From: Natronococcus sp. A-GB1
Lineage (GTDB): Archaea; Halobacteriota; Halobacteria; Halobacteriales; Natrialbaceae
DNA length: 64,000 nucleotides
Reading direction: 5' to 3'
NCBI RefSeq assembly: GCF_029688845.1
Contig: NZ_JARUKW010000017.1
Coordinates: 1 to 64,000, forward strand
Shown here: in pieces, positions 1 to 64,000 of the stretch
Position numbering within the stretch: the stretch's first letter is position 1
Layout: every line of letters begins with the position of its first letter
The notes under the pieces: generated by a model
Seen by the model: the letters and a program-made list of their open reading frames with translations, nothing else
Databases searched by the model: none
What the model was told of the DNA's origin: nothing
Translations under genes and position numbers: made by a program

Positions 1-30
1 ATCATATTTACAATCCGATGTAAAGGCGGT

Positions 31-1527
31 TCAATCGTCCGCTGGAATGATGCGGTGAACTTCACCGCTATCACTATCCATACCACTTGATTCAGTCGTC
101 ATCACGTACAGTTCGCTATCGCCGTCTCGACCGAACGCAGACACGTATCGTGCGAACCGCCCGTCCTCCGTCAAATCGTCTGCATCGATCTCGAGTTCGT
201 AAATTTGCCACAAATTACGTTCCTCGTTGTACGGATGTCTCTCCTCGTCGTTCGTGGGCGGCGAGGCAATAAACAATGATCCGTCAGGATCACCGTGTGC
301 TTCCGCGGTCCAATCGCCGAAGACGTAGGTATCTGCCAATGTCGAAACAGTATCACCTTGATACACGAACCCGCCGATCACCGCACTACCGATATGTTCG
401 TCATTGTAATAGTGGGGGTATTCCAGTATCGGATCGAGGAGTGGTTCACCACCCCGGACGTCTTCGGGTGTTTCGTCCGGACAATCCTCTAGTGGCTCCG
501 CATAATCGTCTGAATTGAAACAATGAGTGCCCTCCTTGACGTTCCATCCGTAATTGCCCCCTTCCTCAATTCGATAGACAGACTCATAAAGCACTTCGCC
601 AACATCGGCTGCATAGAGGTCATCACCATCGAAGGACATTCCCCACGGGTTTCGCAATCCCCATGCATAGTACTCGCCACGATGATCGTCGGTATCCGCC
701 AGTGGGTTGTCGGACGGGATTTCGTACGGTTCGTCCTCCGTATCCACGTCGATACGGAGAATGCCACCGTGAAGACTCTCGATCGTATCTTGTGCGGCGT
801 TATCCTCATTTTCTTCGTACCAATCGTGGATCGGATACCACCCACCGTCACCGAACGCGACGTAGAGGTATCCGTCCGGCCCGAACGTAATTTCACCGGA
901 GTTATGAACGAAATGTGTTTGTGGAACTGTTAGTAATATTTCTTCTGAGTCGAGATCACCGCTGGCTTGATTATCCTCCGTTTCAAAGACGGATAATACC
1001 TCAACATGTTCGACTTCGACACCTTCTATTTCCGGTTCTTCGAGTAAATCGTCGTCCGGTGGGGCACTATATCGAAGATAAAAGCGATTGTTCTCCTCGA
1101 AATCAGGGTGAAACGTGATTCCTAACAGCCCTCGTTCGTCGTATCCCTCGTTAAGAGTCACCAGTTGCTCGCTGACGTCGACAAACGGTTCGTCCGAAAG
1201 TTCCTCGTCTTCAATCGTATAAACGTAGCCAACTTGATCGGTGACGAAGTATCGGTCATCGCCATCGGCGATGGCAAAATCGGTTGGATACGTGAGCCCC
1301 TCCGCAATGGTTTCGAGACCGATCGTCGGTCCCAACGGAATAATGGCATCAGTTGGTTCGTCTTCGGTATCGGTATTTGGGGCAGAAGTTGCTGTCGCTG
1401 GCCCAAAACCCCCAGCGATACCGGCACTTACGGCACAAGTTCCGACCGTACGAAGAATCCGTCTTCGATCGCAGGCAATTGTCTGCTGGAACAGGTTCGT
1501 ATCGTGGTTCTCTTCGTTGTTCGACAT
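31..1527 (-). CDS. Tat-exported PQQ-dependent sugar dehydrogenase (GSDH/sorbosone dehydrogenase family)
   Basis: About 498 aa. I start at MSNNEEN because it places the twin-arginine motif RRRILRTVG at residues 21-29, followed by a hydrophobic stretch and small residues, as in a haloarchaeal Tat signal; an upstream Met would only add an unlikely leader. The mature part reads as a six-bladed soluble glucose dehydrogenase-type propeller: a HNSGE motif holding the likely catalytic His, then FGPDGYLY and GDGG, then GLRNPWG and GGNYGWN. Such enzymes oxidise sugars or aldoses at the cell exterior with PQQ. Family membership is firm; the substrate is unknown. It faces away from the glycan genes and looks monocistronic. 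Confidence 0.85.
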   Translation of the reverse strand: MSNNEENHDTNLFQQTIACDRRRILRTVGTCAVSAGIAGGFGPATATSAPNTDTEDEPTDAIIPLGPTIGLETIAEGLTYPTDFAIADGDDRYFVTDQVGYVYTIEDEELSDEPFVDVSEQLVTLNEGYDERGLLGITFHPDFEENNRFYLRYSAPPDDDLLEEPEIEGVEVEHVEVLSVFETEDNQASGDLDSEEILLTVPQTHFVHNSGEITFGPDGYLYVAFGDGGWYPIHDWYEENEDNAAQDTIESLHGGILRIDVDTEDEPYEIPSDNPLADTDDHRGEYYAWGLRNPWGMSFDGDDLYAADVGEVLYESVYRIEEGGNYGWNVKEGTHCFNSDDYAEPLEDCPDETPEDVRGGEPLLDPILEYPHYYNDEHIGSAVIGGFVYQGDTVSTLADTYVFGDWTAEAHGDPDGSLFIASPPTNDEERHPYNEERNLWQIYELEIDADDLTEDGRFARYVSAFGRDGDSELYVMTTESSGMDSDSGEVHRIIPADD

Positions 1528-1765
1528 CGATACACTCCTCGATATCGACACCGATATATGTGATAGGCTGTAATATGAACAGCGCAATATTTACTAGTGA
1601 AACCATAGACGTGATGGTACGTCTATCCTGATGGATTGTATGTCATTAACCAATCTGCTGTGTCTAAATTATTTTGACATGACTCTTTCGGATCAACCGA
1701 CACTGCTTGTCTCAACGGGAACCAAGGTGAATTTCGAGATCAATCCTTAATCGAACGAATGACGA
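1528..1765. other. Intergenic AT-rich region
   Basis: Holds the promoter side of the minus-strand sugar dehydrogenase (AT-rich around 1560-1680) and the 3' flank of the GT2 gene. I see no convincing coding potential or terminator hairpin. Confidence 0.5.
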
Positions 1766-2440
1766 TCACCAGCGGAGGTTCGGAAGGAGGAATTTGACGC
1801 CATCATAGTACGTGAGCGTTGACGCTTCGTTCTCGTAAATACAACTGACCGGAACTTCTTCGAACCCAGCGTCAAGTTCATCAAACGCCAGTATCTCTTC
1901 GACGCTGATCTGGAAGTCGTTTGAGAACTGCTCGTATGGGATGCGTGCGAGATAGTTGGCGTCCATCGCCCGGTATCCACATGGGGGGTCGTTGACTCGG
2001 TTACCCACTCGAAGGCTCGTCGCGAGAGCCACGACTCTATTGCCGATCAATCGATCGAGCGGCATCGACTGGTTAACGGACCGGTCGCCAAACCGATCGC
2101 CGAGAACGTATTGACAGTCCGGTTGTCGTAATTCCTTCCAGAACCGGGGCAGTTCGCCCGGGTCATGTTGGCCGTCGGCGTCAAGTCGATAAATGTAATC
2201 AACCCCCAACTCGAGAGCGTGATTATAGCCCCGTTTTATCGCACCGCCGTAGTTACGGGTCGAATCGTTTGAGAGCAAAATGGCACCCGTCTCGGCTACA
2301 CGCGCGGCTGTGTCATCGGTCGAACAGTCGTCTACGACGATTACATGATCGACGAGTCCCGTTGCCTCGATTTGTTCAATGACCCCCGTAGCGTGTGTCG
2401 CCTCGTTGTACGCGGGAAGAACGGCTGCAGAAGTCGTCAT
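1766..2440 (-). CDS. Glycosyltransferase family 2 (DPM1/dolichyl-phosphate sugar synthase-like)
   Basis: 224 aa, a stand-alone GT-A catalytic domain without membrane anchor. It opens with the LPAYNEA nucleotide-binding strand, has VVDDCSTDDT, and the DXD-type motif RLDADGQHDPGEL around residues 72-84 that binds the metal and nucleotide sugar. Family members transfer a sugar onto dolichyl phosphate or a growing glycan, feeding S-layer N-glycosylation or exopolysaccharide. Its ATG overlaps the stop of the upstream epimerase-like stub as ATGA, so it was built to be co-translated with that gene. Acceptor and donor cannot be read from the sequence. Confidence 0.85.
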   Translation of the reverse strand: MTTSAAVLPAYNEATHATGVIEQIEATGLVDHVIVVDDCSTDDTAARVAETGAILLSNDSTRNYGGAIKRGYNHALELGVDYIYRLDADGQHDPGELPRFWKELRQPDCQYVLGDRFGDRSVNQSMPLDRLIGNRVVALATSLRVGNRVNDPPCGYRAMDANYLARIPYEQFSNDFQISVEEILAFDELDAGFEEVPVSCIYENEASTLTYYDGVKFLLPNLRW

Positions 2441-2616
2441 TGGTTTTTGACAGTCGGAGAATTGGTTTGCTTATTCTCGAGATATTCGGCTAATCGGGTT
2501 AGTCCCTCTTCGAGAGAGATCATATCACAGTTCGGATTCACTATATGACTTCGATGTGGGGTGGTTGTTCGTTTGTATTCACACAAATCCATCCAGGTAC
2601 TCGATTCGTCTTTCAT
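2437..2616 (-). pseudogene. C-terminal stub of an NAD-dependent epimerase/dehydratase
   Basis: A 59-codon reading frame from ATG at 2616 (the frame is open further up to 2898 but with unconvincing composition). Its end, ISLEEGLTRLAEYLEN, is the kind of C-terminal helix found in extended SDR sugar epimerases (xLEEGLxRxxEYxx). No Rossmann or YxxxK core is present upstream. The stop overlaps the GT2 start (ATGA). I infer a former epimerase-GT2 operon whose 5' part was lost; alternatively this is an unrelated small hypothetical. Confidence 0.4.
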
Positions 2617-2898
2617 GGGGCCAGTAGAAGGGCGACTATGTTCTAAAACGGATCCTACCGTTACAGACTGCCGCCACCCATTTACTTCCATATAACTGTA
2701 TGAATAATACAGAAAGAAGGTGCATTCAAACCCTTTGAAATATTGTAACATTGTTTGCACTAGTGCAGTTTCGGTCCCAATCTCGCTAGTACGATACCAA
2801 GTGAACTGACATCTCACAATCCCAATCTTCCGTGAATAGAGAGTGTCAACGCCAGTAATGATCCGGCTTTTTATTGGTCGTAGCGGTAGCCGGGCCAA
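2617..2898. other. AT-rich intergenic region upstream of the DUF1616 gene
   Basis: Lower GC than its neighbours. It contains the TATA-like box for the plus-strand gene starting at 2899 and possibly the promoter for the stub/GT2 pair on the minus strand. No gene recognised. Confidence 0.5.
2867..2877 (+). promoter_or_regulatory. TATA-like box implying a leaderless transcript
   Basis: CTTTTTATTGG is centred about 27 bases before the ATG at 2899, the distance from archaeal TATA box to transcription start, so transcription likely starts at or near the start codon. This supports the 2899 start. Confidence 0.5.
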
Positions 2899-3996
2899 AT
2901 GGCCGAGAACCGTTCGTTCAGATTAGTGTTCCCACAGTCGTTCTGGGGGCCTCCGGCTGACCTCACTGCGGTTGTCGTAGTCACGGCGCTGATCAATGTA
3001 GCGGTTTTTATGCCCATCGTCCGCGAGACGCCGCTTCGCGTTCCGCTCGGGATCGCGCTCGTCCTCTTCGTTCCTGGCTACGTCTTCGTCGCCGCGCTGT
3101 TTCCGGAAGCGGGACCTGAAGATGCCAAAGGAGATTCACTCGAGTCCGATGCCGGGCAATTCGAGACGGACGATGAGGCGGCGGACTGGAACACTCCTTG
3201 CCGATCACAGATTGACAGGATCGAGCGTCTCGCGCTGTCATTCGGACTGAGCGTTGCGATCGCCCCGCTGATCGGACTCGTTCTGAACTTTACTCCATGG
3301 GGCATTCGTCTCATCCCGATCATGATCGCTGTCAGTGGCTTTACGCTCGTCGCAACGGTCGTTGCAGCCGTACGACGGTGGAACCTGCCCGAGGACGAGC
3401 GGTTCTCCGTTCCCTATCACGAGTGGGTCGAAAGGGGCCGTGCCGAACTACTCGAACCCGATTCGCGAGCCGATGCAGTGCTAAACGTTCTTCTCGTCGT
3501 CTCGATCCTGATAGCCGGCCTCAGCGTCGGGTACGCGGTCATGCTCCCACCACAGGGCGAATCGTTCTCGGCGATTTACCTTCTGAACGAAGACAATGAC
3601 GGCGAACTGGTCGCGGATGACTATCCGACCGAGTTCGAACTCGGAGAGAACCACGAAGTAATCGTCGGGATCGATAACCACGAGCACCAGCCGACGGACT
3701 ATACTGTCGTCGTCGTCGAGCAGGACACCGAGGTAGTCGAAAACGACACGGTCGTCACCGACCAACGAGAGCTCGATCGGTTCGAAACCCATCTCGAGCA
3801 CAACGAGACGTGGACGCACACACACGATCTTGAGCCGACGATGACCGGAGAGAACGTTCGCATCGTCTGGCTACTGTATCCCGAGAACGACGTCCCCGCC
3901 GACCCGTCGATAGAGAACACAGCCTACCACGTCCATCTCTGGGTGGACGTCGCTGAAGCCGAGGCCGACGACGAGACCGAACGTGCGGATGGATGA
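2899..3996 (+). CDS. DUF1616 family membrane protein
   Basis: 365 aa. Two N-terminal membrane helices (about residues 20-68, including the PLGIALVLFVPGYVF signature typical of DUF1616), an acidic loop, two more helices (about 112-157) and a fifth (about 190-212). They are followed by a roughly 140-residue extracytoplasmic beta-rich domain with many Thr/Val strands. In haloarchaea DUF1616 proteins sit in glycosylation and surface-polysaccharide loci, as here between GT2 and galE; the biochemical role is unknown. Full length for the family. A TATA box about 27 bases upstream fixes the start. Confidence 0.8.
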   Translation: MAENRSFRLVFPQSFWGPPADLTAVVVVTALINVAVFMPIVRETPLRVPLGIALVLFVPGYVFVAALFPEAGPEDAKGDSLESDAGQFETDDEAADWNTPCRSQIDRIERLALSFGLSVAIAPLIGLVLNFTPWGIRLIPIMIAVSGFTLVATVVAAVRRWNLPEDERFSVPYHEWVERGRAELLEPDSRADAVLNVLLVVSILIAGLSVGYAVMLPPQGESFSAIYLLNEDNDGELVADDYPTEFELGENHEVIVGIDNHEHQPTDYTVVVVEQDTEVVENDTVVTDQRELDRFETHLEHNETWTHTHDLEPTMTGENVRIVWLLYPENDVPADPSIENTAYHVHLWVDVAEAEADDETERADG

Positions 3997-4058
3997 TCGC
4001 TCGGTTCATGAGAGCAAGATCGGAAGCTAACAGCACTCTCTATCGCCTCGGGACTGGC

Positions 4059-5006
4059 TCACGCCTCTTTCGTCCGAGTGACGAGGTCGCGGATCCCTCG
4101 CTCGAGCGATACGGACGGTTCGAACCCGAGTTCGGTTCTGGCCTTCGCGATGTCAGCCCCGCTGTGGCGGACGTCTCCCTCACGAGCCGATTCATGGACG
4201 ATCTCTCCGTTCGAATCGGTGTATTCGGCGATCAATTCGGCAAGTTCGGTAATCGAGACACGTCGTTCGGAGCCGACATTATACGCCTCACCGACGTGGT
4301 CGGTCGTCGACGCGAGAAGGTTCGCGGCAACGACGTCGCTGACGTGAACGAAGTCCCGCGTTTGTTCACCGTCCCCAAAAATTGGCAGCTCGTCGTCGTT
4401 TCGCGCACGGTCGTGGAAGGTACTGATCACTCCGCTGTAATCGTTCGCCGGCTGACCCGGCCCGTAGACGTTGAAGTATCGGAGACAGACGGTCTCGAGC
4501 CCGTACAGTTCGTGGTACAGCCGACCGTAGTGGTCGAGCGCGAGTTTGTCGAGCCCGTACGGTGAGATCGGCCGCTTCGGATGCTCCTCGCTGATCGGTA
4601 GTCGTTGTGGCCGGCCGTAAATCGCCGCACTCGATGCCAGGACGACGCGGGAATCGTGTTTTCGGGCAGCCTCGAGAACCTCGAGCGTTCCGCGAGCGTT
4701 TCGCGTGTGACTGGTACGGGGGTCGTTGACGGACCGAGTAACGCTGACTAGTGCCGCTTCGTGGAAAACGATATCAACGTTTTCCATACCCTCAACGACG
4801 GTGCTCGAACTCCGAACGTCGCCGCGTAGCAGCTCCACCTCGTCGGAAAGTCGATCCGGATCTCCGTTAGAACAGTCATCCAGAACGGTCACGTCGTTCC
4901 TATCGACTAGCGTTCGTGCGATATGAGAACCGATAAATCCGGCGCCTCCTGTCACGAGGATGTTTTTACCGGCGATAGTGGGAGCGTTCATCGATACGGA
5001 CGACAT
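4059..5006 (-). CDS. NAD-dependent epimerase/dehydratase, UDP-glucose 4-epimerase-like
   Basis: 315 aa extended SDR. Rossmann glycine motif VTGGAGFIGSH at about residues 17-27, an acidic residue ending the second strand (VLDDCSNGD), the Ser of the triad in LASSAAIYG, and the catalytic pair in SPYGLDK (Tyr and Lys). RYFNVYGPGQ matches sugar-nucleotide epimerases, and the C-terminus ends with the usual LERGIRDLV helix. It would interconvert UDP-sugars (Glc/Gal or GlcNAc/GalNAc) for the surrounding glycan genes. It converges on the DUF1616 gene and diverges from glmU. Confidence 0.85.
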   Translation of the reverse strand: MSSVSMNAPTIAGKNILVTGGAGFIGSHIARTLVDRNDVTVLDDCSNGDPDRLSDEVELLRGDVRSSSTVVEGMENVDIVFHEAALVSVTRSVNDPRTSHTRNARGTLEVLEAARKHDSRVVLASSAAIYGRPQRLPISEEHPKRPISPYGLDKLALDHYGRLYHELYGLETVCLRYFNVYGPGQPANDYSGVISTFHDRARNDDELPIFGDGEQTRDFVHVSDVVAANLLASTTDHVGEAYNVGSERRVSITELAELIAEYTDSNGEIVHESAREGDVRHSGADIAKARTELGFEPSVSLERGIRDLVTRTKEA

Positions 5007-5417
5007 CGAAGGATGGTAAAATCTCCTCCCGTGATTAGCCGGACTTTCAGGTTATAGTAGCGGTTCAAATGATGATCACTAGTACTAGGTAGGCATGGGA
5101 AGCGGTGGAGAGTGGAATCCGAATCCGATCACTACGTTCTACATCCCAATCGAGCTTATCACCCTAGAGTAAGGAGCGCTTGCACACCGATCGACGTAAG
5201 CCGCCTTTGACGGAGGTCGCTTGCGCCGTTTCAGTTGGTGCTTTCGCGCTCGACCAAGACCACCAGAAGTTCCGGTTCCGGTGGAACCGGAGAGTTGTAT
5301 TTATCGCCGCACGAACCACTGTTTCTCTGACAGTAATTTCATCGATACAATATCATCAGCGATTACGTGATATTTCCCGTCGAAGACTATCGAAGGCAGA
5401 TAAACCGGGTTACCCTG
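5007..5417. promoter_or_regulatory. Divergent promoter region between epimerase and glmU
   Basis: About 410 bases. AT-rich near 5050-5095 (promoter side of the epimerase). At 5272-5290 an 8-bp stem, CCGGTTCC/GGAACCGG with a 3-base loop, lies just before a TATA-like TTGTATTTATCG near 5294-5305, suggesting an operator or structured element upstream of glmU. No coding sequence supported. Confidence 0.45.
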
Positions 5418-6617
5418 ATGGATACGGATATGAGTGTCTCGAGTGCAGTCATACTAGCAGCTGGGGAGGGGAAGCGACTCCGGCCATTGACGAAATACCG
5501 ACCGAAGCCGATGCTCCCCGCAGCGACGAAGCCAATCCTCGAGCACGTTTTCGACCAGCTCATCGACGCCGGTATCTCGGAACTTGTCGTCGTCGTCGGC
5601 TACCGCCACGAAAGAGTCCAATCGCACTTCGGCTCCACCTACCGAAACGTACCGGTCACCTACGTCTTTCAGGAGAAGCAACTCGGAACCGGTCACGCGC
5701 TGTTGCTGGCAGAATCGGAAGTGGACGGGACCAGCGTAGTGATTAACGGCGATCAGCTCGTCGACAGTCGAATCATTAGCGATGCCGTGGGCGAACACGA
5801 TAGCGCTGCCACCGCGACGATGGCACTGTTACAGCGGTCGAACGTCGAACCCTACGGTGGCGTCCTCATCGACGAGGACGGAATCGTGACGAAGATTACG
5901 GAGAACCCGCGCGACGGCCACGACTATCACCTCAACGCCGGCGTATATGTCCTCGAGCCCGCAGCATTTGACGCCGTTCGAGCGGTGGAATCGCAGATCG
6001 GCGAACACAGTCTCCTCGACGGCCTGTCGAAGCTCGTCGACGAGGGCGAAATCGTCCACGGAGCAGTCTCCGAGGGACTGTGGGTCGATGCGACGTATCC
6101 CTGGGATCTGCTCGACGTCTCGTCCGCACTGTTCGACACCGGAGTCGTCAACGGGAACTCGAAGATCGTCGGTCACGAAACGACCACGGTCCACGACACG
6201 GCGGTAATTAGCGAGCCCGTACTGATCGATCGAGACTGCGTGGTCGGTCCGGGTGCCGTCGTCGGACCGTACGTCTGTCTCGGCGAGAACACCACTATCG
6301 GCTCGAACGCCGTCCTCGAGCGCAGTGTCGTCGACAACGACACGACGATCGGCGCCAACGCGACCGTCGTCGACTGCGTCACCGGAACCGGCGTCGAGAT
6401 CGGTCCGGGATCGACGATTCCGGGCGGCCCGGGCGACGTCCGCGTCGGAGACACCGTCTACGAGGACGAAGCCCTCGGCGCGCTACTGGCCGACCGCGTT
6501 GTCGACCGCGGCGGCGTCGACTACGTCCCCGGGGCACTCGTCGGGCCCGAAACGGACATCCAGACCGGGACGACAGTCCGCGGAACGCTCGCCGGGGGAA
6601 CGGAGGTGCGTTCCTGA
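5418..6617 (+). CDS. glmU: Bifunctional sugar-1-phosphate nucleotidylyltransferase/acetyltransferase, GlmU-like
   Basis: About 399 aa from MDTDMSV (an alternative ATG lies 12 bases later). The N-terminal nucleotidyltransferase carries LAAGEGKRLRPLT followed by RPKPMLP, the pyrophosphorylase signature. From about residue 255 to 395 a run of hexapeptide repeats (VGPGAVVGPYV, IGSNAVLERSVV and so on) forms a left-handed beta-helix acyltransferase. Expected role: glucosamine-1-P acetylation and UDP-GlcNAc formation. The stop TGA shares its A with the glmS ATG, so the two are translationally coupled and form one pathway. Exact specificity is inferred from that context. Confidence 0.88.
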   Translation: MDTDMSVSSAVILAAGEGKRLRPLTKYRPKPMLPAATKPILEHVFDQLIDAGISELVVVVGYRHERVQSHFGSTYRNVPVTYVFQEKQLGTGHALLLAESEVDGTSVVINGDQLVDSRIISDAVGEHDSAATATMALLQRSNVEPYGGVLIDEDGIVTKITENPRDGHDYHLNAGVYVLEPAAFDAVRAVESQIGEHSLLDGLSKLVDEGEIVHGAVSEGLWVDATYPWDLLDVSSALFDTGVVNGNSKIVGHETTTVHDTAVISEPVLIDRDCVVGPGAVVGPYVCLGENTTIGSNAVLERSVVDNDTTIGANATVVDCVTGTGVEIGPGSTIPGGPGDVRVGDTVYEDEALGALLADRVVDRGGVDYVPGALVGPETDIQTGTTVRGTLAGGTEVRS

Positions 6618-8410
6618 TGTGCGGTATCATCGGCTACGCGGGTACCCAGGCCAACCGACCAGTTCTCGAGGTGCTCTCGAACGGGCTCTCACGGCTCGAG
6701 TACCGTGGCTACGATTCGGCCGGAATCGCGGTCGCTCCGGAGGTATCGGTCTACAAGCGCAAGGGTGAACTCGAGGATCTCGAGGAGACACTCCCCGACG
6801 CGCCCGTCGACGCGCTGGCAGGGATCGGCCACACCCGCTGGAGTACACACGGCCCGCCGTCCGACGAGAACGCCCACCCACACACCGACTGCGAGGACCG
6901 CGTTGCGGTCGTTCACAACGGGATCATCGAGAACTACCGCGAGCTTCGCGACGAACTCGAGGAGGTTGGCCACATCTTCGACAGCGAGACCGACACCGAG
7001 GTCGTTCCCCACCTGATCGAGGCTGCCCTCGAGCAGGGCGCCGACCCCGGCTCCGCGTTTCGCCAGGCGATCGAGCGACTCGAGGGGAGCTACGCCGTCG
7101 CGGCAGTGTTTCGCGGCCGGGAGGAAGTGTACGCGACGCGCTATCAGTCGCCGCTCGTCCTCGGCCTCGACGAGGACGGTGCCCTGCTGGCGAGCGACGT
7201 CCCTGCGTTCCTCGAGTACACTGACGAGGTCGTCTACCTCGAGGACGGACAGTTCGCGACGATCAGGCCGAGCGGGATCGAGGTTCGCGACCAACTAGGC
7301 GCGCTCGTCGACGTCTCGGTCGAAACGGTCGACTGGGATCCCGAGGATGCGGGCAAGAGCGGCTACGACCACTATATGTTGAAGGAGATCTACGAACAGC
7401 CCCGTTCGATCCGGGAGTGTCTCCGGGGCCGTCCCCAACCGTTCGAGGAGTCGGTCTCGATCGAGGAACTCGAGGACCTCCCGCGACCGGCGGAGATGCA
7501 CTTCGTCGCCTGCGGAACGTCGTACCACGCGTCGCTGTACGCCACCCGGTTGTTCCGCGAGCGCGGCGTTCGCGCAACCGCCTTCCTCGCCAGCGAGTAC
7601 GACGTCGAGACCGTGCCGGTCGACGAGGAGACGCTAGTCGTCGGCGTCACCCAGAGCGGGGAGACGGCGGACACACTGCGTGCGCTCCGGACCGCCAACG
7701 GCGTCGGCGCACGAACCCTCGCCGTAACGAACGTCGTCGGAAGTTCGGCCGCGCGGGAAACCGACCACACGATGTACATCCGGGCCGGCCCGGAGATCGG
7801 TGTCGCCGCGACCAAGACCTTCGCGACCCAGCAGGCCGCCCTGGCGATGCTCTCGAGCGCGCTCACCGGGGAGTGCTCCCGGGAGTTCGTGGAATCGCTT
7901 CGAGCGTTACCCGATCAGATTCAGTCGATCCTCGACGACTCCCGAGCGGAGGAGATCGCCGAGGAGTACGTCCACGCGGACGCGTACTTCTTCATCGGCC
8001 GCGGGTACAGTGCGCCGGTCGCGCTCGAGGGCGCGCTGAAGATGAAAGAGATCACGTACAGACACGCCGAGGGGTTCGCTGCCGGCGAACTCAAGCACGG
8101 CCCGCTCGCGCTCGTCACCGAGCGGACGCCGGTGTTCGCCCTGGTCAACGGCGATTCGAACGCCGAGAAGATGCTCGGCAACGTCACGGAGGTCGAAGCT
8201 CGAGGGGCGCCGGTGGTCGCCGTTACCGACGATCCAGGTTTCGTCGAAACCCACGCCGACCACGTCCTGTCGGTCCCCGACACCCACTGGCGATTCTTCC
8301 CGATCCTGGCGAACGTCCAGTTGCAACTGCTCGCCTACTGGGTCGCCAACCGGCTCGGTCGATCCATCGACAAGCCGCGCAACCTCGCGAAGAGCGTGAC
8401 GGTGGAGTAG
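6617..8410 (+). CDS. glmS: Glutamine--fructose-6-phosphate aminotransferase (isomerizing)
   Basis: 597 aa, standard length. It begins MCGIIGYAG, so Cys2 becomes the N-terminal nucleophile of the glutaminase domain (residues 1-230; HTRWSTHG and HNGIIENY are the usual substrate motifs). Two SIS domains follow (about 275-595) with CGTSYHA and SQSGET phosphosugar motifs, and the chain ends in the canonical KPRNLAKSVTVE. It makes glucosamine-6-phosphate from fructose-6-phosphate and glutamine, the first step to UDP-GlcNAc. Its ATG overlaps the glmU stop. Confidence 0.97.
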   Translation: MCGIIGYAGTQANRPVLEVLSNGLSRLEYRGYDSAGIAVAPEVSVYKRKGELEDLEETLPDAPVDALAGIGHTRWSTHGPPSDENAHPHTDCEDRVAVVHNGIIENYRELRDELEEVGHIFDSETDTEVVPHLIEAALEQGADPGSAFRQAIERLEGSYAVAAVFRGREEVYATRYQSPLVLGLDEDGALLASDVPAFLEYTDEVVYLEDGQFATIRPSGIEVRDQLGALVDVSVETVDWDPEDAGKSGYDHYMLKEIYEQPRSIRECLRGRPQPFEESVSIEELEDLPRPAEMHFVACGTSYHASLYATRLFRERGVRATAFLASEYDVETVPVDEETLVVGVTQSGETADTLRALRTANGVGARTLAVTNVVGSSAARETDHTMYIRAGPEIGVAATKTFATQQAALAMLSSALTGECSREFVESLRALPDQIQSILDDSRAEEIAEEYVHADAYFFIGRGYSAPVALEGALKMKEITYRHAEGFAAGELKHGPLALVTERTPVFALVNGDSNAEKMLGNVTEVEARGAPVVAVTDDPGFVETHADHVLSVPDTHWRFFPILANVQLQLLAYWVANRLGRSIDKPRNLAKSVTVE

Positions 8411-8630
8411 AGAGACCGTCGTACGGTAGCAAATACACGATCCGACTGATTATGTACAAGCGACCCTACTTCAATCGAGATTTACTAGTACAGGTTTCTC
8501 GGATCCGTATTTCCCGTTGCTACATCACCCAGTTGTTGATTGAAAAAGAATCGCTTCAGCAAGTCTTGAAAGGATCTGCTGAAATCACGCCATGCCACCA
8601 ATTACGCGCGGTTAACTACTGAATCGAGCT

Positions 8631-9185
8631 ATGTGGCCCTGGGGACACCTCGCAGTCGCATATTTACTGTATTCTCTCTACTCTCACGGACGGTTCCGAC
8701 GGCCACCACGCGCTGAACCAGCACTAGCGGTGGTATTCGGCTCATAGTTCGCGGATTTGATCGATAAACCGCTTGCTTGGGGACTCGGTCTCCTTCCGAG
8801 TGGTCGATCCCTCGCTCACTCGCTGTTGTTCGCGGTAGCGCTGATTGTTATTATCTACGCCGGTGCACTCGCACTCGATCGGGTCGAGACGGCCACTGCG
8901 TTCATTATTGCGCATCTCTCCCACCTCCTAGCTGATCTTCCACCACGGTTCTTTCTCGGGTATTCGTTCGGCTCTGAGTATTTGTTCTGGCCGTTCCTTT
9001 CTTTCCAAGAGCTAGATTATACTATACGAATTTTCGAGCCGCCCGAAGTTGTTGAACTGATCGTGACTCCGCTCACGGATCCGCTGCTCTTCTTTTTATT
9101 TGAATTAGCACTATTCGTAGTAGCGCTTCTAGTATGGTATGTTGATGGATACCCAGGACTTGAATATCTTCAGAGGGTCACGTAA
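8631..9185 (+). pseudogene. Membrane-bound DUF457/YdjM-like metal-dependent hydrolase, interrupted by one TAG
   Basis: From ATG at 8631 the frame reads MWPWGHLAVAYLLYSLYSH..., a typical start for haloarchaeal membrane-bound metal-dependent hydrolases. It meets TAG at 8745-8747 (codon 39) and continues in the same frame as FADLIDKPLAWGLG... to 9185 (184 codons in all including the TAG). Conserved polar residues survive on both sides (GHL, ADLIDKP, LAHSLL, SHLLAD), with about four hydrophobic helices. A CAG to TAG change would explain it. A TTG at 8757 could start a shortened 142-aa product lacking the first helix. Such genes often accompany surface-glycan loci. Confidence 0.7.
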
Positions 9186-9294
9186 CAACAAATTCAGAGA
9201 TGTCGATTCAGTGACTTTGGTAGGGCTGTTTCATTCGCTTATCCCTGCTCATGCTTTATTTTGTCTCGCTCACCGATCCCGCTCCGGTCTCCCA

Positions 9295-9404
9295 GTATTC
9301 AAAGAGCGCGGCGTTCGTGCGACCGCTTTCTTGCGAGCGAGTACGATATCGAAACCGTACTGATCGACAAGGGGACACTGATCATCAGCATTACCGTCGA
9401 GTGA
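9295..9404 (+). pseudogene. Decayed fragment of a second glmS
   Basis: The plus strand reads VFKERGVRATAFL and then, after a one-base loss near 9333, ASEYDIETVLIDKGTL, up to a TGA at 9402-9404. This matches intact GlmS from about residue 312 (LFRERGVRATAFLASEYDVETV) at nucleotides 7550-7650 of this window. No flanking GlmS sequence remains. It is a relic of a duplicated or replaced glmS lying just after the broken hydrolase gene. Confidence 0.7.
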
Positions 9405-9428
9405 GGTACCGTCGAATAAGAACTCGAG

Positions 9429-11393
9429 CTACTCGAGGTCGTCCTCGTCGACGCTCGCGCGTCGGCGCAGCCACTCGAGACCGAGCGCGCCGCCGGCGAT
9501 CCCGGCGCCGGTAGTAAAGCCGGGCATCTCCTCGATGTCGTCGTCCTCGTCGACGGGGTCACCGTCGTCCGGCTCGTCGACTTCGTCGCCGTCCCGGCTG
9601 CTCGCGGAGCTGTTCTCTTCGGTTTCTCGAGTTCCGCTATCCGAGTCATCGGCCGTCGTGTCGTCACCATCGGTGGTCGTCTCCTCCGTCGTTCCGGTAT
9701 CGGTCTCGCCGTCGCCCGTCGTCCCGTCGTCGTCGGTGTCGCTGGAGTTACCAGTGGCGTTCCCATCGGCATCGCCGTCCGTCTCCTCACCGGTGTAGCC
9801 GTCGTCGGTCCCGGCGCTTTCGTCATCGTCGAGCGTCTCCTCGGGGTCGTCGCCGCCCGAGTCGGTCGCTCCATCGTCGCCGTCCGAACCGTCGCTTTCG
9901 TCCTCGTCGGAGCCGTCGTCGCCGTCAGCGTCGTCGCTCTCGGAGTCGTCGTCGGTATCGTTTTCGTCGTCGCTAGCGGACCCCTCGTTCTCGCTATCGG
10001 TGCTCGAGCTGTCGTCGCTTCCCTCGTCTTCATCGCCTCCCTCGTTCCTGCCGTCGTCGCTCGAGTCGTTCCCATCGTCTTCGTTCTCCTCGTCGTCACT
10101 TTCCTGCGTCTCCTCGTCTTCTTCCGTCTCGGATTCCTCGTCCTCGCCGTCGGATCCGGAGCGGACGGCTACCAGCCGTTCGCCACCTGCGTCACCGCTC
10201 GCGGCGACGTAGACGGTGTCCTCGCTGGCGGCGTACCAGTCCGAGAGATCGCCGATATCGAGATCGTCGTGGGTGAACGTCCACTGCTCGGTGCCGTCCT
10301 CGAAGTCGAAGCCGTACAGCGCGTTCACGTGGTCGTCCCCCGGATAGTAGGGGATAATGAGCGTTTCGCCGACAATCACCGGAAGCCGCCAGGCGTCCGT
10401 TCCGCCGCCCTCGCTCCAGTTCTCGCCCGTTCCGTGGTCGGCGCTCTCGAAACCGTGTCGGTCCGCCGTTACACGCGTCTCGTCGGTCATCGCGGGCGGG
10501 AATCTGAACGAGAGTCGCTCGAGCTCCGCGCCGGTTTCGGCGTCCAGCACGGGGTAGGTGTCGCCGTCGGCGATCGAGCCGGTGTAGACCCTGTCGGCGG
10601 TCGCTATCACGTAGCCGTGGGGATCCCATCGCCACTGCTCCCAGTAGGTCCACCGAGTCTCGCCGGTTTCCGCGTCGAACGCGGCGAAGCCAGCGGTGCC
10701 GTCGGCGCCGATTCCGTCGCCGACGGCCGCGTAGACGGACCCGCTCGCGACCGCGAGGGGGACGGCCGCGAACGAAACCGTCGCGTCGTCGACCTCGGGC
10801 GTTCCGGACTCGCCCTCCCGCTCGAGATCGACCGACTCGCGGCGCCACTCGACGTCGCCATCACCGGCATCGAACGCCAGTAGCTCTCCGTCGGCGACGA
10901 GGTAGACGGTGCCGTCGGCGACCGTCGGAGATGTCGATTCGCCGCCCTCGAGGTCGGTCGTCCACCGCACCTCGCCGCTGGTGACGTCCAGGGCCGTGAG
11001 CGCCTCGCCGCCGACGTAGACGGTGTCGTCGGTGACGGCCGGCGTTCCGGCGGCACCGAGTCCCTCCACGGCCCAGAGTACCGATCCGTCACCGTCCTCG
11101 AGCGCGTGGACGTCCGTCCCGGTCCGGAGGTAGACTGTTCCGTCGACGGCCGCGAGGTCGCCCGCCCGATCGTACGTCCACGCTACCGTCTCGGGCTCGG
11201 GAAACGCATCGTCCGTGGGTACGTGTGCGGTGTTGCCCGCGTTCCCACGGTAGGACGACCACCCGTCCCCTTCAGAGTCCGTCGTTCCCTCGGACTCCGT
11301 CTCCGCCGTTCCGGCGGAGGCCAGCACGCTTCCCGCCGCGAGCGCTACACCGGTCGACAGCACCGATCGACGACGCCAGTTTGCCATACTCAC
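9429..11393 (-). CDS. Tat-exported PQQ-binding-like beta-propeller protein with acidic stalk and PGF-CTERM-like tail
   Basis: 654 aa. The N-terminus has the twin-arginine motif RRRSVLS at residues 7-13. Residues about 45-400 are PQQ-like propeller blades of the BamB type (repeated VTDDTVYVGG, VADGTVYLVADG, GSVYAAVGDG). Residues about 410-615 are a low-complexity Asp/Glu/Ser/Thr stalk, probably O-glycosylated. The tail MPGFTTGAGIAGG...LEWLRRR is PGF, a short apolar segment and an Arg cluster, resembling the archaeosortase sorting signal, though with about ten further residues after the Arg cluster. Expected at the cell surface, lipid-anchored; no propeller ligand or activity can be assigned. 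Confidence 0.8.
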   Translation of the reverse strand: MSMANWRRRSVLSTGVALAAGSVLASAGTAETESEGTTDSEGDGWSSYRGNAGNTAHVPTDDAFPEPETVAWTYDRAGDLAAVDGTVYLRTGTDVHALEDGDGSVLWAVEGLGAAGTPAVTDDTVYVGGEALTALDVTSGEVRWTTDLEGGESTSPTVADGTVYLVADGELLAFDAGDGDVEWRRESVDLEREGESGTPEVDDATVSFAAVPLAVASGSVYAAVGDGIGADGTAGFAAFDAETGETRWTYWEQWRWDPHGYVIATADRVYTGSIADGDTYPVLDAETGAELERLSFRFPPAMTDETRVTADRHGFESADHGTGENWSEGGGTDAWRLPVIVGETLIIPYYPGDDHVNALYGFDFEDGTEQWTFTHDDLDIGDLSDWYAASEDTVYVAASGDAGGERLVAVRSGSDGEDEESETEEDEETQESDDEENEDDGNDSSDDGRNEGGDEDEGSDDSSSTDSENEGSASDDENDTDDDSESDDADGDDGSDEDESDGSDGDDGATDSGGDDPEETLDDDESAGTDDGYTGEETDGDADGNATGNSSDTDDDGTTGDGETDTGTTEETTTDGDDTTADDSDSGTRETEENSSASSRDGDEVDEPDDGDPVDEDDDIEEMPGFTTGAGIAGGALGLEWLRRRASVDEDDLE

Positions 11394-11640
11394 CCTTCCC
11401 TCGAAGCCACCATTGCTATCTGGTTACTACAGGAGAGATTGTTCTATGCAAAACAGTTGTATAAAATTGCATTCTAAGTAAGTTATTTAATACACCTCAA
11501 ATAATCGTGGATCGAACCATCCGGATAGGCGGAGGCTCTCTCGCCCCGAATCGACGTAGTAACCACTGGCTAACCGGGTGGAAGAAAGCGTGAATCGCGA
11601 CCGCTGATTCGGAGGTGCTATCACCGATACCGACGCCGCA
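11394..11640. promoter_or_regulatory. Promoter region of the PQQ-propeller gene
   Basis: AT-rich 11430-11510 with several TATA-like stretches on the minus strand, suiting the gene starting at 11393. The rest, to 11640, is the 3' flank of the dus-like gene; no coding sequence recognised. Confidence 0.45.
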
Positions 11641-12378
11641 TCAGCCGCCGAGGTGTCGGTCGACGGCCCCGCGGACGCGCTCGAGGACGACCGGATCCGT
11701 GCTCGGTCGGCCGACGCTGACCGCGTCGGCACCGTAGGCAGCGTACTCTCGAACCGTCTCGTCGTCGCGGACGCCGTTGTTCGCGACTACGTACAGGTCG
11801 GTCGCCGCGACGATATCCGCAACCGCCGACTCCGTGTCCATCGCGTCGACGTGGACGAACGACGCGCCCGCCTCCTCGAGCCGGCGGGCGAGCGCGGGCA
11901 GGTCGGCGCCCGGGACCTCCGCGCGGACCTTGACCCCGACGACCGCGCCCGTCTCGGCCGCGCGGGTAACGTAGTCCGCCAGTCGGTCGGCGTCCCGCAG
12001 CAGCGTCTCGCCGCAGCCGACGGCACAGAGTTCGTCCTGGCGACAGTGGGCGTTGACCTCGAGGACGGCCCCTCGATCCCGACAGATTCGGGCCGCGTCG
12101 ACGACCGGTTCCGGAGTCGCGCTGCGGACGTTGAATCCCGGCCGGATCGGGACGTCCTCGAGGGCGGCCAGTTCGCGGTCGACGAACGCGAGTGGGTCTT
12201 CGGGCAGGAACTCGGTCCGATCGCGGTCGCGGACCATCTCGCGGGCCGCGGCTCTCGACTCCGGTTCGAGCGCGATTCCGCCGAGAAAGGCGGCGCCCGC
12301 GTAGTCGGCGCCGGCGCGGGCCCAGTCGGCGTCGGCCTCGCCGCTGAGACTCGCCAGCGCGAGCGGTGGCCCGAACAT
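11641..12378 (-). CDS. Dihydrouridine synthase-like FMN TIM-barrel protein
   Basis: 245 aa. Short relative of tRNA-dihydrouridine synthases found in archaea: PGFNVRSATPEPV, a core NAHCRQDELCAVGCG Cys-containing active-site segment, GVKVRAEV, and the flavin phosphate-binding end VVANNGVRD followed by YGADAVSVGRPS. The barrel is trimmed and lacks the C-terminal helical RNA-binding domain of classical Dus. It follows cofD with one base between stop and start, an operon conserved in haloarchaea as I recall. Whether it modifies tRNA or acts on another substrate is open. Confidence 0.7.
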   Translation of the reverse strand: MFGPPLALASLSGEADADWARAGADYAGAAFLGGIALEPESRAAAREMVRDRDRTEFLPEDPLAFVDRELAALEDVPIRPGFNVRSATPEPVVDAARICRDRGAVLEVNAHCRQDELCAVGCGETLLRDADRLADYVTRAAETGAVVGVKVRAEVPGADLPALARRLEEAGASFVHVDAMDTESAVADIVAATDLYVVANNGVRDDETVREYAAYGADAVSVGRPSTDPVVLERVRGAVDRHLGG

Positions 12379-12379
12379 C

Positions 12380-13372
12380 TCAGCGCACCCGCTCGAGGGC
12401 GTCCTCGACCGCGCCGATCACGCGCTCGGCGTCGCTCGAGTCGTCGATCCGAATGTCGGTTCTGACGGTCGGTGCCTCGAGGGTCGTCGCGTCGTCCTCG
12501 TCGAGCACGAACGCGTCGGCGAAGGGGTAGGCCTCGGCCAGCCCCGCGGTGCCGGGCTCGTAGCCCACGGCGTCCATCAGCTCCGCGGCGGGCCCCGAGA
12601 ACGCCTCGTCGCCGAGGAACGGGGAGACGGCGACGACCGTCGTCTCCGCGAGCGCGTCGGCGATCCCCGGTACCGCGAGCATCGGGCCGATGCTGGTGAC
12701 GGGGTTGGAGGGGCCGAGGACAACGGGGTCGGACAGCGCCTCGAGCACGCCGGGAGCGGGCTCGGCGCTCTCGGCGCCGCGGAACTCCACCGTCTCGACG
12801 GTCGGCTCGCCACGCTCGGCGACCCAGTACTCCTGGAAGTGTATTTGGCTGTCAGGGGTGTGAACGATGCTCGCGACGGGGTCGTCGCTCATCGGCAGGA
12901 GGTCGAACTCCAGATCGAACGCGTCGGCGAGCGTTTCGGTCGCCTCGCTCAGCGAGTGTCCCTGATCGAGGAGGCTCGTTCGCGTGATGTGGACCGCGCG
13001 ATCGCGGTCGCCGATCGTCATAAACTCGGCGACTCCCGAGAACCGCCGCCAGTTCGCGAGCTCGCGGCCCGCGGTCTGTCGGTCGTCGGCGAGGTACTGC
13101 GGCCCCGTCGGCAGTCCCGCGGCGTCGGCGAGCGCCATCAGTTCGGCGTTCGTCTCGTGGCTGTCGTTTTCGATCCCCCACCACGTCTCGCGATCGAGGA
13201 CGTCCCCGCCCTGGAAGAGGACGGTGTCGACGTCCGGCGAGACGAACAGTCCCCCGAGCTCGACGTCGTCGCCGGTGTTGGCGACGACGGTCGCCTCCGA
13301 CGGCGAGAACGCGGCCTCGAGGCCGTCGAGCAGCTTCGGCGTCCCGGTCCCCCCGGAGAGAAACGTGACCAT
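12380..13372 (-). CDS. cofD: 2-phospho-L-lactate transferase (coenzyme F420 biosynthesis)
   Basis: 330 aa from [18 protein letters not shown], the conserved CofD start with the phosphate-binding glycines; an upstream in-frame Met would only add a basic leader. [21 protein letters not shown] is the family signature (ANTGDD, SPDxDT), and [14 protein letters not shown] in the second half binds the substrate. The enzyme joins the activated lactyl- or enolpyruvyl-phosphate nucleotide to the deazaflavin Fo, giving F420-0. First gene of a two-gene minus-strand unit with the dus-like gene. Confidence 0.95.
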
Positions 13373-13821
13373 ACGCGGGAGTCTCGAGCGAGGGCGCCTA
13401 ATGCGTTGCGACCCCGCCGTGGTCAGAGGCGTACAGGTGCCATCAAACACCTCACAGATTCCTGCTGCGAGAACGGTAAGTACAGGCCAAGCGGGTAAAT
13501 TCCCGCTCTTTGTAGATCGAACCCAATTCGTGCTGCATTCGCGCTGGGAGCTCAGCAGACACCGATCTAGCTGTCCGATTCTTCGCAGAAACGAGGCGAC
13601 TGACGCAGAACGTGACTCGCTCCCGCTTCTCTCGGAGTACGTCCCCGTTCACCGGCTGCAGATTTTTCACTCGGTGACTCTATGCGAGTAGCCCACAAAG
13701 ATCATATGGGTGACACGGTCCATGGAAGAAGCCACCACAGAGGGTGAACAGGGTCCTGAGGGCGTTTCAAGTAACGGTTATACACCCGCTCACGGCGTCG
13801 CCGTTTTCGAGGTGAACACGC
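13373..13821. other. Intergenic region with a degenerate dispersed segment
   Basis: About 450 bases without an intact gene. On the minus strand from about 13670 down to 13500 it reads [14 protein letters not shown]... and is recognisably related to plus-strand sequence at 17504-17620 (shared CTGCAGCC.GTGAAC and CGAGAGAAG), so both look like decayed copies of one element. The remainder holds the promoter of the methyltransferase gene at 13822. Confidence 0.45.
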
Positions 13822-14649
13822 ATGAGTGATCAGGAATCCAGATCGAGTGGGTGGGAAGTAGATGACGATGCCGCCGAATTGTATGAAGAGTACTTCGTGC
13901 CGATCATCTTTGCGCCGTGGGGAGAACGACTCGTCGACCAGGGCGATCTGCAAGCGGGAGAACAGGTGCTCGACGTCGGCACTGGGACTGGCATCGTGGC
14001 ACGACTCGCCGCCGCTCACGTAGGCGACAGCGGAGCTGTCGTCGGGGTCGACATCGACGAGGGAATGCTCGGGGTAGCGGAGGAACTAACCGCAGACCTC
14101 GGACCGACGATCGAGTGGCGACAGGAGGATGCAGCCGACCTCCCGTTCTCGGACGAACGGTTCGATGCCGTCTTCTGTCAGCAGGCGTTGCAGCTTATCG
14201 ACGATCCCGTCGCCGCACTCCGAGAGATGCGTCGCGTCCTTTCACCGGATGGAATCGTCGTCATCAGTGTCTGGCGGTCGCTGGAGTACAGCCCCGGGTA
14301 CGTCGTGTTGGCCGACGCGCTGGATCGGCACTTGGAGGAGGGAGCCGGAGAGATGATGCGGTCCCCGTTCGACACATGGGGCACAGCAGAACTTCGTACG
14401 CTCGTCCGAGAAGCAGAGTTCGACGAGGTGACGATCACCATCGGAATCGGGTCGGAACGCTTCCCTTCGATCGAAGAATTCGTTCGGCGGGAGGTCGTCA
14501 TTACCCCGCTGGCGACCCGTTTCGAATCCAGCGATCGGGCGATTCGAACGGACCTCATCCAAGCCGTCAAGGATGGGTTGCGGGAGTACGCGGACGACGA
14601 AGGACTCGTGTTCCCCCACGAGTTGTACGTGGTTACCGCTCGCCGTTGA
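13822..14649 (+). CDS. Class I SAM-dependent methyltransferase (UbiE-like)
   Basis: 275 aa. Motif I is VLDVGTGTGIVARLAA at about residues 51-66, followed by an acidic residue at the end of the second strand (VGVDIDEGML), the ADLPFSDERFDAVFC motif II/III block and LREMRRVLSPDGIVVISVW. Methyltransf_11/UbiE type, acting on a small molecule or lipid; substrate unknown. Complete for the family. No clear operon partner; the next gene is 370 bases away. Confidence 0.85.
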   Translation: MSDQESRSSGWEVDDDAAELYEEYFVPIIFAPWGERLVDQGDLQAGEQVLDVGTGTGIVARLAAAHVGDSGAVVGVDIDEGMLGVAEELTADLGPTIEWRQEDAADLPFSDERFDAVFCQQALQLIDDPVAALREMRRVLSPDGIVVISVWRSLEYSPGYVVLADALDRHLEEGAGEMMRSPFDTWGTAELRTLVREAEFDEVTITIGIGSERFPSIEEFVRREVVITPLATRFESSDRAIRTDLIQAVKDGLREYADDEGLVFPHELYVVTARR

Positions 14650-15021
14650 GCTACCCACCAGTTCACGAGTGGGATTCAGCGTGGACTCCCGTTTTGGCCA
14701 AATCGTCGGCAGGAGAGTAACCCCATTCATGTTCACCGTCCCGCTGTCCGCTCACGGGCGCTGTGCGCCCGTTCGCGGGGCTCGCGGGACCGAAGGTCCC
14801 GCGCTATTCAAGCGCACGCCCAAGGTTGCGCCTCCGTCGTCCCCAGTTAGGTTACGGCGCTACATTCAGCGACGTCGGATACTTCTATCCAGTTACTGTC
14901 ACGAGCGGCGTTACTATCAAAGAGTCATCCACCGTTGCGCTGGGGGCCATCACCCGAGACCAGAACGTGCGCCACCAATCGAGAGGTGAACACTATTATC
15001 GGTTCACCTGTAGGCTAAGGT
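14650..15021. other. Intergenic region with paired GC hairpins
   Basis: Two perfect 8-bp stems with 3-base loops lie in tandem: ACGGGCGC/GCGCCCGT at 14754-14772 and GCGGGACC/GGTCCCGC at 14784-14802. They could end transcription from the methyltransferase gene or be a REP-like element. From about 14840 to 14960 a frame reads YGATFSDVGYFYPVTV..., protein-like but without start or family; I do not call it a gene. Confidence 0.5.
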
Positions 15022-15513
15022 ATGGCATCACCATACGTTCTCCTGAAATCTGCCCTCTTCACAGTCTTCGTTCCGGGTCTCGTCGCCTGGGTGATCCCGC
15101 AGTGGTTAGCGCGACGGGAGAGTCCCGAGTTGCCGATCAATCGCCGTCTCTCGAAGCGAGCCGGGTGGCTATCGCTCATCACAGGGGTGGGGCTCTACCT
15201 CCACACGGTGTGGCGGTTCGCCGACGAAGGTGGGGGGACGCCCGCCCCGTGGGACGAACCGAATGAACTCGTGGGTGGTGGAGTGTACGCGTACAGCCGC
15301 AATCCGATGTACCTCGGCGTGATTCTGATCGTCCTTGGACAGGCGCTCCTGTATCGGTCGGCACACGTCCTCTGGTGGGCCGTCGGCTGTTGGCTCGGGT
15401 TCCACCACCGGGTCGTTGACTGGGAAGAGCCCCACCTCCGGAAGAAACACGGCGAAGCGTACGAGCAATACTGCGACGACGTTCCCCGGTGGGTGCCGAG
15501 AATTCGGCCGTAG
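15022..15513 (+). CDS. Isoprenylcysteine carboxylmethyltransferase/PEMT-like membrane methyltransferase
   Basis: 163 aa with about four hydrophobic helices (near residues 5-25, 45-65, 100-120 and 120-135). The C-terminal half has the ICMT-family features: GVYAYSRNPMYLGVILIVLGQAL (the RxPxY-like RNPMY) and EEPHLRKKHGEAYEQYCDDVPRWVPR, the EExxLxxxFGxxYxxYxxxVPRxxP signature. It is a membrane-embedded SAM methyltransferase; in archaea the substrates are unknown. Preceded by a GGTGAACACT segment similar to one at 16856. Confidence 0.85.
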   Translation: MASPYVLLKSALFTVFVPGLVAWVIPQWLARRESPELPINRRLSKRAGWLSLITGVGLYLHTVWRFADEGGGTPAPWDEPNELVGGGVYAYSRNPMYLGVILIVLGQALLYRSAHVLWWAVGCWLGFHHRVVDWEEPHLRKKHGEAYEQYCDDVPRWVPRIRP

Positions 15514-15683
15514 GAAACGTGAAGGAGGAGAATCGGTCGGAAAGCGCTTGCATACAGGGACGTTTCTGTCAAACCATCGGATAGCTGGTCACTATGATTG
15601 TGGTCATATTCAGCCACCTCGAACGCCAACGGTCAGTTTCACGCAGCTCCGCGACAATGGAAGGGTAGACCGGTCGCACCACG

Positions 15684-16706
15684 TTAATCCGACGTCGCAG
15701 TTTGTGAAACGGTCTCCGAATCCATCCCCTGTTGTTCCATCTCCCACTCAAAGTAGTCGCGGAGCCCTTCCTCAAGAGGCCGGTGGGCGATTCCCAACTC
15801 CTCGGTCGCCTTGCTATTATCCGCCGGCCATCGCCCTCCGGCGAAAAACCGTAGGCCCTCGGCTTCGAATCCCTCCGGCGGCGTGACCACCTTTTCCACG
15901 ACGCTCATCACCTTTCCCAACGCCCCGAATACCTTCGGGGAGACGACGCGGGGGGTCGGGACACCCGTAATCTCTTCGGCACACTCGTATACGTCGACGG
16001 CGTCTCGAGGCTCGCCCGCAATAATGTACGTCTCCCCGGATTCCCCATGGTCCATCGCCCGGAGGTGGCCGTCGGCGATATCCCCGACATGATCCCAAGG
16101 TGCGTAGTGGCCGCGCGGGATCATCGGGAGATCGCCCTTCAGGTAGTCTTGGAACGCAGCTCTAATCGACCCATGCGATTTGTCCCCGGGACCGTAGACG
16201 ATGCCCGGTTGCACGATGACGAGCGGGAGACCATCATCAGCCATCGGTTTTGCGACTTCGTAGTGAGCCTCCCATTTCGTCCACAAATACACAGCATCGT
16301 CCGGACACTCCGGCTCGACCGTTTCATCGATCCGGTCCCAATCCCTGAGCGGGTAGACACCGAGCGTGCTGGTGTACACGCCTTTCGGAATTTCGAGTTC
16401 CTTCATCAACTCGAGCATATTGCGAGTCCCCGCGACGTTGATCCGCTCGGCCGTCTGTTTCTCTCGGGGCCCGGGGCCCATGTAGAACCATGCGGCGATA
16501 TGGAACACGCCGTCGACGCCGGTCATCGGTTCACGCATACTCTCCTTGTCTGTGATATCACCCTCGACAACCCTCACCTTCTCCGGTAAGTGGCTCGCGT
16601 TCGAGCGCGAACGCGTCAACGCGATAACATCGTGCCCGTCGTCGACTAATTGCCCCACCACATGAGTTCCGATAAGGCCAGTCGCTCCTGTGACGAAGTA
16701 CTCCAT
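15684..16706 (-). CDS. NAD(P)-dependent SDR epimerase/reductase (dihydroflavonol-4-reductase-like)
   Basis: 340 aa atypical/extended SDR. It begins MEYFVTGATGLIGTHVV with the Rossmann glycine motif; the triad is seen as Thr/Ser in VYTSTLGVY and the YLWTK pair (Tyr, Lys at about residues 143-147). A YVYGPGDKSHGS-type segment and a C-terminal domain with YECAEEITGVPTP follow. It likely reduces a ketone or epimerises a small substrate rather than a nucleotide sugar. Promoter side at 16707-16850 is AT-rich (ACATATATATTAGG). Confidence 0.8.
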   Translation of the reverse strand: MEYFVTGATGLIGTHVVGQLVDDGHDVIALTRSRSNASHLPEKVRVVEGDITDKESMREPMTGVDGVFHIAAWFYMGPGPREKQTAERINVAGTRNMLELMKELEIPKGVYTSTLGVYPLRDWDRIDETVEPECPDDAVYLWTKWEAHYEVAKPMADDGLPLVIVQPGIVYGPGDKSHGSIRAAFQDYLKGDLPMIPRGHYAPWDHVGDIADGHLRAMDHGESGETYIIAGEPRDAVDVYECAEEITGVPTPRVVSPKVFGALGKVMSVVEKVVTPPEGFEAEGLRFFAGGRWPADNSKATEELGIAHRPLEEGLRDYFEWEMEQQGMDSETVSQTATSD

Positions 16707-17001
16707 TTTGCCTCACTATGTGATACAGGCCGATAGCGTCACCTCCTGAAGAACCTACACAGTGTGAACGGAAACCGATCGATGCAAGAGATGCGCGCTC
16801 TATTCAGCACGGTTCTCTGAACATATATATTAGGTGATGGAAACAATCGCGTTAGGTGAACACTATGCAATCAGCAGAGGATGAACGTTCTACCCGGATT
16901 TCGTTAGAAGAAGCCTGCTGCATACAGAGAACGTATTCGTGTCTTGTCGTTTTCTAATTCACCATCATTGAAGCAAACGAAGGTGGACAGCACCAGTCGG
17001 T
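16707..17001. promoter_or_regulatory. Intergenic AT-rich promoter region
   Basis: Contains ACATATATATTAGG near 16820-16835 and a possible 30-codon frame from ATG at 16865 to TAA at 16957 (MQSAEDERSTRISLEE...), which I do not consider a reliable gene. Confidence 0.4.
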
Positions 17002-17451
17002 CTATGGTTCAATGAGGCCGAGCTGTTGCATCACCCCGAGATAGTCAGCCTGCCCGTACTCTTCGGTGATTTTGCCGTCTTGGACAGTGAATACGGTTGT
17101 ACCGGCATACTGTGCCTCCGCGCCGGAAGCCTCCGGGAGGCTGCCTAGTGGAAGCTCCCAAGAGCGGCCGGTGTGCGTTCCACCTCCCTCCCACAGGGCG
17201 ACCACGCGGTCACCCTCGGCGATCAGCTCGTCGGTAAGCTCGAACCCCCCTTCCGGGAAGCGCTCCTTGTATCCACTAATGCGTTTCTTGACTTCTTCAC
17301 GTCCTTGCACTTCACCCACCAGCGGGTAGTACCACCGGATGTCAGCTGCGGCGAGTTCGTCGACGATGTCGGGGTTCAGCTTGCCCCAGTACTCGGACCA
17401 CCAGCGTGAGACGATCTTTTTGTTCGTTTGATGTCTCGAGGATTCTGCCAT
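17002..17451 (-). CDS. SnoaL-like ester cyclase/nuclear-transport-factor-2 fold protein
   Basis: 149 aa from MAESSRHQ (an upstream Met adds only MREIQS). It has the NTF2-like cone-fold pattern: N-terminal helix KKIVSRWWSEYW, VDELAAADIRWYYP, GREEVKKRISGYKERFP, then strands ending in TTVFTVQDGKITEEYGQADYLGVMQQLG, typical of the SnoaL-like polyketide cyclase group. In archaea such proteins are of unknown function, often small-molecule isomerases or detoxifying enzymes. Complete and single. Confidence 0.8.
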   Translation of the reverse strand: MAESSRHQTNKKIVSRWWSEYWGKLNPDIVDELAAADIRWYYPLVGEVQGREEVKKRISGYKERFPEGGFELTDELIAEGDRVVALWEGGGTHTGRSWELPLGSLPEASGAEAQYAGTTVFTVQDGKITEEYGQADYLGVMQQLGLIEP

Positions 17452-17841
17452 AGACTGGATCTCCCTCATTCCTTTTTGTGATCTGCCAACATAGGGTCAT
17501 CTGCTGAAAAACCTGCAGCCCGTGAACAGGAGGGACGTAATTCGAGAGAAGACGTGAGCGATACGTGCCTCGAGTTCAGCAGCCCCCGAACAAACCTCCT
17601 AACTCCTGTCGGAAACGACATGGCCGATTTAGAGAAAGAGTGCTGCACGACGGCTCCGTTTGTTTTACGGCGAAAGCTGTGTCCCTCGCTCACTGCACGT
17701 GCGAACGGAACGATAGCGACTCCAAAATGCAGTGTTTTATGAATGTTAAATGCTGGTGGATATGACACTGCTATGTGGTATGTTACCGTGTGAGGTGCTG
17801 CTACCGATTGTCCAATCGGTGGTGGTAGAGAGTGAGATGGC
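17452..17841. other. Intergenic region with a second degenerate copy of the 13.6-kb segment
   Basis: On the plus strand 17504-17620 reads TGAAAAACCTGCAGCC and onward, resembling the minus strand of 13670-13550. No intact reading frame. The 3' part holds a TATA-like region before the broken cupin gene. Confidence 0.45.
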
Positions 17842-18374
17842 ATGGACAACGAGATCACGGCAACAGACGGGATAGTACGCCGAACAGTGCTGAGAGCAAG
17901 CGCGGCAGTGGCGGGGGCGCTCGCCCTGAGCGGAACAACGGTCGCCGACGAAGACGACGAGGAGGTTGATGAACCCGAGGGCTTCGACGTCGAGATCGTC
18001 TCGGACCATGCTCCGTTCGCCGACGACGTGGCGTCTACCTTCGAGGTCACCTACGATGACGCCGAGGACCCCTCTTCGTCGAACTGGATGACGCATCGTC
18101 CGTGCTTTTCGGCGAGGTAACGTAGGAGGAAGGGGCGCGCTCGGGCTGGCACCGCCATCCCGGAATGTCCGTCATCAGTATGGTTGAGGGCGAGATCGAG
18201 CACACGATGGAAGACGACTGCGTTTCCCGGACCTACTCGGCGGGCGACGCATGGGTCGATCCCGGCCACGTCCACACGGCGAACAGCGAGGACGGAGCGT
18301 TCGCCTACATCATGTTCCTCGGCATTCCCGAGGGAGAGCCGGCGACGGAGTGGGTCGAGCCGCGCGAATGCTGA
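17842..18374 (+). pseudogene. Tat-exported cupin-domain protein, frameshifted and with a stop
   Basis: Residues 1-75 give a Tat-like leader (RRTVLRASAAVAGALALSG, residues 13-31) and the start of a cupin. Near 18069 one base is missing from a run of C; the shifted frame then reads FVELDDASSVLFGEVT, TAG at 18123-18125 where Trp is expected, and EEGARSGWHRHPGMSVISMVEGEIEH... to 18374. The metal-binding HxH of the cupin (WHRHPG) and the later HVHT lie in the second frame. Two independent lesions make real decay more likely than sequencing error. Confidence 0.7.
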
Positions 18375-18467
18375 CGGCCCACCCATTACCGTTCTTATAC
18401 CCAATAGAAGCACCAGCGCTAGGTTCGTGTGTACTGACCGGCTGACTCATCGAAATCGACAGCGTTG

Positions 18468-19268
18468 CTACCGGTTCCAGGCCGCCTCGTCGGGGTCGAC
18501 CAGCCGCTCGCCGCGCTCGAGGTCGGCGATACGCTCGAGTTCGTCGTCGGTCAGCTCGAGCTCGAGGGCGGAATAGTTCTCCCGGATGTGGTCGCCGGTT
18601 CCCTTCGGGATCGGGACGACCCCTTCCCGCCCGTAGTGCCAGGCCAGCGCAACCTGGATGGGCGTCGCGTCGTGGGCGTCGGCGATCTCCTGCAGTTCGT
18701 CGATCTCGTTCACCTCGGCCTTCGCGATGGGACAGTACGCGACCGTCGTCACGTCCCGCTCGCGCGCGAAAGAGACGATGTCGTCCTGCTGGAGCCGCGG
18801 ATGGAGTTCGACCTGGTTGGCGAGGACGGGCGCCTCGAGGATCTCGATCGCCTCCTCGAGCAGCTCGGTCGTGAAGTTGCTGACGCCGACGTGGTCGGTC
18901 CAGCCGCGGTCGCGAACCTCGTCGAACGCCGGCAGCGTCTCCTCGGGGTCGTACGCGCTCGTCGGCCAGTGGACGTACAGCAGGTCGACCGACTCGACGC
19001 CCAATCGCTCGAGGCTCTCCTCGGCCGTCTCGAGCACGTCCTCGCGGGCGAGGTTCGAGGGGTGGACCTTCGTCGCCAGAAACACCTCGTCGCGGTCGAC
19101 GTCGCTCTCCTCGAGCGCCCGCCCGACAGCGGCCTCGTTGTCGTACATCTGTGCCGTATCGATGTGGCGATAGCCGGCCTCGAGTGCGGTCAAAACGGCT
19201 TCGGTGCAGGACTCGCCCTCGTGGCCCGAGGTGCCCAGGCCGGGCTGTGGGATCTCCGTCGGTGGCAT
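18468..19268 (-). CDS. Aldo/keto reductase
   Basis: 266 aa (beta/alpha)8 barrel. Catalytic tetrad visible: Asp in YRHIDTAQMYDNE, the Tyr of the same segment, Lys in VFLATKVHPSN, and His in LLYVHWP. NADPH is bound by the late IPKGTGDHIREN segment. These reduce aldehydes or ketones, probably of sugars or lipid breakdown products. Length is normal. A paralogue lies at 38519-39346. Confidence 0.9.
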   Translation of the reverse strand: MPPTEIPQPGLGTSGHEGESCTEAVLTALEAGYRHIDTAQMYDNEAAVGRALEESDVDRDEVFLATKVHPSNLAREDVLETAEESLERLGVESVDLLYVHWPTSAYDPEETLPAFDEVRDRGWTDHVGVSNFTTELLEEAIEILEAPVLANQVELHPRLQQDDIVSFARERDVTTVAYCPIAKAEVNEIDELQEIADAHDATPIQVALAWHYGREGVVPIPKGTGDHIRENYSALELELTDDELERIADLERGERLVDPDEAAWNR

Positions 19269-19369
19269 GGGGAGTGCTACGCCGACACGTCACTCGGGGG
19301 TGCGGAAAGCGGCAAGGCGTGACTGTCCGACGGCGACGTCGCGCTCGAGCTACGGAGCCGAACCGCGAC

Positions 19370-19900
19370 TCAGGGCACTTTGATGTAGCCGTACCCCTCC
19401 GCCTGGAGTTTCGCGATCTCGCCGACAGAGGCGGGAACGATCGTCGCTGCCTCGAGCAGTTCCGACTCGTCGATCCCGAACCCCTCGAGGGAGTTCGCAC
19501 AGCCTTTGAACGTGACGCCGTCGTCGGCGAGCGAGCTGATCCGCTCGGCGTGGTCGGTCTCGTCTGCGACGTAGATCGTGATCGCCGGCCCGTTTACGAC
19601 GAACTCGACCGCGTCGGTGTCGGTCGTCTCGTCAGCCAGCAGGTTCTCCAGGTTGGTCAGCGCCCGGTCGTGGTCCCCCTCGTCGCCGCTGGTCAGGTGG
19701 AGGATCGTCCTGATAGGTGGCTCCTCGTCGTCCGTGGCGGGTTCCTCGGACTCGTCCGGAGTCTGCTCTCCGTCGCTCTCCGTCTCGGTCGGCTCGGCGT
19801 CGTCTTCGTCGTCTCCGCCCGCGCGTCCGACCGCGTAGCCGCCGGCCGTTCCGACCGCGACCACCGATCCGGTTCCCGCGAGGTAGCGTCGTCGGTTCAC
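19370..19900 (-). CDS. Exported DsrE-family protein
   Basis: 176 aa from GTG at 19900 (VNRRRYLAG), giving an N-terminal Arg-rich signal with a hydrophobic core that may be a Tat signal, then an acidic linker (residues 30-62). The remaining 115 residues are a DsrE/YchN-like fold: TILHLTSGDE..., LTNLENLLAD, VEFVVNGPAI, a conserved-type Cys in VTFKGCANSL, and EIAKLQAEGYGYIKVP at the end. Family members handle sulfur or act as small periplasmic proteins; no substrate can be stated. Confidence 0.75.
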   Translation of the reverse strand: MNRRRYLAGTGSVVAVGTAGGYAVGRAGGDDEDDAEPTETESDGEQTPDESEEPATDDEEPPIRTILHLTSGDEGDHDRALTNLENLLADETTDTDAVEFVVNGPAITIYVADETDHAERISSLADDGVTFKGCANSLEGFGIDESELLEAATIVPASVGEIAKLQAEGYGYIKVP

Positions 19901-19983
19901 ACTCGAGGATACTCGCGAGGTGATAAAAACATTGCAGCCGAGAGTCACTCGAAGAGACACGTACGGAGGACCGCTCGAGAACG

Positions 19984-21546
19984 CTACCGGTCGACGAACC
20001 AGTCGGCGAAGCTCCCCTCGAGCAGCGTCTCGGACTGGTTCTCGACGTAGCGCTGTTGCATCGATTCGATCGCCGCCTCGAGGTCGGCGCCGTCGTCGAC
20101 GGCCTCCCGGACCCGGTCGTGTTTCCAGCGGGCGGGGGTCATCTTCTGGCGAACCCGCCGACGGAGCGGGTAGAGGTACTTCGCGGCCTCCTCCTCGGTG
20201 AGCCCGCGGTTCGTGAGCCCGTCCTCGGCGTGGGCCAACAGGTCCTCGTAGAGCTCGAGCCGGTCGGTGGTTTCCCGTCCGTCGTTGGTGATCCAGGTCA
20301 GTTCGGCGTCGAACCCCTCGCGCATCGCGGCGTAAAAGTTCTCGCGGGCGACCTCCCAGTCGAGTTCGACGATCGGATGCTCGAGGCGAGTCAGGCTCTC
20401 GAGCAGGCCGGCGAAGGCCGCGAGGAAGGCGATCGAATCTCTGACTGTGGGCTGGGCGGCGACGGGGCGGAACTCGATGCGGGCGTTGGCGGCCGAGCGG
20501 GTCGGCCCGCCGAACACCGGGCGGACCCACCGCCAGTAGGTGCCGTGCTTGCGCCGGAAGTGCGAGAAGCTGTCGTCGAAGCGCTCGCCGTCGTCGACGG
20601 GCATCGGGACGATGGTGTCGTCAGCGGCGATTCGATCGATCGCCTCGTCGACGCTCCCGAGATCCTTCGGGAACCGAACCTTCCCCTCGCCCGTCGAGGG
20701 GTCGTTGAGCACCGTCTCGAAGACGCTGATCCGGTGTTCCATCCAGGCATCTTCGAGGACGTCCTCGGCCGACGCCGACTCGTCGTACAGATCCGGCGGG
20801 AAGAAGGGCGAGTTGACGCCGAGCGCGAGCAGCGGGCCGGCGACGCGAAGCGCGTAGTTGAAGTACAGCGGCAGGTCGGGCGCGTGGGCGACCTGGTAGT
20901 GGGGCTGGATCGAGGTGATCAGGCTCTCGGGCATGACGGTGTCGGCCTGCAGGGAGACGTGGGGCGCCTCGATGCGCATTCCCGCGGTGTCGGCCCCGCT
21001 CGTGTTCGCCATCGCGTGGTAGCGTCCCGAGTCGCTCATGTTCGTCGCGACGCGGATCGTCCGTTCGGTCCCGTCCTCGGCCGTGATCGTCTGCTCGATG
21101 CTGTCGGTGAGGTAGGTCGCCGCGTCCTCGCCCTCTGGCGGGATCGTCCACAGCGAGTCGCTCACCAGTCGCATCCCCTCGGATCGGGTCACCCGCAGCG
21201 CGGTCTGGAGCCGGGCCTTGATTTCGGACTCCTGGGCGACCAGCCCGTACGTGCTCAGCGGCTGGGGGCTGGTCGTCATCTCGGCGTTGTGCAAGCCGAG
21301 CTCCTTCTCGAAGCCGATCAGCTCGAGCAGCCGTCGCGGCACTCGGCGAAGCGTGCAGTCGTCGGATTTGGCGGCGTAGAACTCGTACTCGAAGCCGACG
21401 ATCGCCTGCGGGTTGTCAAAGACACCCTCCTCGACGGCCTCCTTGATCACCTCGGCGTCGGCCTCGGCCCGGTCGCGAAACTCGTCGGCGTCGACGGACA
21501 GCACGTCCGCGACCCGCCCCGCGAGCTCCGCCTCTCCTGATGACAT
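19984..21546 (-). CDS. GCS2-like glutamate-cysteine ligase family protein
   Basis: 520 aa. The carboxylate-amine ligase fold is suggested by IVGFEYEFYA (the ExE metal/ATP motif near residue 52), SDSLWTIPPEG, a central GMRIEAPHVSLQ segment, and NARIEFRPVAAQPTVRDSIAFLAAF, close to the TxExRPxDxQPTVxDAVALA segment of GCS2/YbdK enzymes. Haloarchaea use gamma-glutamylcysteine as main thiol, and a ligase of this fold makes it, but this protein is longer than the known haloarchaeal GshA I recall (about 357 aa), so it may be a paralogue with a different amine substrate. Confidence 0.55.
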   Translation of the reverse strand: MSSGEAELAGRVADVLSVDADEFRDRAEADAEVIKEAVEEGVFDNPQAIVGFEYEFYAAKSDDCTLRRVPRRLLELIGFEKELGLHNAEMTTSPQPLSTYGLVAQESEIKARLQTALRVTRSEGMRLVSDSLWTIPPEGEDAATYLTDSIEQTITAEDGTERTIRVATNMSDSGRYHAMANTSGADTAGMRIEAPHVSLQADTVMPESLITSIQPHYQVAHAPDLPLYFNYALRVAGPLLALGVNSPFFPPDLYDESASAEDVLEDAWMEHRISVFETVLNDPSTGEGKVRFPKDLGSVDEAIDRIAADDTIVPMPVDDGERFDDSFSHFRRKHGTYWRWVRPVFGGPTRSAANARIEFRPVAAQPTVRDSIAFLAAFAGLLESLTRLEHPIVELDWEVARENFYAAMREGFDAELTWITNDGRETTDRLELYEDLLAHAEDGLTNRGLTEEEAAKYLYPLRRRVRQKMTPARWKHDRVREAVDDGADLEAAIESMQQRYVENQSETLLEGSFADWFVDR

Positions 21547-21642
21547 ACACCCCTGTCCGAGCCCGACTGTCTTGAAAGCACGCTCTCGAGGATCGCCCCG
21601 TCTCCGAACGGTTTTACACCCGCCGACGGCTACACGCTACCG

Positions 21643-23406
21643 ATGGAGTTCGCCACGTTCGCCGACCGAGCCGCCGCGATCGAAGCCGAGTCCGCGGACC
21701 TCGAGATCGTCGCCCGCGTCGCGACCCTGCTCGAGGACGCGGCCGACGGCGACGGCTCGCGGACCGTCGAGATTGTCGCCCGCTACGTCCAGGGACGGAT
21801 CTTCCCGGCCTGGACCTCGAGAACGCTCGATATCGGACCCAGCGCCTGCGACGAGGCGATCGCTCGCGCAGCCGGGACGAACGTCTCCCCCGACGACGTC
21901 GAGGATCGGCTCGCCGAGGTCGGCGAGATCGGCGACGTAGCGGCGAGCTACGACTTCGGCGGCCAGCGGGGGCTGGGCGCCTTCGGGAACGGCGGTAGCG
22001 GCGACGACACAAACGGTGGCAGTGACCTCACGGTCCTGGAAGTCGACGAGACCCTGCGCGACCTCGCGGCCGCGGAGGGGTCGGGCAGCCAGGACCGAAA
22101 GGTCGACCTGCTGTTCGGTCTGTTCAACCGGTGCTCGAGCGACGAGGCTCGGTACCTCGCCCGCCTCGTGCTCTCGGAGATGCGCATCGGCGTCGGCGAG
22201 GGAACGGTCAGGGACGCGATCGGTGAGGCGTTCGACGTCCCCGTCGAGGACGTCGAGCGCGCGCTGCAGGTCTCGAACGACTACGGCGAGGTCGCTCGCG
22301 TCGCCCTCGAGGATGGCTCCGAGGGCCTCGAGGCGATGACCCTCGAGGTCGGCCGCCCGGTCCAGGCGATGCTCGCCCAGGCTGGCACCGTCACGGAGGC
22401 GCTCGAGGATTGGGACGAAGCCGGCGTCGAATGGAAGTACGACGGTGCTAGGGTGCAACTGCACCACGATCCGGCCGGCGTGGCGGTCGACGACGCGGAC
22501 GCGACTTCCCCGAACGGACCGGTGGGCGAAACGCGGGCCTTCTCGAGGAACATGGAGGATGTCACCGACGCCCTCCCCGAGGTCGTCGAGTTCGCCGACG
22601 ACCACCTCGAGGAGCCGGTCATTCTCGACGGCGAGGTCGTCGCCATCGACGACGACGGCACCCCGCTGCCGTTCCAGGAGGTACTCAAGCGCTTCCGGCG
22701 CAAACACGACGTCGCGAAAGCTCGCGAGGACGTCTCCGTTCGGTCCGTCTTCTTCGACTGTCTCCACGCCGACGGCGAGGATCTGCTCGAGGAGCCCCTG
22801 ACGACCCGCCACGACCGCCTCGAGGCCGTCCTCCGCGAGGAGCCCGGCCAAGAGCCCGACGAGGTCGAGGGGCTCTCACTGCTGTGGCACACCGACGACC
22901 CCGACGAGATCGAACGGATCGATACCGACGCGCTCGAGGCGGGTCACGAGGGGATCATGCTCAAGAACCTCGAGTCGACGTACTCGCCGGGGCGTCGCGG
23001 GAAGCACTGGCGCAAGCGGAAACCCGACGTCGAAACGCTGGATTGTGTCGTCACGGGCGCGGAGTGGGGCGAGGGACGGCGGGCGACGTTCCTGGGCACG
23101 TTCGAGCTGTCGGTGCGAGACGGTGACGCGCTCGAGACGGTCGGAAAGGTCGCGACCGGGATCACCGACGAGAAGCTCGCGGAGCTGACCGAACTGCTCG
23201 AGCCCCATATCGCGAGCGAGGACGGCCAGACGGTCGAGCTCGAGCCCGCGGTCGTCTTCGAGGTCGGCTACGAGGAGATCCAGACCTCGCCGACGTACTC
23301 GTCGGGCTACGCCCTGCGATTCCCGCGGTTCGTCGGCGTGCGCTCGGACAAAGATCCCGGCGACGCAGACAGCGTGGGACGGCTCGAGCGGCTTCGCGAT
23401 CGGTAA
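21643..23406 (+). CDS. lig: ATP-dependent DNA ligase
   Basis: 587 aa. The catalytic Lys lies in motif I, EWKYDGARVQ (about residues 264-273). Motifs III (VILDGEVVAID), IV (EGIMLKNLES) and V (GKHWRKRKPD) follow, then an OB domain. The N-terminal 230 residues are the DNA-binding domain typical of archaeal/eukaryal ligases (LARLVLSEMRIGVGEGTVRDAI). It seals nicks at Okazaki junctions and in repair. Diverges from the GCS2-like gene, with the promoter in the 96-base gap. Confidence 0.95.
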   Translation: MEFATFADRAAAIEAESADLEIVARVATLLEDAADGDGSRTVEIVARYVQGRIFPAWTSRTLDIGPSACDEAIARAAGTNVSPDDVEDRLAEVGEIGDVAASYDFGGQRGLGAFGNGGSGDDTNGGSDLTVLEVDETLRDLAAAEGSGSQDRKVDLLFGLFNRCSSDEARYLARLVLSEMRIGVGEGTVRDAIGEAFDVPVEDVERALQVSNDYGEVARVALEDGSEGLEAMTLEVGRPVQAMLAQAGTVTEALEDWDEAGVEWKYDGARVQLHHDPAGVAVDDADATSPNGPVGETRAFSRNMEDVTDALPEVVEFADDHLEEPVILDGEVVAIDDDGTPLPFQEVLKRFRRKHDVAKAREDVSVRSVFFDCLHADGEDLLEEPLTTRHDRLEAVLREEPGQEPDEVEGLSLLWHTDDPDEIERIDTDALEAGHEGIMLKNLESTYSPGRRGKHWRKRKPDVETLDCVVTGAEWGEGRRATFLGTFELSVRDGDALETVGKVATGITDEKLAELTELLEPHIASEDGQTVELEPAVVFEVGYEEIQTSPTYSSGYALRFPRFVGVRSDKDPGDADSVGRLERLRDR

Positions 23407-23451
23407 GCGGGAGATGGCTCGGTTCAGAAGGACGGATTTGCGAGAAGCGAC

Positions 23452-24120
23452 TTATCCGAAGTTCTCGATCAGCGCCTCGTCGGAATCGCCGCCCGCGTCG
23501 TCGATCGTCTCGGCGACGAAGGTAACGAAGTCGTGGAAACCGAAGGCGTAGAGCTGTCCCTCCTCGAGGTGGGCTTCGATCGCCTCGCGCAGGCGCTCCT
23601 CGTCGTCCTCGTCGACGAAGACGACCGCCGCGCCGGCGTCCTCGAGGGCCTCGAGGCGGTCGACGTGGGCCGGTTCGTCGTCCTGATAGACCACGACGGC
23701 ATCGTGGCCCGCGTCGTGGGCGGCCTCGGCGATCGAGACCGCGGGACCGACGCCGGGGCCGCCCGCGACGGCGACGATATCTCGGTCCTGTTCGTAGGTG
23801 ATCTCGCCGAAGGGCCCCTCGACGTGGACGACCGCGCCGGGCTCGAGGTCGGCGAGCCACGGCGAGAGGTCGCCGTCGGGGTCGACGCCGACGGTGAGTT
23901 CGAACGTGTCCTCGACCGAGGCCGACGAGAGCGTGTAGTGACGCGCGACGACGTCGTCCTCGTCGTGGTCCGCCTGCTGGTCGTCGGCTCCCGGCACGGC
24001 CCGGAGCAACACGAACTGCCCCGGGAGCGCGTCGAACCCGTCGGGAGTCTCGAGTTCGAGCGCGACGGTTTCGGGGCCGACCTCGCGTACGGCGTCGACG
24101 GCGACTGGCGTCCCGTTCAT
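23452..24120 (-). CDS. FAD-binding ferredoxin--NAD(P)+ reductase-like oxidoreductase
   Basis: 222 aa, short FNR superfamily member. RHYTLSSASVED is the flavin-binding RxYSxxS motif, VHVEGPFGEI precedes the pyridine nucleotide domain, and VAGGPGVGPAVSIAE is the NAD(P) loop; the chain ends IENFG, an aromatic-terminated tail as in FNRs. No 2Fe-2S domain is attached. Lying just upstream and divergent from korA, it could move electrons between NAD(P)H and the reduced ferredoxin made by KorAB (inference). Confidence 0.8.
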   Translation of the reverse strand: MNGTPVAVDAVREVGPETVALELETPDGFDALPGQFVLLRAVPGADDQQADHDEDDVVARHYTLSSASVEDTFELTVGVDPDGDLSPWLADLEPGAVVHVEGPFGEITYEQDRDIVAVAGGPGVGPAVSIAEAAHDAGHDAVVVYQDDEPAHVDRLEALEDAGAAVVFVDEDDEERLREAIEAHLEEGQLYAFGFHDFVTFVAETIDDAGGDSDEALIENFG

Positions 24121-24268
24121 ATCTCACCAGTTCGGGAGGAGCGTGAAAAGCAGTTCCGTTCAGGCCGAAACGAGCGGAGGCGACTCACTGATATACTCAC
24201 GCCCGAGTAAGCCTCCGTGGGGGCTTTCAGAAGCCTTTTCATTTACTGGGAGCAAGGTTCTTCATAAC

Positions 24269-26026
24269 ATGGCAGCGGACCTCAACTGGGCGATCGGAGG
24301 CGAGGCTGGCGACGGCATCGACTCCACGGGTAAAATCTTCGCTCAAGCGCTCTCGCGTGCCGGGCGACACGTATTCACCTCGAAGGACTTCGCGTCTCGG
24401 ATCCGTGGCGGCTACACGGCCTACAAGATCCGAACGTCCGTCGACGAGGTCCAGAGCGTCGTCGACCGACTCGACATCCTCGTCGCGCTTACACAGCGAA
24501 CGATCGACGAGAATCTGGACGAACTCCACGACGGCAGCGCGATCATCTACGACGGCGAACGATCCTGGGACGCCGAAATTCCCGAGGAGATGAGGGGGAT
24601 CGACGTCCCGCTGAAGTCGCTGGCCGAGGACGCCGGCGGCGCGATCATGCGCAACATCGTCGCGCTCGGCGCCGCCTGCGAGATCACCGGCTTCGACGTC
24701 GAGTACTTAGACGAGTCCCTCGAGAAGCGCTTCGGCGGCAAGGGGACCCAGATCGTCGAGAACAACAAGGAGGCGGCCCGCCTGGGCCAGGAGTACGTCC
24801 AGGACAACTACGACGTCGATGACCTCGGCTACGACATGGAGACGACCGACGAGGACTACGTCCTGCTCAACGGCAACGAGGCGATCGGCATGGGTGCGAT
24901 CGCCGCGGGCTGCCGGTTCTACGCGGGGTATCCGATCACGCCCGCGACCTCGATCATGGAGTACCTGACGGGCCGACTCGAGGAGTATGGCGGTCACGTC
25001 GTTCAGGCCGAAGACGAGCTCTCCGCGATCAACATGACGCTCGGCGCCGCCCGAGCGGGTGCGCGATCGATGACTGCGACCTCCGGCGCCGGAATCGACC
25101 TGATGACCGAGACGTTCGGCCTGGTCGCGACCAGCGAGACGCCGATGGTCATCTGCGACGTCATGCGATCGGGTCCCTCGACGGGGATGCCGACCAAACA
25201 GGAGCAGGGCGATCTGAACATGGCCCTATACGGCGGCCACGGCGAGATTCCGCGCTTCGTCGTCGCGCCCACCTCGATCACGGAGTGTTTCTGGAAGACC
25301 GTCGAGGCGTTCAACCTCGCCGAGAAGTACAACACGCCCGTGTTCCTCGTCTCCGACCTGGCGATGTCGGTCACCGAACAGACGTTCCCGCCCGAGGCGT
25401 TCGACATGGACGCCGTCGAGATCGACCGCGGCAAGCTCGTCGACGACGAGGAGGTCCAGGAGTGGCTCGACAGCCAGGGCCGCTTCCGTGCCCACGCCGC
25501 GACCGAGGACGGCGTCAGCCCGCGATCGATCCCCGGCACGACCGACGGCGCCCACATGAGCACGGGGCTCGAGCACGACGAACTCGGGCGCCGAACCGAG
25601 GAAACCGAGGTTCGCGTTCAGCAGGTCGACAAGCGAAACCGAAAGGTCGAGACCGCGAAGAACGAGGAGGAGTGGGACTACCGCGAGTTCGGGAACGAGG
25701 ACGCGGAGAATCTCGTCATCTCCTGGGGGTCGAACGAGGGTGCGCTGGTCGAAGCCCTCGAGTACCTCGAGGACGAAGACGTCGACGTCCGCGTCATCTC
25801 GGTGCCGTACATCTTCCCGCGACCCGACCTCGAAGACGAGATCGAGGCCGCCGAGGAGACGATCGTCGTCGAGTGTAACGCGACGGGACAGTTCGCGGAC
25901 GTGATCGAACACGACGCCCTCACCCGCGTGAAACGCATCAACAAGTACACCGGCGTCCGATTCAAGGCGGACGAGCTGGCTGAAGAGATTACGACCAAAC
26001 TCACCGAGGAGGTGCCCGCACAATGA
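24269..26026 (+). CDS. korA: 2-oxoacid:ferredoxin oxidoreductase, fused gamma-alpha subunit
   Basis: 585 aa starting at MAADLNWAIGGEAGDG; an upstream Met in frame lies before a clear promoter. Residues 1-190 are the gamma domain (GGEAGDGIDSTGKIFAQAL, SRIRGGYTAYKIR). From about 205 the alpha domain begins (NGNEAIGMGAIAAGCRFYAGYPITPATSIME). It works with KorB to convert a 2-oxoacid and CoA to acyl-CoA, CO2 and reduced ferredoxin. Its last codons overlap the korB ATG as ATGA. The 2-oxoglutarate versus pyruvate assignment is by gene order and beta-subunit start, not by a diagnostic residue. Confidence 0.9.
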   Translation: MAADLNWAIGGEAGDGIDSTGKIFAQALSRAGRHVFTSKDFASRIRGGYTAYKIRTSVDEVQSVVDRLDILVALTQRTIDENLDELHDGSAIIYDGERSWDAEIPEEMRGIDVPLKSLAEDAGGAIMRNIVALGAACEITGFDVEYLDESLEKRFGGKGTQIVENNKEAARLGQEYVQDNYDVDDLGYDMETTDEDYVLLNGNEAIGMGAIAAGCRFYAGYPITPATSIMEYLTGRLEEYGGHVVQAEDELSAINMTLGAARAGARSMTATSGAGIDLMTETFGLVATSETPMVICDVMRSGPSTGMPTKQEQGDLNMALYGGHGEIPRFVVAPTSITECFWKTVEAFNLAEKYNTPVFLVSDLAMSVTEQTFPPEAFDMDAVEIDRGKLVDDEEVQEWLDSQGRFRAHAATEDGVSPRSIPGTTDGAHMSTGLEHDELGRRTEETEVRVQQVDKRNRKVETAKNEEEWDYREFGNEDAENLVISWGSNEGALVEALEYLEDEDVDVRVISVPYIFPRPDLEDEIEAAEETIVVECNATGQFADVIEHDALTRVKRINKYTGVRFKADELAEEITTKLTEEVPAQ

Positions 26027-26889
26027 GCTCCGACGTTAGATTCACAGACTTCAAGTCCGACAAGCAGCCGACCTGGTGTCCCGGATGCGGCGACTTCGGG
26101 ACGATGAACGGCATGATGAAAGCCCTCGCCGAGACCGGCAACGACCCCGACAACACGTTCGTCGTCGCCGGGATCGGCTGTTCCGGCAAGATCGGGACCT
26201 ACATGCACAGCTACGCCCTCCACGGCGTCCACGGCCGTGCGCTTCCGGTCGGTCAGGGGGTCAAGATGTCCCGACCCGACATCGAAGTGATGGTCGCCGG
26301 CGGGGACGGCGACGGCTACTCGATCGGTGCCGGCCACTTCGTCCACGCCGTCCGCCGGAACGTCGACATGACCTACGTCGTCATGGACAACCGCATCTAC
26401 GGGCTCACGAAGGGCCAGGCCTCGCCGACCTCGCGGTCGGACTTCGAGACCTCGACGACCCCCGAAGGTCCCAAACAGCCGCCGGTCAACCCGCTCGCGC
26501 TCGCGCTGGCCTCCGGCGCCTCCTTTATCGCGCAGTCCTTTGCCTCCGACGCCCTGCGCCACCAGGAGATCGTCCAGAAGGCGATCGAACACGACGGCTT
26601 CGGCTTCGTCAACGTCTTCAGCCCCTGCGTGACGTTCAACGACGTCGACACCTACGACTACTTCCGCGACTCGCTGGTGGACCTCCAGGAAGAGGAGGAC
26701 CACGATCCGAACGATTACGAGGCCGCGAAGGAAGTCATCCTCGACAGCGAGAAGGAGTACCAGGGCGTGATGTACCAGGCCGAGAACTCGGTGCCGTACA
26801 ACGAACAACACGGCGTCACCGAGGACATGTCCGAGATTCCCGACGGCGCCCCCGAGGATGCGATGGATCTCGTCCGCGAGTTCTACTGA
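26023..26889 (+). CDS. korB: 2-oxoacid:ferredoxin oxidoreductase beta subunit
   Basis: 288 aa thiamine diphosphate-binding subunit. TWCPGCGDFG near residue 20 and IGCSGKIGTYM near 48 give the cysteines for the Fe-S cluster; GGDGDGYSIGAGHF and the following MDNRIYGLTKGQ form the GDG...N motif that holds Mg and TPP. Typical length for KorB. Overlaps korA by four bases, so subunits are made together. The C-terminal 80 residues are acidic, as usual in halophiles. Confidence 0.93.
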   Translation: MSSDVRFTDFKSDKQPTWCPGCGDFGTMNGMMKALAETGNDPDNTFVVAGIGCSGKIGTYMHSYALHGVHGRALPVGQGVKMSRPDIEVMVAGGDGDGYSIGAGHFVHAVRRNVDMTYVVMDNRIYGLTKGQASPTSRSDFETSTTPEGPKQPPVNPLALALASGASFIAQSFASDALRHQEIVQKAIEHDGFGFVNVFSPCVTFNDVDTYDYFRDSLVDLQEEEDHDPNDYEAAKEVILDSEKEYQGVMYQAENSVPYNEQHGVTEDMSEIPDGAPEDAMDLVREFY

Positions 26890-27069
26890 CGGCCGCGGTT
26901 TCGACGACGATCTTTCGACGACAGCTGCCCCACGAGCGACGTGTCCCGAGCGTTTCGTTGGTGCTCGGGTCGCTGTCGAACTCGAGACATCGACCGATCA
27001 CCAAATAAACGACAGGGCCCGTGGGACGCTACCCCACGTTCATAGGGGTTGCTGCCGTACTCCCCTTCG

Positions 27070-27900
27070 ATGTACGGGGAAATTCTCGTCGCAACGGACG
27101 GCAGCGATATCGCGACGACCGCAGCCGACCGCGGACTTGAGATCGCCGATCGGCTCGAGGCGACCGTTCACGTCGTCTCGGTCGTCGACCGGGCGGACGC
27201 CGACGACGAGTCGGCCCACGAACGCCACCGGGAGTACGTCGAGCGCGTCGAACGCGACTGTCACGACCGGGGTCTCACCGTCGAGACGAGCGTTCGCTCC
27301 GGTCGGCCCAGCCGGGAGCTGCTCGCGTACGCCGACGAGTACGACGTCGAGCTGATCGTCATGGGTACTCACGGACGAACGGGTCTGGCGCGCTGGCTCA
27401 TGGGCAGCGTCGCGATCGCGGTCGTTCGCGAGGCGCGGTGTCCGGTGCTCACCGTCAACGCGAACGTCGCGGACCCGCCTCGGAAGATCGACGACGTACT
27501 CATCGCGACCGACGGCCGACCGGGAGTGGAGGCGGCCGTCGATCGAGGGCTCGAACTCGCGGCGGCCTACGGCTCGCGCGTCCACGCGCTGTCCGTCGTC
27601 AACGACGTGCACTCGCACACGAGCATCGTTCTCGAGGCCCTCGAGGAGGTCGGCGAACGTTCGACGAGCGCGATCGCCGACCGCGCGAGCGAGCGCGGCC
27701 TCGAGACCGAGCGCGCGATCGAACGGGGCGTTCCCAATCGGGAGATCGTCGCCTACGCCGACGAGCGCGACGTCGACCTCGTCGTCGTGGGAACGGAGAG
27801 TCGCTCGGGACTCGATCGCGTCGTCGCCGGGAGCGTCTCCCAACGGGTGATCGGCACTGCATCGGTTCCGGTGCTGTCGGTCCGGACCATCGACCGATAG
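27070..27900 (+). CDS. Universal stress protein, two tandem UspA domains
   Basis: 276 aa from MYGEILVATDGSDIA. Each half is a full UspA domain: residues 1-140 with VMGTHGRTGLARWLMGSVAIAVVREARCPVLTV, and 143-276 with VVGTESRSGLDRVVAGSVSQRVIGTASVPVLSV. Both carry the G-2x-G-9x-G-(S/T) ATP-binding pattern, so both halves may bind nucleotide. Single gene with its own promoter (CAAATAAAC near 27001). Function in stress survival is inferred from family. Confidence 0.9.
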   Translation: MYGEILVATDGSDIATTAADRGLEIADRLEATVHVVSVVDRADADDESAHERHREYVERVERDCHDRGLTVETSVRSGRPSRELLAYADEYDVELIVMGTHGRTGLARWLMGSVAIAVVREARCPVLTVNANVADPPRKIDDVLIATDGRPGVEAAVDRGLELAAAYGSRVHALSVVNDVHSHTSIVLEALEEVGERSTSAIADRASERGLETERAIERGVPNREIVAYADERDVDLVVVGTESRSGLDRVVAGSVSQRVIGTASVPVLSVRTIDR

Positions 27901-28601
27901 CCGATCCCGAAGCGGGATTGGTCTCGACGGTCCCCCTCGAGAGCCTCGCGCTCGTGTTCGTCGTCGAACTGCGTACCGTCCTGGCGCGGTTCCCCTTTCT
28001 CTTCGACGAAATTAGCACCACAGGAGGTCGTTCTCTGGAGCGTCTCGTCCGGACCATGGTCTCGGCGTCGGTCTTCGGCCTCCTCGAGGAGGGGCTCACG
28101 GCGGAGACACCGCTCGAAATCGACATTTTCGAGTCTTTTGCAGCCGATCAGCGTTGTCCTTCCGTTCGGATTCGGCGTCGCCGACGGAGCGATAATCTCC
28201 CTCGTTCTCACGGAGGCGCTGGCGATCGGCGGGGAGTTGCCACGAGGTGGAAAGGCCAAACTGGCAGCCGGTGCCGCCGTCGACGTGCTCGTCATGGTTC
28301 GGCTCGCGTTCGTCTGAACCAGCGGGTCTTTCGAAACGACCGAACCGGCAACTCGGCCGTACCCGCCCTGCGCCGACGACACTTCTAGAAGACTTATACC
28401 TATCACGGATCCACCTTGTCTCCGTAGACGATAGTTTCCCTAGCCTGATTTTAAACAATTCCTGAATATTTATATTGCTGCAGTTATACTATATCTAAAA
28501 CGGCCAACAAAATCTGAAATCAAACTGAGCAGACTAAGATCAAAGAAGGATAGCAGCTCGAAATTACCACACACGATCAACGGAAGCGAAAACGCGAAAC
28601 G
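27901..28601. other. 700-base region without an intact gene; possible membrane-protein remnant
   Basis: Between 28138 (TTG) and 28317 (TGA) the plus strand reads LQPISVVLPFGFGVADGA... through a Lys/Ala-rich turn to VDVLVMVRLAFV: two hydrophobic segments with halophile codon use, resembling the C-terminus of a membrane protein. Just upstream, another plus frame (27906-28150) is also protein-like, so this may be a frameshifted gene. I cannot name it. 28430-28560 is AT-rich and holds the promoter of the next gene (GAATATTTATATTG near 28463). Confidence 0.35.
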
Positions 28602-31600
28602 ATGACACCACAAGTACACAACCGAACCGCCGACGTCGATGGGGACGGGATCGACAGCGCCGCAGAGACGCTCGATCTCGACAGCGATGACGAAGCACAG
28701 CATAGCCAGAGCAACCGATCCGGGTTCACGTTCGTTCCCGCGGAGAGTCTCGACGGCCTCGAGTGCCGGATCTCCGAAAAGAGCGAGGGACTCGTCACGG
28801 CTTATCTGACCACGGATTCCGGAACAGTTCTCGAGCGACGAACGATCGCGTCGCTCGACCCGGGAGAGACGTTCGCCTTCGACGCTCGACTCGAAGCTAA
28901 CGCAACCTACTGGATCGTCTGCGACGCTCGCGGACGGAACTTCGTCCGTGGACGAGCCGAGGTCGACTATCCCATCGAGAACGACCTGTTGACGGTCACG
29001 AACGGGATATTCAGCGGATCCGGTGCGGAGTCGACCAGCTACCGATACTGTATCGATCGAATCGGACCGGTGCAAAGCGCAGAACGTGAGGGCGCGATCG
29101 ACCTCGAGAGCGATGACGAGGGACAGTCCTGGGGGTCACTGAACGACCGCTCGGGCGTTCGACTGCGGACGACCGAGCGCGTCGACGGCCTCGAGTGCCG
29201 ACTCTCGGAGCGGTCGGAAGGGCTCGTTACCGGGTATCTGACAACCGACTCGGGGGACGTCATCGAGCGACAGACGATTGCGGTCCTCGAGGCGGGCGAC
29301 ACCGTGACCTTCGAAACGGAACTCGAGGCCGACGAGACCTACCGGGTCGTCTTCGACGCCCGGGGGCGGAGCTACGTTCGTGGACGGGCCGCAGTCGACT
29401 ACCCCCTCGAGTCGGGATCGCTTGCGGTCACCGACGGAATCTACGGCAGCGGCCAGCTCTCTGACAGCTACCGCTACTGTATCGACCGGATCGGGCCTGC
29501 CGACGCCGGAACGGTTCCGGAGACCAGCTTCGAAAGCGAGACGGAATCGACGGACGAGGACTCGGATACCGACACCCTGGAACTCGGGAGCGACGAGGTG
29601 GGCCAGGCCTGGAGCTCGCTCGACGAGCCCTCCGGCGTCCGGTTCCGAGTCGACGAGGCCGTCGACGACGTCACGTGTCGACTGTCCTCGGAGACCGTCG
29701 GCGTCACGACGGCGGTCCTGACCGACGGCGACGGCGACGTTCTCGAGGAGCAGTCGGTCGACGACCTCGAGGCGGGCGACACGTTCGCTTTCGACGCCGA
29801 CCTCGAGGCCGGCGAGACCTACGGGATTCTCCTCGATGCCGACGGCGAGAGCTACGTCCGCGGCCGAACTGCGGCCGACTACCCCCTCGAGAGCGCCGTT
29901 ATCGAGGCGACCCACGGAATCTACAGCGGCGACTACGAGTCCGAGAGCTACCGCTACTGCGTCGATCGGATCACCGTTTCGATCGCCGATTCCGAACCGA
30001 GCGAGCCCGAGGAGTCCGAACCCGAGGAGTCCGATTCGGCGGAGAGTACGATCGATCTCGGCGACGACGAGGAGGCACAGTCTTGGGGATCGCTGGACCA
30101 GCCGTCCGGCGTTCGGTTCCGAGCCGACGAGGATCTCTCGAGGGTGACGGGCCAGCTCTCGGCGGAGACCGACGGCGTCACGACGGCGTCCCTCACCGAT
30201 GACGACGGCGAGACTCTCGAGGAACGATCGATCGCCGACCTCGAAGCCGGTGAGACGTTTTCTTTCGAGACCGATCTCGAGGCGGGCGAGACGTACTGGG
30301 TCGTCTGCGACGCCGACGGCGAGAGCTACGCCCGCGGCCGAGCCGCGGCCGACTACCCACTCGAGGACGACCTGCTTTCGGTCACCCACGGGATCTACGG
30401 CGGCTATCTCGAGACCGACAGCTACCGCTACTGTCTCGATCAGCTCTCCGTCGAGAGCGCCGGCTCGGGTTCGGGCTCGGGCGGCTACGAGACGGAAACC
30501 GAGGAGACCGAACTCGACCTCGGAAACGACGAGGAGGGTCAGTCCTGGAGTACGCTGGACCGTCGCTCCGGCGTTCGGTTCCGGGTCGAGGAGGACCTCT
30601 CGACGGTAGCGGGTCGACTCTCGGCGTCGACGGCGACCTCCTCGAGATCACCGACGGGATCTACGGCGGCTACCTCCAGTCCGAGAACTACCGGTACTGT
30701 CTCGACCGGATCGTCGTCGAGGGCGGTTCGACGTCGTCCGACGAGGCCGAGAGCGAGCCGACCGAGCCGGAGGTACCCGCACTCGAACTCGGCGACGACG
30801 AGGAGGCCCAGTCCTGGGGATCGCTGGATCAGCCGTCCGGCGTCCGCCTGGTCGCGACCGAGAGCGCCGACGCACTCGAGTGTCGGCTCTCGGCGGAGAC
30901 CGACGGCGTCACGACGGCGTACCTGACCGACGACGGCGGCGACGTCCTCGACGAGCGCTCTATCGCCGCCCTCGAGGCCGGCGACGCGTTCGTGCTCAAC
31001 GGCGACCTCGAGGCCGGCGAAGCCTACAGAGTCCTCCTCGACGCCGACGGCGAGAGCTACGTCCGGGGCCGAGCCGCGATCGAGTATCCGATCGAGAGCG
31101 ACTTCCTCGAGGCGACACACGGGATCTACGGCGGCGACTACGAGTCCGATAGCTACCGGTACTGTCTCGAGCGGATCGAACCGACCGAGCCGCAGGAACA
31201 CGAGCCCGAACCGAAGCCGGAGTCAGCTCCGACGCCGGCGACCAACGGACTCATGGCGGAACTGATGACCCGTCCGGACGACGTGACGACGGTCAACGTC
31301 GTCGACGAGTCCTCGATCGACGAGAGCGGTGATCTGGCGGCGGAGATCCTCTCGTACATCGACTCCCGGAACACGGTCAACCACGAGTTCGTGCTGCCGA
31401 TGGGACGCTACACCTGGAACACCGAGTTCGCGGTCCTGGATCCGGTCGAGTTCCTCGAGATCCGGGGCGAACCGCGGGCGACGCTCGAGGTCCGCAACCA
31501 CGGCGTCGACATCGCGTTCCTGTTCGGTCGATGGGCGACCGACAACCCGCCGAAACACGTCATCCTCCAAAATCTCGACGTCGATATCGACGACGAGCGG

Positions 31601-32413
31601 GAGCGAGACGCCGGGCTGATCAGCGCCCACGTCGGTCGCTGTCTGCTCGACAACGTCGAACTCGTCGGCGAGCGCTGGCGACACGGTCCACAGGGCGGGG
31701 ATCGGTACACCTGTATGATCAACACTCGCGACCCGAACGCGCTCTCGTTGATGCGCAACGTGACGCTTCCCGACGGCGAGGTCACCGACCCGAACGAGCC
31801 GTCGGTCGGCCACTCGATCGGCTGCAGCGCCGATCCGCCACACGAGGGGATCAACATCTGGGATCGCTGTTACGTCGAGGACTACGTCGACAACGGACTC
31901 TACGTGCGAAACAGCGTCGGTGAGAACTTCGTCGAGCACAGCATGGCGGTCAACTGCGGGAACGGAAACATTCGGATCGGTGCCGCCGACGAGGCTCGGG
32001 ACTGCAAGATCCTCCTCGACGGCGGCTCGGATCAGACCTACCCCGGAGCCGGCCTCTGGCTCAACGGCGGCGAGGCGATCGCCGAACGGATCGAGATCGA
32101 CGGCACCGACGCCCAGAACGACATCGTCAGAATCAACAGCGACGCCGACGGCGGCCACATCAAGGGACTCGAGCTGTTCTGCGGCCCCGACGTCGCGGCG
32201 CCCGCGATCCGCTGTACGGAGACCAGCAGCACGAACAACCGCGGGCTGACGATCGAGGACTTCGACGTCGAAGACATCACCACCGCCGGCGGCGGCTGCG
32301 TTAGCGTTCGGCGCTCCGACGTCACGCTCAGAAACGGCGTGATCGACGCGTCCTACCGGACGGCGCTTACCGGACACGGCAATCCGGACGTCGACGATGT
32401 CGATATGAGCTGA
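28602..32413 (+). pseudogene. Large repeat protein with C-terminal right-handed beta-helix, frame broken in repeat 5
   Basis: Continuous similarity runs 28602-32413 in two frames. Residues 1-675 hold tandem units of about 115 aa, each opening LxLGxDExxQSWxSLDxPSGVRF, then ETDGVTTAxLTD, LEAGETF, YVRGRAAxDYP, and closing GIYGGxYESxSYRYCxDRI, separated by acidic linkers. Six units are countable. In unit 5 (near 30625-30633) about 196 bases are missing compared with unit 4, shifting the frame; the first frame then runs as junk to 30926. The second frame carries the end of unit 5, unit 6 and a 370-aa parallel beta-helix (from about 31250). No signal peptide is visible at the N-terminus. One conserved Cys per unit (YRYCxDR). 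Function unknown; surface or glycan-binding role inferred. Confidence 0.7.
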
Positions 32414-32522
32414 GCCGGCCGCGTATTCGACGCTGTAATCGCTTCACTCTCCACCTTCGGACGATCTCTTCTCGGTCGCGACTCGAAAAGGTTGAAGCCG
32501 TCACCGCCCGACGGTAACGATA

Positions 32523-34205
32523 ATGTTCGATCCCGATGAACTCGAGGAGATCCGCGAGGATCGAGAGCAGTGGCACGAGGAGGAGGTCGAGCCGGTGCTC
32601 GAGCGCTTCGGCGAGCGCAAGGATCGGTTTACGACCGACACTGGCGGCCAGGATGTCGACCGCCTCTACACCCCCGCGGACGTCGACGACCTCGACTACC
32701 AGGCCGATCTCGGAAACCCCGGCGAGCCGCCGTACACGCGCGGGGTGTACTCGACCGGGTACAGAGGGCGGCTGTGGACGATGCGCCAGTACGCCGGCTT
32801 TTCGACGCCCGAGGACACCAACGAGCGCTACCACTACCTGCTCGATCAGGGCCAGACCGGGCTCTCGATGGCGTTCGACCTGCCGACCCAGATGGGGTAC
32901 GACTCCGACGACGCGATGGCCGCCGGCGAGGTCGGCAAGGCCGGCGTCGCGATCGACTCGCTGGCGGACATGGAGACCGTCTTCGACGGCATCCCCTTAG
33001 ACGAGGTTTCGACCTCGATGACGATCAACGCGCCCGCGTCCGTGTTGTTGGCGATGTACATCGCGGTGGGCGACCAGCAGGGCGTCGACCGCGCGGAGCT
33101 TCGGGGGACGATTCAGAACGACCTCCTGAAGGAGTACATTGCGCGTAACACCTACATCTACCCGCCAGAGCCGTCGATGCGGATCATCACCGACATCTTC
33201 GAGTTCTGTGCCGCAGAGACCCCGAAGTTCAACACGATCTCGATCTCGGGCTATCACATCCGCGAGGCCGGTTCCACGGCGGCCCAGGAGCTCGCCTTCA
33301 CTCTCGGCAACGGCATTCAGTACGTCGAAGCCGCCATCGAGGCCGGGCTCGACGTCGACGAGTTCGCCCCGCGGCTCTCCTTCTTTTTCAACGGGCACAA
33401 CAACATCTTCGAGGAGGTCGCGAAGTTCCGGGCCGCACGACGGATGTGGCACGACATCATGGAGGAGCGCTTCGACGCCGACGATCCGAAATCGAAGCAG
33501 CTGAAGTTCCACACCCAGACCGCGGGCTCGATGCTCACCGCCCAGCAGATCGAGAACAACGTCGTCCGGGTGGCCTACCAGGCGCTCGCGGCGGTCCTCG
33601 GTGGCACTCAGTCGCTGCACACTAACGGGAAGGACGAGGCGCTCGCCCTGCCGACGGAGGAGTCCGTTCGGACCGCGCTGCGCACCCAGCAGATCCTCGC
33701 CCACGAGTCCGGCGCGGCCGACACGATCGACCCCCTCGCGGGCAGCTACTACGTCGAGTCGCTGACCGACGAGGTCGAGGACGACGCCTACGAGATCCTC
33801 GAGGAGGTCGACGACCGGGGCGGCATGCTCGAGGCCGTCGATCAGCAGTGGGTCCAGCGCCAGATTCAGGATACGGCCTTCGACCGCCAGAAGGAGATCG
33901 AGGAGAAAGAGCGCGTCATCGTCGGCGTCAACGAGTTCGAGGTCGACGAGGACCCCGAGATGGACGTCGAGGAGGTCACCGAGGAGGACGAACGACGACA
34001 GGTCGACCGACTCGAGTCGGTCCGCGAGGACCGGGACGACGAAGCCGTCGACGCCGCGCTCGAGTCGCTTCGGGACGCTGCACGCGGCGACCAGAACGTC
34101 ATGCCGCACATCGTCGACGCGGTGAAGGCGTACGCGACGGTCGGCGAGGTCTGTAACGTCCTGCGCGAGGAGTTCGGCGAGTACCAGCCCGGCAGCGCGG
34201 TCTAG
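32523..34205 (+). CDS. mcmA1: Methylmalonyl-CoA mutase, large (catalytic) subunit
   Basis: 560 aa, the CoA-binding TIM-barrel subunit without the B12 domain, which archaea encode separately. [29 protein letters not shown] is the mutase family signature, followed by [47 protein letters not shown] and [23 protein letters not shown]. It interconverts (R)-methylmalonyl-CoA and succinyl-CoA for propionate use. The epimerase supplying the R form is at 42210; the B12 subunit gene is not in the window. Confidence 0.95.
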
Positions 34206-34329
34206 GGCAAGCCGTACCGCCGAACTTCACCGAACGGCGTCGTCGAATGCTTCCCGTCTCGAGGGCTCGCGGAGACGCCGATCGCCCTCGCTCGAAGCGG
34301 CGGAACGACGGGACAGCTCGGGTCCCGCG

Positions 34330-36481
34330 TTATTCGGGACTCGAGGTCGAACTGTGCTCGGATCCAGCGACGGAGTCACCGGATTCGGGGGGAACCGTGC
34401 GGGATTTCGCGCTCTTCTTTGGGGTTATGTGCCACACCTGCGGCGCGTCGACAAACTGCAGGTAAAGCGCGTGGAGCTGGACGAACCAGGCGAACAGGAT
34501 CCAAAGGTAGGCGTGGAGTAACCCCTCGGCCACGGCCGACGGTTTCCGCGAGAGCGGGATCGCGCAGCGACGCGTACCCGAAGGAGACGGCCCGCGCAGG
34601 CAGGAGATACAGCGCGAACAGGAGCGACAACCCGACCGGCAACGCGGGGGCGAGACCGGCGAACCAGAGCAGCATGAACGCCGGGAAAACCACGGACGCC
34701 GGCGCGCTCACCGCGGTGAAAAGCAGCCAGCTCAACCCGAGGGTTCGACCGAGTCCGAACCGCTCTCGGGACCGCAGAATCGCTCCGCCGTGGTAACTCG
34801 CGACCTGGATCCAGCCCCGCGCCCACCGTATCCGCTGGCGGACCAACGCGCGGAAGCTGGCGGGATTGGATTCTCGTGACACCATTCGCGCGTCGTACCC
34901 TACCAGCCACTCGGTCTCCAGGTAGAGCCGGAGCGTGAGATCGATGTCCTCGGTGAGCACCTCCGATCGCCAACCGTCCACCTCCGGCGGTACCTCCCGG
35001 CGAAAGATCGCCGAGGAGCCGCCGAAGTGTCCCGCACCGAGGATCTCGTCCATGAACGGGTGATCGACCCACGTGCTGTACCGACGTTCCGCGCTCACGA
35101 ATCGCGCGAGCGCGTCCGCGTCGGGGTTGGCCGCGGCCTTTCGACCCTGTACCGCTCCCAGCTGCGGATTCTCGCGGAGCATCCGCAACCCTCGAGCCAC
35201 GAACTCGGCCTCGATCCTCTCGTCGGCGTCGAGGATCAGTCCGTACGGCGTATCGATGGACTTCCACGCGTGCGTGAGGTCGCCAGCCTTCGAACCCGTC
35301 GTTCCCTCCACGACGCGAACCCGATCGGGGTACCGGTCCCGGAACTCGCGAGCGATCTCGACGGTTCCGTCGGTCGACTTCGCCGCGGGAACGAGGATAA
35401 ACTGCATTCCATCAAGCGCCTCGAGGTTGTGTTCCAGGCTCTCCGGTAACACGTCGGCCTCGAAGGCGGCGGTGACCACGACGGTCACGGGTAGGTCCTC
35501 CGGGAGCGAAGGAGCGTCCTCGTTCGATCGGGAGTGGCGGTGTGCGTACGCGACCTGGAGGTACTCGATGCCGACTCCGACGGCGAGCAGGAGGAGATAC
35601 AGACCGAGCATCAGGAAGAACGCCCCCGGGAACGCGAAAAACACTGCGATCACGATCAGGTTCAGCATGACGATTGCGATTCCGGCGTGCTGGAACACCG
35701 TCGCGATAACGCCGGTGAGGGGGTCCAGTCGACTGGGCGGTGACGGCGGCGCGACGAGCATTCCGAAGGCCACCACCGCTGCGATGCCCGCGACGATCGA
35801 CGCCACCTGCGCGAGGCGAGTGGTCGGGACCGCCAACACGACCGCGATGGAGAAGCTCGCCGCGATGACGCCGATGTTGCCTGCGATGAGGGCCGAGAGC
35901 AGTATCGCCTCCGAGTGGCGAGGACCGGTGTTCGGCTGTGGCGGAACGACGCTGCTGTCGAGCTGAAACATCCAGAACGCGTGGAGCAAGAGCAGCGAGA
36001 ATCCGGTCGCGTACAGCAGGAGCGCCGCCCCGGGCCTGAACCCGAGCAGCCCCAACTCCAGTGCGGACCCTGCCACTATCGCGCCGTGGCCGACGGCGAG
36101 CATCCGCCATCGCGTGTTGTGAGCGGTATCGGCCGAGTACCGGTCGACGGCGAGCAGGAACACCTGCGCGCTCGTGGCGAGGACGACCACGCGCTCGCTG
36201 AGTGGAAGCGAGTACAGACCCAGACCGGTCGTCGCAGCCGCGACGAGTGCCACTCCGCCGACCGCGACGGGAACGATACCGTCCCAGCGTCGATCGACCG
36301 TTCGGCGACTCTTCCGCCACGCGGCAGCGAGGACGAACGCGGCGAGCACACCGCTGCCAGCGGTCGCCAGTACTACGCTTCCCAGGTGTTGCCCCAGATC
36401 TAGACCCAGACCGACGACGCCGACGAGCGCCGCGACTATCGCAGCGTGCCAGACGAGGACGTACGCTCGGGCTCGCTCCAT
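34330..36481 (-). pseudogene. Membrane-bound processive-type GT2 glycosyltransferase, frameshifted near its 3' end
   Basis: About eight hydrophobic helices in the first 330 residues, a GT2 catalytic domain (VTAAFEADVLPESLEHNLEAL; LILDADERIE; VLTEDIDLTL; QRIRWARGW, the QxxRW motif of cellulose/hyaluronan synthase-like enzymes), then membrane helices. Near 34560 the frame changes: the encoded protein (701 aa, stop at 34376) ends in an Arg/Pro-rich tail. The natural ending, SRKPSAVAEGLLHAYLWILFAWFVQLHAL... to TAA at 34330, lies one frame over. So the last helix is lost unless the shift is a sequencing error. Paired with the nucleotidyltransferase upstream. Confidence 0.75.
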
Positions 36482-36611
36482 TATTGGAGTCCGTTTCCGT
36501 CCTGGGGGTCACCGATAACAGTGCGTGGACAACCACCGGTAGGCATCTCGACGACACATCGACTCGCGCTCTCGACCGACGACGCGGTCGCAGCAGCGGG
36601 TTTCCCCACCA

Positions 36612-37571
36612 CTATCGGTTGAGCGAGGTGTAGGGGCCGACGAGCGCGTCGTTCAGTTCGATATCCGAAATCGAGGCGTACTGATCGACGATCGACCGAC
36701 CGATCTCGCTGTTTTCGATCTCCGTCTCCGGGAAGACGACGGTGTCCCGTAGCCTCGAGTCCGTGACCGTCGCACCGCCCATCACGTGGACGTTCTCCTC
36801 GAGCGTCGAGTCCTCGACGGTTGCGCTCTCGGCGACTACCGACTCGCCCTCAAGCGTCCAGCCGACGGCGTCGAGGTAGCTCTCGGCGGAGCCGATGTCG
36901 TACCAGACGTCGTCGAACGAGTAGGTGTACACGGACTGGCGCGCCTGTAACCACTGCACGAACCAACCGATCTCGTCCGGGTTGTTGCCGTGGGTCAGGT
37001 ACTCGTCGAAGGCGATCGCATCGCGCGGCAGCGCATAGCAGGCGATCGAGACGAGTGTGCTCCCGGGATTTTCCGGCTTCTCCTGAAAGCTCGTCACCCG
37101 GCCGTCCGTCACCTCGACGAGCCCGTACGAGCTGGCCTTCTCGAGGTCGCCGACGTCGTAGGTCGCGATCGTCGGTGCCTCGCGCTTCCGAAACGCGTCG
37201 ACGAACTCGCGCATCGGAAACCCCAGCAGATTATCGCCGGCGACGATCAGCAGGTCGTCGTCGATCCCCTCCCGTTCGACGAGCTGTCCGAGTGCGCCGA
37301 CAACCCCGAGCTTCTCGAGTTCGCTTTCGGTCTCCTCGACGCTCACGCGCGGTCGTTCGAACTCGCTCGCCGCGAGGAACGTCTCGAACTCCCCGGCGAA
37401 CCGTCGGTTGACGCTGACGTAGGTCTCGTCGATCCGCTCGTCCACCTCGAGCTGGGACAGGATCCGTCCGATAACCGTCCCCTCGCCCAGCGGCAGGAGC
37501 ATCTTCGGTCTGTGCCTCGTGATCGGCCACATGCGGGTCGCGTATCCCCCCGCGAGTACGATTGCCTTCAC
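36612..37571 (-). CDS. Sugar-1-phosphate nucleotidyltransferase (NDP-sugar pyrophosphorylase)
   Basis: 319 aa. MKAIVLAGGYATRMWPIT followed by RHRPKMLLPLGE is the nucleotidyltransferase signature; AGDNLLGFPM carries the metal-binding Asp, and SFQEKPENPGST the later sugar-binding loop. The last 70 residues (VEDSTLEENVHVMGGATVTDSRLRDTVV) are a short left-handed beta-helix, so this resembles RfbA/GlmU-N enzymes with a partial acyl-transferase-like tail. It lies about 130 bases before the processive GT2 on the same strand and probably makes its donor. Confidence 0.88.
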   Translation of the reverse strand: MKAIVLAGGYATRMWPITRHRPKMLLPLGEGTVIGRILSQLEVDERIDETYVSVNRRFAGEFETFLAASEFERPRVSVEETESELEKLGVVGALGQLVEREGIDDDLLIVAGDNLLGFPMREFVDAFRKREAPTIATYDVGDLEKASSYGLVEVTDGRVTSFQEKPENPGSTLVSIACYALPRDAIAFDEYLTHGNNPDEIGWFVQWLQARQSVYTYSFDDVWYDIGSAESYLDAVGWTLEGESVVAESATVEDSTLEENVHVMGGATVTDSRLRDTVVFPETEIENSEIGRSIVDQYASISDIELNDALVGPYTSLNR

Positions 37572-37815
37572 TGGAAACCACCGGTGTTCGAGCCGACACC
37601 GAACGCGTCGCTACCGAAATCCTGCGACCGTGAAACCGACGCACCGAGAGTCGCGCTCGTTGGAATGCGGGGTACGGTAACAGTTCCCTTAAACGTTGTA
37701 TGTAGTTAGAAACGAGGCTCTTCCGATCCGATCCGTATTTAATGAATATAGGTGCCTGAGACGGGGCGACTCGAGGGGAGGGGACGAACGCGACGCGTCT
37801 GAACGCTTGGACGAA

Positions 37816-38313
37816 TCAATCCGATCGGCCAGTTTCGCCGTACGCGAACGAGACTGGATCGACCGATGGACGACCGACGGGCGCAACCGACTCGAGCCGA
37901 TCGAGGTAGTCGTCGAGCGAGAGGGCGAACTCGCGGGCCGGCGGGAGCTCCCGCCAGGCGTACTCGAACTCCATTCCTCGCTCCTCGCCCTCGCCGGTGA
38001 CGACGTGGGTCCAGGCGTCGCGGTCTTCCTCGACGGAGACGTGAAAGAAGTGGCGGCGGTAGAGCTTCGGCGGCGAGAGCCGGCGCACCCAGACGTCTTC
38101 GGCCAGGCGGCTGATCGATTCCAGCTCGGTGAGCCCGCTCTCCTCTGCGACCTCCCGGCGGAGCGCCTCGAGGGGTGACTCGCCGGGTTCGATCGTCCCC
38201 TTGGGGACCTGGAGCCCGTCGTGGCCGGTCGCCTCGAACGTGAGCAGTTCGCGATCGTTGCGGGTGATGTACGCACAGACCTTGGGGACGCACGGCACCT
38301 CGGTTCCAACCAT
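37816..38313 (-). CDS. NUDIX hydrolase
   Basis: 165 aa from MVGTEVPCVPKVCAYITR; upstream Met codons add an unlikely leader. The Nudix box is complete: GTIEPGESPLEALRREVAEESGL (GX5EX7REUXEEXGU) around residues 37-59, so catalysis is expected on a nucleoside diphosphate-linked compound. The rest is the usual small alpha/beta/alpha fold with FHVSVEEDRDAWTHVV. Substrate not predictable. It lies beyond the glycan pair on the same strand, with 240 bases between. Confidence 0.9.
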   Translation of the reverse strand: MVGTEVPCVPKVCAYITRNDRELLTFEATGHDGLQVPKGTIEPGESPLEALRREVAEESGLTELESISRLAEDVWVRRLSPPKLYRRHFFHVSVEEDRDAWTHVVTGEGEERGMEFEYAWRELPPAREFALSLDDYLDRLESVAPVGRPSVDPVSFAYGETGRSD

Positions 38314-38518
38314 AGAACGAACCTTTACGACCGTCCATAAAACCCTTTCGAGGGTTGAAGCTAGCCAACTATATATTCCTAAAGGATGACGACTAGGCTC
38401 GAAACTAGGCAACTAGGATGGAAGACGAAACTCTCGTATCGAGGTCGACACGGCCGACGAGACGACGACTCCGCCCCTGCGGGGAGGACTGAAGCCCGTC
38501 GGCGTCGAACGAACCGAC

Positions 38519-39346
38519 GTGACCGACAGCTACACTACCGACGCCGGAAACGCGGCGATCCCGGCGCTCGGATTCGGCACCGCCAGGATGACCGGCGACG
38601 AGTGTCGACAGGCGGTCGCGGCCGCCCTCGAGGCCGGCTACCGCCACCTCGACACCGCCCAGATGTACGACAACGAGGATGCGGTTGGCGACGCGCTCGC
38701 GGCGAGCGACGTCCCCCGCGAGGACGTCTTCGTCGTAACCAAGGTCGATACGGGCAACCTCGCGTCCGACGACGTTCTCAAGTCGACCCGCGGGAGCCTC
38801 GAGCGTCTTGGTGTCGAGACGGTCGACTGCCTCCTGATCCACGCGCCTCGCGATCACACGCCTCTCGAAGAGACGCTCGGTGCGATGAACGAATTACAGG
38901 AGGAGGGACAGGTCGACCATATCGGCGTCAGCAACTTCTCGGTCGAGCAACTCGAGCGCGCCCGGGAGCTTTCGACGACGCCGATCGTCGCCAACCAGGT
39001 GAAGTACCACCCCTACCACCGACAGGACGAACTGCTCTCGTACTGCGTCGACAGCGACGTCTGCCTGACCGCCTACAGCCCGCTGGCCGAGGGTGCCGTC
39101 GTCGGCGACGACCGCCTCGCGGAGATCGGCGAGCGCTACGGCAAGTCGGCCTCCCAGGTCGCACTGCGGTGGCTCGTCCAGCAGCCCGCCGTGGCGGCGA
39201 TCCCGAAGGCTTCGAGTCGCGACCACCTCGAGGCGAACGCCGAGATCTTCGACTTCGAGCTCTCGAGCGAGGAGATGCGAACGGTGTTCGAACTGACGGA
39301 TCCGCGTCTCACCGCGAGGATCGCTTCCAAGCTCGGCTTCAACTGA
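38519..39346 (+). CDS. Aldo/keto reductase
   Basis: 275 aa from GTG at 38519 (VTDSYTTD). Tetrad: Asp and Tyr in YRHLDTAQMYDNEDAVG, Lys in VFVVTKVDTGN, His in CLLIHAPRD. IPKASSRDHLEAN binds the NADPH adenosine phosphate. Closely related in layout to the enzyme at 18468-19268; a HAPRD where most have HWP suggests a slightly different active-site rim. Reduces an aldehyde or keto-sugar; substrate unknown. Confidence 0.9.
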   Translation: MTDSYTTDAGNAAIPALGFGTARMTGDECRQAVAAALEAGYRHLDTAQMYDNEDAVGDALAASDVPREDVFVVTKVDTGNLASDDVLKSTRGSLERLGVETVDCLLIHAPRDHTPLEETLGAMNELQEEGQVDHIGVSNFSVEQLERARELSTTPIVANQVKYHPYHRQDELLSYCVDSDVCLTAYSPLAEGAVVGDDRLAEIGERYGKSASQVALRWLVQQPAVAAIPKASSRDHLEANAEIFDFELSSEEMRTVFELTDPRLTARIASKLGFN

Positions 39347-39390
39347 GGCTCGTGCAAGAACTTATCCGGCTCACCCGTTACTGAACGAAT

Positions 39391-42072
39391 ATGTGCGACG
39401 GTGTGGGGGCACCTGACGAGGCTGACCGGGAGAGCGCGACCGGAGGAGTCCCGCCGGAGCAGTATCGAACGGTAGTGAACGCGATCGGCGACGGCATCTA
39501 TCAGCTCGACGCCGACAACCGGTTCGTCGCGGTCAACGACACCGTTCTCGAGTGGACGGGGTACGATCGGCAAGAGCTGCTCGGTGAGCACGTCTCGGTC
39601 GTTTTCGACGAGTACGATACCACTCGTTTCGAGCGGGAACTCCACGAGCGCCTCGAGACCAACGAGAACGCGGACGCGACGCTCGATCTCGCGATCGAGA
39701 CCGTCGACGGTGACAGCCTCCCCTGCGAGGCCCGGTTCAGCGTCCTTGAGGAGGGCGGCGAGTTCGAGGGCGTCGCCGGCGTCGTCCGCGAGACACCCGA
39801 CCGCGAACGCGATCGGCCGACCTCCGTCTGGGAGACGGACGACTCGATCTCGTCGGTTATCGACGAGGCCGACGTCGGCGTGTTCGTCCTCGACGAGTCG
39901 TTCGACGTCGTCTGGGCGGACGAAACCGTCGAGACGTACTTCGGCATCAAGCGAAACGACGTCATCGGGCGGAACAAGCGAGCGGTCATCGGGGAGACGA
40001 TCCGCGACCGACTCGCCGATCCGGAGGGGTTCGCGGAAACCGTCCTGGCCACGTACGACGACAACAGCTCCGTCGAGCAGTTCGAGTGCCGAGTGACGGC
40101 CGGCCCCGGCCGCGAGGGGCGCTGGCTCGAACACCGGAGCAAGCCGATCGAGTCCGGTCGGTACGCCGGCGGTCGCGTCGAGCTGTACTACGATATCACC
40201 GACCGAAAGGAGTCACAGCGGGCACGCCGCGAGAGCGAGCGGCGGTTCGAGTCGCTGGTCACCGCGGTCGACGAGTACGCCATCTTCATGCTCGATCCCG
40301 AGGGACGGGTACGGAGCTGGAACGAGGGGGCGAAACGGATCAAGGGGTACGACGCGTCGGAGATCCGCGGCGAGCACTTCTCGGTATTCTACACCGACGC
40401 CGATCGGGCAGCCGACGTTCCGGCACGAATATTGAAAGAAGCCAGGACGGAGGGGACGAGCGAGAACGAGGGCTGGCGCGTCCGCGCGGACGGCTCGACG
40501 TTCTGGGCGAGCGTGACGCTCACGGCGATCAGGGAGGATGGTGAACTCCAGGGGTACGCGAAGGTCACCCGCGACATGACCGAGCGACGGGAGCGAGAGC
40601 AGCAGCTCCAGCACGAGCGCGACCTAGTCGAACGGATCCTCGAGACGAGCCCGGTCGGCATCGCGGTCGTCAACCCCGACGGGTCGACCAGTCGAGCGAA
40701 CGAGCGGATGGCGACCCTGCTCGACGTGTCGCCGGACGAGAGCGAGGAGTACGCTGCGGGCCAACATGACATGTACGACGGGGACGGGTGGCTGCTCCCG
40801 GTCGAGGAGCGGCCCGCGGGCCGCGTCTTCGAGACGGGAGAACCGCTGTACGATCTGGAGATTCGCCTGGACCGACCCGACGGCCAACCGACGTGGCTGT
40901 CGATAAACGCCGCTCCCATCGGCGTCGGCGGAGGGTCCCCGGAGCAGGTCGTCGTCACCGCGACGGAGATCACCGACCTCAAAGAGCTTGCGGAGCGCCG
41001 AAAGCACGAGCTCGAGGAGCGTGAAAAGGAGCTGGCGGCGGTCAAACTCGCGACGAGCTTGCTCGAGACCGGCGACCGATCGGTCGAGGAGCTGCTCGAG
41101 GAGTTCGTCGCGCAACTCCCGCAGTCGTTCCGGTTCCCCGAGCGAACCGCCGCGCGGATCTCGTTCGGAAACCGGGAGGCCGTAACCGGAACGAACGAAT
41201 CGTTCGAACGGATGATCACCTCCCGTGCGAGCACGGCTAACGGAACGCCGATCACGATCGACGTCGGGTTCACGGCCCCACCGTCCGAGGAGGAGACGAA
41301 CGCGTTCATCGACGAGGAACAGGAGCTGATCGACACGCTCGCGACGCTCGCGAAGTTTCACTTCGAGCGCCGGGAGTACATCGACGAGCTCCGGGCCGAA
41401 ACCCGACGCCTGGAGCAGTTTGCCTACGCCGCCAGTCACGACCTCCAGGAGCCGTTGCGGATGGTCTCGAGCTACCTCCAGCTCATCGAGCGGCGGTACG
41501 CCGACGAACTCGACCAGGACGGCCGGGAGTTCCTCGCGTTCGCACTCGAGGGCGCCGAGCGGATGCGGAACATGATCGACGGCCTGCTCGCCTACGCCCG
41601 GGTGAAGACGCGGGGCGATCCGCTGGAGCCGGTGGATCTCGACGCCATCCTCGAGGAGGTCCGATCGGATCTCGGGATGCGAATTGCAGCGACGAACGCC
41701 GACGTCACCGCCGATCCCCTGCCCACCGTCGAGGGCGACGAGAGCCAGCTCCGGCAGGTGTTTCAGAACCTGCTGGACAACGCGATCGAGTACAGCCACG
41801 GCCCGCCCCGGATCCACGTCTCGGCGGAACGACGCGGCCCGAGGTGGGAAATCTCGGTTCGCGACGAGGGGATCGGCATTCCGGCCGACGAGCGCGGGCA
41901 GATCTTCGAGATGTTCCAGCGTCTGCACGGCCGCGGCGACCACGACGGCACCGGGATCGGCCTCGCGCTGTGCGAGCGGATCGTCGAACGCCACGGCGGC
42001 GAGATCTGGGTCGAATCCGAACCCGGTGAGGGGTCGACGTTTTCGTTCACCCTTCCGGCCGTCGGTGGGTGA
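39391..42072 (+). CDS. Multi-PAS sensor histidine kinase
   Basis: 893 aa, cytosolic: no membrane segments seen. Four PAS units at about residues 28-150, 155-280, 285-400 and 410-530 (each with xVxxxGIYQLDADNRFVAVND-type starts), then a GAF-like/linker region (550-670). The kinase core has the H-box AYAASHDLQEPLRMVSSYLQ with the phospho-acceptor His, the N-box VFQNLLDNAIEYS, G1 DEGIGIPADE, F box and G2 GTGIGLALCERIVERHGG. A sensor of redox, light or an internal ligand, acting through an unlinked response regulator. Confidence 0.92.
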   Translation: MCDGVGAPDEADRESATGGVPPEQYRTVVNAIGDGIYQLDADNRFVAVNDTVLEWTGYDRQELLGEHVSVVFDEYDTTRFERELHERLETNENADATLDLAIETVDGDSLPCEARFSVLEEGGEFEGVAGVVRETPDRERDRPTSVWETDDSISSVIDEADVGVFVLDESFDVVWADETVETYFGIKRNDVIGRNKRAVIGETIRDRLADPEGFAETVLATYDDNSSVEQFECRVTAGPGREGRWLEHRSKPIESGRYAGGRVELYYDITDRKESQRARRESERRFESLVTAVDEYAIFMLDPEGRVRSWNEGAKRIKGYDASEIRGEHFSVFYTDADRAADVPARILKEARTEGTSENEGWRVRADGSTFWASVTLTAIREDGELQGYAKVTRDMTERREREQQLQHERDLVERILETSPVGIAVVNPDGSTSRANERMATLLDVSPDESEEYAAGQHDMYDGDGWLLPVEERPAGRVFETGEPLYDLEIRLDRPDGQPTWLSINAAPIGVGGGSPEQVVVTATEITDLKELAERRKHELEEREKELAAVKLATSLLETGDRSVEELLEEFVAQLPQSFRFPERTAARISFGNREAVTGTNESFERMITSRASTANGTPITIDVGFTAPPSEEETNAFIDEEQELIDTLATLAKFHFERREYIDELRAETRRLEQFAYAASHDLQEPLRMVSSYLQLIERRYADELDQDGREFLAFALEGAERMRNMIDGLLAYARVKTRGDPLEPVDLDAILEEVRSDLGMRIAATNADVTADPLPTVEGDESQLRQVFQNLLDNAIEYSHGPPRIHVSAERRGPRWEISVRDEGIGIPADERGQIFEMFQRLHGRGDHDGTGIGLALCERIVERHGGEIWVESEPGEGSTFSFTLPAVGG

Positions 42073-42156
42073 TACGGATTGCTGTGGCGGTTTACTGACG
42101 CAACCACCGTTCGGCTCGCGGTTGCGCCGGAAACGACGTACAGTAAATCGTATGAG
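42072..42156 (-). repeat. 85-bp palindromic dispersed repeat, copy A (diverged)
   Basis: Starts ATACGGATTGCTGT and ends GTACAGTAAATCGTATGAG. Its reverse complement aligns over the whole length with copies B (42594) and C (49892), with perhaps a quarter of positions changed. Inverted relative to B and C. The core GGCGCAACC...GGTTGCG forms a hairpin. Sits directly after the kinase stop. Confidence 0.8.
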
Positions 42157-42209
42157 ATCGTCGCCGGAAGGACAACACTCAGGCCCCGCGGGCTCGAACC
42201 CGCCTCCCG

Positions 42210-42593
42210 ATGCATATCGACCACGCGGGGATCGCGACCGACGACGCCGCGGAGCTTGCGGCGCTGTACGGCGAGCTGTTCGGCCTCGAAACTGTCCACG
42301 AGGAGACGTTCGATGGGATGACGGTCGTCTTCCTCGACTGCGAGAACGGCTACCTCGAGCTGCTCGAGCCCGTCGAGGACGGCACGATCGCCAGCTACCT
42401 CGAGGCGAACGGACCGGGGATCCACCACCTCGCGCTCGCGACCGACGACATCGAGGCCGCCCTCGAGCGTGCCCGCGAGCACGACGTCGCCCTCGTCGAC
42501 GAGCAGCCCCGTCCCGGCGCGTGGGGCCACACGGTCGCGTTCTTGCACCCGAAGGACACGGGCGGGATCCTGCTCGAGTTTGTCGAGCACTGA
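42210..42593 (+). CDS. mce: Methylmalonyl-CoA epimerase (VOC family)
   Basis: 127 aa, two beta-alpha-beta-beta-beta VOC modules. Metal ligands are placed as expected: His3 in HIDHAGIA, Glu in NGYLELLEP, His in GIHHLALA, Glu in GILLEFVEH. It converts (S)- to (R)-methylmalonyl-CoA, feeding the mutase encoded at 32523-34205. It is bracketed by inverted copies of the 85-bp repeat. Confidence 0.9.
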   Translation: MHIDHAGIATDDAAELAALYGELFGLETVHEETFDGMTVVFLDCENGYLELLEPVEDGTIASYLEANGPGIHHLALATDDIEAALERAREHDVALVDEQPRPGAWGHTVAFLHPKDTGGILLEFVEH

Positions 42594-42676
42594 CACGGTT
42601 TACTGTACGTCAGTCCCGGCGTAACCGCGACCCGTGCGGCGGTTGCGCCGGGACATCGTTACAGCAATCCATATGA
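42594..42676 (+). repeat. 85-bp palindromic dispersed repeat, copy B
   Basis: Begins CGGTTTACTGTACGTCAGTC, with stem arms GTCCCGGCGTAACCGC and GCGGTTGCGCCGGGAC around GACCCGTGCG, and ends TACAGCAATCCATAT. Differs from copy C at only two or three positions over about 75 bases. Lies immediately after the mce stop, opposite in orientation to copy A. Confidence 0.85.
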
Positions 42677-42790
42677 GTCGCCCCATCGTTCGGCACCGCC
42701 GAGAGCAGCGCTGAGCGCTCGAGCCGACAGCTATTTCGAACCGGTCGGCAGGAAAAGGTCGGGGACGCGGAAACGGACCGACGTTCGGCG

Positions 42791-42937
42791 CTAGTAGCCG
42801 AGCAGCCGCAGGATGATTCCCAACACGATCCCCGTGAGGCCGACGAGGATCCCCACGCCGGGGATGACGGGGATCGGCAGGAGACCGATGCCGAGCACGA
42901 TCGCGAGTACGATGACGATTGTCGAGATTCTGACCAT
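42791..42937 (-). CDS. Small membrane protein (48 aa)
   Basis: MVRISTIVIVLAIVLGIGLLPIPVIPGVG...RLLGY: two hydrophobic hairpin helices joined by a Pro-rich turn (PIPVIPGVG). Haloarchaeal genomes contain many such short proteins without known function. The start is chosen at the Met just before the first helix; longer frames upstream have no coding character. Confidence 0.65.
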   Translation of the reverse strand: MVRISTIVIVLAIVLGIGLLPIPVIPGVGILVGLTGIVLGIILRLLGY

Positions 42938-43116
42938 ACCCGTAGTATTCCACGTTGTCAGGTAGATGTTGGGCTTGCTATCTCGTTTTTCTCGGAGAAC
43001 ACGGGTAGAGAAGTGGAGTCCACTTCGGGCCGCCCTCCGGATAGAGACGAGAATGGACGGAGGTGTGAAAGCCGCTGCTGTGAGCGGTGGCACTCGCTCC
43101 TCACGACGTCTTCCGT

Positions 43117-43572
43117 CTACCGTAAATCGAACTCCTCGTGGAGTTGCGCTTCGAGGTGTTGAACTATCATAAGTACGTCAGTTATCTCCGTATCGATCTC
43201 TTCTATCTTCTGCTCGAGATCGATGAGTCGATTGGGGATGTTCCGCTCCACTTCGGCTACCGGGAACTGCCCACCTTCGCGGTTGGTGTAGTATAGTTTG
43301 TCGTCAAGAACGTGGGCCTCAACACGCTCGTGCCAGGCTAATTTTTCCAGTCGTGACGTAACCAGCGCGATCCGAGATGCTCTGGCAGAATCCTTTCCAC
43401 CGAGCAACGTTTGCGGAAACACCTCCGGTTTTTCATCTGTGAGATAGCCCGTCACTTCTGCTGGTCTATAGGCCTTCTCTGCATTCTCTTGGAGGTACCT
43501 CTCAATCTCTACCTCTATACAGTCGGCCCGTTTACTTTTGTCCCAACAGTCTGATTCAATATCGACCGGCAT
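43117..43572 (-). CDS. Putative winged-helix/DNA-binding protein
   Basis: 151 aa from MPVDIESDCW (an upstream Met would add MEESDT). Residues 22-105 look like a winged helix: EIERYLQENAEKAYRPAEVTGYLTD, a helix RASRIALVTSRLEKLAWHERVEAHVLDDKLYYTNRE with a wing-like end. Residues 110-151 form a heptad-rich coiled coil (LIDLEQKIEEIDTEITDVLMIVQHLEAQL), probably for dimerisation. Likely a small transcription regulator; family not named. AT-rich sequence precedes it. Confidence 0.65.
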   Translation of the reverse strand: MPVDIESDCWDKSKRADCIEVEIERYLQENAEKAYRPAEVTGYLTDEKPEVFPQTLLGGKDSARASRIALVTSRLEKLAWHERVEAHVLDDKLYYTNREGGQFPVAEVERNIPNRLIDLEQKIEEIDTEITDVLMIVQHLEAQLHEEFDLR

Positions 43573-43696
43573 CGTATCACTTTCCTCCACCCACCGTATA
43601 TTAATGCTAGTCTATCTTTCGAATTAATACGAACATATAAATAAGTTGTTTGAGTGGGGTGCTGTAGATTTCTCCTCGTGTCTGGCAGCGCAGTAC

Positions 43697-43897
43697 ATGA
43701 TACAACAGCGGGCCATCCGGCTCGTTACGACGGAGTACTCCCGTCTCACCGCACCCGGGTCCTACAACAACGATCTCCCACTACAGAACTGGCTCAAGGA
43801 GACGCTGGAGTGGCACTTCTCGTGGTTCAGCAACGGAGGCATCGCGGTGGCCCTGTACATGCGCGACAGGCCATCACAAAGCCGTAGTCTCGGTTAG
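43697..43897 (+). CDS. Small hypothetical protein, possibly a gene fragment
   Basis: 66 aa from ATG at 43697 (a TTG at 43646 would give 83 aa). Codons are strongly GC-ending, and the product has plausible composition (YSRLTAPGSYNNDLPLQNW, KETLEWHFSWFSNGG). A TATA-like ACATATAAATAAG lies at about 43632-43644. No family recognised; it may be the remnant of a longer gene. Confidence 0.35.
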   Translation: MIQQRAIRLVTTEYSRLTAPGSYNNDLPLQNWLKETLEWHFSWFSNGGIAVALYMRDRPSQSRSLG

Positions 43898-44047
43898 CGT
43901 CCGAAACGGAACGAATCGACGAGTGCCGTCGAACGCAGACGGAGTCGGTTTCGCGATCGTTACACCGCTCGCTCGAGGGAGACTCGAAAGCTGTCGCGGA
44001 AAGGGCGACAGACGACAAAACTTTTGGGACGGCGACGAGGTGTGAGG

Positions 44048-45385
44048 ATGATGGCCACCGAGACCGATGATCGGGTCTACTACGTGATCAGCGACCTCCA
44101 CATCGGCGGCGACGAGCAACTCGAGGACGTCGAGTTCCTCGACGAACTGCTCGAGTTCCTCGAGCGACTCGAGGAGACCGACGAGAACGCCGAGCTGATC
44201 ATCAACGGCGACGCGTTCGGGCTCTGGGAGTTTACGACCGTCGAAGGAATCGAGAAGTTCGAGGTGCTCGAGCGCACCTATCCGACGCTGTTTGAACAGT
44301 TTCGGGCGACCGGCGAGAACGTGCCGATCACGCTATTGCCGGGCAACCACGACCACGAGCTGGCAGCCTACGACGAGTACGTCGAGCGTTTCGCCGAGTA
44401 CAACGTCGAGCTGGTCCAGGACCGATGGATCAGCCGGGAGATCGGCGATCAGGCGATCCACTTCGAGCACGGCCACCAGCACGACGCCAACAACCGGATC
44501 GAGGACTGGGGCAACCCCCACGCGACGCCGCTCGGCTACTACTACAACACCCTCGTGACGAGCCGAGCGGGCCAGCTCTCCGATCGGGGACGGTACAACT
44601 GGATGAAAGACGTCCAGGCGGTGACCCCAACCGAACGGATGCCCGTCTGGCTCCTCTCGAAGTACTTCTACCGGGAGATGAACCCGCTGTTGCGGTACTC
44701 GATGTTCCCGTTCCTGTTGCTGTTCAACATCAGCGTCATCCTCGCGGTGCTCGCGGGGCTCGATCTCGCGGGGATCTGGTCGATGCCCGTCGACCGAACC
44801 GAAGCCTTCCTCGGCCAGTTCGGTGCGGCCGGGACGGCGGCCTGGTTCTTCCTCGCGCTGAACGTCACCGTCGGCGGGCTGCTGACGCTCGTCGGGATCC
44901 CGCTGTACTTCATCCGCCGGGATATCCGGAAGACCGTCGACCGCTTCGGCGTCTTCGAGACCGAACTCACCGTCGATCCCCAGCAGCCCTACGAGAGCGC
45001 TGCCCGCGAAATCTTCTCCGAGCAGCCGGGAACGACGATCTTCTGCTACGGCCACACCCACCGACCGGGCGTCCGCGAGGTCGACGGCGGGCTGCTGGTC
45101 AACACCGGAACCTGGCTCAAGCGGCTCCACCGCCGGGACGGAATCATTGGGCTCCTCCCGCCGGTGTTTTACCCGTCCTACCAGCTGCCGGCCGTCCGCA
45201 TCTCGGCGGACTCGGAGGGCGTCGCCGTCGAGTACGAACGGATGGCAAAGCCCAGCCCGGCTTCCGAGGAGCTGACTCGCACCGAGCGGTTCTTTACGGT
45301 CGGCCGGGAACCCGAACCGGATCTGCCCGACCGACACGTCGTCGAACCGCCACGCGAGAAACAGGTCGCGGAAGCGACTGACTAA
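44048..45385 (+). CDS. Membrane-anchored calcineurin-like metallophosphoesterase
   Basis: 445 aa. Metal ligands: DLHIGGDE, INGDAFGLWE, PGNHDHEL, HFEHGHQHD and CYGHTHRPG, the five conserved blocks of metallophosphoesterases, in order over residues 14-345. An insertion of about 120 residues between blocks four and five carries two membrane helices (MFPFLLLFNISVILAVLAGL and WFFLALNVTVGGLLTLVGIPL), so the catalytic domain sits at the membrane. Could act on a lipid or nucleotide-sugar phosphate. Converges on the SNF transporter with a 3-base gap. Confidence 0.85.
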   Translation: MMATETDDRVYYVISDLHIGGDEQLEDVEFLDELLEFLERLEETDENAELIINGDAFGLWEFTTVEGIEKFEVLERTYPTLFEQFRATGENVPITLLPGNHDHELAAYDEYVERFAEYNVELVQDRWISREIGDQAIHFEHGHQHDANNRIEDWGNPHATPLGYYYNTLVTSRAGQLSDRGRYNWMKDVQAVTPTERMPVWLLSKYFYREMNPLLRYSMFPFLLLFNISVILAVLAGLDLAGIWSMPVDRTEAFLGQFGAAGTAAWFFLALNVTVGGLLTLVGIPLYFIRRDIRKTVDRFGVFETELTVDPQQPYESAAREIFSEQPGTTIFCYGHTHRPGVREVDGGLLVNTGTWLKRLHRRDGIIGLLPPVFYPSYQLPAVRISADSEGVAVEYERMAKPSPASEELTRTERFFTVGREPEPDLPDRHVVEPPREKQVAEATD

Positions 45386-45388
45386 TCG

Positions 45389-46816
45389 TCAGTCCGCGCT
45401 TTCAGTCGGTCGGCTGTGGCTCCCGTAGTGAGAACGGCGGGCCAGGAGGACGAACGGAACTACCGTCGCCAGCGTCACGACCAGCAGTAGCTCCGTCCCC
45501 ACGGAGAGCCCGACCAGGACCGAGACGTCGGCGTAGAACGTAAAGAGCAGAAACGCCGGGAAGACGGTCCCGATCGTGTACCGCCAGGGAACCACGAGCG
45601 GGCTCGAGATCGGTCCCGCACCGTTACGGAGCTCCTCAACCGCTTCCGGTCCGAGGACCCAGGCGGTGTAGATCATGAACCCGGTTAGCCCGAGCACCAG
45701 GAGCAGATCGACGAGGTGGTCAGCGAACAGGGTAAACACGGCGGGACTGAACGCGTTTACGCCGCCGGTGACCGCGACCAGGGCGAACAGTCCGCGAGTC
45801 GCGGTCGAGCGCTCGAGGTCGAACTCGTCGACCAGGAACGAGACTGGGATCTCGAGCATGCTGATCAGACTCGTGAGGGCCGCGAGCAGGACGACCAGGA
45901 AGAAGACGGTTCCGAGGATGCGACCGCCGGGCAGGTTCGCGAACGCGCCGGCGATCCCGACGAACAGGGCGCCGGGGCCGCCCTCCGTCGGCCCCGCAGC
46001 GAACGAGAACAGCAACGGGAACAACACGAGCCCGGCCAGAATTCCGACACCGAGGTTGAGTACGGCGATGGCCGAGGCGTCGAGGGGAAGCGAGCGGTCG
46101 TCGTCGACGTAGGATGCATAGGTGATCATCGTCCCGCCGCCGATCGAGAGGGTAAACAGCGCCTGGCCGGCGGCCGATCCGAGCACCGACAGGAAGTTCT
46201 CCGTGAGGTAGGCGCCGTCGAATCCGAGGTAGAACTCGTACCCTTCCGTGGCTGCGGGTTGCTGGGCTGCCCAGATCGCAAGCGCGGCGAGGAGGAAGAC
46301 GATCCCGGGCAGCATTATCTTCGTCGTCGCCTCGATACCGCGTCTGATCCCCGCGGTGACGATCACCGCAGTGGCCGCCAGCACCACCAGCTGGTAGCCG
46401 AACGCCTCGGGCCCGTAGCTGATCGCCACGAAGTGGGCCTCCGGATCCGCGAAGTACGCGCCCGTCGCGCTCTCGAGAAAGTACCGGAGGATCCACCCGC
46501 CGACAACGCTGTAGAACGACATCAGCAGGATCGCGGTGACGACACAGAGCATGCCGAGCGCCGTCCAGGCCCGCGATCCCGCGAGCGAGCTGAACGCCCC
46601 GACCGGGTTCCGGTTCGAGCGCCGGCCGATCACGAACGCAGCCAGTAGCCCGGGAACGCCGACGAAAAGGACGATGAGCAGGTACAACAGCAGAAAGGCG
46701 CTCCCTCCGTTCTCGGCGGTCATCCACGGGAACCGCCAGATGTTCCCCAGTCCGATCGCGCTCCCGACCGCGGCCAGGATGAACCCGGCCCGGCTCGCCC
46801 AACTCTCTCGTGCCAT
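45389..46816 (-). CDS. Sodium-dependent transporter, NSS/SNF family
   Basis: 475 aa with about 11-12 membrane helices. The first helix carries AAVGSAIGLGNIWRFPWMTAENGGSAFLLLY, the GLGNxWRFP signature of the Na/Cl-dependent neurotransmitter symporter family (LeuT fold), including the unwound sodium and substrate site. Start set at MARESWASRAG, directly before that helix. Prokaryotic members import amino acids or related solutes with Na+. AT-rich promoter region upstream. Confidence 0.93.
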   Translation of the reverse strand: MARESWASRAGFILAAVGSAIGLGNIWRFPWMTAENGGSAFLLLYLLIVLFVGVPGLLAAFVIGRRSNRNPVGAFSSLAGSRAWTALGMLCVVTAILLMSFYSVVGGWILRYFLESATGAYFADPEAHFVAISYGPEAFGYQLVVLAATAVIVTAGIRRGIEATTKIMLPGIVFLLAALAIWAAQQPAATEGYEFYLGFDGAYLTENFLSVLGSAAGQALFTLSIGGGTMITYASYVDDDRSLPLDASAIAVLNLGVGILAGLVLFPLLFSFAAGPTEGGPGALFVGIAGAFANLPGGRILGTVFFLVVLLAALTSLISMLEIPVSFLVDEFDLERSTATRGLFALVAVTGGVNAFSPAVFTLFADHLVDLLLVLGLTGFMIYTAWVLGPEAVEELRNGAGPISSPLVVPWRYTIGTVFPAFLLFTFYADVSVLVGLSVGTELLLVVTLATVVPFVLLARRSHYGSHSRPTESAD

Positions 46817-47134
46817 TCTGTCTCGGGCGAGCGGGTCGCCGCGCATAAGGATTATCGTTAAATTGAAATTAACTATCGTAATGATTACCCGGAAACCGAA
46901 ATATTTGCTTCAGCGGACGACCAGCCCAGTATCTGATCGTAGATCTATTGATGTATGGAGTTTTAGATTTTGCTCGCGACTCGAGTCGAAAACCGAAACG
47001 ATCGCGACGGATCCGTCCGGCCGTCAGCTTTCCCGGGGCTCGTCCGTCAGTTCGGACCAGTATGTTCTCCTTTTTTTATCATTGCTAACTATTATCGAGA
47101 GGTTCGCCGAACGTACTCGACGGAGTGATAGTAC
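46817..47134. promoter_or_regulatory. Divergent promoter region between SNF transporter and C69-like gene
   Basis: About 320 bases, AT-rich (46850-46960 and 47068-47100). GTTAAATTGAAATTAAC near 46858-46874 is a short inverted repeat about 45 bases before the transporter start and may be an operator. CTTTTTTTATC near 47071-47081 is TATA-like for the plus-strand gene. No coding sequence. Confidence 0.4.
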
Positions 47135-48880
47135 GTGACTAAGAGACGACTTTCGAGACGCGGGTTCGGAGCACTGGGCGTGAGCGCGGCGCTGTTCGCC
47201 GGTGCCGGGCGGGGCGAAGGCGGGTTCGACGTCGACGCGGGCCTCGAGGATCCGAGCGACCCTCACTCGCTCGACGGGAAGAGTATCGGCTTCTACGTCG
47301 GCAGCGAGCTCACCGAGGACGGATCGACGCTGCTTGGGGGATTCGGCCACGAGCCCTCGAGCCACTGGCTTGAAGTCGTGCCCCGTCAGGACCACGGCGA
47401 GGACGCGACCGTGACCGTCGGTGTCACCGAGGACGCCGACATCCCCGGCGAGCTGACCGAGATTCCCCAGGCAGAGACGACGAACAAGTACGTCGCCTCG
47501 ATGTACTCGGAGTGGGCGGGGTTCCCGCCGCCGCTGACCAACGGCGGGCTCAACGAACACGGCGTCGCCGCCCGCGATATCTGGTCGCCCTCGCGGGCCG
47601 AACTCGTCGAGCTGGCTGAGGAGGAGGCACCTCAGACTGGCCCCCAGTACTCCGACCTCGCGAAGGCGGCGATGGAGCGGGCCTCAAGCGCCCGGGAGGC
47701 CGTCGAGGTCGTCGGCGGGCTGATGGACGAACACGGCTACTCGACCTACGGCGGGAACTCCCACCTGTTCGCCGACGAGGACGAGGGGTGGGTGTTCATC
47801 AACTTCGCCCACCCGGACGGCGATCTCTGGGCGGCCGAACGGCTCGGCGCCGACGAGGTCCGGGTGTCGTACTTCGGTTATATCCGCGAGTTTCCCGTCG
47901 ATCACGAGGACGATCCGGACTTCATCGGCTCGGATCGGCTAGTCGACTTCGCAGAGGAACAGGGGTGGTGGGACGGCGGGGGCGATACCCTCGACCTGTT
48001 CGAGGTCTACGGCCTGGGAGAGTTCCCCGCCGAGGCCGACGAGTACGACGCCCCCGAGTTCTACCAGGATGCACGCTATCCGCCCGAACGGGAAGCGGAG
48101 CTCCGGGAGCTGGCGCCGGTCAGCCTCGAGGACATGCTCGCGCTGGTGCGAGACCCACGCTGGTCGACCGACCACGCGGGCTACGGTCAGGTCGCCCACC
48201 TGCGGCCCGATACCCGCGAGGAACTCCATACGCTGTGGACCGCCGTCACGAGCGCCGCGACGACGCCGTACGTCCCGATTCCCGTCGGCGTCGAGTCGGT
48301 CCCGCCCGAGTTCCGCCAGCACCGGTATCTCACCACGAACTCGGCCGCGAACTTCCTCGACGAGGAGTGGAAGCTCCAGGAGGCCACCCGGTACGCCACA
48401 CGGGAGTTCAAGCGCCTGCTGTACTTCACTTCTGCCGATCCCGAGGCGTTCTACGCCGACGTCGTCGGTGCCATCGAGGGGTTCGAACGAGAGGTGCTCG
48501 CGGAGCGCGACGCCGTCGAGACCAACGCTCGCGAACTGTTCGAGGCCGGCGAGGATCGGGCGGCCTGCGAGTACCTCACCGAGGACACCTCGCGACGGCT
48601 GCTCGAGAGCCTGCGACTCGGGACGACGCTGGCGATGGACGTCGAGGCCGACCTCCGCGAGCGTATCGAGATCCCGAAACCCGAGGGCAGACCCGAGCCG
48701 GGCGAGACGACGCCTCCGACCAGCCAGTCGATGGACGAGGGTCCCGACACCGAGAAGGTCCACGTCTACAGCGAGGACCTTCACGCCGACTACCCGCGAG
48801 AACACGGGGCTTACACCGACGAGGCCGGCGGTGTTCGGGACGGGCGCTCGAGGCCGGCGCCGACGCTCGAGGACGAGTAG
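47135..48880 (+). CDS. Tat-exported C69-family-like dipeptidase lacking the usual Cys
   Basis: 581 aa from GTG at 47135. The N-terminus has a twin-arginine motif RRLSRRGFGALG then a hydrophobic segment. The rest resembles family C69 (Ntn-hydrolase fold): VGSELTEDGSTLLGG, RDIWSPSRAELVELA, and GGNSHLFADEDEGWVF. In C69 enzymes the mature protein begins with Cys in a CTTxxVGKxxTxDGS context; here the aligned stretch reads SIGFYVGSELTEDGS, with Ser for Cys and about 50 residues before it. It may use Ser, or be inactive. Confidence 0.7.
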   Translation: MTKRRLSRRGFGALGVSAALFAGAGRGEGGFDVDAGLEDPSDPHSLDGKSIGFYVGSELTEDGSTLLGGFGHEPSSHWLEVVPRQDHGEDATVTVGVTEDADIPGELTEIPQAETTNKYVASMYSEWAGFPPPLTNGGLNEHGVAARDIWSPSRAELVELAEEEAPQTGPQYSDLAKAAMERASSAREAVEVVGGLMDEHGYSTYGGNSHLFADEDEGWVFINFAHPDGDLWAAERLGADEVRVSYFGYIREFPVDHEDDPDFIGSDRLVDFAEEQGWWDGGGDTLDLFEVYGLGEFPAEADEYDAPEFYQDARYPPEREAELRELAPVSLEDMLALVRDPRWSTDHAGYGQVAHLRPDTREELHTLWTAVTSAATTPYVPIPVGVESVPPEFRQHRYLTTNSAANFLDEEWKLQEATRYATREFKRLLYFTSADPEAFYADVVGAIEGFEREVLAERDAVETNARELFEAGEDRAACEYLTEDTSRRLLESLRLGTTLAMDVEADLRERIEIPKPEGRPEPGETTPPTSQSMDEGPDTEKVHVYSEDLHADYPREHGAYTDEAGGVRDGRSRPAPTLEDE

Positions 48881-49005
48881 CTCGGCGCTTCGGATGAGAC
48901 TTTCGAACACCTCCTCGGAACAGCGGTGCAGGTTACACCGCTTGACCACCGATCGAACAACCTGCAGTGCCGGAGTTCCGTACGTCACGCCCGCGCATCC
49001 CGGTC

Positions 49006-49800
49006 TCAGACCGGAGACGTTCGCTCGAGGTCCTGTTCGAGGACCGCATTGACGACCGCTCCGAGGAGAAGGAGGGTACTGGCGAAGTACAGCCACGTGA
49101 GAAACAGCAAGACACCGCCGATGACTCCGTACGCCTCAAACCCGGCTGCATATCTGCTGTACAGCTGGAACCCGGCCTGGAGAAACAGCCACCCGACGGA
49201 AACGACGAGCGTTCCCGGCAGCGCCGCGCCGAGACTCATCTGCTGCGGTGGCATGACGTAATACATGGGGAGAAACACGATCGTGAGCCCAACCACCAGG
49301 ACGGTCCAGCCGACGAGATCGACGTACGGAAGCTCGACGATGGTCGGACGACTAATGAACGTTCCAACGCCGACCATGAGACTGACGCCGACGCCGACCA
49401 GCCCTAACACTACGACTCCGTCGAGGATTTGGCGTGTGAACGGCGTTTCCACGTCCGCCGCGTAGACCTCGTCGAACGCCATATCGATCGCTCGAACGAC
49501 TTTGACCGCCGACCACGCCAAGCCGAGAACGCCGAGGATCGACGCGCCGACTTGCCCCGATTGGTTCTCGAGCGTCTGATTTACGATCTCGCGGCCGGAC
49601 GCCGAGAGATGTCCTTCGACCGCAGCGATGATTCGCTCGGCGAACGCTTCCTCGCCGACGAATGATCCAATCGCCAGCGTTAGCAGTAGCAACGGGATGA
49701 TCGAAAAGAACGCATAGTACGCGATGCTGGAAGCGTAGAACGTGATGTGTTCGTCGCTCGCTCGCGCGGCGATCGTTCGGATACTGTCAAGCCGACTCAT
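49006..49800 (-). CDS. YihY/BrkB family membrane protein
   Basis: 264 aa from MSRLDSIRTIAARASDEHITFYASSIAYYAFFSIIPLLLLTLAIG, the typical YihY start with first helix. About six helices; FLTWLYFASTLLLLGAVVNAVLE near the end is the conserved last-helix motif (often WxYxSxxxLLxGAExN). Once thought to be RNase BN; the function is unknown, perhaps transport of lipid or anion. AT-poor promoter between 49801 and 49890. Confidence 0.9.
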   Translation of the reverse strand: MSRLDSIRTIAARASDEHITFYASSIAYYAFFSIIPLLLLTLAIGSFVGEEAFAERIIAAVEGHLSASGREIVNQTLENQSGQVGASILGVLGLAWSAVKVVRAIDMAFDEVYAADVETPFTRQILDGVVVLGLVGVGVSLMVGVGTFISRPTIVELPYVDLVGWTVLVVGLTIVFLPMYYVMPPQQMSLGAALPGTLVVSVGWLFLQAGFQLYSRYAAGFEAYGVIGGVLLFLTWLYFASTLLLLGAVVNAVLEQDLERTSPV

Positions 49801-49891
49801 ACCGAGCGTACAGGAGGGTCGAAAAAATCGCTGGGCGTGGACGTTGCAAGGCAGCCCGCCGAAGAGGGACGAGGGTGGCTGCCCCCCACCT

Positions 49892-49976
49892 CTCATACGG
49901 TTTACTGTACGTCAGTCCCGGCGTAACCGCGACCCGTGCGGCGGTTGCGCCGGGACATCGGTACAGCAATCCGTAT
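49892..49976 (+). repeat. 85-bp palindromic dispersed repeat, copy C
   Basis: Full-length copy from CTCATACGGTTTACTGTACG to CAGCAATCCGTAT, with near-complementary ends ATACGG...CCGTAT and the internal hairpin arms GTCCCGGCG and CGCCGGGAC. Almost identical to copy B 7.2 kb away. Lies in the gap between YihY and the ParA operon. Confidence 0.85.
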
Positions 49977-50054
49977 CAGAGCCCGCGTTCACAGCACCCT
50001 CGCTCTCAAAAATACCGACCGGGATCCGCGCTGTCGAGACGGACCGCTCCGACG

Positions 50055-50447
50055 CTACTCCTCGCGGCGCGCCTCGAGCACCAGCTCGGCGATCCGGTCG
50101 GGCTCCTCGGTTGCCAGCCGGAGCACCGCGTCGTGGATCTCGCGGGTCTCCTCGTCGACGACGTCCTCGCGAGCCAGCGTCGGCGTGATCGTCGTCCGCA
50201 GCTTCTTCTCGAAGGCGTCCCAGGTCTCGCCGCGGGCGTACAGCGGGCGCTGGCGGACCGCGTCGTACTCGAAGGCGGGGCCGCTCTCGGCGGGCGAGTC
50301 GGTCGTCGATTCGGCCGCGCTCGCGGATTCTTCCGTCGAGGACTCGAGCAACTCGCCGGCGGACGCGGCCTCGGCCGTCCCCTCGTCGTCCTCGACGTTC
50401 GGCGATTCGGCTGTCTCGGCCTCGAGGTCGTCGAACGGGTTGCTCAT
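50055..50447 (-). CDS. ParA-partner protein with disordered acidic N-terminus
   Basis: 130 aa. Residues 1-58 are low-complexity Asp/Glu/Ser/Ala (predicted disordered). Residues 59-130 are compact: FEYDAVRQRPLYARGETWDAFEKKLRTTITPTL, then a helical ending IHDAVLRLATEEPDRIAELVLEARREE. No ParB HTH or CTPase motif. Its ATG overlaps the parA stop (ATGA), so it is co-translated with the ATPase and is its probable partner or cargo adaptor (inference). Confidence 0.7.
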   Translation of the reverse strand: MSNPFDDLEAETAESPNVEDDEGTAEAASAGELLESSTEESASAAESTTDSPAESGPAFEYDAVRQRPLYARGETWDAFEKKLRTTITPTLAREDVVDEETREIHDAVLRLATEEPDRIAELVLEARREE

Positions 50448-51325
50448 CGGTCGACACCTCCGTTCGCGACGATCCCGGCGAGTTCCTCGTAGGCGGCGAT
50501 CTGGTCGGAGTCGGGCGCGTAGTCCTGGAGGGGTTGTTCGTGGCTCAGCGATCGGGAGAGCGCCGCCCGGTGGCGAATGCCCGGCTTCGGGGGCTCGAGC
50601 TCGCCGGCGTCGATGCGTTCGAACTCGTCGGCGGTGATCCGGGCGAACTCGGGGACGACCTCCGGCAGCGGCTGGCCGGGATTGACCTCGTGTTCGGCCG
50701 TGTTCAGGCTCTCGAGCAGCTCCCGGGCCTCGGTGCGCTGGTCGATGCGGTCCTCGAGTTTGTTGGGGACGATCGCGAGCACCTCGACGTCGATGTACTC
50801 GCGGGCGGGCTCGATCAGCCGCTCCATCGTCCGCTTGTAGCCGCCGATGGCGCTCGAGCCGGGCTCGATCGGAATCACGACGTTGCCCGTCGCGACCAGG
50901 GCGTTGTTGTTGAGCATTCCGGGGTAGGCCGGGCAGTCGAAGACGACGTAGTCGTAGGCCTCGCCCAGCAGAGGGTCGACGATCTTGGACTTGACGCGGG
51001 CCGATCCCTGCATCGCGCCCGCCAGTTCGGTCTCGACGTCCTCGAGGGAGTCCGAAGAGGGCAGCAGGTCGAACCCGTACTCCGTCTGTTGGATGATATC
51101 GTGGGGCGTGGCATCGCCCTCCAGGATGACGTTTCCGAGATCCGTCTCGCTGTGGTAGGCCTCCTCGAACCCGAGGCCGTTCGTCGCGTGTCCGTTCGGG
51201 TCCAGATCGACGAACAGCGTCGATCCGCGCTCCGCGAGCTGCCGTGCGAGGTTGATCGAGGTCGTCGACTTTCCGACACCGCCTTTCAAGATGACTACGC
51301 TTACCGCGCGTGGCTCGTCTGTCAT
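50444..51325 (-). CDS. parA: ParA/Soj-family positioning ATPase
   Basis: 293 aa. Deviant Walker A KGGVGKSTTSINLA with the signature Lys at residue 14-15, Walker A' FVDLDPNGHATNG and Walker B VVFDCPAYPG: a complete ParA ATPase that should dimerise on ATP and bind DNA non-specifically. RTxMERLIEPAREY and VLAIVPNKLEDR are typical of the later half. No chromosomal parB follows; instead a small disordered partner overlaps its stop. An imperfect palindrome lies about 130 bases upstream. Confidence 0.9.
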   Translation of the reverse strand: MTDEPRAVSVVILKGGVGKSTTSINLARQLAERGSTLFVDLDPNGHATNGLGFEEAYHSETDLGNVILEGDATPHDIIQQTEYGFDLLPSSDSLEDVETELAGAMQGSARVKSKIVDPLLGEAYDYVVFDCPAYPGMLNNNALVATGNVVIPIEPGSSAIGGYKRTMERLIEPAREYIDVEVLAIVPNKLEDRIDQRTEARELLESLNTAEHEVNPGQPLPEVVPEFARITADEFERIDAGELEPPKPGIRHRAALSRSLSHEQPLQDYAPDSDQIAAYEELAGIVANGGVDR

Positions 51326-51452
51326 GGTGTATTCCCATCCACTGATTGAGAGCTCCCTACTCGTCCGTGAACGTCACTCTCAGCGGATACTGGACACAGC
51401 TGATGAGAGGCACATAACCCTGCCGACTTCGATACAATAGCTTACATAGCTC

Positions 51453-51482
51453 CAATAGGTACAGTAGCTAAGCTACCTATTG
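51453..51482. promoter_or_regulatory. 30-bp imperfect palindrome, candidate operator for parA and GNAT
   Basis: CAATAGGTA at the left and TACCTATTG at the right, with TAGCTA at the centre: 24 of 30 positions are symmetric. It lies between the divergent parA (128 bases away) and GNAT (100 bases away) genes. A related ACAATAG occurs at 51434. Suits a dimeric regulator or ParA-partner binding. Confidence 0.5.
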
Positions 51483-51582
51483 TACCATGGATCGCTGACT
51501 CGAGCCGTCTCCGACGTGTCGATCTCGTCGCTTCATCGGAGACCCGCAAACTCTTTTGGTAGCAGATGGCCTAGGTCCGATC

Positions 51583-52179
51583 ATGTACGTCCGAGACGCC
51601 AAAAACAGGGAGGAGGTCTGGCTGCTCGACCACATCGAGTCGATGGGGCTCGACGATACGGCGTTTCGCTCCCGCGACTACGTGGTCGCCGTCGACGAGG
51701 TCTCCGGCCAGAAGGCAGGGTTCGGACGGATTCGGATCCACAGGACCGACCCCGAGGAGGAGGGGCCGACCGAAGTCTGTGAGCTGACCAGCATCGGCGT
51801 CCTCGAGGGATGGCGCGACCAGGGCGTCGGCGCCCACGTCGTCGAACGGCTGCTCGAGTATGCCGGCGACGAGGGGTTCGACACCGTCTACGCGCTGACG
51901 AGCGAGAGCGCCTACCTCGCCCGGTTCGGCTTCCGCCGGATCGACACCGAGCAGCTTCCGGCACCGCTCGAGAAGCGCCACACGGAAAAGCGCGAGCAGA
52001 TCGACCCGGACGCGGTGCCGTTAGCGATCGAGGTCGAGCGGTTCCGGATGCCGGAGCGGCTTCGGGAGGCGTTCAAGCAAGCGACGGAACAACCCGAAGA
52101 GGAGGACGACGACGAAAGCGCCGAGGACTTCGGTATCGACCCGGAGACGGCGACGTACAAGTACGATACGGGTCGGTGA
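51583..52179 (+). CDS. GNAT family N-acetyltransferase
   Basis: 198 aa from MYVRDAKNREEVW. The acetyl-CoA-binding segment is clear: LTSIGVLEGWRDQGVGAHVVERLLEYAGDEGFDTVYALT, with the RDQGVGA loop (Q/RxxGxG/A), followed by AYLARFGFRRI, the usual end of the core. A C-terminal extension of about 60 acidic residues after residue 140 is outside the fold. Acceptor unknown. Convergent with the TrmB-like regulator, 3 bases apart. Confidence 0.85.
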   Translation: MYVRDAKNREEVWLLDHIESMGLDDTAFRSRDYVVAVDEVSGQKAGFGRIRIHRTDPEEEGPTEVCELTSIGVLEGWRDQGVGAHVVERLLEYAGDEGFDTVYALTSESAYLARFGFRRIDTEQLPAPLEKRHTEKREQIDPDAVPLAIEVERFRMPERLREAFKQATEQPEEEDDDESAEDFGIDPETATYKYDTGR

Positions 52180-52182
52180 GGC

Positions 52183-52596
52183 TTAGGCTCGCGTGTCCTC
52201 GACCGCCGGTGTTCCGTCCTCGACGCCCTCGTACTTGTCCTCGAACTCCTGGATGAGCTGGCCCATTTTCGCGTACCAGTCGTTCAACATCCGCTGCATG
52301 TCGTTTGCGATCTGGGTCGGGTCGGTCGGGTAGTAGACGTGGTAGTAGCCGCCCTGGTCGTAGTTGACCTGCTCCTTCTGGATGAACCCGCTCTGGAGCA
52401 GCCGCTGGATCGCTCGGTACGCCGTCGAGCGCTCGCGGTCGACCCGCTCGGCGACCTCGTCGATCGTCAGCGGCTCCTCGCTCTCGACGAGCGCCCGGAA
52501 GCAGTCCTTGTCGAGCTGTTTGAGACCGTGGATACACTCGAGCAGCCCCTCGCACTGCATGTCCTGCTGGAGTTGTTCCGCCATCGAGTTTGCCAT
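52183..52596 (-). CDS. TrmB-like HTH transcription regulator
   Basis: 137 aa (a second Met, MAEQLQQDM, is four residues later). Residues 28-90 are a winged helix: DKDCFRALVESEEPLTIDEVAERVDRERSTAYRAIQRLLQSGFIQKEQV, matching TrmB/MarR-like halobacterial regulators. QGGYYHVYYPTDP forms the wing, and the C-terminal 40 residues (IANDMQRMLNDWYAKMGQLIQEFEDKY) a coiled dimer helix. Its own promoter carries TTGTACAA near the TATA box, suggesting autoregulation. Probably controls the neighbouring OsmC/metal genes. Confidence 0.85.
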   Translation of the reverse strand: MANSMAEQLQQDMQCEGLLECIHGLKQLDKDCFRALVESEEPLTIDEVAERVDRERSTAYRAIQRLLQSGFIQKEQVNYDQGGYYHVYYPTDPTQIANDMQRMLNDWYAKMGQLIQEFEDKYEGVEDGTPAVEDTRA

Positions 52597-52956
52597 TACT
52601 GAATCGAAGTAGGAGCCCCGCCGGTATAAGGGTTGTGCGAATATTGTACAAAGTCGAGGAACCGTTTCGTGTCCCGTCGAGCGCCGGCCAAAACGCCGTG
52701 CTCGGGCCGATCGTCGTCGAAGGCGTGGTCGTGTTACCTACGAGATCCGGCTGCGGAAGCGAGCGGGATTGACGTATTCAGTTTCAGACAAGATGACCGA
52801 AGAGCGACCGTCGACAGCGTACCAGTGTTCTCGTTTGGATACCGCCACCCTCGCCGACCGACGCGACGACGTCCCGAGAGACCGATTCTTGGAATTGTAG
52901 AATTTGACCAAGACTTATTCGGCGAGACGGACGACCTGCTAGCAGAGGCCATACTC
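52597..52956. other. Intergenic region upstream of OsmC
   Basis: 360 bases. It has the regulator promoter at its left end and the OsmC promoter near 52905-52920. A possible 35-codon frame from ATG at 52793 (MTEERPSTAYQC...) ends near 52900; its codon use is halophile-like, but I know no family for it and call it uncertain. Confidence 0.35.
52644..52651. promoter_or_regulatory. TTGTACAA palindrome next to the regulator TATA box
   Basis: Perfect 8-bp palindrome, 13-20 bases upstream of CCTTATACC (the TATA on the minus strand at 52622-52630, about 30 bases before the start at 52596). Position suits an autoregulatory operator for the TrmB-like gene. Confidence 0.4.
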
Positions 52957-53382
52957 ATGACACGATCGAACGAACCGACGACGTACGAACTGACGGGCGA
53001 GCGGCTCAGTCCGAGACGGACGCGAATCGACACCGGCGACGCCGAGTTCGTCGTCGGCAAGGACGTCAACCCCGTCGAGTACTTCCTGGGTGCGGTCCTG
53101 GGCTGTCTGAACTCGACGGCGACGATGGTCGCCCGCGACATGGATCTGTCCATCGAGGAGATGAACCTACGGGTCGAGGGCGACGTCGACTACGCCAGCT
53201 ACCGCGGTGAGCCCTCCGACGCTCGTTCCGGACTGCAGGATCTGGAGGTGACGATCGCGGTGGAGGCGGACGCGGACGACGAGACGCTCGAGTCGTGGCT
53301 CGAGGCCGTCGAGGACCGCTGTCCGGTCACCGATAACGTGGAAAACGAGACGTCGCTCGAGGTCGCCGTCGAGTCGGCCTGA
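52957..53382 (+). CDS. OsmC family peroxiredoxin-like protein
   Basis: 141 aa from MTRSNEPTTYELTG. Both redox cysteines of the OsmC/Ohr fold are present: GCLNSTATMVARDM (the AxCxxxT-like first Cys) and RCPVTDN near the end. EYFLGAVLGC is the usual core helix. Reduces organic or inorganic peroxides, using a thiol donor. Convergent with the metal ATPase and next to a TrmB-like regulator. Confidence 0.85.
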   Translation: MTRSNEPTTYELTGERLSPRRTRIDTGDAEFVVGKDVNPVEYFLGAVLGCLNSTATMVARDMDLSIEEMNLRVEGDVDYASYRGEPSDARSGLQDLEVTIAVEADADDETLESWLEAVEDRCPVTDNVENETSLEVAVESA

Positions 53383-53411
53383 AGCGGCCGTAGCGCATCG
53401 ACAGCCACACA

Positions 53412-55421
53412 TCAGCCGTCGAACCGGAGCAGCCGCAGCCCGATCAGGCTGACCAGCACGGTCGAACCTTCGTGGCCGACCACCGCGACCGGCAGCGGGA
53501 TTCCAGCCGTGAGGATCGCCACGATCATGATCGCGATCGCGCCGAACGCGATGGCGAAGTTGATGTACAGCGTTCGCCGCGTCTCCTTGCTGAGTGCGAA
53601 CGCATACGGTAATCGGTCGAGTCTATCGGACATGAGCACGATGTCGGCCGTCTCGAGGGCGACGTCGGTTCCCGCGCCGCCCATCCCGATACTGATGTCC
53701 GCCGTCGCGAGCGCGGGGGCGTCGTTCACCCCGTCGCCGACCATCGCGACGGCCTCGTGGCGCTCCTGGAGCGCCTCGATGTGGTCGACTTTTTCCTCGG
53801 GAAGGAGCTCCGCGTACACCTCGTCGATCCCGAGCTCCTCGGCGATGTACTGGGCGACCCGTTCGTTGTCGCCCGTGAGCATGACGATCTGCTCGACGCC
53901 GCGCTCGCGAAGCCGTTCGATGGTCTCGGCCGCGTCGGCCCGGATCGTATCGCTAAAGGCGAGCCAGCCGAGCACCCGCAGGCGATCGTCGGTTTCCTCG
54001 ACGACGAGGACGCTCGTCTTTCCGCCGTGCTCGAGGTCGCGGACGGCGTCGAGACCGGCCTCGAGCCCGTCGACCGATCGTCCCTCGAGTTCGGTCCGGA
54101 CGTACCGGGGGTTGCCGATGTGAATCGTTCTCCCCTCGACGGTCGCGTGAACGCCCTTGCCGACGACCGCCTCGAACCCGGTCGCCGCGGGGATTTCGAG
54201 GCCCCGCTCTCGGGCGGCCTCGACGGTCGCCTCGGCGAGGTGGTGCTCGGACCGGGACTGCACCGCGGCCGCGATGGCGAGCAGTTGCTCGTCGGTCAGC
54301 GACTCCCCAGCGACCAGTTCGCCGCGAATTGATCCACCGTCGCCGGAGACGGCGCCTCGAGCGCTCACGTCGGTCAGCCGGGTGTTGCCCTCCGTCAGAG
54401 TCCCGGTCTTGTCGAAGGCGACGGCGTCGACGTTGCCCGCCGTCTCGATGTGTTCGCCGCCCTTGAACAAGACACCCTGTCGGCCGCCGGCCGAGATCGC
54501 CGAGAGCACCGCCGCCGGCGTCGAGATGATGACCGCACAGGGCGACGCCGCGACCATGAGCGTCATCGCGCGGTAGAACGTCGGTTCGAACGAGTGGTTC
54601 AGCACCGTTATCGGGAGCGCGACCGCGACCGCCGTCATCGCGAGGACGCTCATCACGTAGGGCTGCTCGAAGCGGTCGATGAGCTGCTGGGTCGGCGCCC
54701 GCTTCTCCTGGGCCCGCTCGACCATGTTGATGAGCCGGGAGATCGCCGACTCCTCCGCTTTGCGGGTGACCTGCACCTCGAGACTCCCCGTCTCGTTGAT
54801 CGTCCCGCTGAACACCTCGTCGCCAGGTGCTTTCGTCACGGGAACGGACTCGCCGGTGAGCGAGGACTGATCGACTGTGCTCTCGCCGGCCTCGACGACG
54901 CCGTCTAACGGCAGCCGATCGCCGGGGCGAACGACGAACACGTCGCCGACCTCGACGTCGTCGATCGGCGTCGTCGTTTCCTGACCGTCGCTGAGGATCC
55001 GGGCCGACTCCGGGCGCATCTCGATGAGCGACCTGATCGCGGTTCTCGATCGGCCGATCGCATACTCCTCCAAGACGCCCGACAGCGAGAACAGAAACAG
55101 CAACATCGCGCCCTCGAACGGGGCGCCGATAAACAGCGCGCCGAGCGCCGCGAGGATCATCAGGAGGTCGATCTCCACTGCGGGCTCCTGGAGAGCCCTG
55201 ACGCTCTCTTTGAGTCCGTACCAGCCGCCGAAAACGTAAGCGACCGCGTAGCTGCTCCACACGAGCGACTCCGGAGCGCCGAACCACCCGCCGAGCAGCC
55301 CGGTCACCATCCCGAAAAAGGTGAGCACGACGAACGCCGCTTGCCGTCGGACGACCGGTCGCTCCGCCGGTTCCGTCGACCGGTCTGACGCGGCTGAAAC
55401 CGCGCTCGAGAACGTCTCCAT
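53412..55421 (-). CDS. Heavy-metal P1B-type ATPase, P1B-4 (Co/Zn/Fe) subgroup
   Basis: 669 aa from METFSSAVSA. No N-terminal CxxC metal domain. TGES in the actuator (SSLTGESVPVTKAPGD), ion-path motif SPCAVIIS instead of CPC, phosphorylation site DKTGTLT, and hinge GDGVNDAPALA. The last helix reads HEGSTVLVSLIGLRLLRF, the HEGxT signature of P1B-4 pumps, which export Co, Zn or Fe. Eight-helix length is typical for P1B-4 (fewer helices than P1B-1). Same strand as the SHOCT protein upstream, 93 bases away. Confidence 0.92.
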   Translation of the reverse strand: METFSSAVSAASDRSTEPAERPVVRRQAAFVVLTFFGMVTGLLGGWFGAPESLVWSSYAVAYVFGGWYGLKESVRALQEPAVEIDLLMILAALGALFIGAPFEGAMLLFLFSLSGVLEEYAIGRSRTAIRSLIEMRPESARILSDGQETTTPIDDVEVGDVFVVRPGDRLPLDGVVEAGESTVDQSSLTGESVPVTKAPGDEVFSGTINETGSLEVQVTRKAEESAISRLINMVERAQEKRAPTQQLIDRFEQPYVMSVLAMTAVAVALPITVLNHSFEPTFYRAMTLMVAASPCAVIISTPAAVLSAISAGGRQGVLFKGGEHIETAGNVDAVAFDKTGTLTEGNTRLTDVSARGAVSGDGGSIRGELVAGESLTDEQLLAIAAAVQSRSEHHLAEATVEAARERGLEIPAATGFEAVVGKGVHATVEGRTIHIGNPRYVRTELEGRSVDGLEAGLDAVRDLEHGGKTSVLVVEETDDRLRVLGWLAFSDTIRADAAETIERLRERGVEQIVMLTGDNERVAQYIAEELGIDEVYAELLPEEKVDHIEALQERHEAVAMVGDGVNDAPALATADISIGMGGAGTDVALETADIVLMSDRLDRLPYAFALSKETRRTLYINFAIAFGAIAIMIVAILTAGIPLPVAVVGHEGSTVLVSLIGLRLLRFDG

Positions 55422-55514
55422 ACTACTACTCGTACCGTCGATCGAATAAGTATTCGTCAGTGGACGACGCACCGCGACGTCCTCGGGACGGGACGGTGGT
55501 GGCTTCGATCGTCG

Positions 55515-55856
55515 TCACTCCCCGTCCCTCCGGAGCGTCCGTCGCCGTCGCTCGAACTCCTCCTCGGCGATTTCCCCGCGAGCGTAGCGTTCGCGGAGGT
55601 CCTCGAGCGCCCGGCCGGAGGTCCCCGTTCGGTCGCGTGCGGTCGAGCCCCCGTCGCGGCTCGCGGCCCAGGCGGCCGCGATCGCGAGCAGACCGACCGC
55701 CAGCAGCGGCCAGAACAGCCAGCCCCAGCTTCCCCAGCCGCCCATCGTTCCGCCGTGGCCCTGCGCGACGGCGGTTCCCGTCATGCCGACGAGGACGGTG
55801 ACGGTCGCCACGAGCGCTGATACGTCCCGTCCGAACCGTTCGCGTGCGGTCGTCAT
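55515..55856 (-). CDS. Membrane protein with SHOCT domain
   Basis: 113 aa from MTTARERFGRDVSALVATVTVL. Signal-like first helix ending in GTAVAQG, a GHGGTMGGWGSWGW linker (Gly/Trp rich), one transmembrane helix (WLFWPLLAVGLLAIAAAWAA) and a C-terminal SHOCT motif, ALEDLRERYARGEIAEEEFERRRRTL. SHOCT proteins are small, membrane-linked and of unknown role. Position just upstream of a metal pump on the same strand suggests shared regulation. Confidence 0.85.
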   Translation of the reverse strand: MTTARERFGRDVSALVATVTVLVGMTGTAVAQGHGGTMGGWGSWGWLFWPLLAVGLLAIAAAWAASRDGGSTARDRTGTSGRALEDLRERYARGEIAEEEFERRRRTLRRDGE

Positions 55857-55880
55857 GACTTGATCACGTTCGAACATACG

Positions 55881-56031
55881 ATATTGTGGCATATAGGAAT
55901 AGACGTAAGTTCCCAGCGAGCCGGAAGTATCGAAGGAAGCGTCTTGAGGAGTGCTTCTTACCGCGGCTCGACAAGTCATTGCCGGCCAAAAGTCGGTTAC
56001 GAAGCCTATGTATTGTCCCATATATACATAG
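55881..56031. promoter_or_regulatory. Divergent promoter with repeated TATTGTnnCATATA motif and inverted repeat
   Basis: ATATTGTGGCATATA at 55881-55895 and GTATTGTCCCATATA at 56010-56024 share TATTGT..CATATA. The second lies within a perfect 8-bp inverted repeat, CTATGTAT at 56006-56013 and ATACATAG at 56024-56031, with a 10-base spacer. One copy sits just upstream of SHOCT/P1B ATPase, the other before thioredoxin. Both copies are also AT-rich and could contain TATA boxes. Confidence 0.5.
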
Positions 56032-56067
56032 CTGTTATATCTGACAAGCGCGTACCGTCGTTCGACG

Positions 56068-56496
56068 ATGAGCGACACTGCCGACGACGAGCGAGCGCAG
56101 ATCCGCGAACGGAAGAAACGGGAACTGCAGCGTCGCCTCGAGAACGGCGGCGACCCGAGCGAAGACGGAGTGGAGACGCCGGCCGAGCCGATCGCGATCG
56201 AGGGGCAGGGACACCTCCAGGACGTCGTCGACAGCCACGACGTCGTCCTCGTCGACTGCTACGCCGACTGGTGTGGCCCCTGCAAGATGCTCGAGCCGAC
56301 GATCGAGTGGCTGGCCGCCGAAACCGACGCCGCCGTCGCGAAAGTCGACGTCGACGCCCACCAGCGGCTGGCCCAACAACTCGGCGCTCGGAGCATCCCG
56401 ACCCTGGTGCTGTACGTCGACGGCGAACCGGTCGAGCGACTGCTCGGGGCGCAAGACCGGGCGACGCTCGAATCGCTGATCGAGCGACACGGTTAG
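56068..56496 (+). CDS. Thioredoxin
   Basis: 142 aa, with a 48-residue charged N-terminal extension before the fold. Active site WCGPCKM within DCYADWCGPCKMLEPTIEWLA; cis-Pro in SIPTLVLYVDGEPVERLLG. A cytosolic disulfide reductase. The N-terminal extension (EDERAQIRERKKRELQRRLENG) recalls haloarchaeal proteins with a helical leader of this kind. Divergent from the SHOCT/metal ATPase genes. Confidence 0.93.
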   Translation: MSDTADDERAQIRERKKRELQRRLENGGDPSEDGVETPAEPIAIEGQGHLQDVVDSHDVVLVDCYADWCGPCKMLEPTIEWLAAETDAAVAKVDVDAHQRLAQQLGARSIPTLVLYVDGEPVERLLGAQDRATLESLIERHG

Positions 56497-56497
56497 C

Positions 56498-56583
56498 TAT
56501 AGTAGGCACTGAACGTCAGTGCGCGCCCGATCGCACGATGGCTGTGTGGTCGGTGTGCAAACAGTTTCAGTTGCTACTATAGT
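56498..56583. repeat. 86-bp hairpin (MITE-like) element
   Basis: Terminal inverted repeats CTATAGTAGGCACTGAAC and its near-complement CAGTTTCAGTTGCTACTATAG enclose a second inverted pair (TGCGCGCCCGATCGCAC against GTGTGGTCGGTGTGCA). The whole unit can fold into one long hairpin. It lies just after the thioredoxin stop. No coding capacity. It resembles a miniature mobile or REP-like element; a related TATAGTAGC run occurs at 5053. Confidence 0.65.
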
Positions 56584-56659
56584 ACCGGAGCGAGCGACCG
56601 CGTGACAGCGTCGGCCGCGTGACGATACACCGAAAAGGCTCCGCTCGAAAGGACGAATA

Positions 56660-57940
56660 ATGAAGGTCGGTATCGTCGGAGCTGGGATCTCGGGTCTCTC
56701 GCTCGTTCACGCGCTCGAGAAGCGAGACATCGACGTGACGGCGTTCGAGGCGCGCGAGGAGCCCGGCGGGGTCGTACGAAGCCGACACGTGGGTGACCAC
56801 GTCGTCGAGCTGGGGCCACAGCGGCTCCGGCTGACGCCGGGGCTCGAGTCGATGGTCGACGACCTCGGGCTCCGCGATCGGCTGGAGTTCGGCGACGACG
56901 ACCAGCCGATCTACGTCTACCACGACGGCGCGCTGAAGGTGGCGCCGCTGTCGGTCCGGGAGGTGCTGACGACCGACCTCCTCTCTCCTGCGGGAAAGCT
57001 CCGAATGCTCCTCGAGCCCCTGATGGGACCGCCACGGCCGGACGAGACCGTCGACGACTACCTGGTTCGAGCGTTCGGGACGCAGGCGGCACGTCGATAC
57101 CTCGGGCCGCTGTACAGCGGCCTCTACGGGACCGATCCTCGAGATATGCTCGTGGAGTACTCGCTCGGACGCGTCCTCGAGAAGGCCGGCATCGAGCGAA
57201 GCGTCCTCCTGTGGATCGCCAGGAAGCTGCTCGAGGATCGCGAGACGCCGCCGATGTGTACCTTCGAGGACGGGCTGGGAGAGCTGACGAACGGGCTGTA
57301 CGAGGCCCACGCCGACTCGATCCACCTCGAGACGCCCGTCGAGTCGATCCGCGAGCGGGCGAACGGGTACGAGCTCCACACCGCCGACGGGAGCGAGCGC
57401 GTCGACGAGATCGTCCTGACGGCGCCCGCCGAGATCTGCGCCGAGTTGCTCGCGCCGGTCGATTCCGAACTGGAGGCGACGCTGCGCCGGTTCAACTACA
57501 ACCCGATCGGGATGGTCTTTCTCGAGTCGACGTTCGACGGCACCGGGATCGGAACACTCGTCCCGCCGGGATCGGACGTCCGGATCAGCGGCCTGACCTG
57601 GAACTCGAGTTTCCTCGACCGGGACGGGCTCTTTACGTGCTACATCGACCCGCTGAGCTACCCGGCGCTCGCCGAGGCAGACGACGAGGAGCTGGGACGG
57701 GTCGGCGCCGCCGAGTTCGAGCGGATCACCGGTGCTCCGGCGACGCCGATCCACGTGCATCGCTGGGAGCCGGGGATGCCCGCGTACGACCGCTCGTGGA
57801 CGGCGACGGACGACCTCGAGCTTCCCGACGGAATCCATCTCTGTACGAACTTCGTCGACCGACCCGGGATCCCAGGACGTATTCGAACCGCCACGGCGAT
57901 CGCCGACGAACTCGCCGGCGAGGCGACACCCGCCAAATGA
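56660..57940 (+). CDS. hemG: Protoporphyrinogen/coproporphyrinogen oxidase-like flavoprotein
   Basis: 426 aa amine-oxidase-fold flavoprotein. GIVGAGISGLSLVHAL binds FAD, followed by an acidic residue after the second strand (FEAREEPGG) and LGPQRLRL with the family GPR/QxL signature. LYGTDPRDMLVEYSLGRV and a C-terminal GIPGRIRTATAIADE close the FAD site. HemG/HemY oxidises a porphyrinogen; haloarchaeal naming varies. It is 91 bases before hemH on the same strand. Confidence 0.85.
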   Translation: MKVGIVGAGISGLSLVHALEKRDIDVTAFEAREEPGGVVRSRHVGDHVVELGPQRLRLTPGLESMVDDLGLRDRLEFGDDDQPIYVYHDGALKVAPLSVREVLTTDLLSPAGKLRMLLEPLMGPPRPDETVDDYLVRAFGTQAARRYLGPLYSGLYGTDPRDMLVEYSLGRVLEKAGIERSVLLWIARKLLEDRETPPMCTFEDGLGELTNGLYEAHADSIHLETPVESIRERANGYELHTADGSERVDEIVLTAPAEICAELLAPVDSELEATLRRFNYNPIGMVFLESTFDGTGIGTLVPPGSDVRISGLTWNSSFLDRDGLFTCYIDPLSYPALAEADDEELGRVGAAEFERITGAPATPIHVHRWEPGMPAYDRSWTATDDLELPDGIHLCTNFVDRPGIPGRIRTATAIADELAGEATPAK

Positions 57941-58031
57941 GGGGGCGAGCCGGGCGTGATGGGTACCAGCGGGAACGGAGTCGGGTTCCGCCTTCGAAGT
58001 ACCTATACCGGCACCGTCCTAACGGCCGGCT

Positions 58032-59093
58032 ATGACAACCGGCGTCGTCCTGTTGAACTTCGGCGAACCGGCCGTACCGGACCGCGATACGGTACTCGAG
58101 TACCTCACCCGGATCTTCTTCGACAACGCCGATCTCGAGGAGGCCGACTCCGAGGAGGCCGCCTGGGAGCGCTCGCGGGAGCTGGCCGAGCGGCGGCTGC
58201 CGAGCCTGATGGAGGAGTACGAGGAGATCGGCGGCTCGCCGCTTCAGGAGCAGGCGGGCGCCCAGGCCGACGCCCTCGAGGACGCCCTGACCGAGCGCGG
58301 CCACGAGGTCGAGCTCTACCACGCGATGCAGTTCATGGAGCCGCTGATCACCGACCTCCCGGCAACGCTGGCCGACGACGGGATCGACTCGGTCGTCGCC
58401 GTCCCGATCTACCCACTGTGTGGCCCCTCGACGACGGTCTCGGCGATCGACTCACTCGAGACCGCGATCGAGGACCGCGAGGGGTACGAGCCGGAGTTTA
58501 CGGCGATCACCGGCTGGCACCGGGTGCCCGCCTACAACCGGCTCAGAGCCGAGGGGATCCGCGAGTTCGTCGACGAGGAGGGCGTCGACCTCCGGGGTCC
58601 CGACACCGCGTTCGTCTTCTCCGCACACGGAACGCCGAAGAAGTACCTCGCGGAAGGCAGTCGGTACGACCAGTACGTCGAGGAACACGCGTCGGCGATC
58701 GCCAGCATCCTCGGGATCGACGACTACGAGATCGGCTACCAGAACCACGCCAACCGCGGGATCGAGTGGACCGAGCCAGAGACCGAAGACGTCGTCGAGG
58801 GCCTGGAGGGCGAAGCCGAACGCGTCGTCGTCGAGCCGATGAGCTTCATGCACGAACAGTCCGAGACACTGGTCGAACTCGATATCGACCTGCGCGAGGA
58901 CGCTGCCGACGTCGGGCTCGAGCTTCACCGGGTTCCGGTTCCCCACGACGATCCGCGGTTCGCGACGCTGCTCGCCGACACCGTCGAGCCGTTCCTCTCG
59001 GGCTTCGAGCCGTCGTACTACCAACTCCGCCAGTGTGAGTGTCGGCCCGAGCCGGGCACGTACTGTTACAACGCCGGACTGCCACCGCATTGA
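58032..59093 (+). CDS. hemH: Ferrochelatase
   Basis: 353 aa. GVVLLNFGEPA at the start, GSPLQEQAG, HAMQFMEPL, FSAHGTPKKYL (the conserved His) and NHANRGIEWTEPETED with Glu/His ligands identify ferrochelatase. It inserts Fe2+ into the porphyrin. The last 20 residues hold three cysteines (QCECRPEPGTYCYNAGLP), close to the stop and possibly for an Fe-S cluster or a disulfide. The IS element lies directly after the stop codon. Confidence 0.92.
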   Translation: MTTGVVLLNFGEPAVPDRDTVLEYLTRIFFDNADLEEADSEEAAWERSRELAERRLPSLMEEYEEIGGSPLQEQAGAQADALEDALTERGHEVELYHAMQFMEPLITDLPATLADDGIDSVVAVPIYPLCGPSTTVSAIDSLETAIEDREGYEPEFTAITGWHRVPAYNRLRAEGIREFVDEEGVDLRGPDTAFVFSAHGTPKKYLAEGSRYDQYVEEHASAIASILGIDDYEIGYQNHANRGIEWTEPETEDVVEGLEGEAERVVVEPMSFMHEQSETLVELDIDLREDAADVGLELHRVPVPHDDPRFATLLADTVEPFLSGFEPSYYQLRQCECRPEPGTYCYNAGLPPH

Positions 59094-59280
59094 CCTCCTC
59101 CCACGACTTCAGTCGTGGGATTCCTCCGTCGGGATGTCGGATTATGCCGACTCCACGGAGGCAACTTTTCCCACCGTACGGCGGGTACTCCGGTCTGTGG
59201 GATCTTCTTTGGGACTTGCCCTCGCGGGAGAGTATGATCTCTCTGACCAGTCGTGGTCGTCCCACTCGAAGCACACGGGC
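59094..59280 (-). ncRNA. Putative omega/sot RNA at tnpB 3' end
   Basis: By family analogy, the tnpB 3' end and the right-end hairpin (59100-59119) are transcribed as the guide-bearing RNA, the guide being derived from sequence beyond the element end, here the hemH 3' part read in the opposite direction. Boundaries are inferred; no direct evidence of expression. Confidence 0.35.
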
Positions 59281-60494
59281 TGGGCCATCAGCCCGGCTTT
59301 CATACCAGTCTCGCGTTCGAGGAACAGTTGACTCGCCTTTAGATCGGCGTGTCCCTCAAACCCACAAACACAGCGGAACAAGTCGCCGTTCCGCTCCGTC
59401 TCTTCACGTTCGCCACACTCTGGACACTCTTGGGTCGTCCACGACTCGGATTCTTCGACAACCTCGATCCCATACTCTTCACAGACACAGTCGAGGCGGT
59501 CGATGAACCGACGGTACGCCCAGAAATTGTGCGTCTTTGCGTTTACCTCAGGCATCCAGTGCGTCTTCAACACATCTTTGATGTCGCCGATATACACGGT
59601 TGAAACGCCCTCGTCGTACAGGCGCTCGACGAGGTCGCGGACGAGTGCGTCTTGGGCGTGGTCACGACGCCCGTACATCGTATCGTACAAGTGGTCAATC
59701 CGCTCACTTGTTCGCCGCTGGTCGTCGATTTTCGCCTGCAACTCTGCGATTCGTTCGGTCGTTTCACGGAACCGTTCGAACGGATGGGAGCCGCAGTACA
59801 GGTATTGTGAACCGGTTGCCGTGGTGCAGGCGACGAGGTTGTTGGCACCGATGTCCAGAGCGGCTGTTTCATCAGCCAGTGGAGTTGCCCGTGCATCATC
59901 AGAAACAGTCACGGGCTGCGAAGCTCTGAAGGTGCTGTCGGTCTCGTCGTACCACAGGTCCAACCGGCCCTGTTTTTCGTACTCGGGCCAGTTCGGCTCG
60001 CCAGCGAGTTCCAGTCGGAGACGCCCAGTGTGATCGTACCGGTCTTTCAACTTGGACCCGACCAGTATTTCGAGCCGGGATCGCTCGCCCCATTCGACAG
60101 TGTACGACGTGTTGCGGATGACAGTGTGGAGTTTTCGACCATCATCTTTGTTGCCCCAGAACCCCGGTGGAGTGGGGTTATCCGTGATCGAGGTATCGGA
60201 GTCGTCGTGGTATTTCTTCTTGTTTTCGAAGAAGCCGCGCCACGCTTCGCTGTTTTTGCGGATCACTTGTTGGGCGGTGGACGCGCCGAGAATATCTTTG
60301 TATTTCCCTTCGAGACTGCCGGTGTCAGCGTCCCACACGTCTTCATTCTCGTATCCGTCTTCGTCTTCGTATCGGATGAGGCGTTCGTAGTTGGTTTCGT
60401 TCCAGAGTGCGGCAGACGCATCCAACAGGTCCCGTAGCAGTTGCTCTCCAGTAGGTGAGAGCGGGCGTACGGCGAACGTGTTGGTGCGCTTCAT
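59142..60494 (-). CDS. tnpB: TnpB RNA-guided nuclease-like protein
   Basis: 450 aa. RuvC-I Asp214 in AALDIGANNL; zinc finger Cys357/360 (QECPEC) and Cys375/377 (FRCVCG); RuvC-III Asp384 in GHADLKAS. The RuvC-II block, normally ending IxxEDL, reads VYIGDIKDV (residues 300-308): Gly303 stands where Glu is expected, Asp304 remains. Related haloarchaeal TnpBs may share this (recall). N-terminal 210 residues are the usual WED/REC-like part. It could be a weakened or inactive nuclease. Confidence 0.9.
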   Translation of the reverse strand: MKRTNTFAVRPLSPTGEQLLRDLLDASAALWNETNYERLIRYEDEDGYENEDVWDADTGSLEGKYKDILGASTAQQVIRKNSEAWRGFFENKKKYHDDSDTSITDNPTPPGFWGNKDDGRKLHTVIRNTSYTVEWGERSRLEILVGSKLKDRYDHTGRLRLELAGEPNWPEYEKQGRLDLWYDETDSTFRASQPVTVSDDARATPLADETAALDIGANNLVACTTATGSQYLYCGSHPFERFRETTERIAELQAKIDDQRRTSERIDHLYDTMYGRRDHAQDALVRDLVERLYDEGVSTVYIGDIKDVLKTHWMPEVNAKTHNFWAYRRFIDRLDCVCEEYGIEVVEESESWTTQECPECGEREETERNGDLFRCVCGFEGHADLKASQLFLERETGMKAGLMAQPVCFEWDDHDWSERSYSPARASPKEDPTDRSTRRTVGKVASVESA

Positions 60495-60516
60495 CGCTGT
60501 CTCCCTTTCACCCTAC

Positions 60517-60530
60517 AGATATAAATATCT
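60517..60530. promoter_or_regulatory. 14-bp palindrome between tnpB and the 45-aa gene
   Basis: AGATATAAATATCT is perfectly symmetric except for the two centre bases, and lies between the divergent starts at 60494 (minus) and 60550 (plus). It can act as a shared TATA/operator. Confidence 0.5.
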
Positions 60531-60549
60531 ATGTTTTATCTATTACGCT

Positions 60550-60687
60550 ATGACCAACAACATCCACATCGAGGTCGACGACGACGAGCAGTATGAGAAA
60601 ATGCAGCGGCTCAAGGACAAGCACGGACTGACGTGGAAGGGATTGCTGGTACAGGGTATGAAGCGGATCGAAGAAGATGATCTGTAG
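60550..60687 (+). CDS. 45-aa protein divergent to tnpB
   Basis: MTNNIHIEVDDDEQYEKMQ..., charged, one short strand then helices (RLKDKHGLTWKGLLVQGMKRIEEDDL), like a small ribbon-helix-helix domain. Small proteins of this kind accompany haloarchaeal TnpB elements as I recall, possibly controlling tnpB through the palindrome at 60517. Start fixed by the position just downstream of that site. Confidence 0.65.
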   Translation: MTNNIHIEVDDDEQYEKMQRLKDKHGLTWKGLLVQGMKRIEEDDL

Positions 60688-60762
60688 CGTGGGACATCCC
60701 GCAGGCGGATACCGTGGTTTGATTCAGCAGTGACGGATTCACCCCACGACTAAAGTCGTGGG

Positions 60763-61021
60763 ATCTCTCCTGCGTTCTCTGTAGGACTCGCTCGAGTACT
60801 GCTACCGAGTCCGAGAGTCGTCGGCTCCGAGGAGTCCGGGAGTCGTCGACTTCGAGGAGTCCGATTGGAACATGCGATCGAGCCCACAGTCGCTCGTTGC
60901 CCAAGCGGGCCAGGAGACGTGCAAGATCCCTCGCATCCGGGAGTAGTAGCATCCTTCTTTTGAATGGCAGTCGGCGAGTACAGGAGAACGCAGATCAACC
61001 ATGCCGTTGTAGCTCGACGAG
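60763..61021. other. Region between IS element and HAD gene with a short direct repeat
   Basis: AGTCGTCGGCTCCGAGGAGTCC at 60816-60837 recurs as AGTCGTCGACTTCGAGGAGTCC at 60841-60862 (two differences). The rest is unremarkable; the part 60890-60945 looks superficially like a tRNA D-arm (GCCCAAGCGGGCC) but no complete cloverleaf can be drawn. Confidence 0.4.
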
Positions 61022-61627
61022 ATGACCACGACGAGGGCGATACTCTTCGATCTGGACGGAACGCTGCTCGAGTGGCGTCGCGGCTATCGCGAAATTCTGA
61101 CCGAGACGTTCGAATCGGTAGTAAACGAACTGCGAGCGGAGTGGATCGAACAGTACAACGACGCCTTCTTCGAGTCGTTCGAGGCCCACGAGCCGAATCC
61201 GGTGAGGCGAGCGTTCGCCAGCGTCACCGGCTGTTCGAGGCCGGATCAACTCGCCGAAGAACTTCGTCGGCAGGAGTCTCAAGCCTGTTGCCCTCCGGAG
61301 GGCGCGTACCGCGACCTCGAGAGACTGTCGACGGACTACTCGCTTGGCGTGCTCACGAACGGCGTCCCCGAGTGGCAGCGGTACAAACTCCGCGAGCACG
61401 ACCTCGAGCGCTACTTCGACGCGGTCGTGGCGTCCTACGAAACAGGCGCGCACAAACCGAACCCGGCCCCGTATCGGACCGCCGAACGGCGTCTCTCGGC
61501 CGACTCCTACGCAATGATCGGAGATGACGAGACGGACGTCAGCGGCGCCGAAAACGTCGGGTGGATCGCACACCAATACGAGGGTGGTGGGTTCGGAGAC
61601 GTCCCAGCGGTCCTCAAGCTGGAGTGA
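61022..61627 (+). CDS. HAD-superfamily phosphatase
   Basis: 201 aa. Motif I FDLDGTLLEW with nucleophile Asp10 and acid Asp12, motif II LGVLTNG, motif III Lys in GAHKPNPAPY, motif IV IGDDETDVSGA: a complete haloacid-dehalogenase-like hydrolase, subfamily IA by its helical cap (residues 15-85). Substrate, probably a small phosphate ester, is unknown. Its promoter region follows the IS element. Confidence 0.9.
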   Translation: MTTTRAILFDLDGTLLEWRRGYREILTETFESVVNELRAEWIEQYNDAFFESFEAHEPNPVRRAFASVTGCSRPDQLAEELRRQESQACCPPEGAYRDLERLSTDYSLGVLTNGVPEWQRYKLREHDLERYFDAVVASYETGAHKPNPAPYRTAERRLSADSYAMIGDDETDVSGAENVGWIAHQYEGGGFGDVPAVLKLE

Positions 61628-61729
61628 TCGATCGAGGGTTTGCGGACGGACGACGGTTCGCTTGCCGATCCGTGAGTGTCGATCTCGAAGGTGGCTCCCG
61701 CAGGCACCCTGGATCCCGGATCGGTCGCT

Positions 61730-62743
61730 CTACACCTCGCGCGAGACCGATTTCGCCGCTTCGAAGAACGCCTCGACGTTCTCGACGGGGACGTTACGGT
61801 CGACGCCGTGGCCCAGGTTCAGAATGTGCCCCGCATCGCCCGCGGCCGCGATAACGTCTCGAGTCCGCTCCCGAACGGTGTCGGGATCGCCGTACAACAG
61901 GGCGGGATCGAGGTTCCCCTGGATCGCCACGTCGCCGAGTTCCTCGCGGGCCTCCTCGAGTTCGACCGTCCAGTCGAGGCTGACCACGTCCGCGCCGGTA
62001 TCCTCGAGCAGTTCGAGGTTACCGCTGACGTTGCGGACGAAGGCGATCGTGGGGACGTCGACCGCGTCGACGATCTCCTGGTGGAGCGGCAGGAGGAATC
62101 GTCGGTAGTCCGCGGGCGAGAGCAGGCCGCCGTAGGTGTCGAACAGCTGGATCGCGTCGGCGCCCGACTCGACCTGGAAGCGGACGTAGTCGACGATGAT
62201 GTCGGTAAACGCCCGGAGCAGGCGCTCGAACGCCTCCGGGTGCTCGGCGCGCAATCGGCGGACGTCCATGAACGACCGCGAGGGGGTTCCCTCGCAGACG
62301 TAGGCCGCGAGCGTGAACGGCCCTCCAGTAAAGCCCAGAACCGCGGCTTGCTCGCCGAGTTCGTCGCTCAGCCGCTCGAGCAGTTCGCCGACGTACCACA
62401 GTTCCTCCTCGACGTCGCCCCGCTCTCTGTGGGTGTCGTCCGGGGACTCGACGGGGTTCTCGACGACCGGGCCGACGCCGGACTCGAGATGATAGGAGAA
62501 ACCCAGGGGCTCGAGCACGGTGAGAATGTCCGAGTACATGACGATGCCGTCGGGCCGGAACCGCTCCCAGGGCTGGAGGGTGATCTCGGTCGCGATCTCG
62601 GGCGTCGAGATCGCCTCGAGAAACAAGTAGTCCTCGCGCAGTTCGCGATACTCCGGGAGGTATCGGCCCGCCTGTCGCATCATCCACACCGGCGGGCGTT
62701 CGGTCCGCTCGCCACGTGCCGCCCGGAGGAATAGCTCTTCCAT
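61730..62743 (-). CDS. hemE: Uroporphyrinogen decarboxylase
   Basis: 337 aa. RPPVWMMRQAGRYLPEYRELR is the UroD signature with the binding Arg residues, GFTGGPFTLAAYV is the second conserved block and the active-site Asp is in YSDILTVLEPLG. It removes four carboxyls from uroporphyrinogen III to give coproporphyrinogen III. It converges on the HAD gene; 70 bases separate it from the PiT gene upstream on the same strand. Confidence 0.96.
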   Translation of the reverse strand: MEELFLRAARGERTERPPVWMMRQAGRYLPEYRELREDYLFLEAISTPEIATEITLQPWERFRPDGIVMYSDILTVLEPLGFSYHLESGVGPVVENPVESPDDTHRERGDVEEELWYVGELLERLSDELGEQAAVLGFTGGPFTLAAYVCEGTPSRSFMDVRRLRAEHPEAFERLLRAFTDIIVDYVRFQVESGADAIQLFDTYGGLLSPADYRRFLLPLHQEIVDAVDVPTIAFVRNVSGNLELLEDTGADVVSLDWTVELEEAREELGDVAIQGNLDPALLYGDPDTVRERTRDVIAAAGDAGHILNLGHGVDRNVPVENVEAFFEAAKSVSREV

Positions 62744-62813
62744 GGCCGATGGTTGGCTGCTCGAGCGCCTAATAGTTGCGAAACCGGGCGATGGCTCCCC
62801 TTCGGGACGGGCC

Positions 62814-63980
62814 TCAGCGAGCCAGCAGGGTCATCGTCCCGTAGCCGAGGCCGAACGCGAGGACGAACGAGCCGATCCAGGCCAACACTGTGACGCCCAG
62901 CTTCCGGGGGCTAACGCCGGCACCCCCGCCAACGGCCAGCCCGGCGCCGATGACGGCGCTGACGATGATCTCGTTGAACGAGACGGGAACGCCGAGCAGG
63001 ACCGCCGTCTGGGCGATGAGAAAGGAGGGAACGAGCGTCGCGATCGATCGGCGCGGACCCAGCGAGGCGTACTCCCGGGAGACGGCCTTGATCATCCGCG
63101 GCGCGCCCGTCCAGGAGCCGACGAGGATTCCGACCCCGCCGCCGAGCAAGACGACGATAGGCGAGACCATCGAGACATCGTCGAGTAGCGGGAGCAGCGG
63201 GCCGACGGCGAGTCCGACCTGGCTCGCCCCGGCAGAGAACGCGACGAGCCCCCCGAGGACGAGCAGGAACCGTCGCAGCCCGCCCGCCTCGTCCCGGGTG
63301 ACGTCCCACCGAACGGCGAGCGCCGCGAGGACGCCGGCGCCGAGCGTGAGCGCGCCCGCGACGACGGGACCCTCGAGCGGCAGGGCGTCGACGCCCGTCG
63401 CGACGAGGGTTCCCCGCTCGAAGAACGCGAACTCGAGGTTGGCGACGACGGCCCCGACGAAGCCGGCGAGCACCGGGACGCTGTCGCGTTCGGCGACGTC
63501 GGAACGCGGGAGGACGCTGGCGATGGCGTAGGCGAGCCCGCCGCCGACGAAAGGGGTTAACAGCCACACGACGCCGATCTCGGCGTACTTCGCCCACGCG
63601 AGATCGCCGCCCAGCGCGATGCCGACGCCGATCACCGCACCGGTGACGGTAAACGCCGTCGCGATGGGGTAGCCGGTGTGGATCCCGATCGCCATCAGCC
63701 CCGCGCCGATCAGCAGGACGACGATGACGCTCGAGGCGGGCAGCGAGACGCCGTGGATCAGATCACGTCCGACGGCCTCGGAGACGCTCGCCCCCTGCGT
63801 GACGGCCCCGGCGAAGCCGAGGAGGCCGACGACGAAGGCGGCCCGCATCGTCCCGATCGCGTTGGCGCCGACCGCGGGCGCGAAGGGGGTCGCGCCGCTC
63901 GAGCCGGCACCGATAACCCAGGCCATGAATAGACTCGAGACCGCGGCGACGGCGAACAGCAGGATCGTCGTTGGATCCAT
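62814..63980 (-). CDS. pit: Inorganic phosphate transporter, PiT family
   Basis: 388 aa with about 10-11 helices in two related halves. The first half has GAGSSGATPFAPAVGANAIGTMRAAFVVGLLGFAGAV, the PiT signature GANDxANxxGTxVGS-like region in a diverged form, and the second FSAGASQVGLAVGPLLPLLDD and VSFNEIIVSAVIGAGLAVGG. Imports phosphate with H+ or Na+. Start set at MDPTTILLFAVAAVSS, the first helix. Confidence 0.88.
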   Translation of the reverse strand: MDPTTILLFAVAAVSSLFMAWVIGAGSSGATPFAPAVGANAIGTMRAAFVVGLLGFAGAVTQGASVSEAVGRDLIHGVSLPASSVIVVLLIGAGLMAIGIHTGYPIATAFTVTGAVIGVGIALGGDLAWAKYAEIGVVWLLTPFVGGGLAYAIASVLPRSDVAERDSVPVLAGFVGAVVANLEFAFFERGTLVATGVDALPLEGPVVAGALTLGAGVLAALAVRWDVTRDEAGGLRRFLLVLGGLVAFSAGASQVGLAVGPLLPLLDDVSMVSPIVVLLGGGVGILVGSWTGAPRMIKAVSREYASLGPRRSIATLVPSFLIAQTAVLLGVPVSFNEIIVSAVIGAGLAVGGGAGVSPRKLGVTVLAWIGSFVLAFGLGYGTMTLLAR

Positions 63981-64000
63981 CGTGTAGCTGGGAGCGTGAG

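Follow-up and report, generated by a model that had tools for sequence, protein, structure and literature searches.

A repeat gene with a beta-helix domain, probably recently inactivated, in Natronococcus sp. A-GB1

The repeat gene and its deletion

The window (64,000 nucleotides of contig NZ_JARUKW010000017.1 of Natronococcus sp. A-GB1) carries a repeat gene with an interrupted reading frame (Table 1). The first-pass annotation had described a repeat ORF, a frame break near 30626 and a separated beta-helix frame, and all three are present in the sequence; past the break, the second frame carries one further unit and the beta-helix and extends to 32413. DNA repeats within the gene have a periodicity of about 430-480 bp, matching the spacing of the units. 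Units and linkers were delimited with a profile built from the units. The repeated units are real, but the length of ~115 aa first given for them is too short, since the profile finds ~132 aa plus linkers. The single conserved cysteine per unit must likewise be replaced by up to three Cys positions, occupied in 69, 57, and 73 of 74 units. Of the six units counted earlier, four are complete, one is a hybrid, and the last is unit 7 of a seven-unit gene.

Table 1. Features of the repeat gene and its upstream region in the window.
Feature	Position	Strand	Remarks
A+T-rich conserved block, likely promoter	28460..28504	+	Upstream of the repeat gene; nearly invariant in four Natronococcus orthologues
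Conserved leader to start codon, ACGGAAGCGAAA..GCGAAACG ATG	28580..28604	+	Four-species alignment
Disrupted repeat ORF	28602..30926	+	774 aa, final ~99 aa frameshifted
Unit 1	28671..29063	+	Profile match; groups with orthologue unit 1
Unit 2	29097..29492	+	Profile match; unit tree
Unit 3	29577..29972	+	Profile match; unit tree; structure model
Unit 4	30051..30446	+	Profile match; unit tree; structure model
Unit 5, first third	30513..30626	+	89% identity to G005 unit 5
Deletion junction	30626..30627	+	688-694 bp absent relative to seven-unit orthologues, 1 mod 3
Unit 6, last quarter, other frame	30627..30712	+	92% identity to the end of G005 unit 6 and the next linker
Unit 7, downstream frame	30782..31177	+	Profile match; unit tree
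Linker and C-terminal right-handed beta-helix domain, downstream frame	31178..32413	+	Alignment with 12 relatives; distant relatives pass PF13229; plasmid relatives annotated as right-handed parallel beta-helix

In a tree of 74 units, units 1-4 of the window gene are placed with orthologue units 1-4, and its last unit with orthologue unit 7. Because units cluster by position across species, the missing parts could be identified as belonging to units 5 and 6. The residual "unit 5" is a hybrid, of which the left side aligns with orthologue unit 5 and the right side with the end of unit 6. A loss of 196 bp within unit 5 had been proposed; instead, about 690 bp are gone between units 5 and 6 (688 bp by comparison with genome G005, 694 bp with G002). 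The cut joins the two units with loss of both register and frame, and translation from the normal start can therefore no longer yield the full-length protein with its beta-helix. No homology was found between the two parental stretches at the junction when these were compared in relatives: 9-13 of 30 bases are identical before or after the break, and the longest word shared within 60 bases is 9 bp. The deletion thus appears to be an illegitimate (homology-independent) event.

Relatives, unit fold, and the beta-helix domain

Among 61 genomes searched, G005, G007, G006, and G002 have the C-terminal part with 76-88% identity, and paralogues with 52-66% identity (C-terminal part) occur elsewhere in Natronococcus. 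The loci compared include those of N. jeotgali, N. sp. A-GB7, N. pandeyae, N. amylolyticus, a Natrialbaceae MAG, and CG52. Every multi-unit copy outside the window genome (11 of 11) is a single open frame, of 1034-1523 codons. The comparison with relatives that the first-pass annotation had proposed did reveal intact forms: all four orthologues are open, three with seven units and that of N. jeotgali with four. The change in N. jeotgali is in frame and comprises, besides the fewer units, a 12-aa gap within its third unit. Seven further paralogues in the genus, with 5-6 units each, are open too. The hypothetical protein WP_252490908.1 of Natronococcus sp. CG52 belongs with the genus orthologues to the same family of proteins encoded by one open frame; these are intact and have five to seven units, or four in the case of N. 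jeotgali, whereas the window gene is broken. The RefSeq start of the CG52 homologue (L084:10822) lies inside unit 1, ~36 codons in.

The window locus lies between korAB/usp and mcm, a position conserved between species. In G002, G007, and G006 the gene has the same two neighbours as in the window, korAB and methylmalonyl-CoA mutase; in G005, where it is on a short contig, the mcm side is kept. Elsewhere in the window (9429-11393, minus strand) a Tat-exported protein is encoded that resembles the PQQ-type beta-propeller neighbours of paralogues in L054, L056, and L042. Very acidic lipobox lipoproteins of ~250 aa with no Pfam match also recur near paralogues of the repeat gene (L055:5030-5806, L056:7298-8029, L042:11055-11819).

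A structure model of units 3 and 4 is all-beta, with a mean pLDDT of 88. In Foldseek searches against the PDB, PHR beta-sandwich domains were the best single-domain matches (probability 1.00). Lower scores were obtained for glycosidase jelly rolls (carbohydrate-binding parts) and for phage baseplate or tail proteins, both of them multi-domain matches that superpose poorly. Phage tail, F5/8 type C, and galactose-binding proteins were among the matches in a viral library. Based on the predicted fold and the domains that accompany it, the repeat unit is likely a jelly-roll beta-sandwich, and the units probably bind glycans.

It had been stated that the unit corresponds to no named domain, which is nearly right: two families match, below their cut-offs. 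The choice-of-anchor R family (NF041539) reached 23.7 and 23.5 bits against a 30-bit cut-off (best E 4e-5), with 3 of 26 units matched at E<0.01. DUF4082 (PF13313) reached 26.2 bits in the paralogue, below its gathering cut-off of 28.4 (best E 9e-6), and did not match the window gene. Both are likewise domains of surface-type proteins with a weak sequence match to the unit; the window family differs from them in its tandem arrays, in having up to three Cys per unit, and in scoring below cut-off. PDB sequence searches with the repeat and C-terminal profiles gave no match, a PHROGs search with the window protein returned nothing useful, and no report on the repeat family was found among titles and abstracts of the literature. 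Across the class, 21 of the 392 genomes sampled have the unit. The family is a tandem, predicted jelly-roll unit that passes no curated cut-off and occurs in chains with beta-helix domains; naming it would improve annotation, at present "hypothetical protein".

The C-terminal domain of the window gene scores below the PF13229 cut-off (25.9 bits). Relatives of the domain at 43, 31, and 29% identity score 31.2, 45.5, and 28.1 bits, respectively, and such relatives, which pass Pfam Beta_helix, support the earlier reading of a parallel beta-helix end, as do annotated records. An AlphaFold2 model of unit 7 with the beta-helix, built with 8 sequences, had a pLDDT of 46 and was left out of the fold search. 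In A-GB7, the beta-helix cores of the paralogues L039 and L045 (alignment columns ~180-420) share 68-83% identity with each other but only 57-72% with their respective orthologues. The preceding unit and the extreme C-terminus, by contrast, follow orthology. This pattern indicates that the core has moved between loci in A-GB7, and such a transfer would fit a specificity-bearing part.

Inactivation, artefact, and switching

The best reading of these sequence comparisons is that the window gene is a recently inactivated member of an unnamed family, and mostly an ordinary, fresh gene break. Specifically, we consider it likely (with a probability of about two in three) that it is a recently inactivated copy of a multivalent, probably glycan-binding Natronococcus protein composed of seven jelly-roll units and a right-handed beta-helix. 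In the intact protein, the seven beta-sandwich units would stand in tandem, separated by acidic linkers, ahead of the beta-helix. The protein would act through many weak glycan contacts made by the units, and the beta-helix core would set ligand specificity. A recent illegitimate event would then have removed the ~690 bp that began within unit 5 and ended within unit 6. The dN/dS ratios (Nei-Gojobori, NG86) of the retained parts are 0.17-0.34, in the same range as between intact orthologues, and are ~0.2 on either side of the break; these low values, together with the conserved upstream DNA, suggest that the break is recent.

The same lack of a decay signature in dN/dS would also be expected if the strain had an open seven-unit gene from which the draft assembly lost ~690 bp. 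The deletion is seen in the assembled sequence of one draft in 57 contigs, repeats are classic assembly trouble spots, and poly-G runs stand at some contig ends. However, the left and right parents lack homology at the junction in relatives, which makes an overlap-based collapse unlikely, and the remaining genes of the contig are in frame: a control comparison of ~45 genuine genes on the window contig with A-GB7 revealed no other clear frame break. We regard such an artefact as unlikely, though it is the most serious alternative. Apparent extra frame breaks on the contig were judged by codon-position G+C to be antisense pseudo-ORFs.

The sole other copy in the window genome is on contig C31 (L009). 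It has six units and adjoins an asparagine-synthase-like gene, as do the second copies in G007, G003, and A-GB7. This paralogue has likewise lost its frame, at ten consecutive G within unit 2 (C31:9619-9628). Its frame break may reflect slippage, a homopolymer error, or the loss of both copies; unless the assembly is wrong, the window genome makes no full-length member of the family. G runs of at least 9 are rare in the 4.5-Mb genome (only about six, half of them at contig ends). Homopolymers of G or C were observed at contig ends at C13:10-24 and C54:222219-222240, both probably artefacts, and a run of twelve G is found inside a contig at C1:253077-253088. The poly-G at the ends of contigs C13, C23, and C54 was given no weight, being probably an artefact of contig ends.

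The first-pass annotation had offered phase variation or plain decay as explanations. Recent inactivation fits best because the orthologues are all open, the break is out of register, and the junction lacks homology; switching by recombination between units found no support, and switching by slippage at the G tract of the paralogue has a low probability. When examined as a contingency gene, the window gene has no hypermutable tract, its deletion is out of register, and the G10 tract is present only in the paralogue. Phase or antigenic variation, in which deletions or tract slippage toggle the proteins in a population and the genome was sampled with both copies off, would account for the second out-of-frame copy at a rare G10 tract, for the variation in unit number among orthologues (4 vs. 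7), and for the exchange of the beta-helix core between the two A-GB7 loci. We nevertheless consider it improbable. The deletion in the window is irreversible, G or C tracts of at least 7 are absent inside the genes of all other family members, and the eleven copies in other genomes are all open. Homologous exchange between units preserves the frame; recombination in register and in frame would alter length, as in the four-unit N. jeotgali, and would not act as an on/off switch.

A broader proposal is that Natronococcus maintains a contingency-like set of modular, probably glycan-binding jelly-roll/beta-helix proteins with exchanged cores, switched by slippage or deletion and exported without a known signal. 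We find it more doubtful still. A survey of literature titles and abstracts found no report of tract-based switching of such genes in haloarchaea. Least probable is that the split gene remains functional, either as a truncated N-terminal product of four units with a frameshifted end or as a beta-helix translated from an internal start, since no homologue is split and the shifted tail is rich in R, S, and T and unlike anything conserved. In favour of such a split form, both parts retain intact reading frames and the downstream frame has its first ATG (31253) where the beta-helix domain starts.

Location and relatives outside the genus

The apparent absence of a signal peptide was borne out both for the window gene and for the Natronococcus relatives examined: no Sec or Tat signal peptide was found in them by hydropathy and inspection. 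The only hydrophobic stretch among them, in G008, is far upstream of the likely start and is missing from its close sister G004. Outside Natronococcus, the unit and beta-helix domains occur in one chain preceded by a Tat signal, with the order of the two sometimes inverted. These Tat-exported haloarchaeal proteins (G030 and the G254/G283/G368 group) share with the window family the same two domain types in one chain; they differ in having a twin-arginine signal where the N-terminus is seen and in their often reversed order. A signal peptide is thus lacking across Natronococcus, while relatives of the same architecture are Tat-exported. The Cys positions of the unit are conserved in the signal-less Natronococcus members and mostly absent in the Tat-exported relatives; few lineages contribute to this correlation. 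An intracellular location would also be consistent with the conservation of up to three Cys per unit where the signal is lacking.

A role of the window gene as a viral tailspike or tail fibre found no support, as it is not among virion genes and the locus, at its conserved korAB/usp-mcm position, is not a provirus. Scans of viral contigs for relatives found none. A weakly related unit is present in ORF23 of the Halorubrum tailed virus DL1 and in provirus-like proteins (L078-L082), with 34.7% identity over 94 aa (E 1e-4). Proteins of the DL1 ORF23 type differ from the window family in having a single unit and no beta-helix, and are structural proteins of the tail region; the haloviral gene bearing the unit lies between those for the tape measure and a fibronectin type 3 protein.
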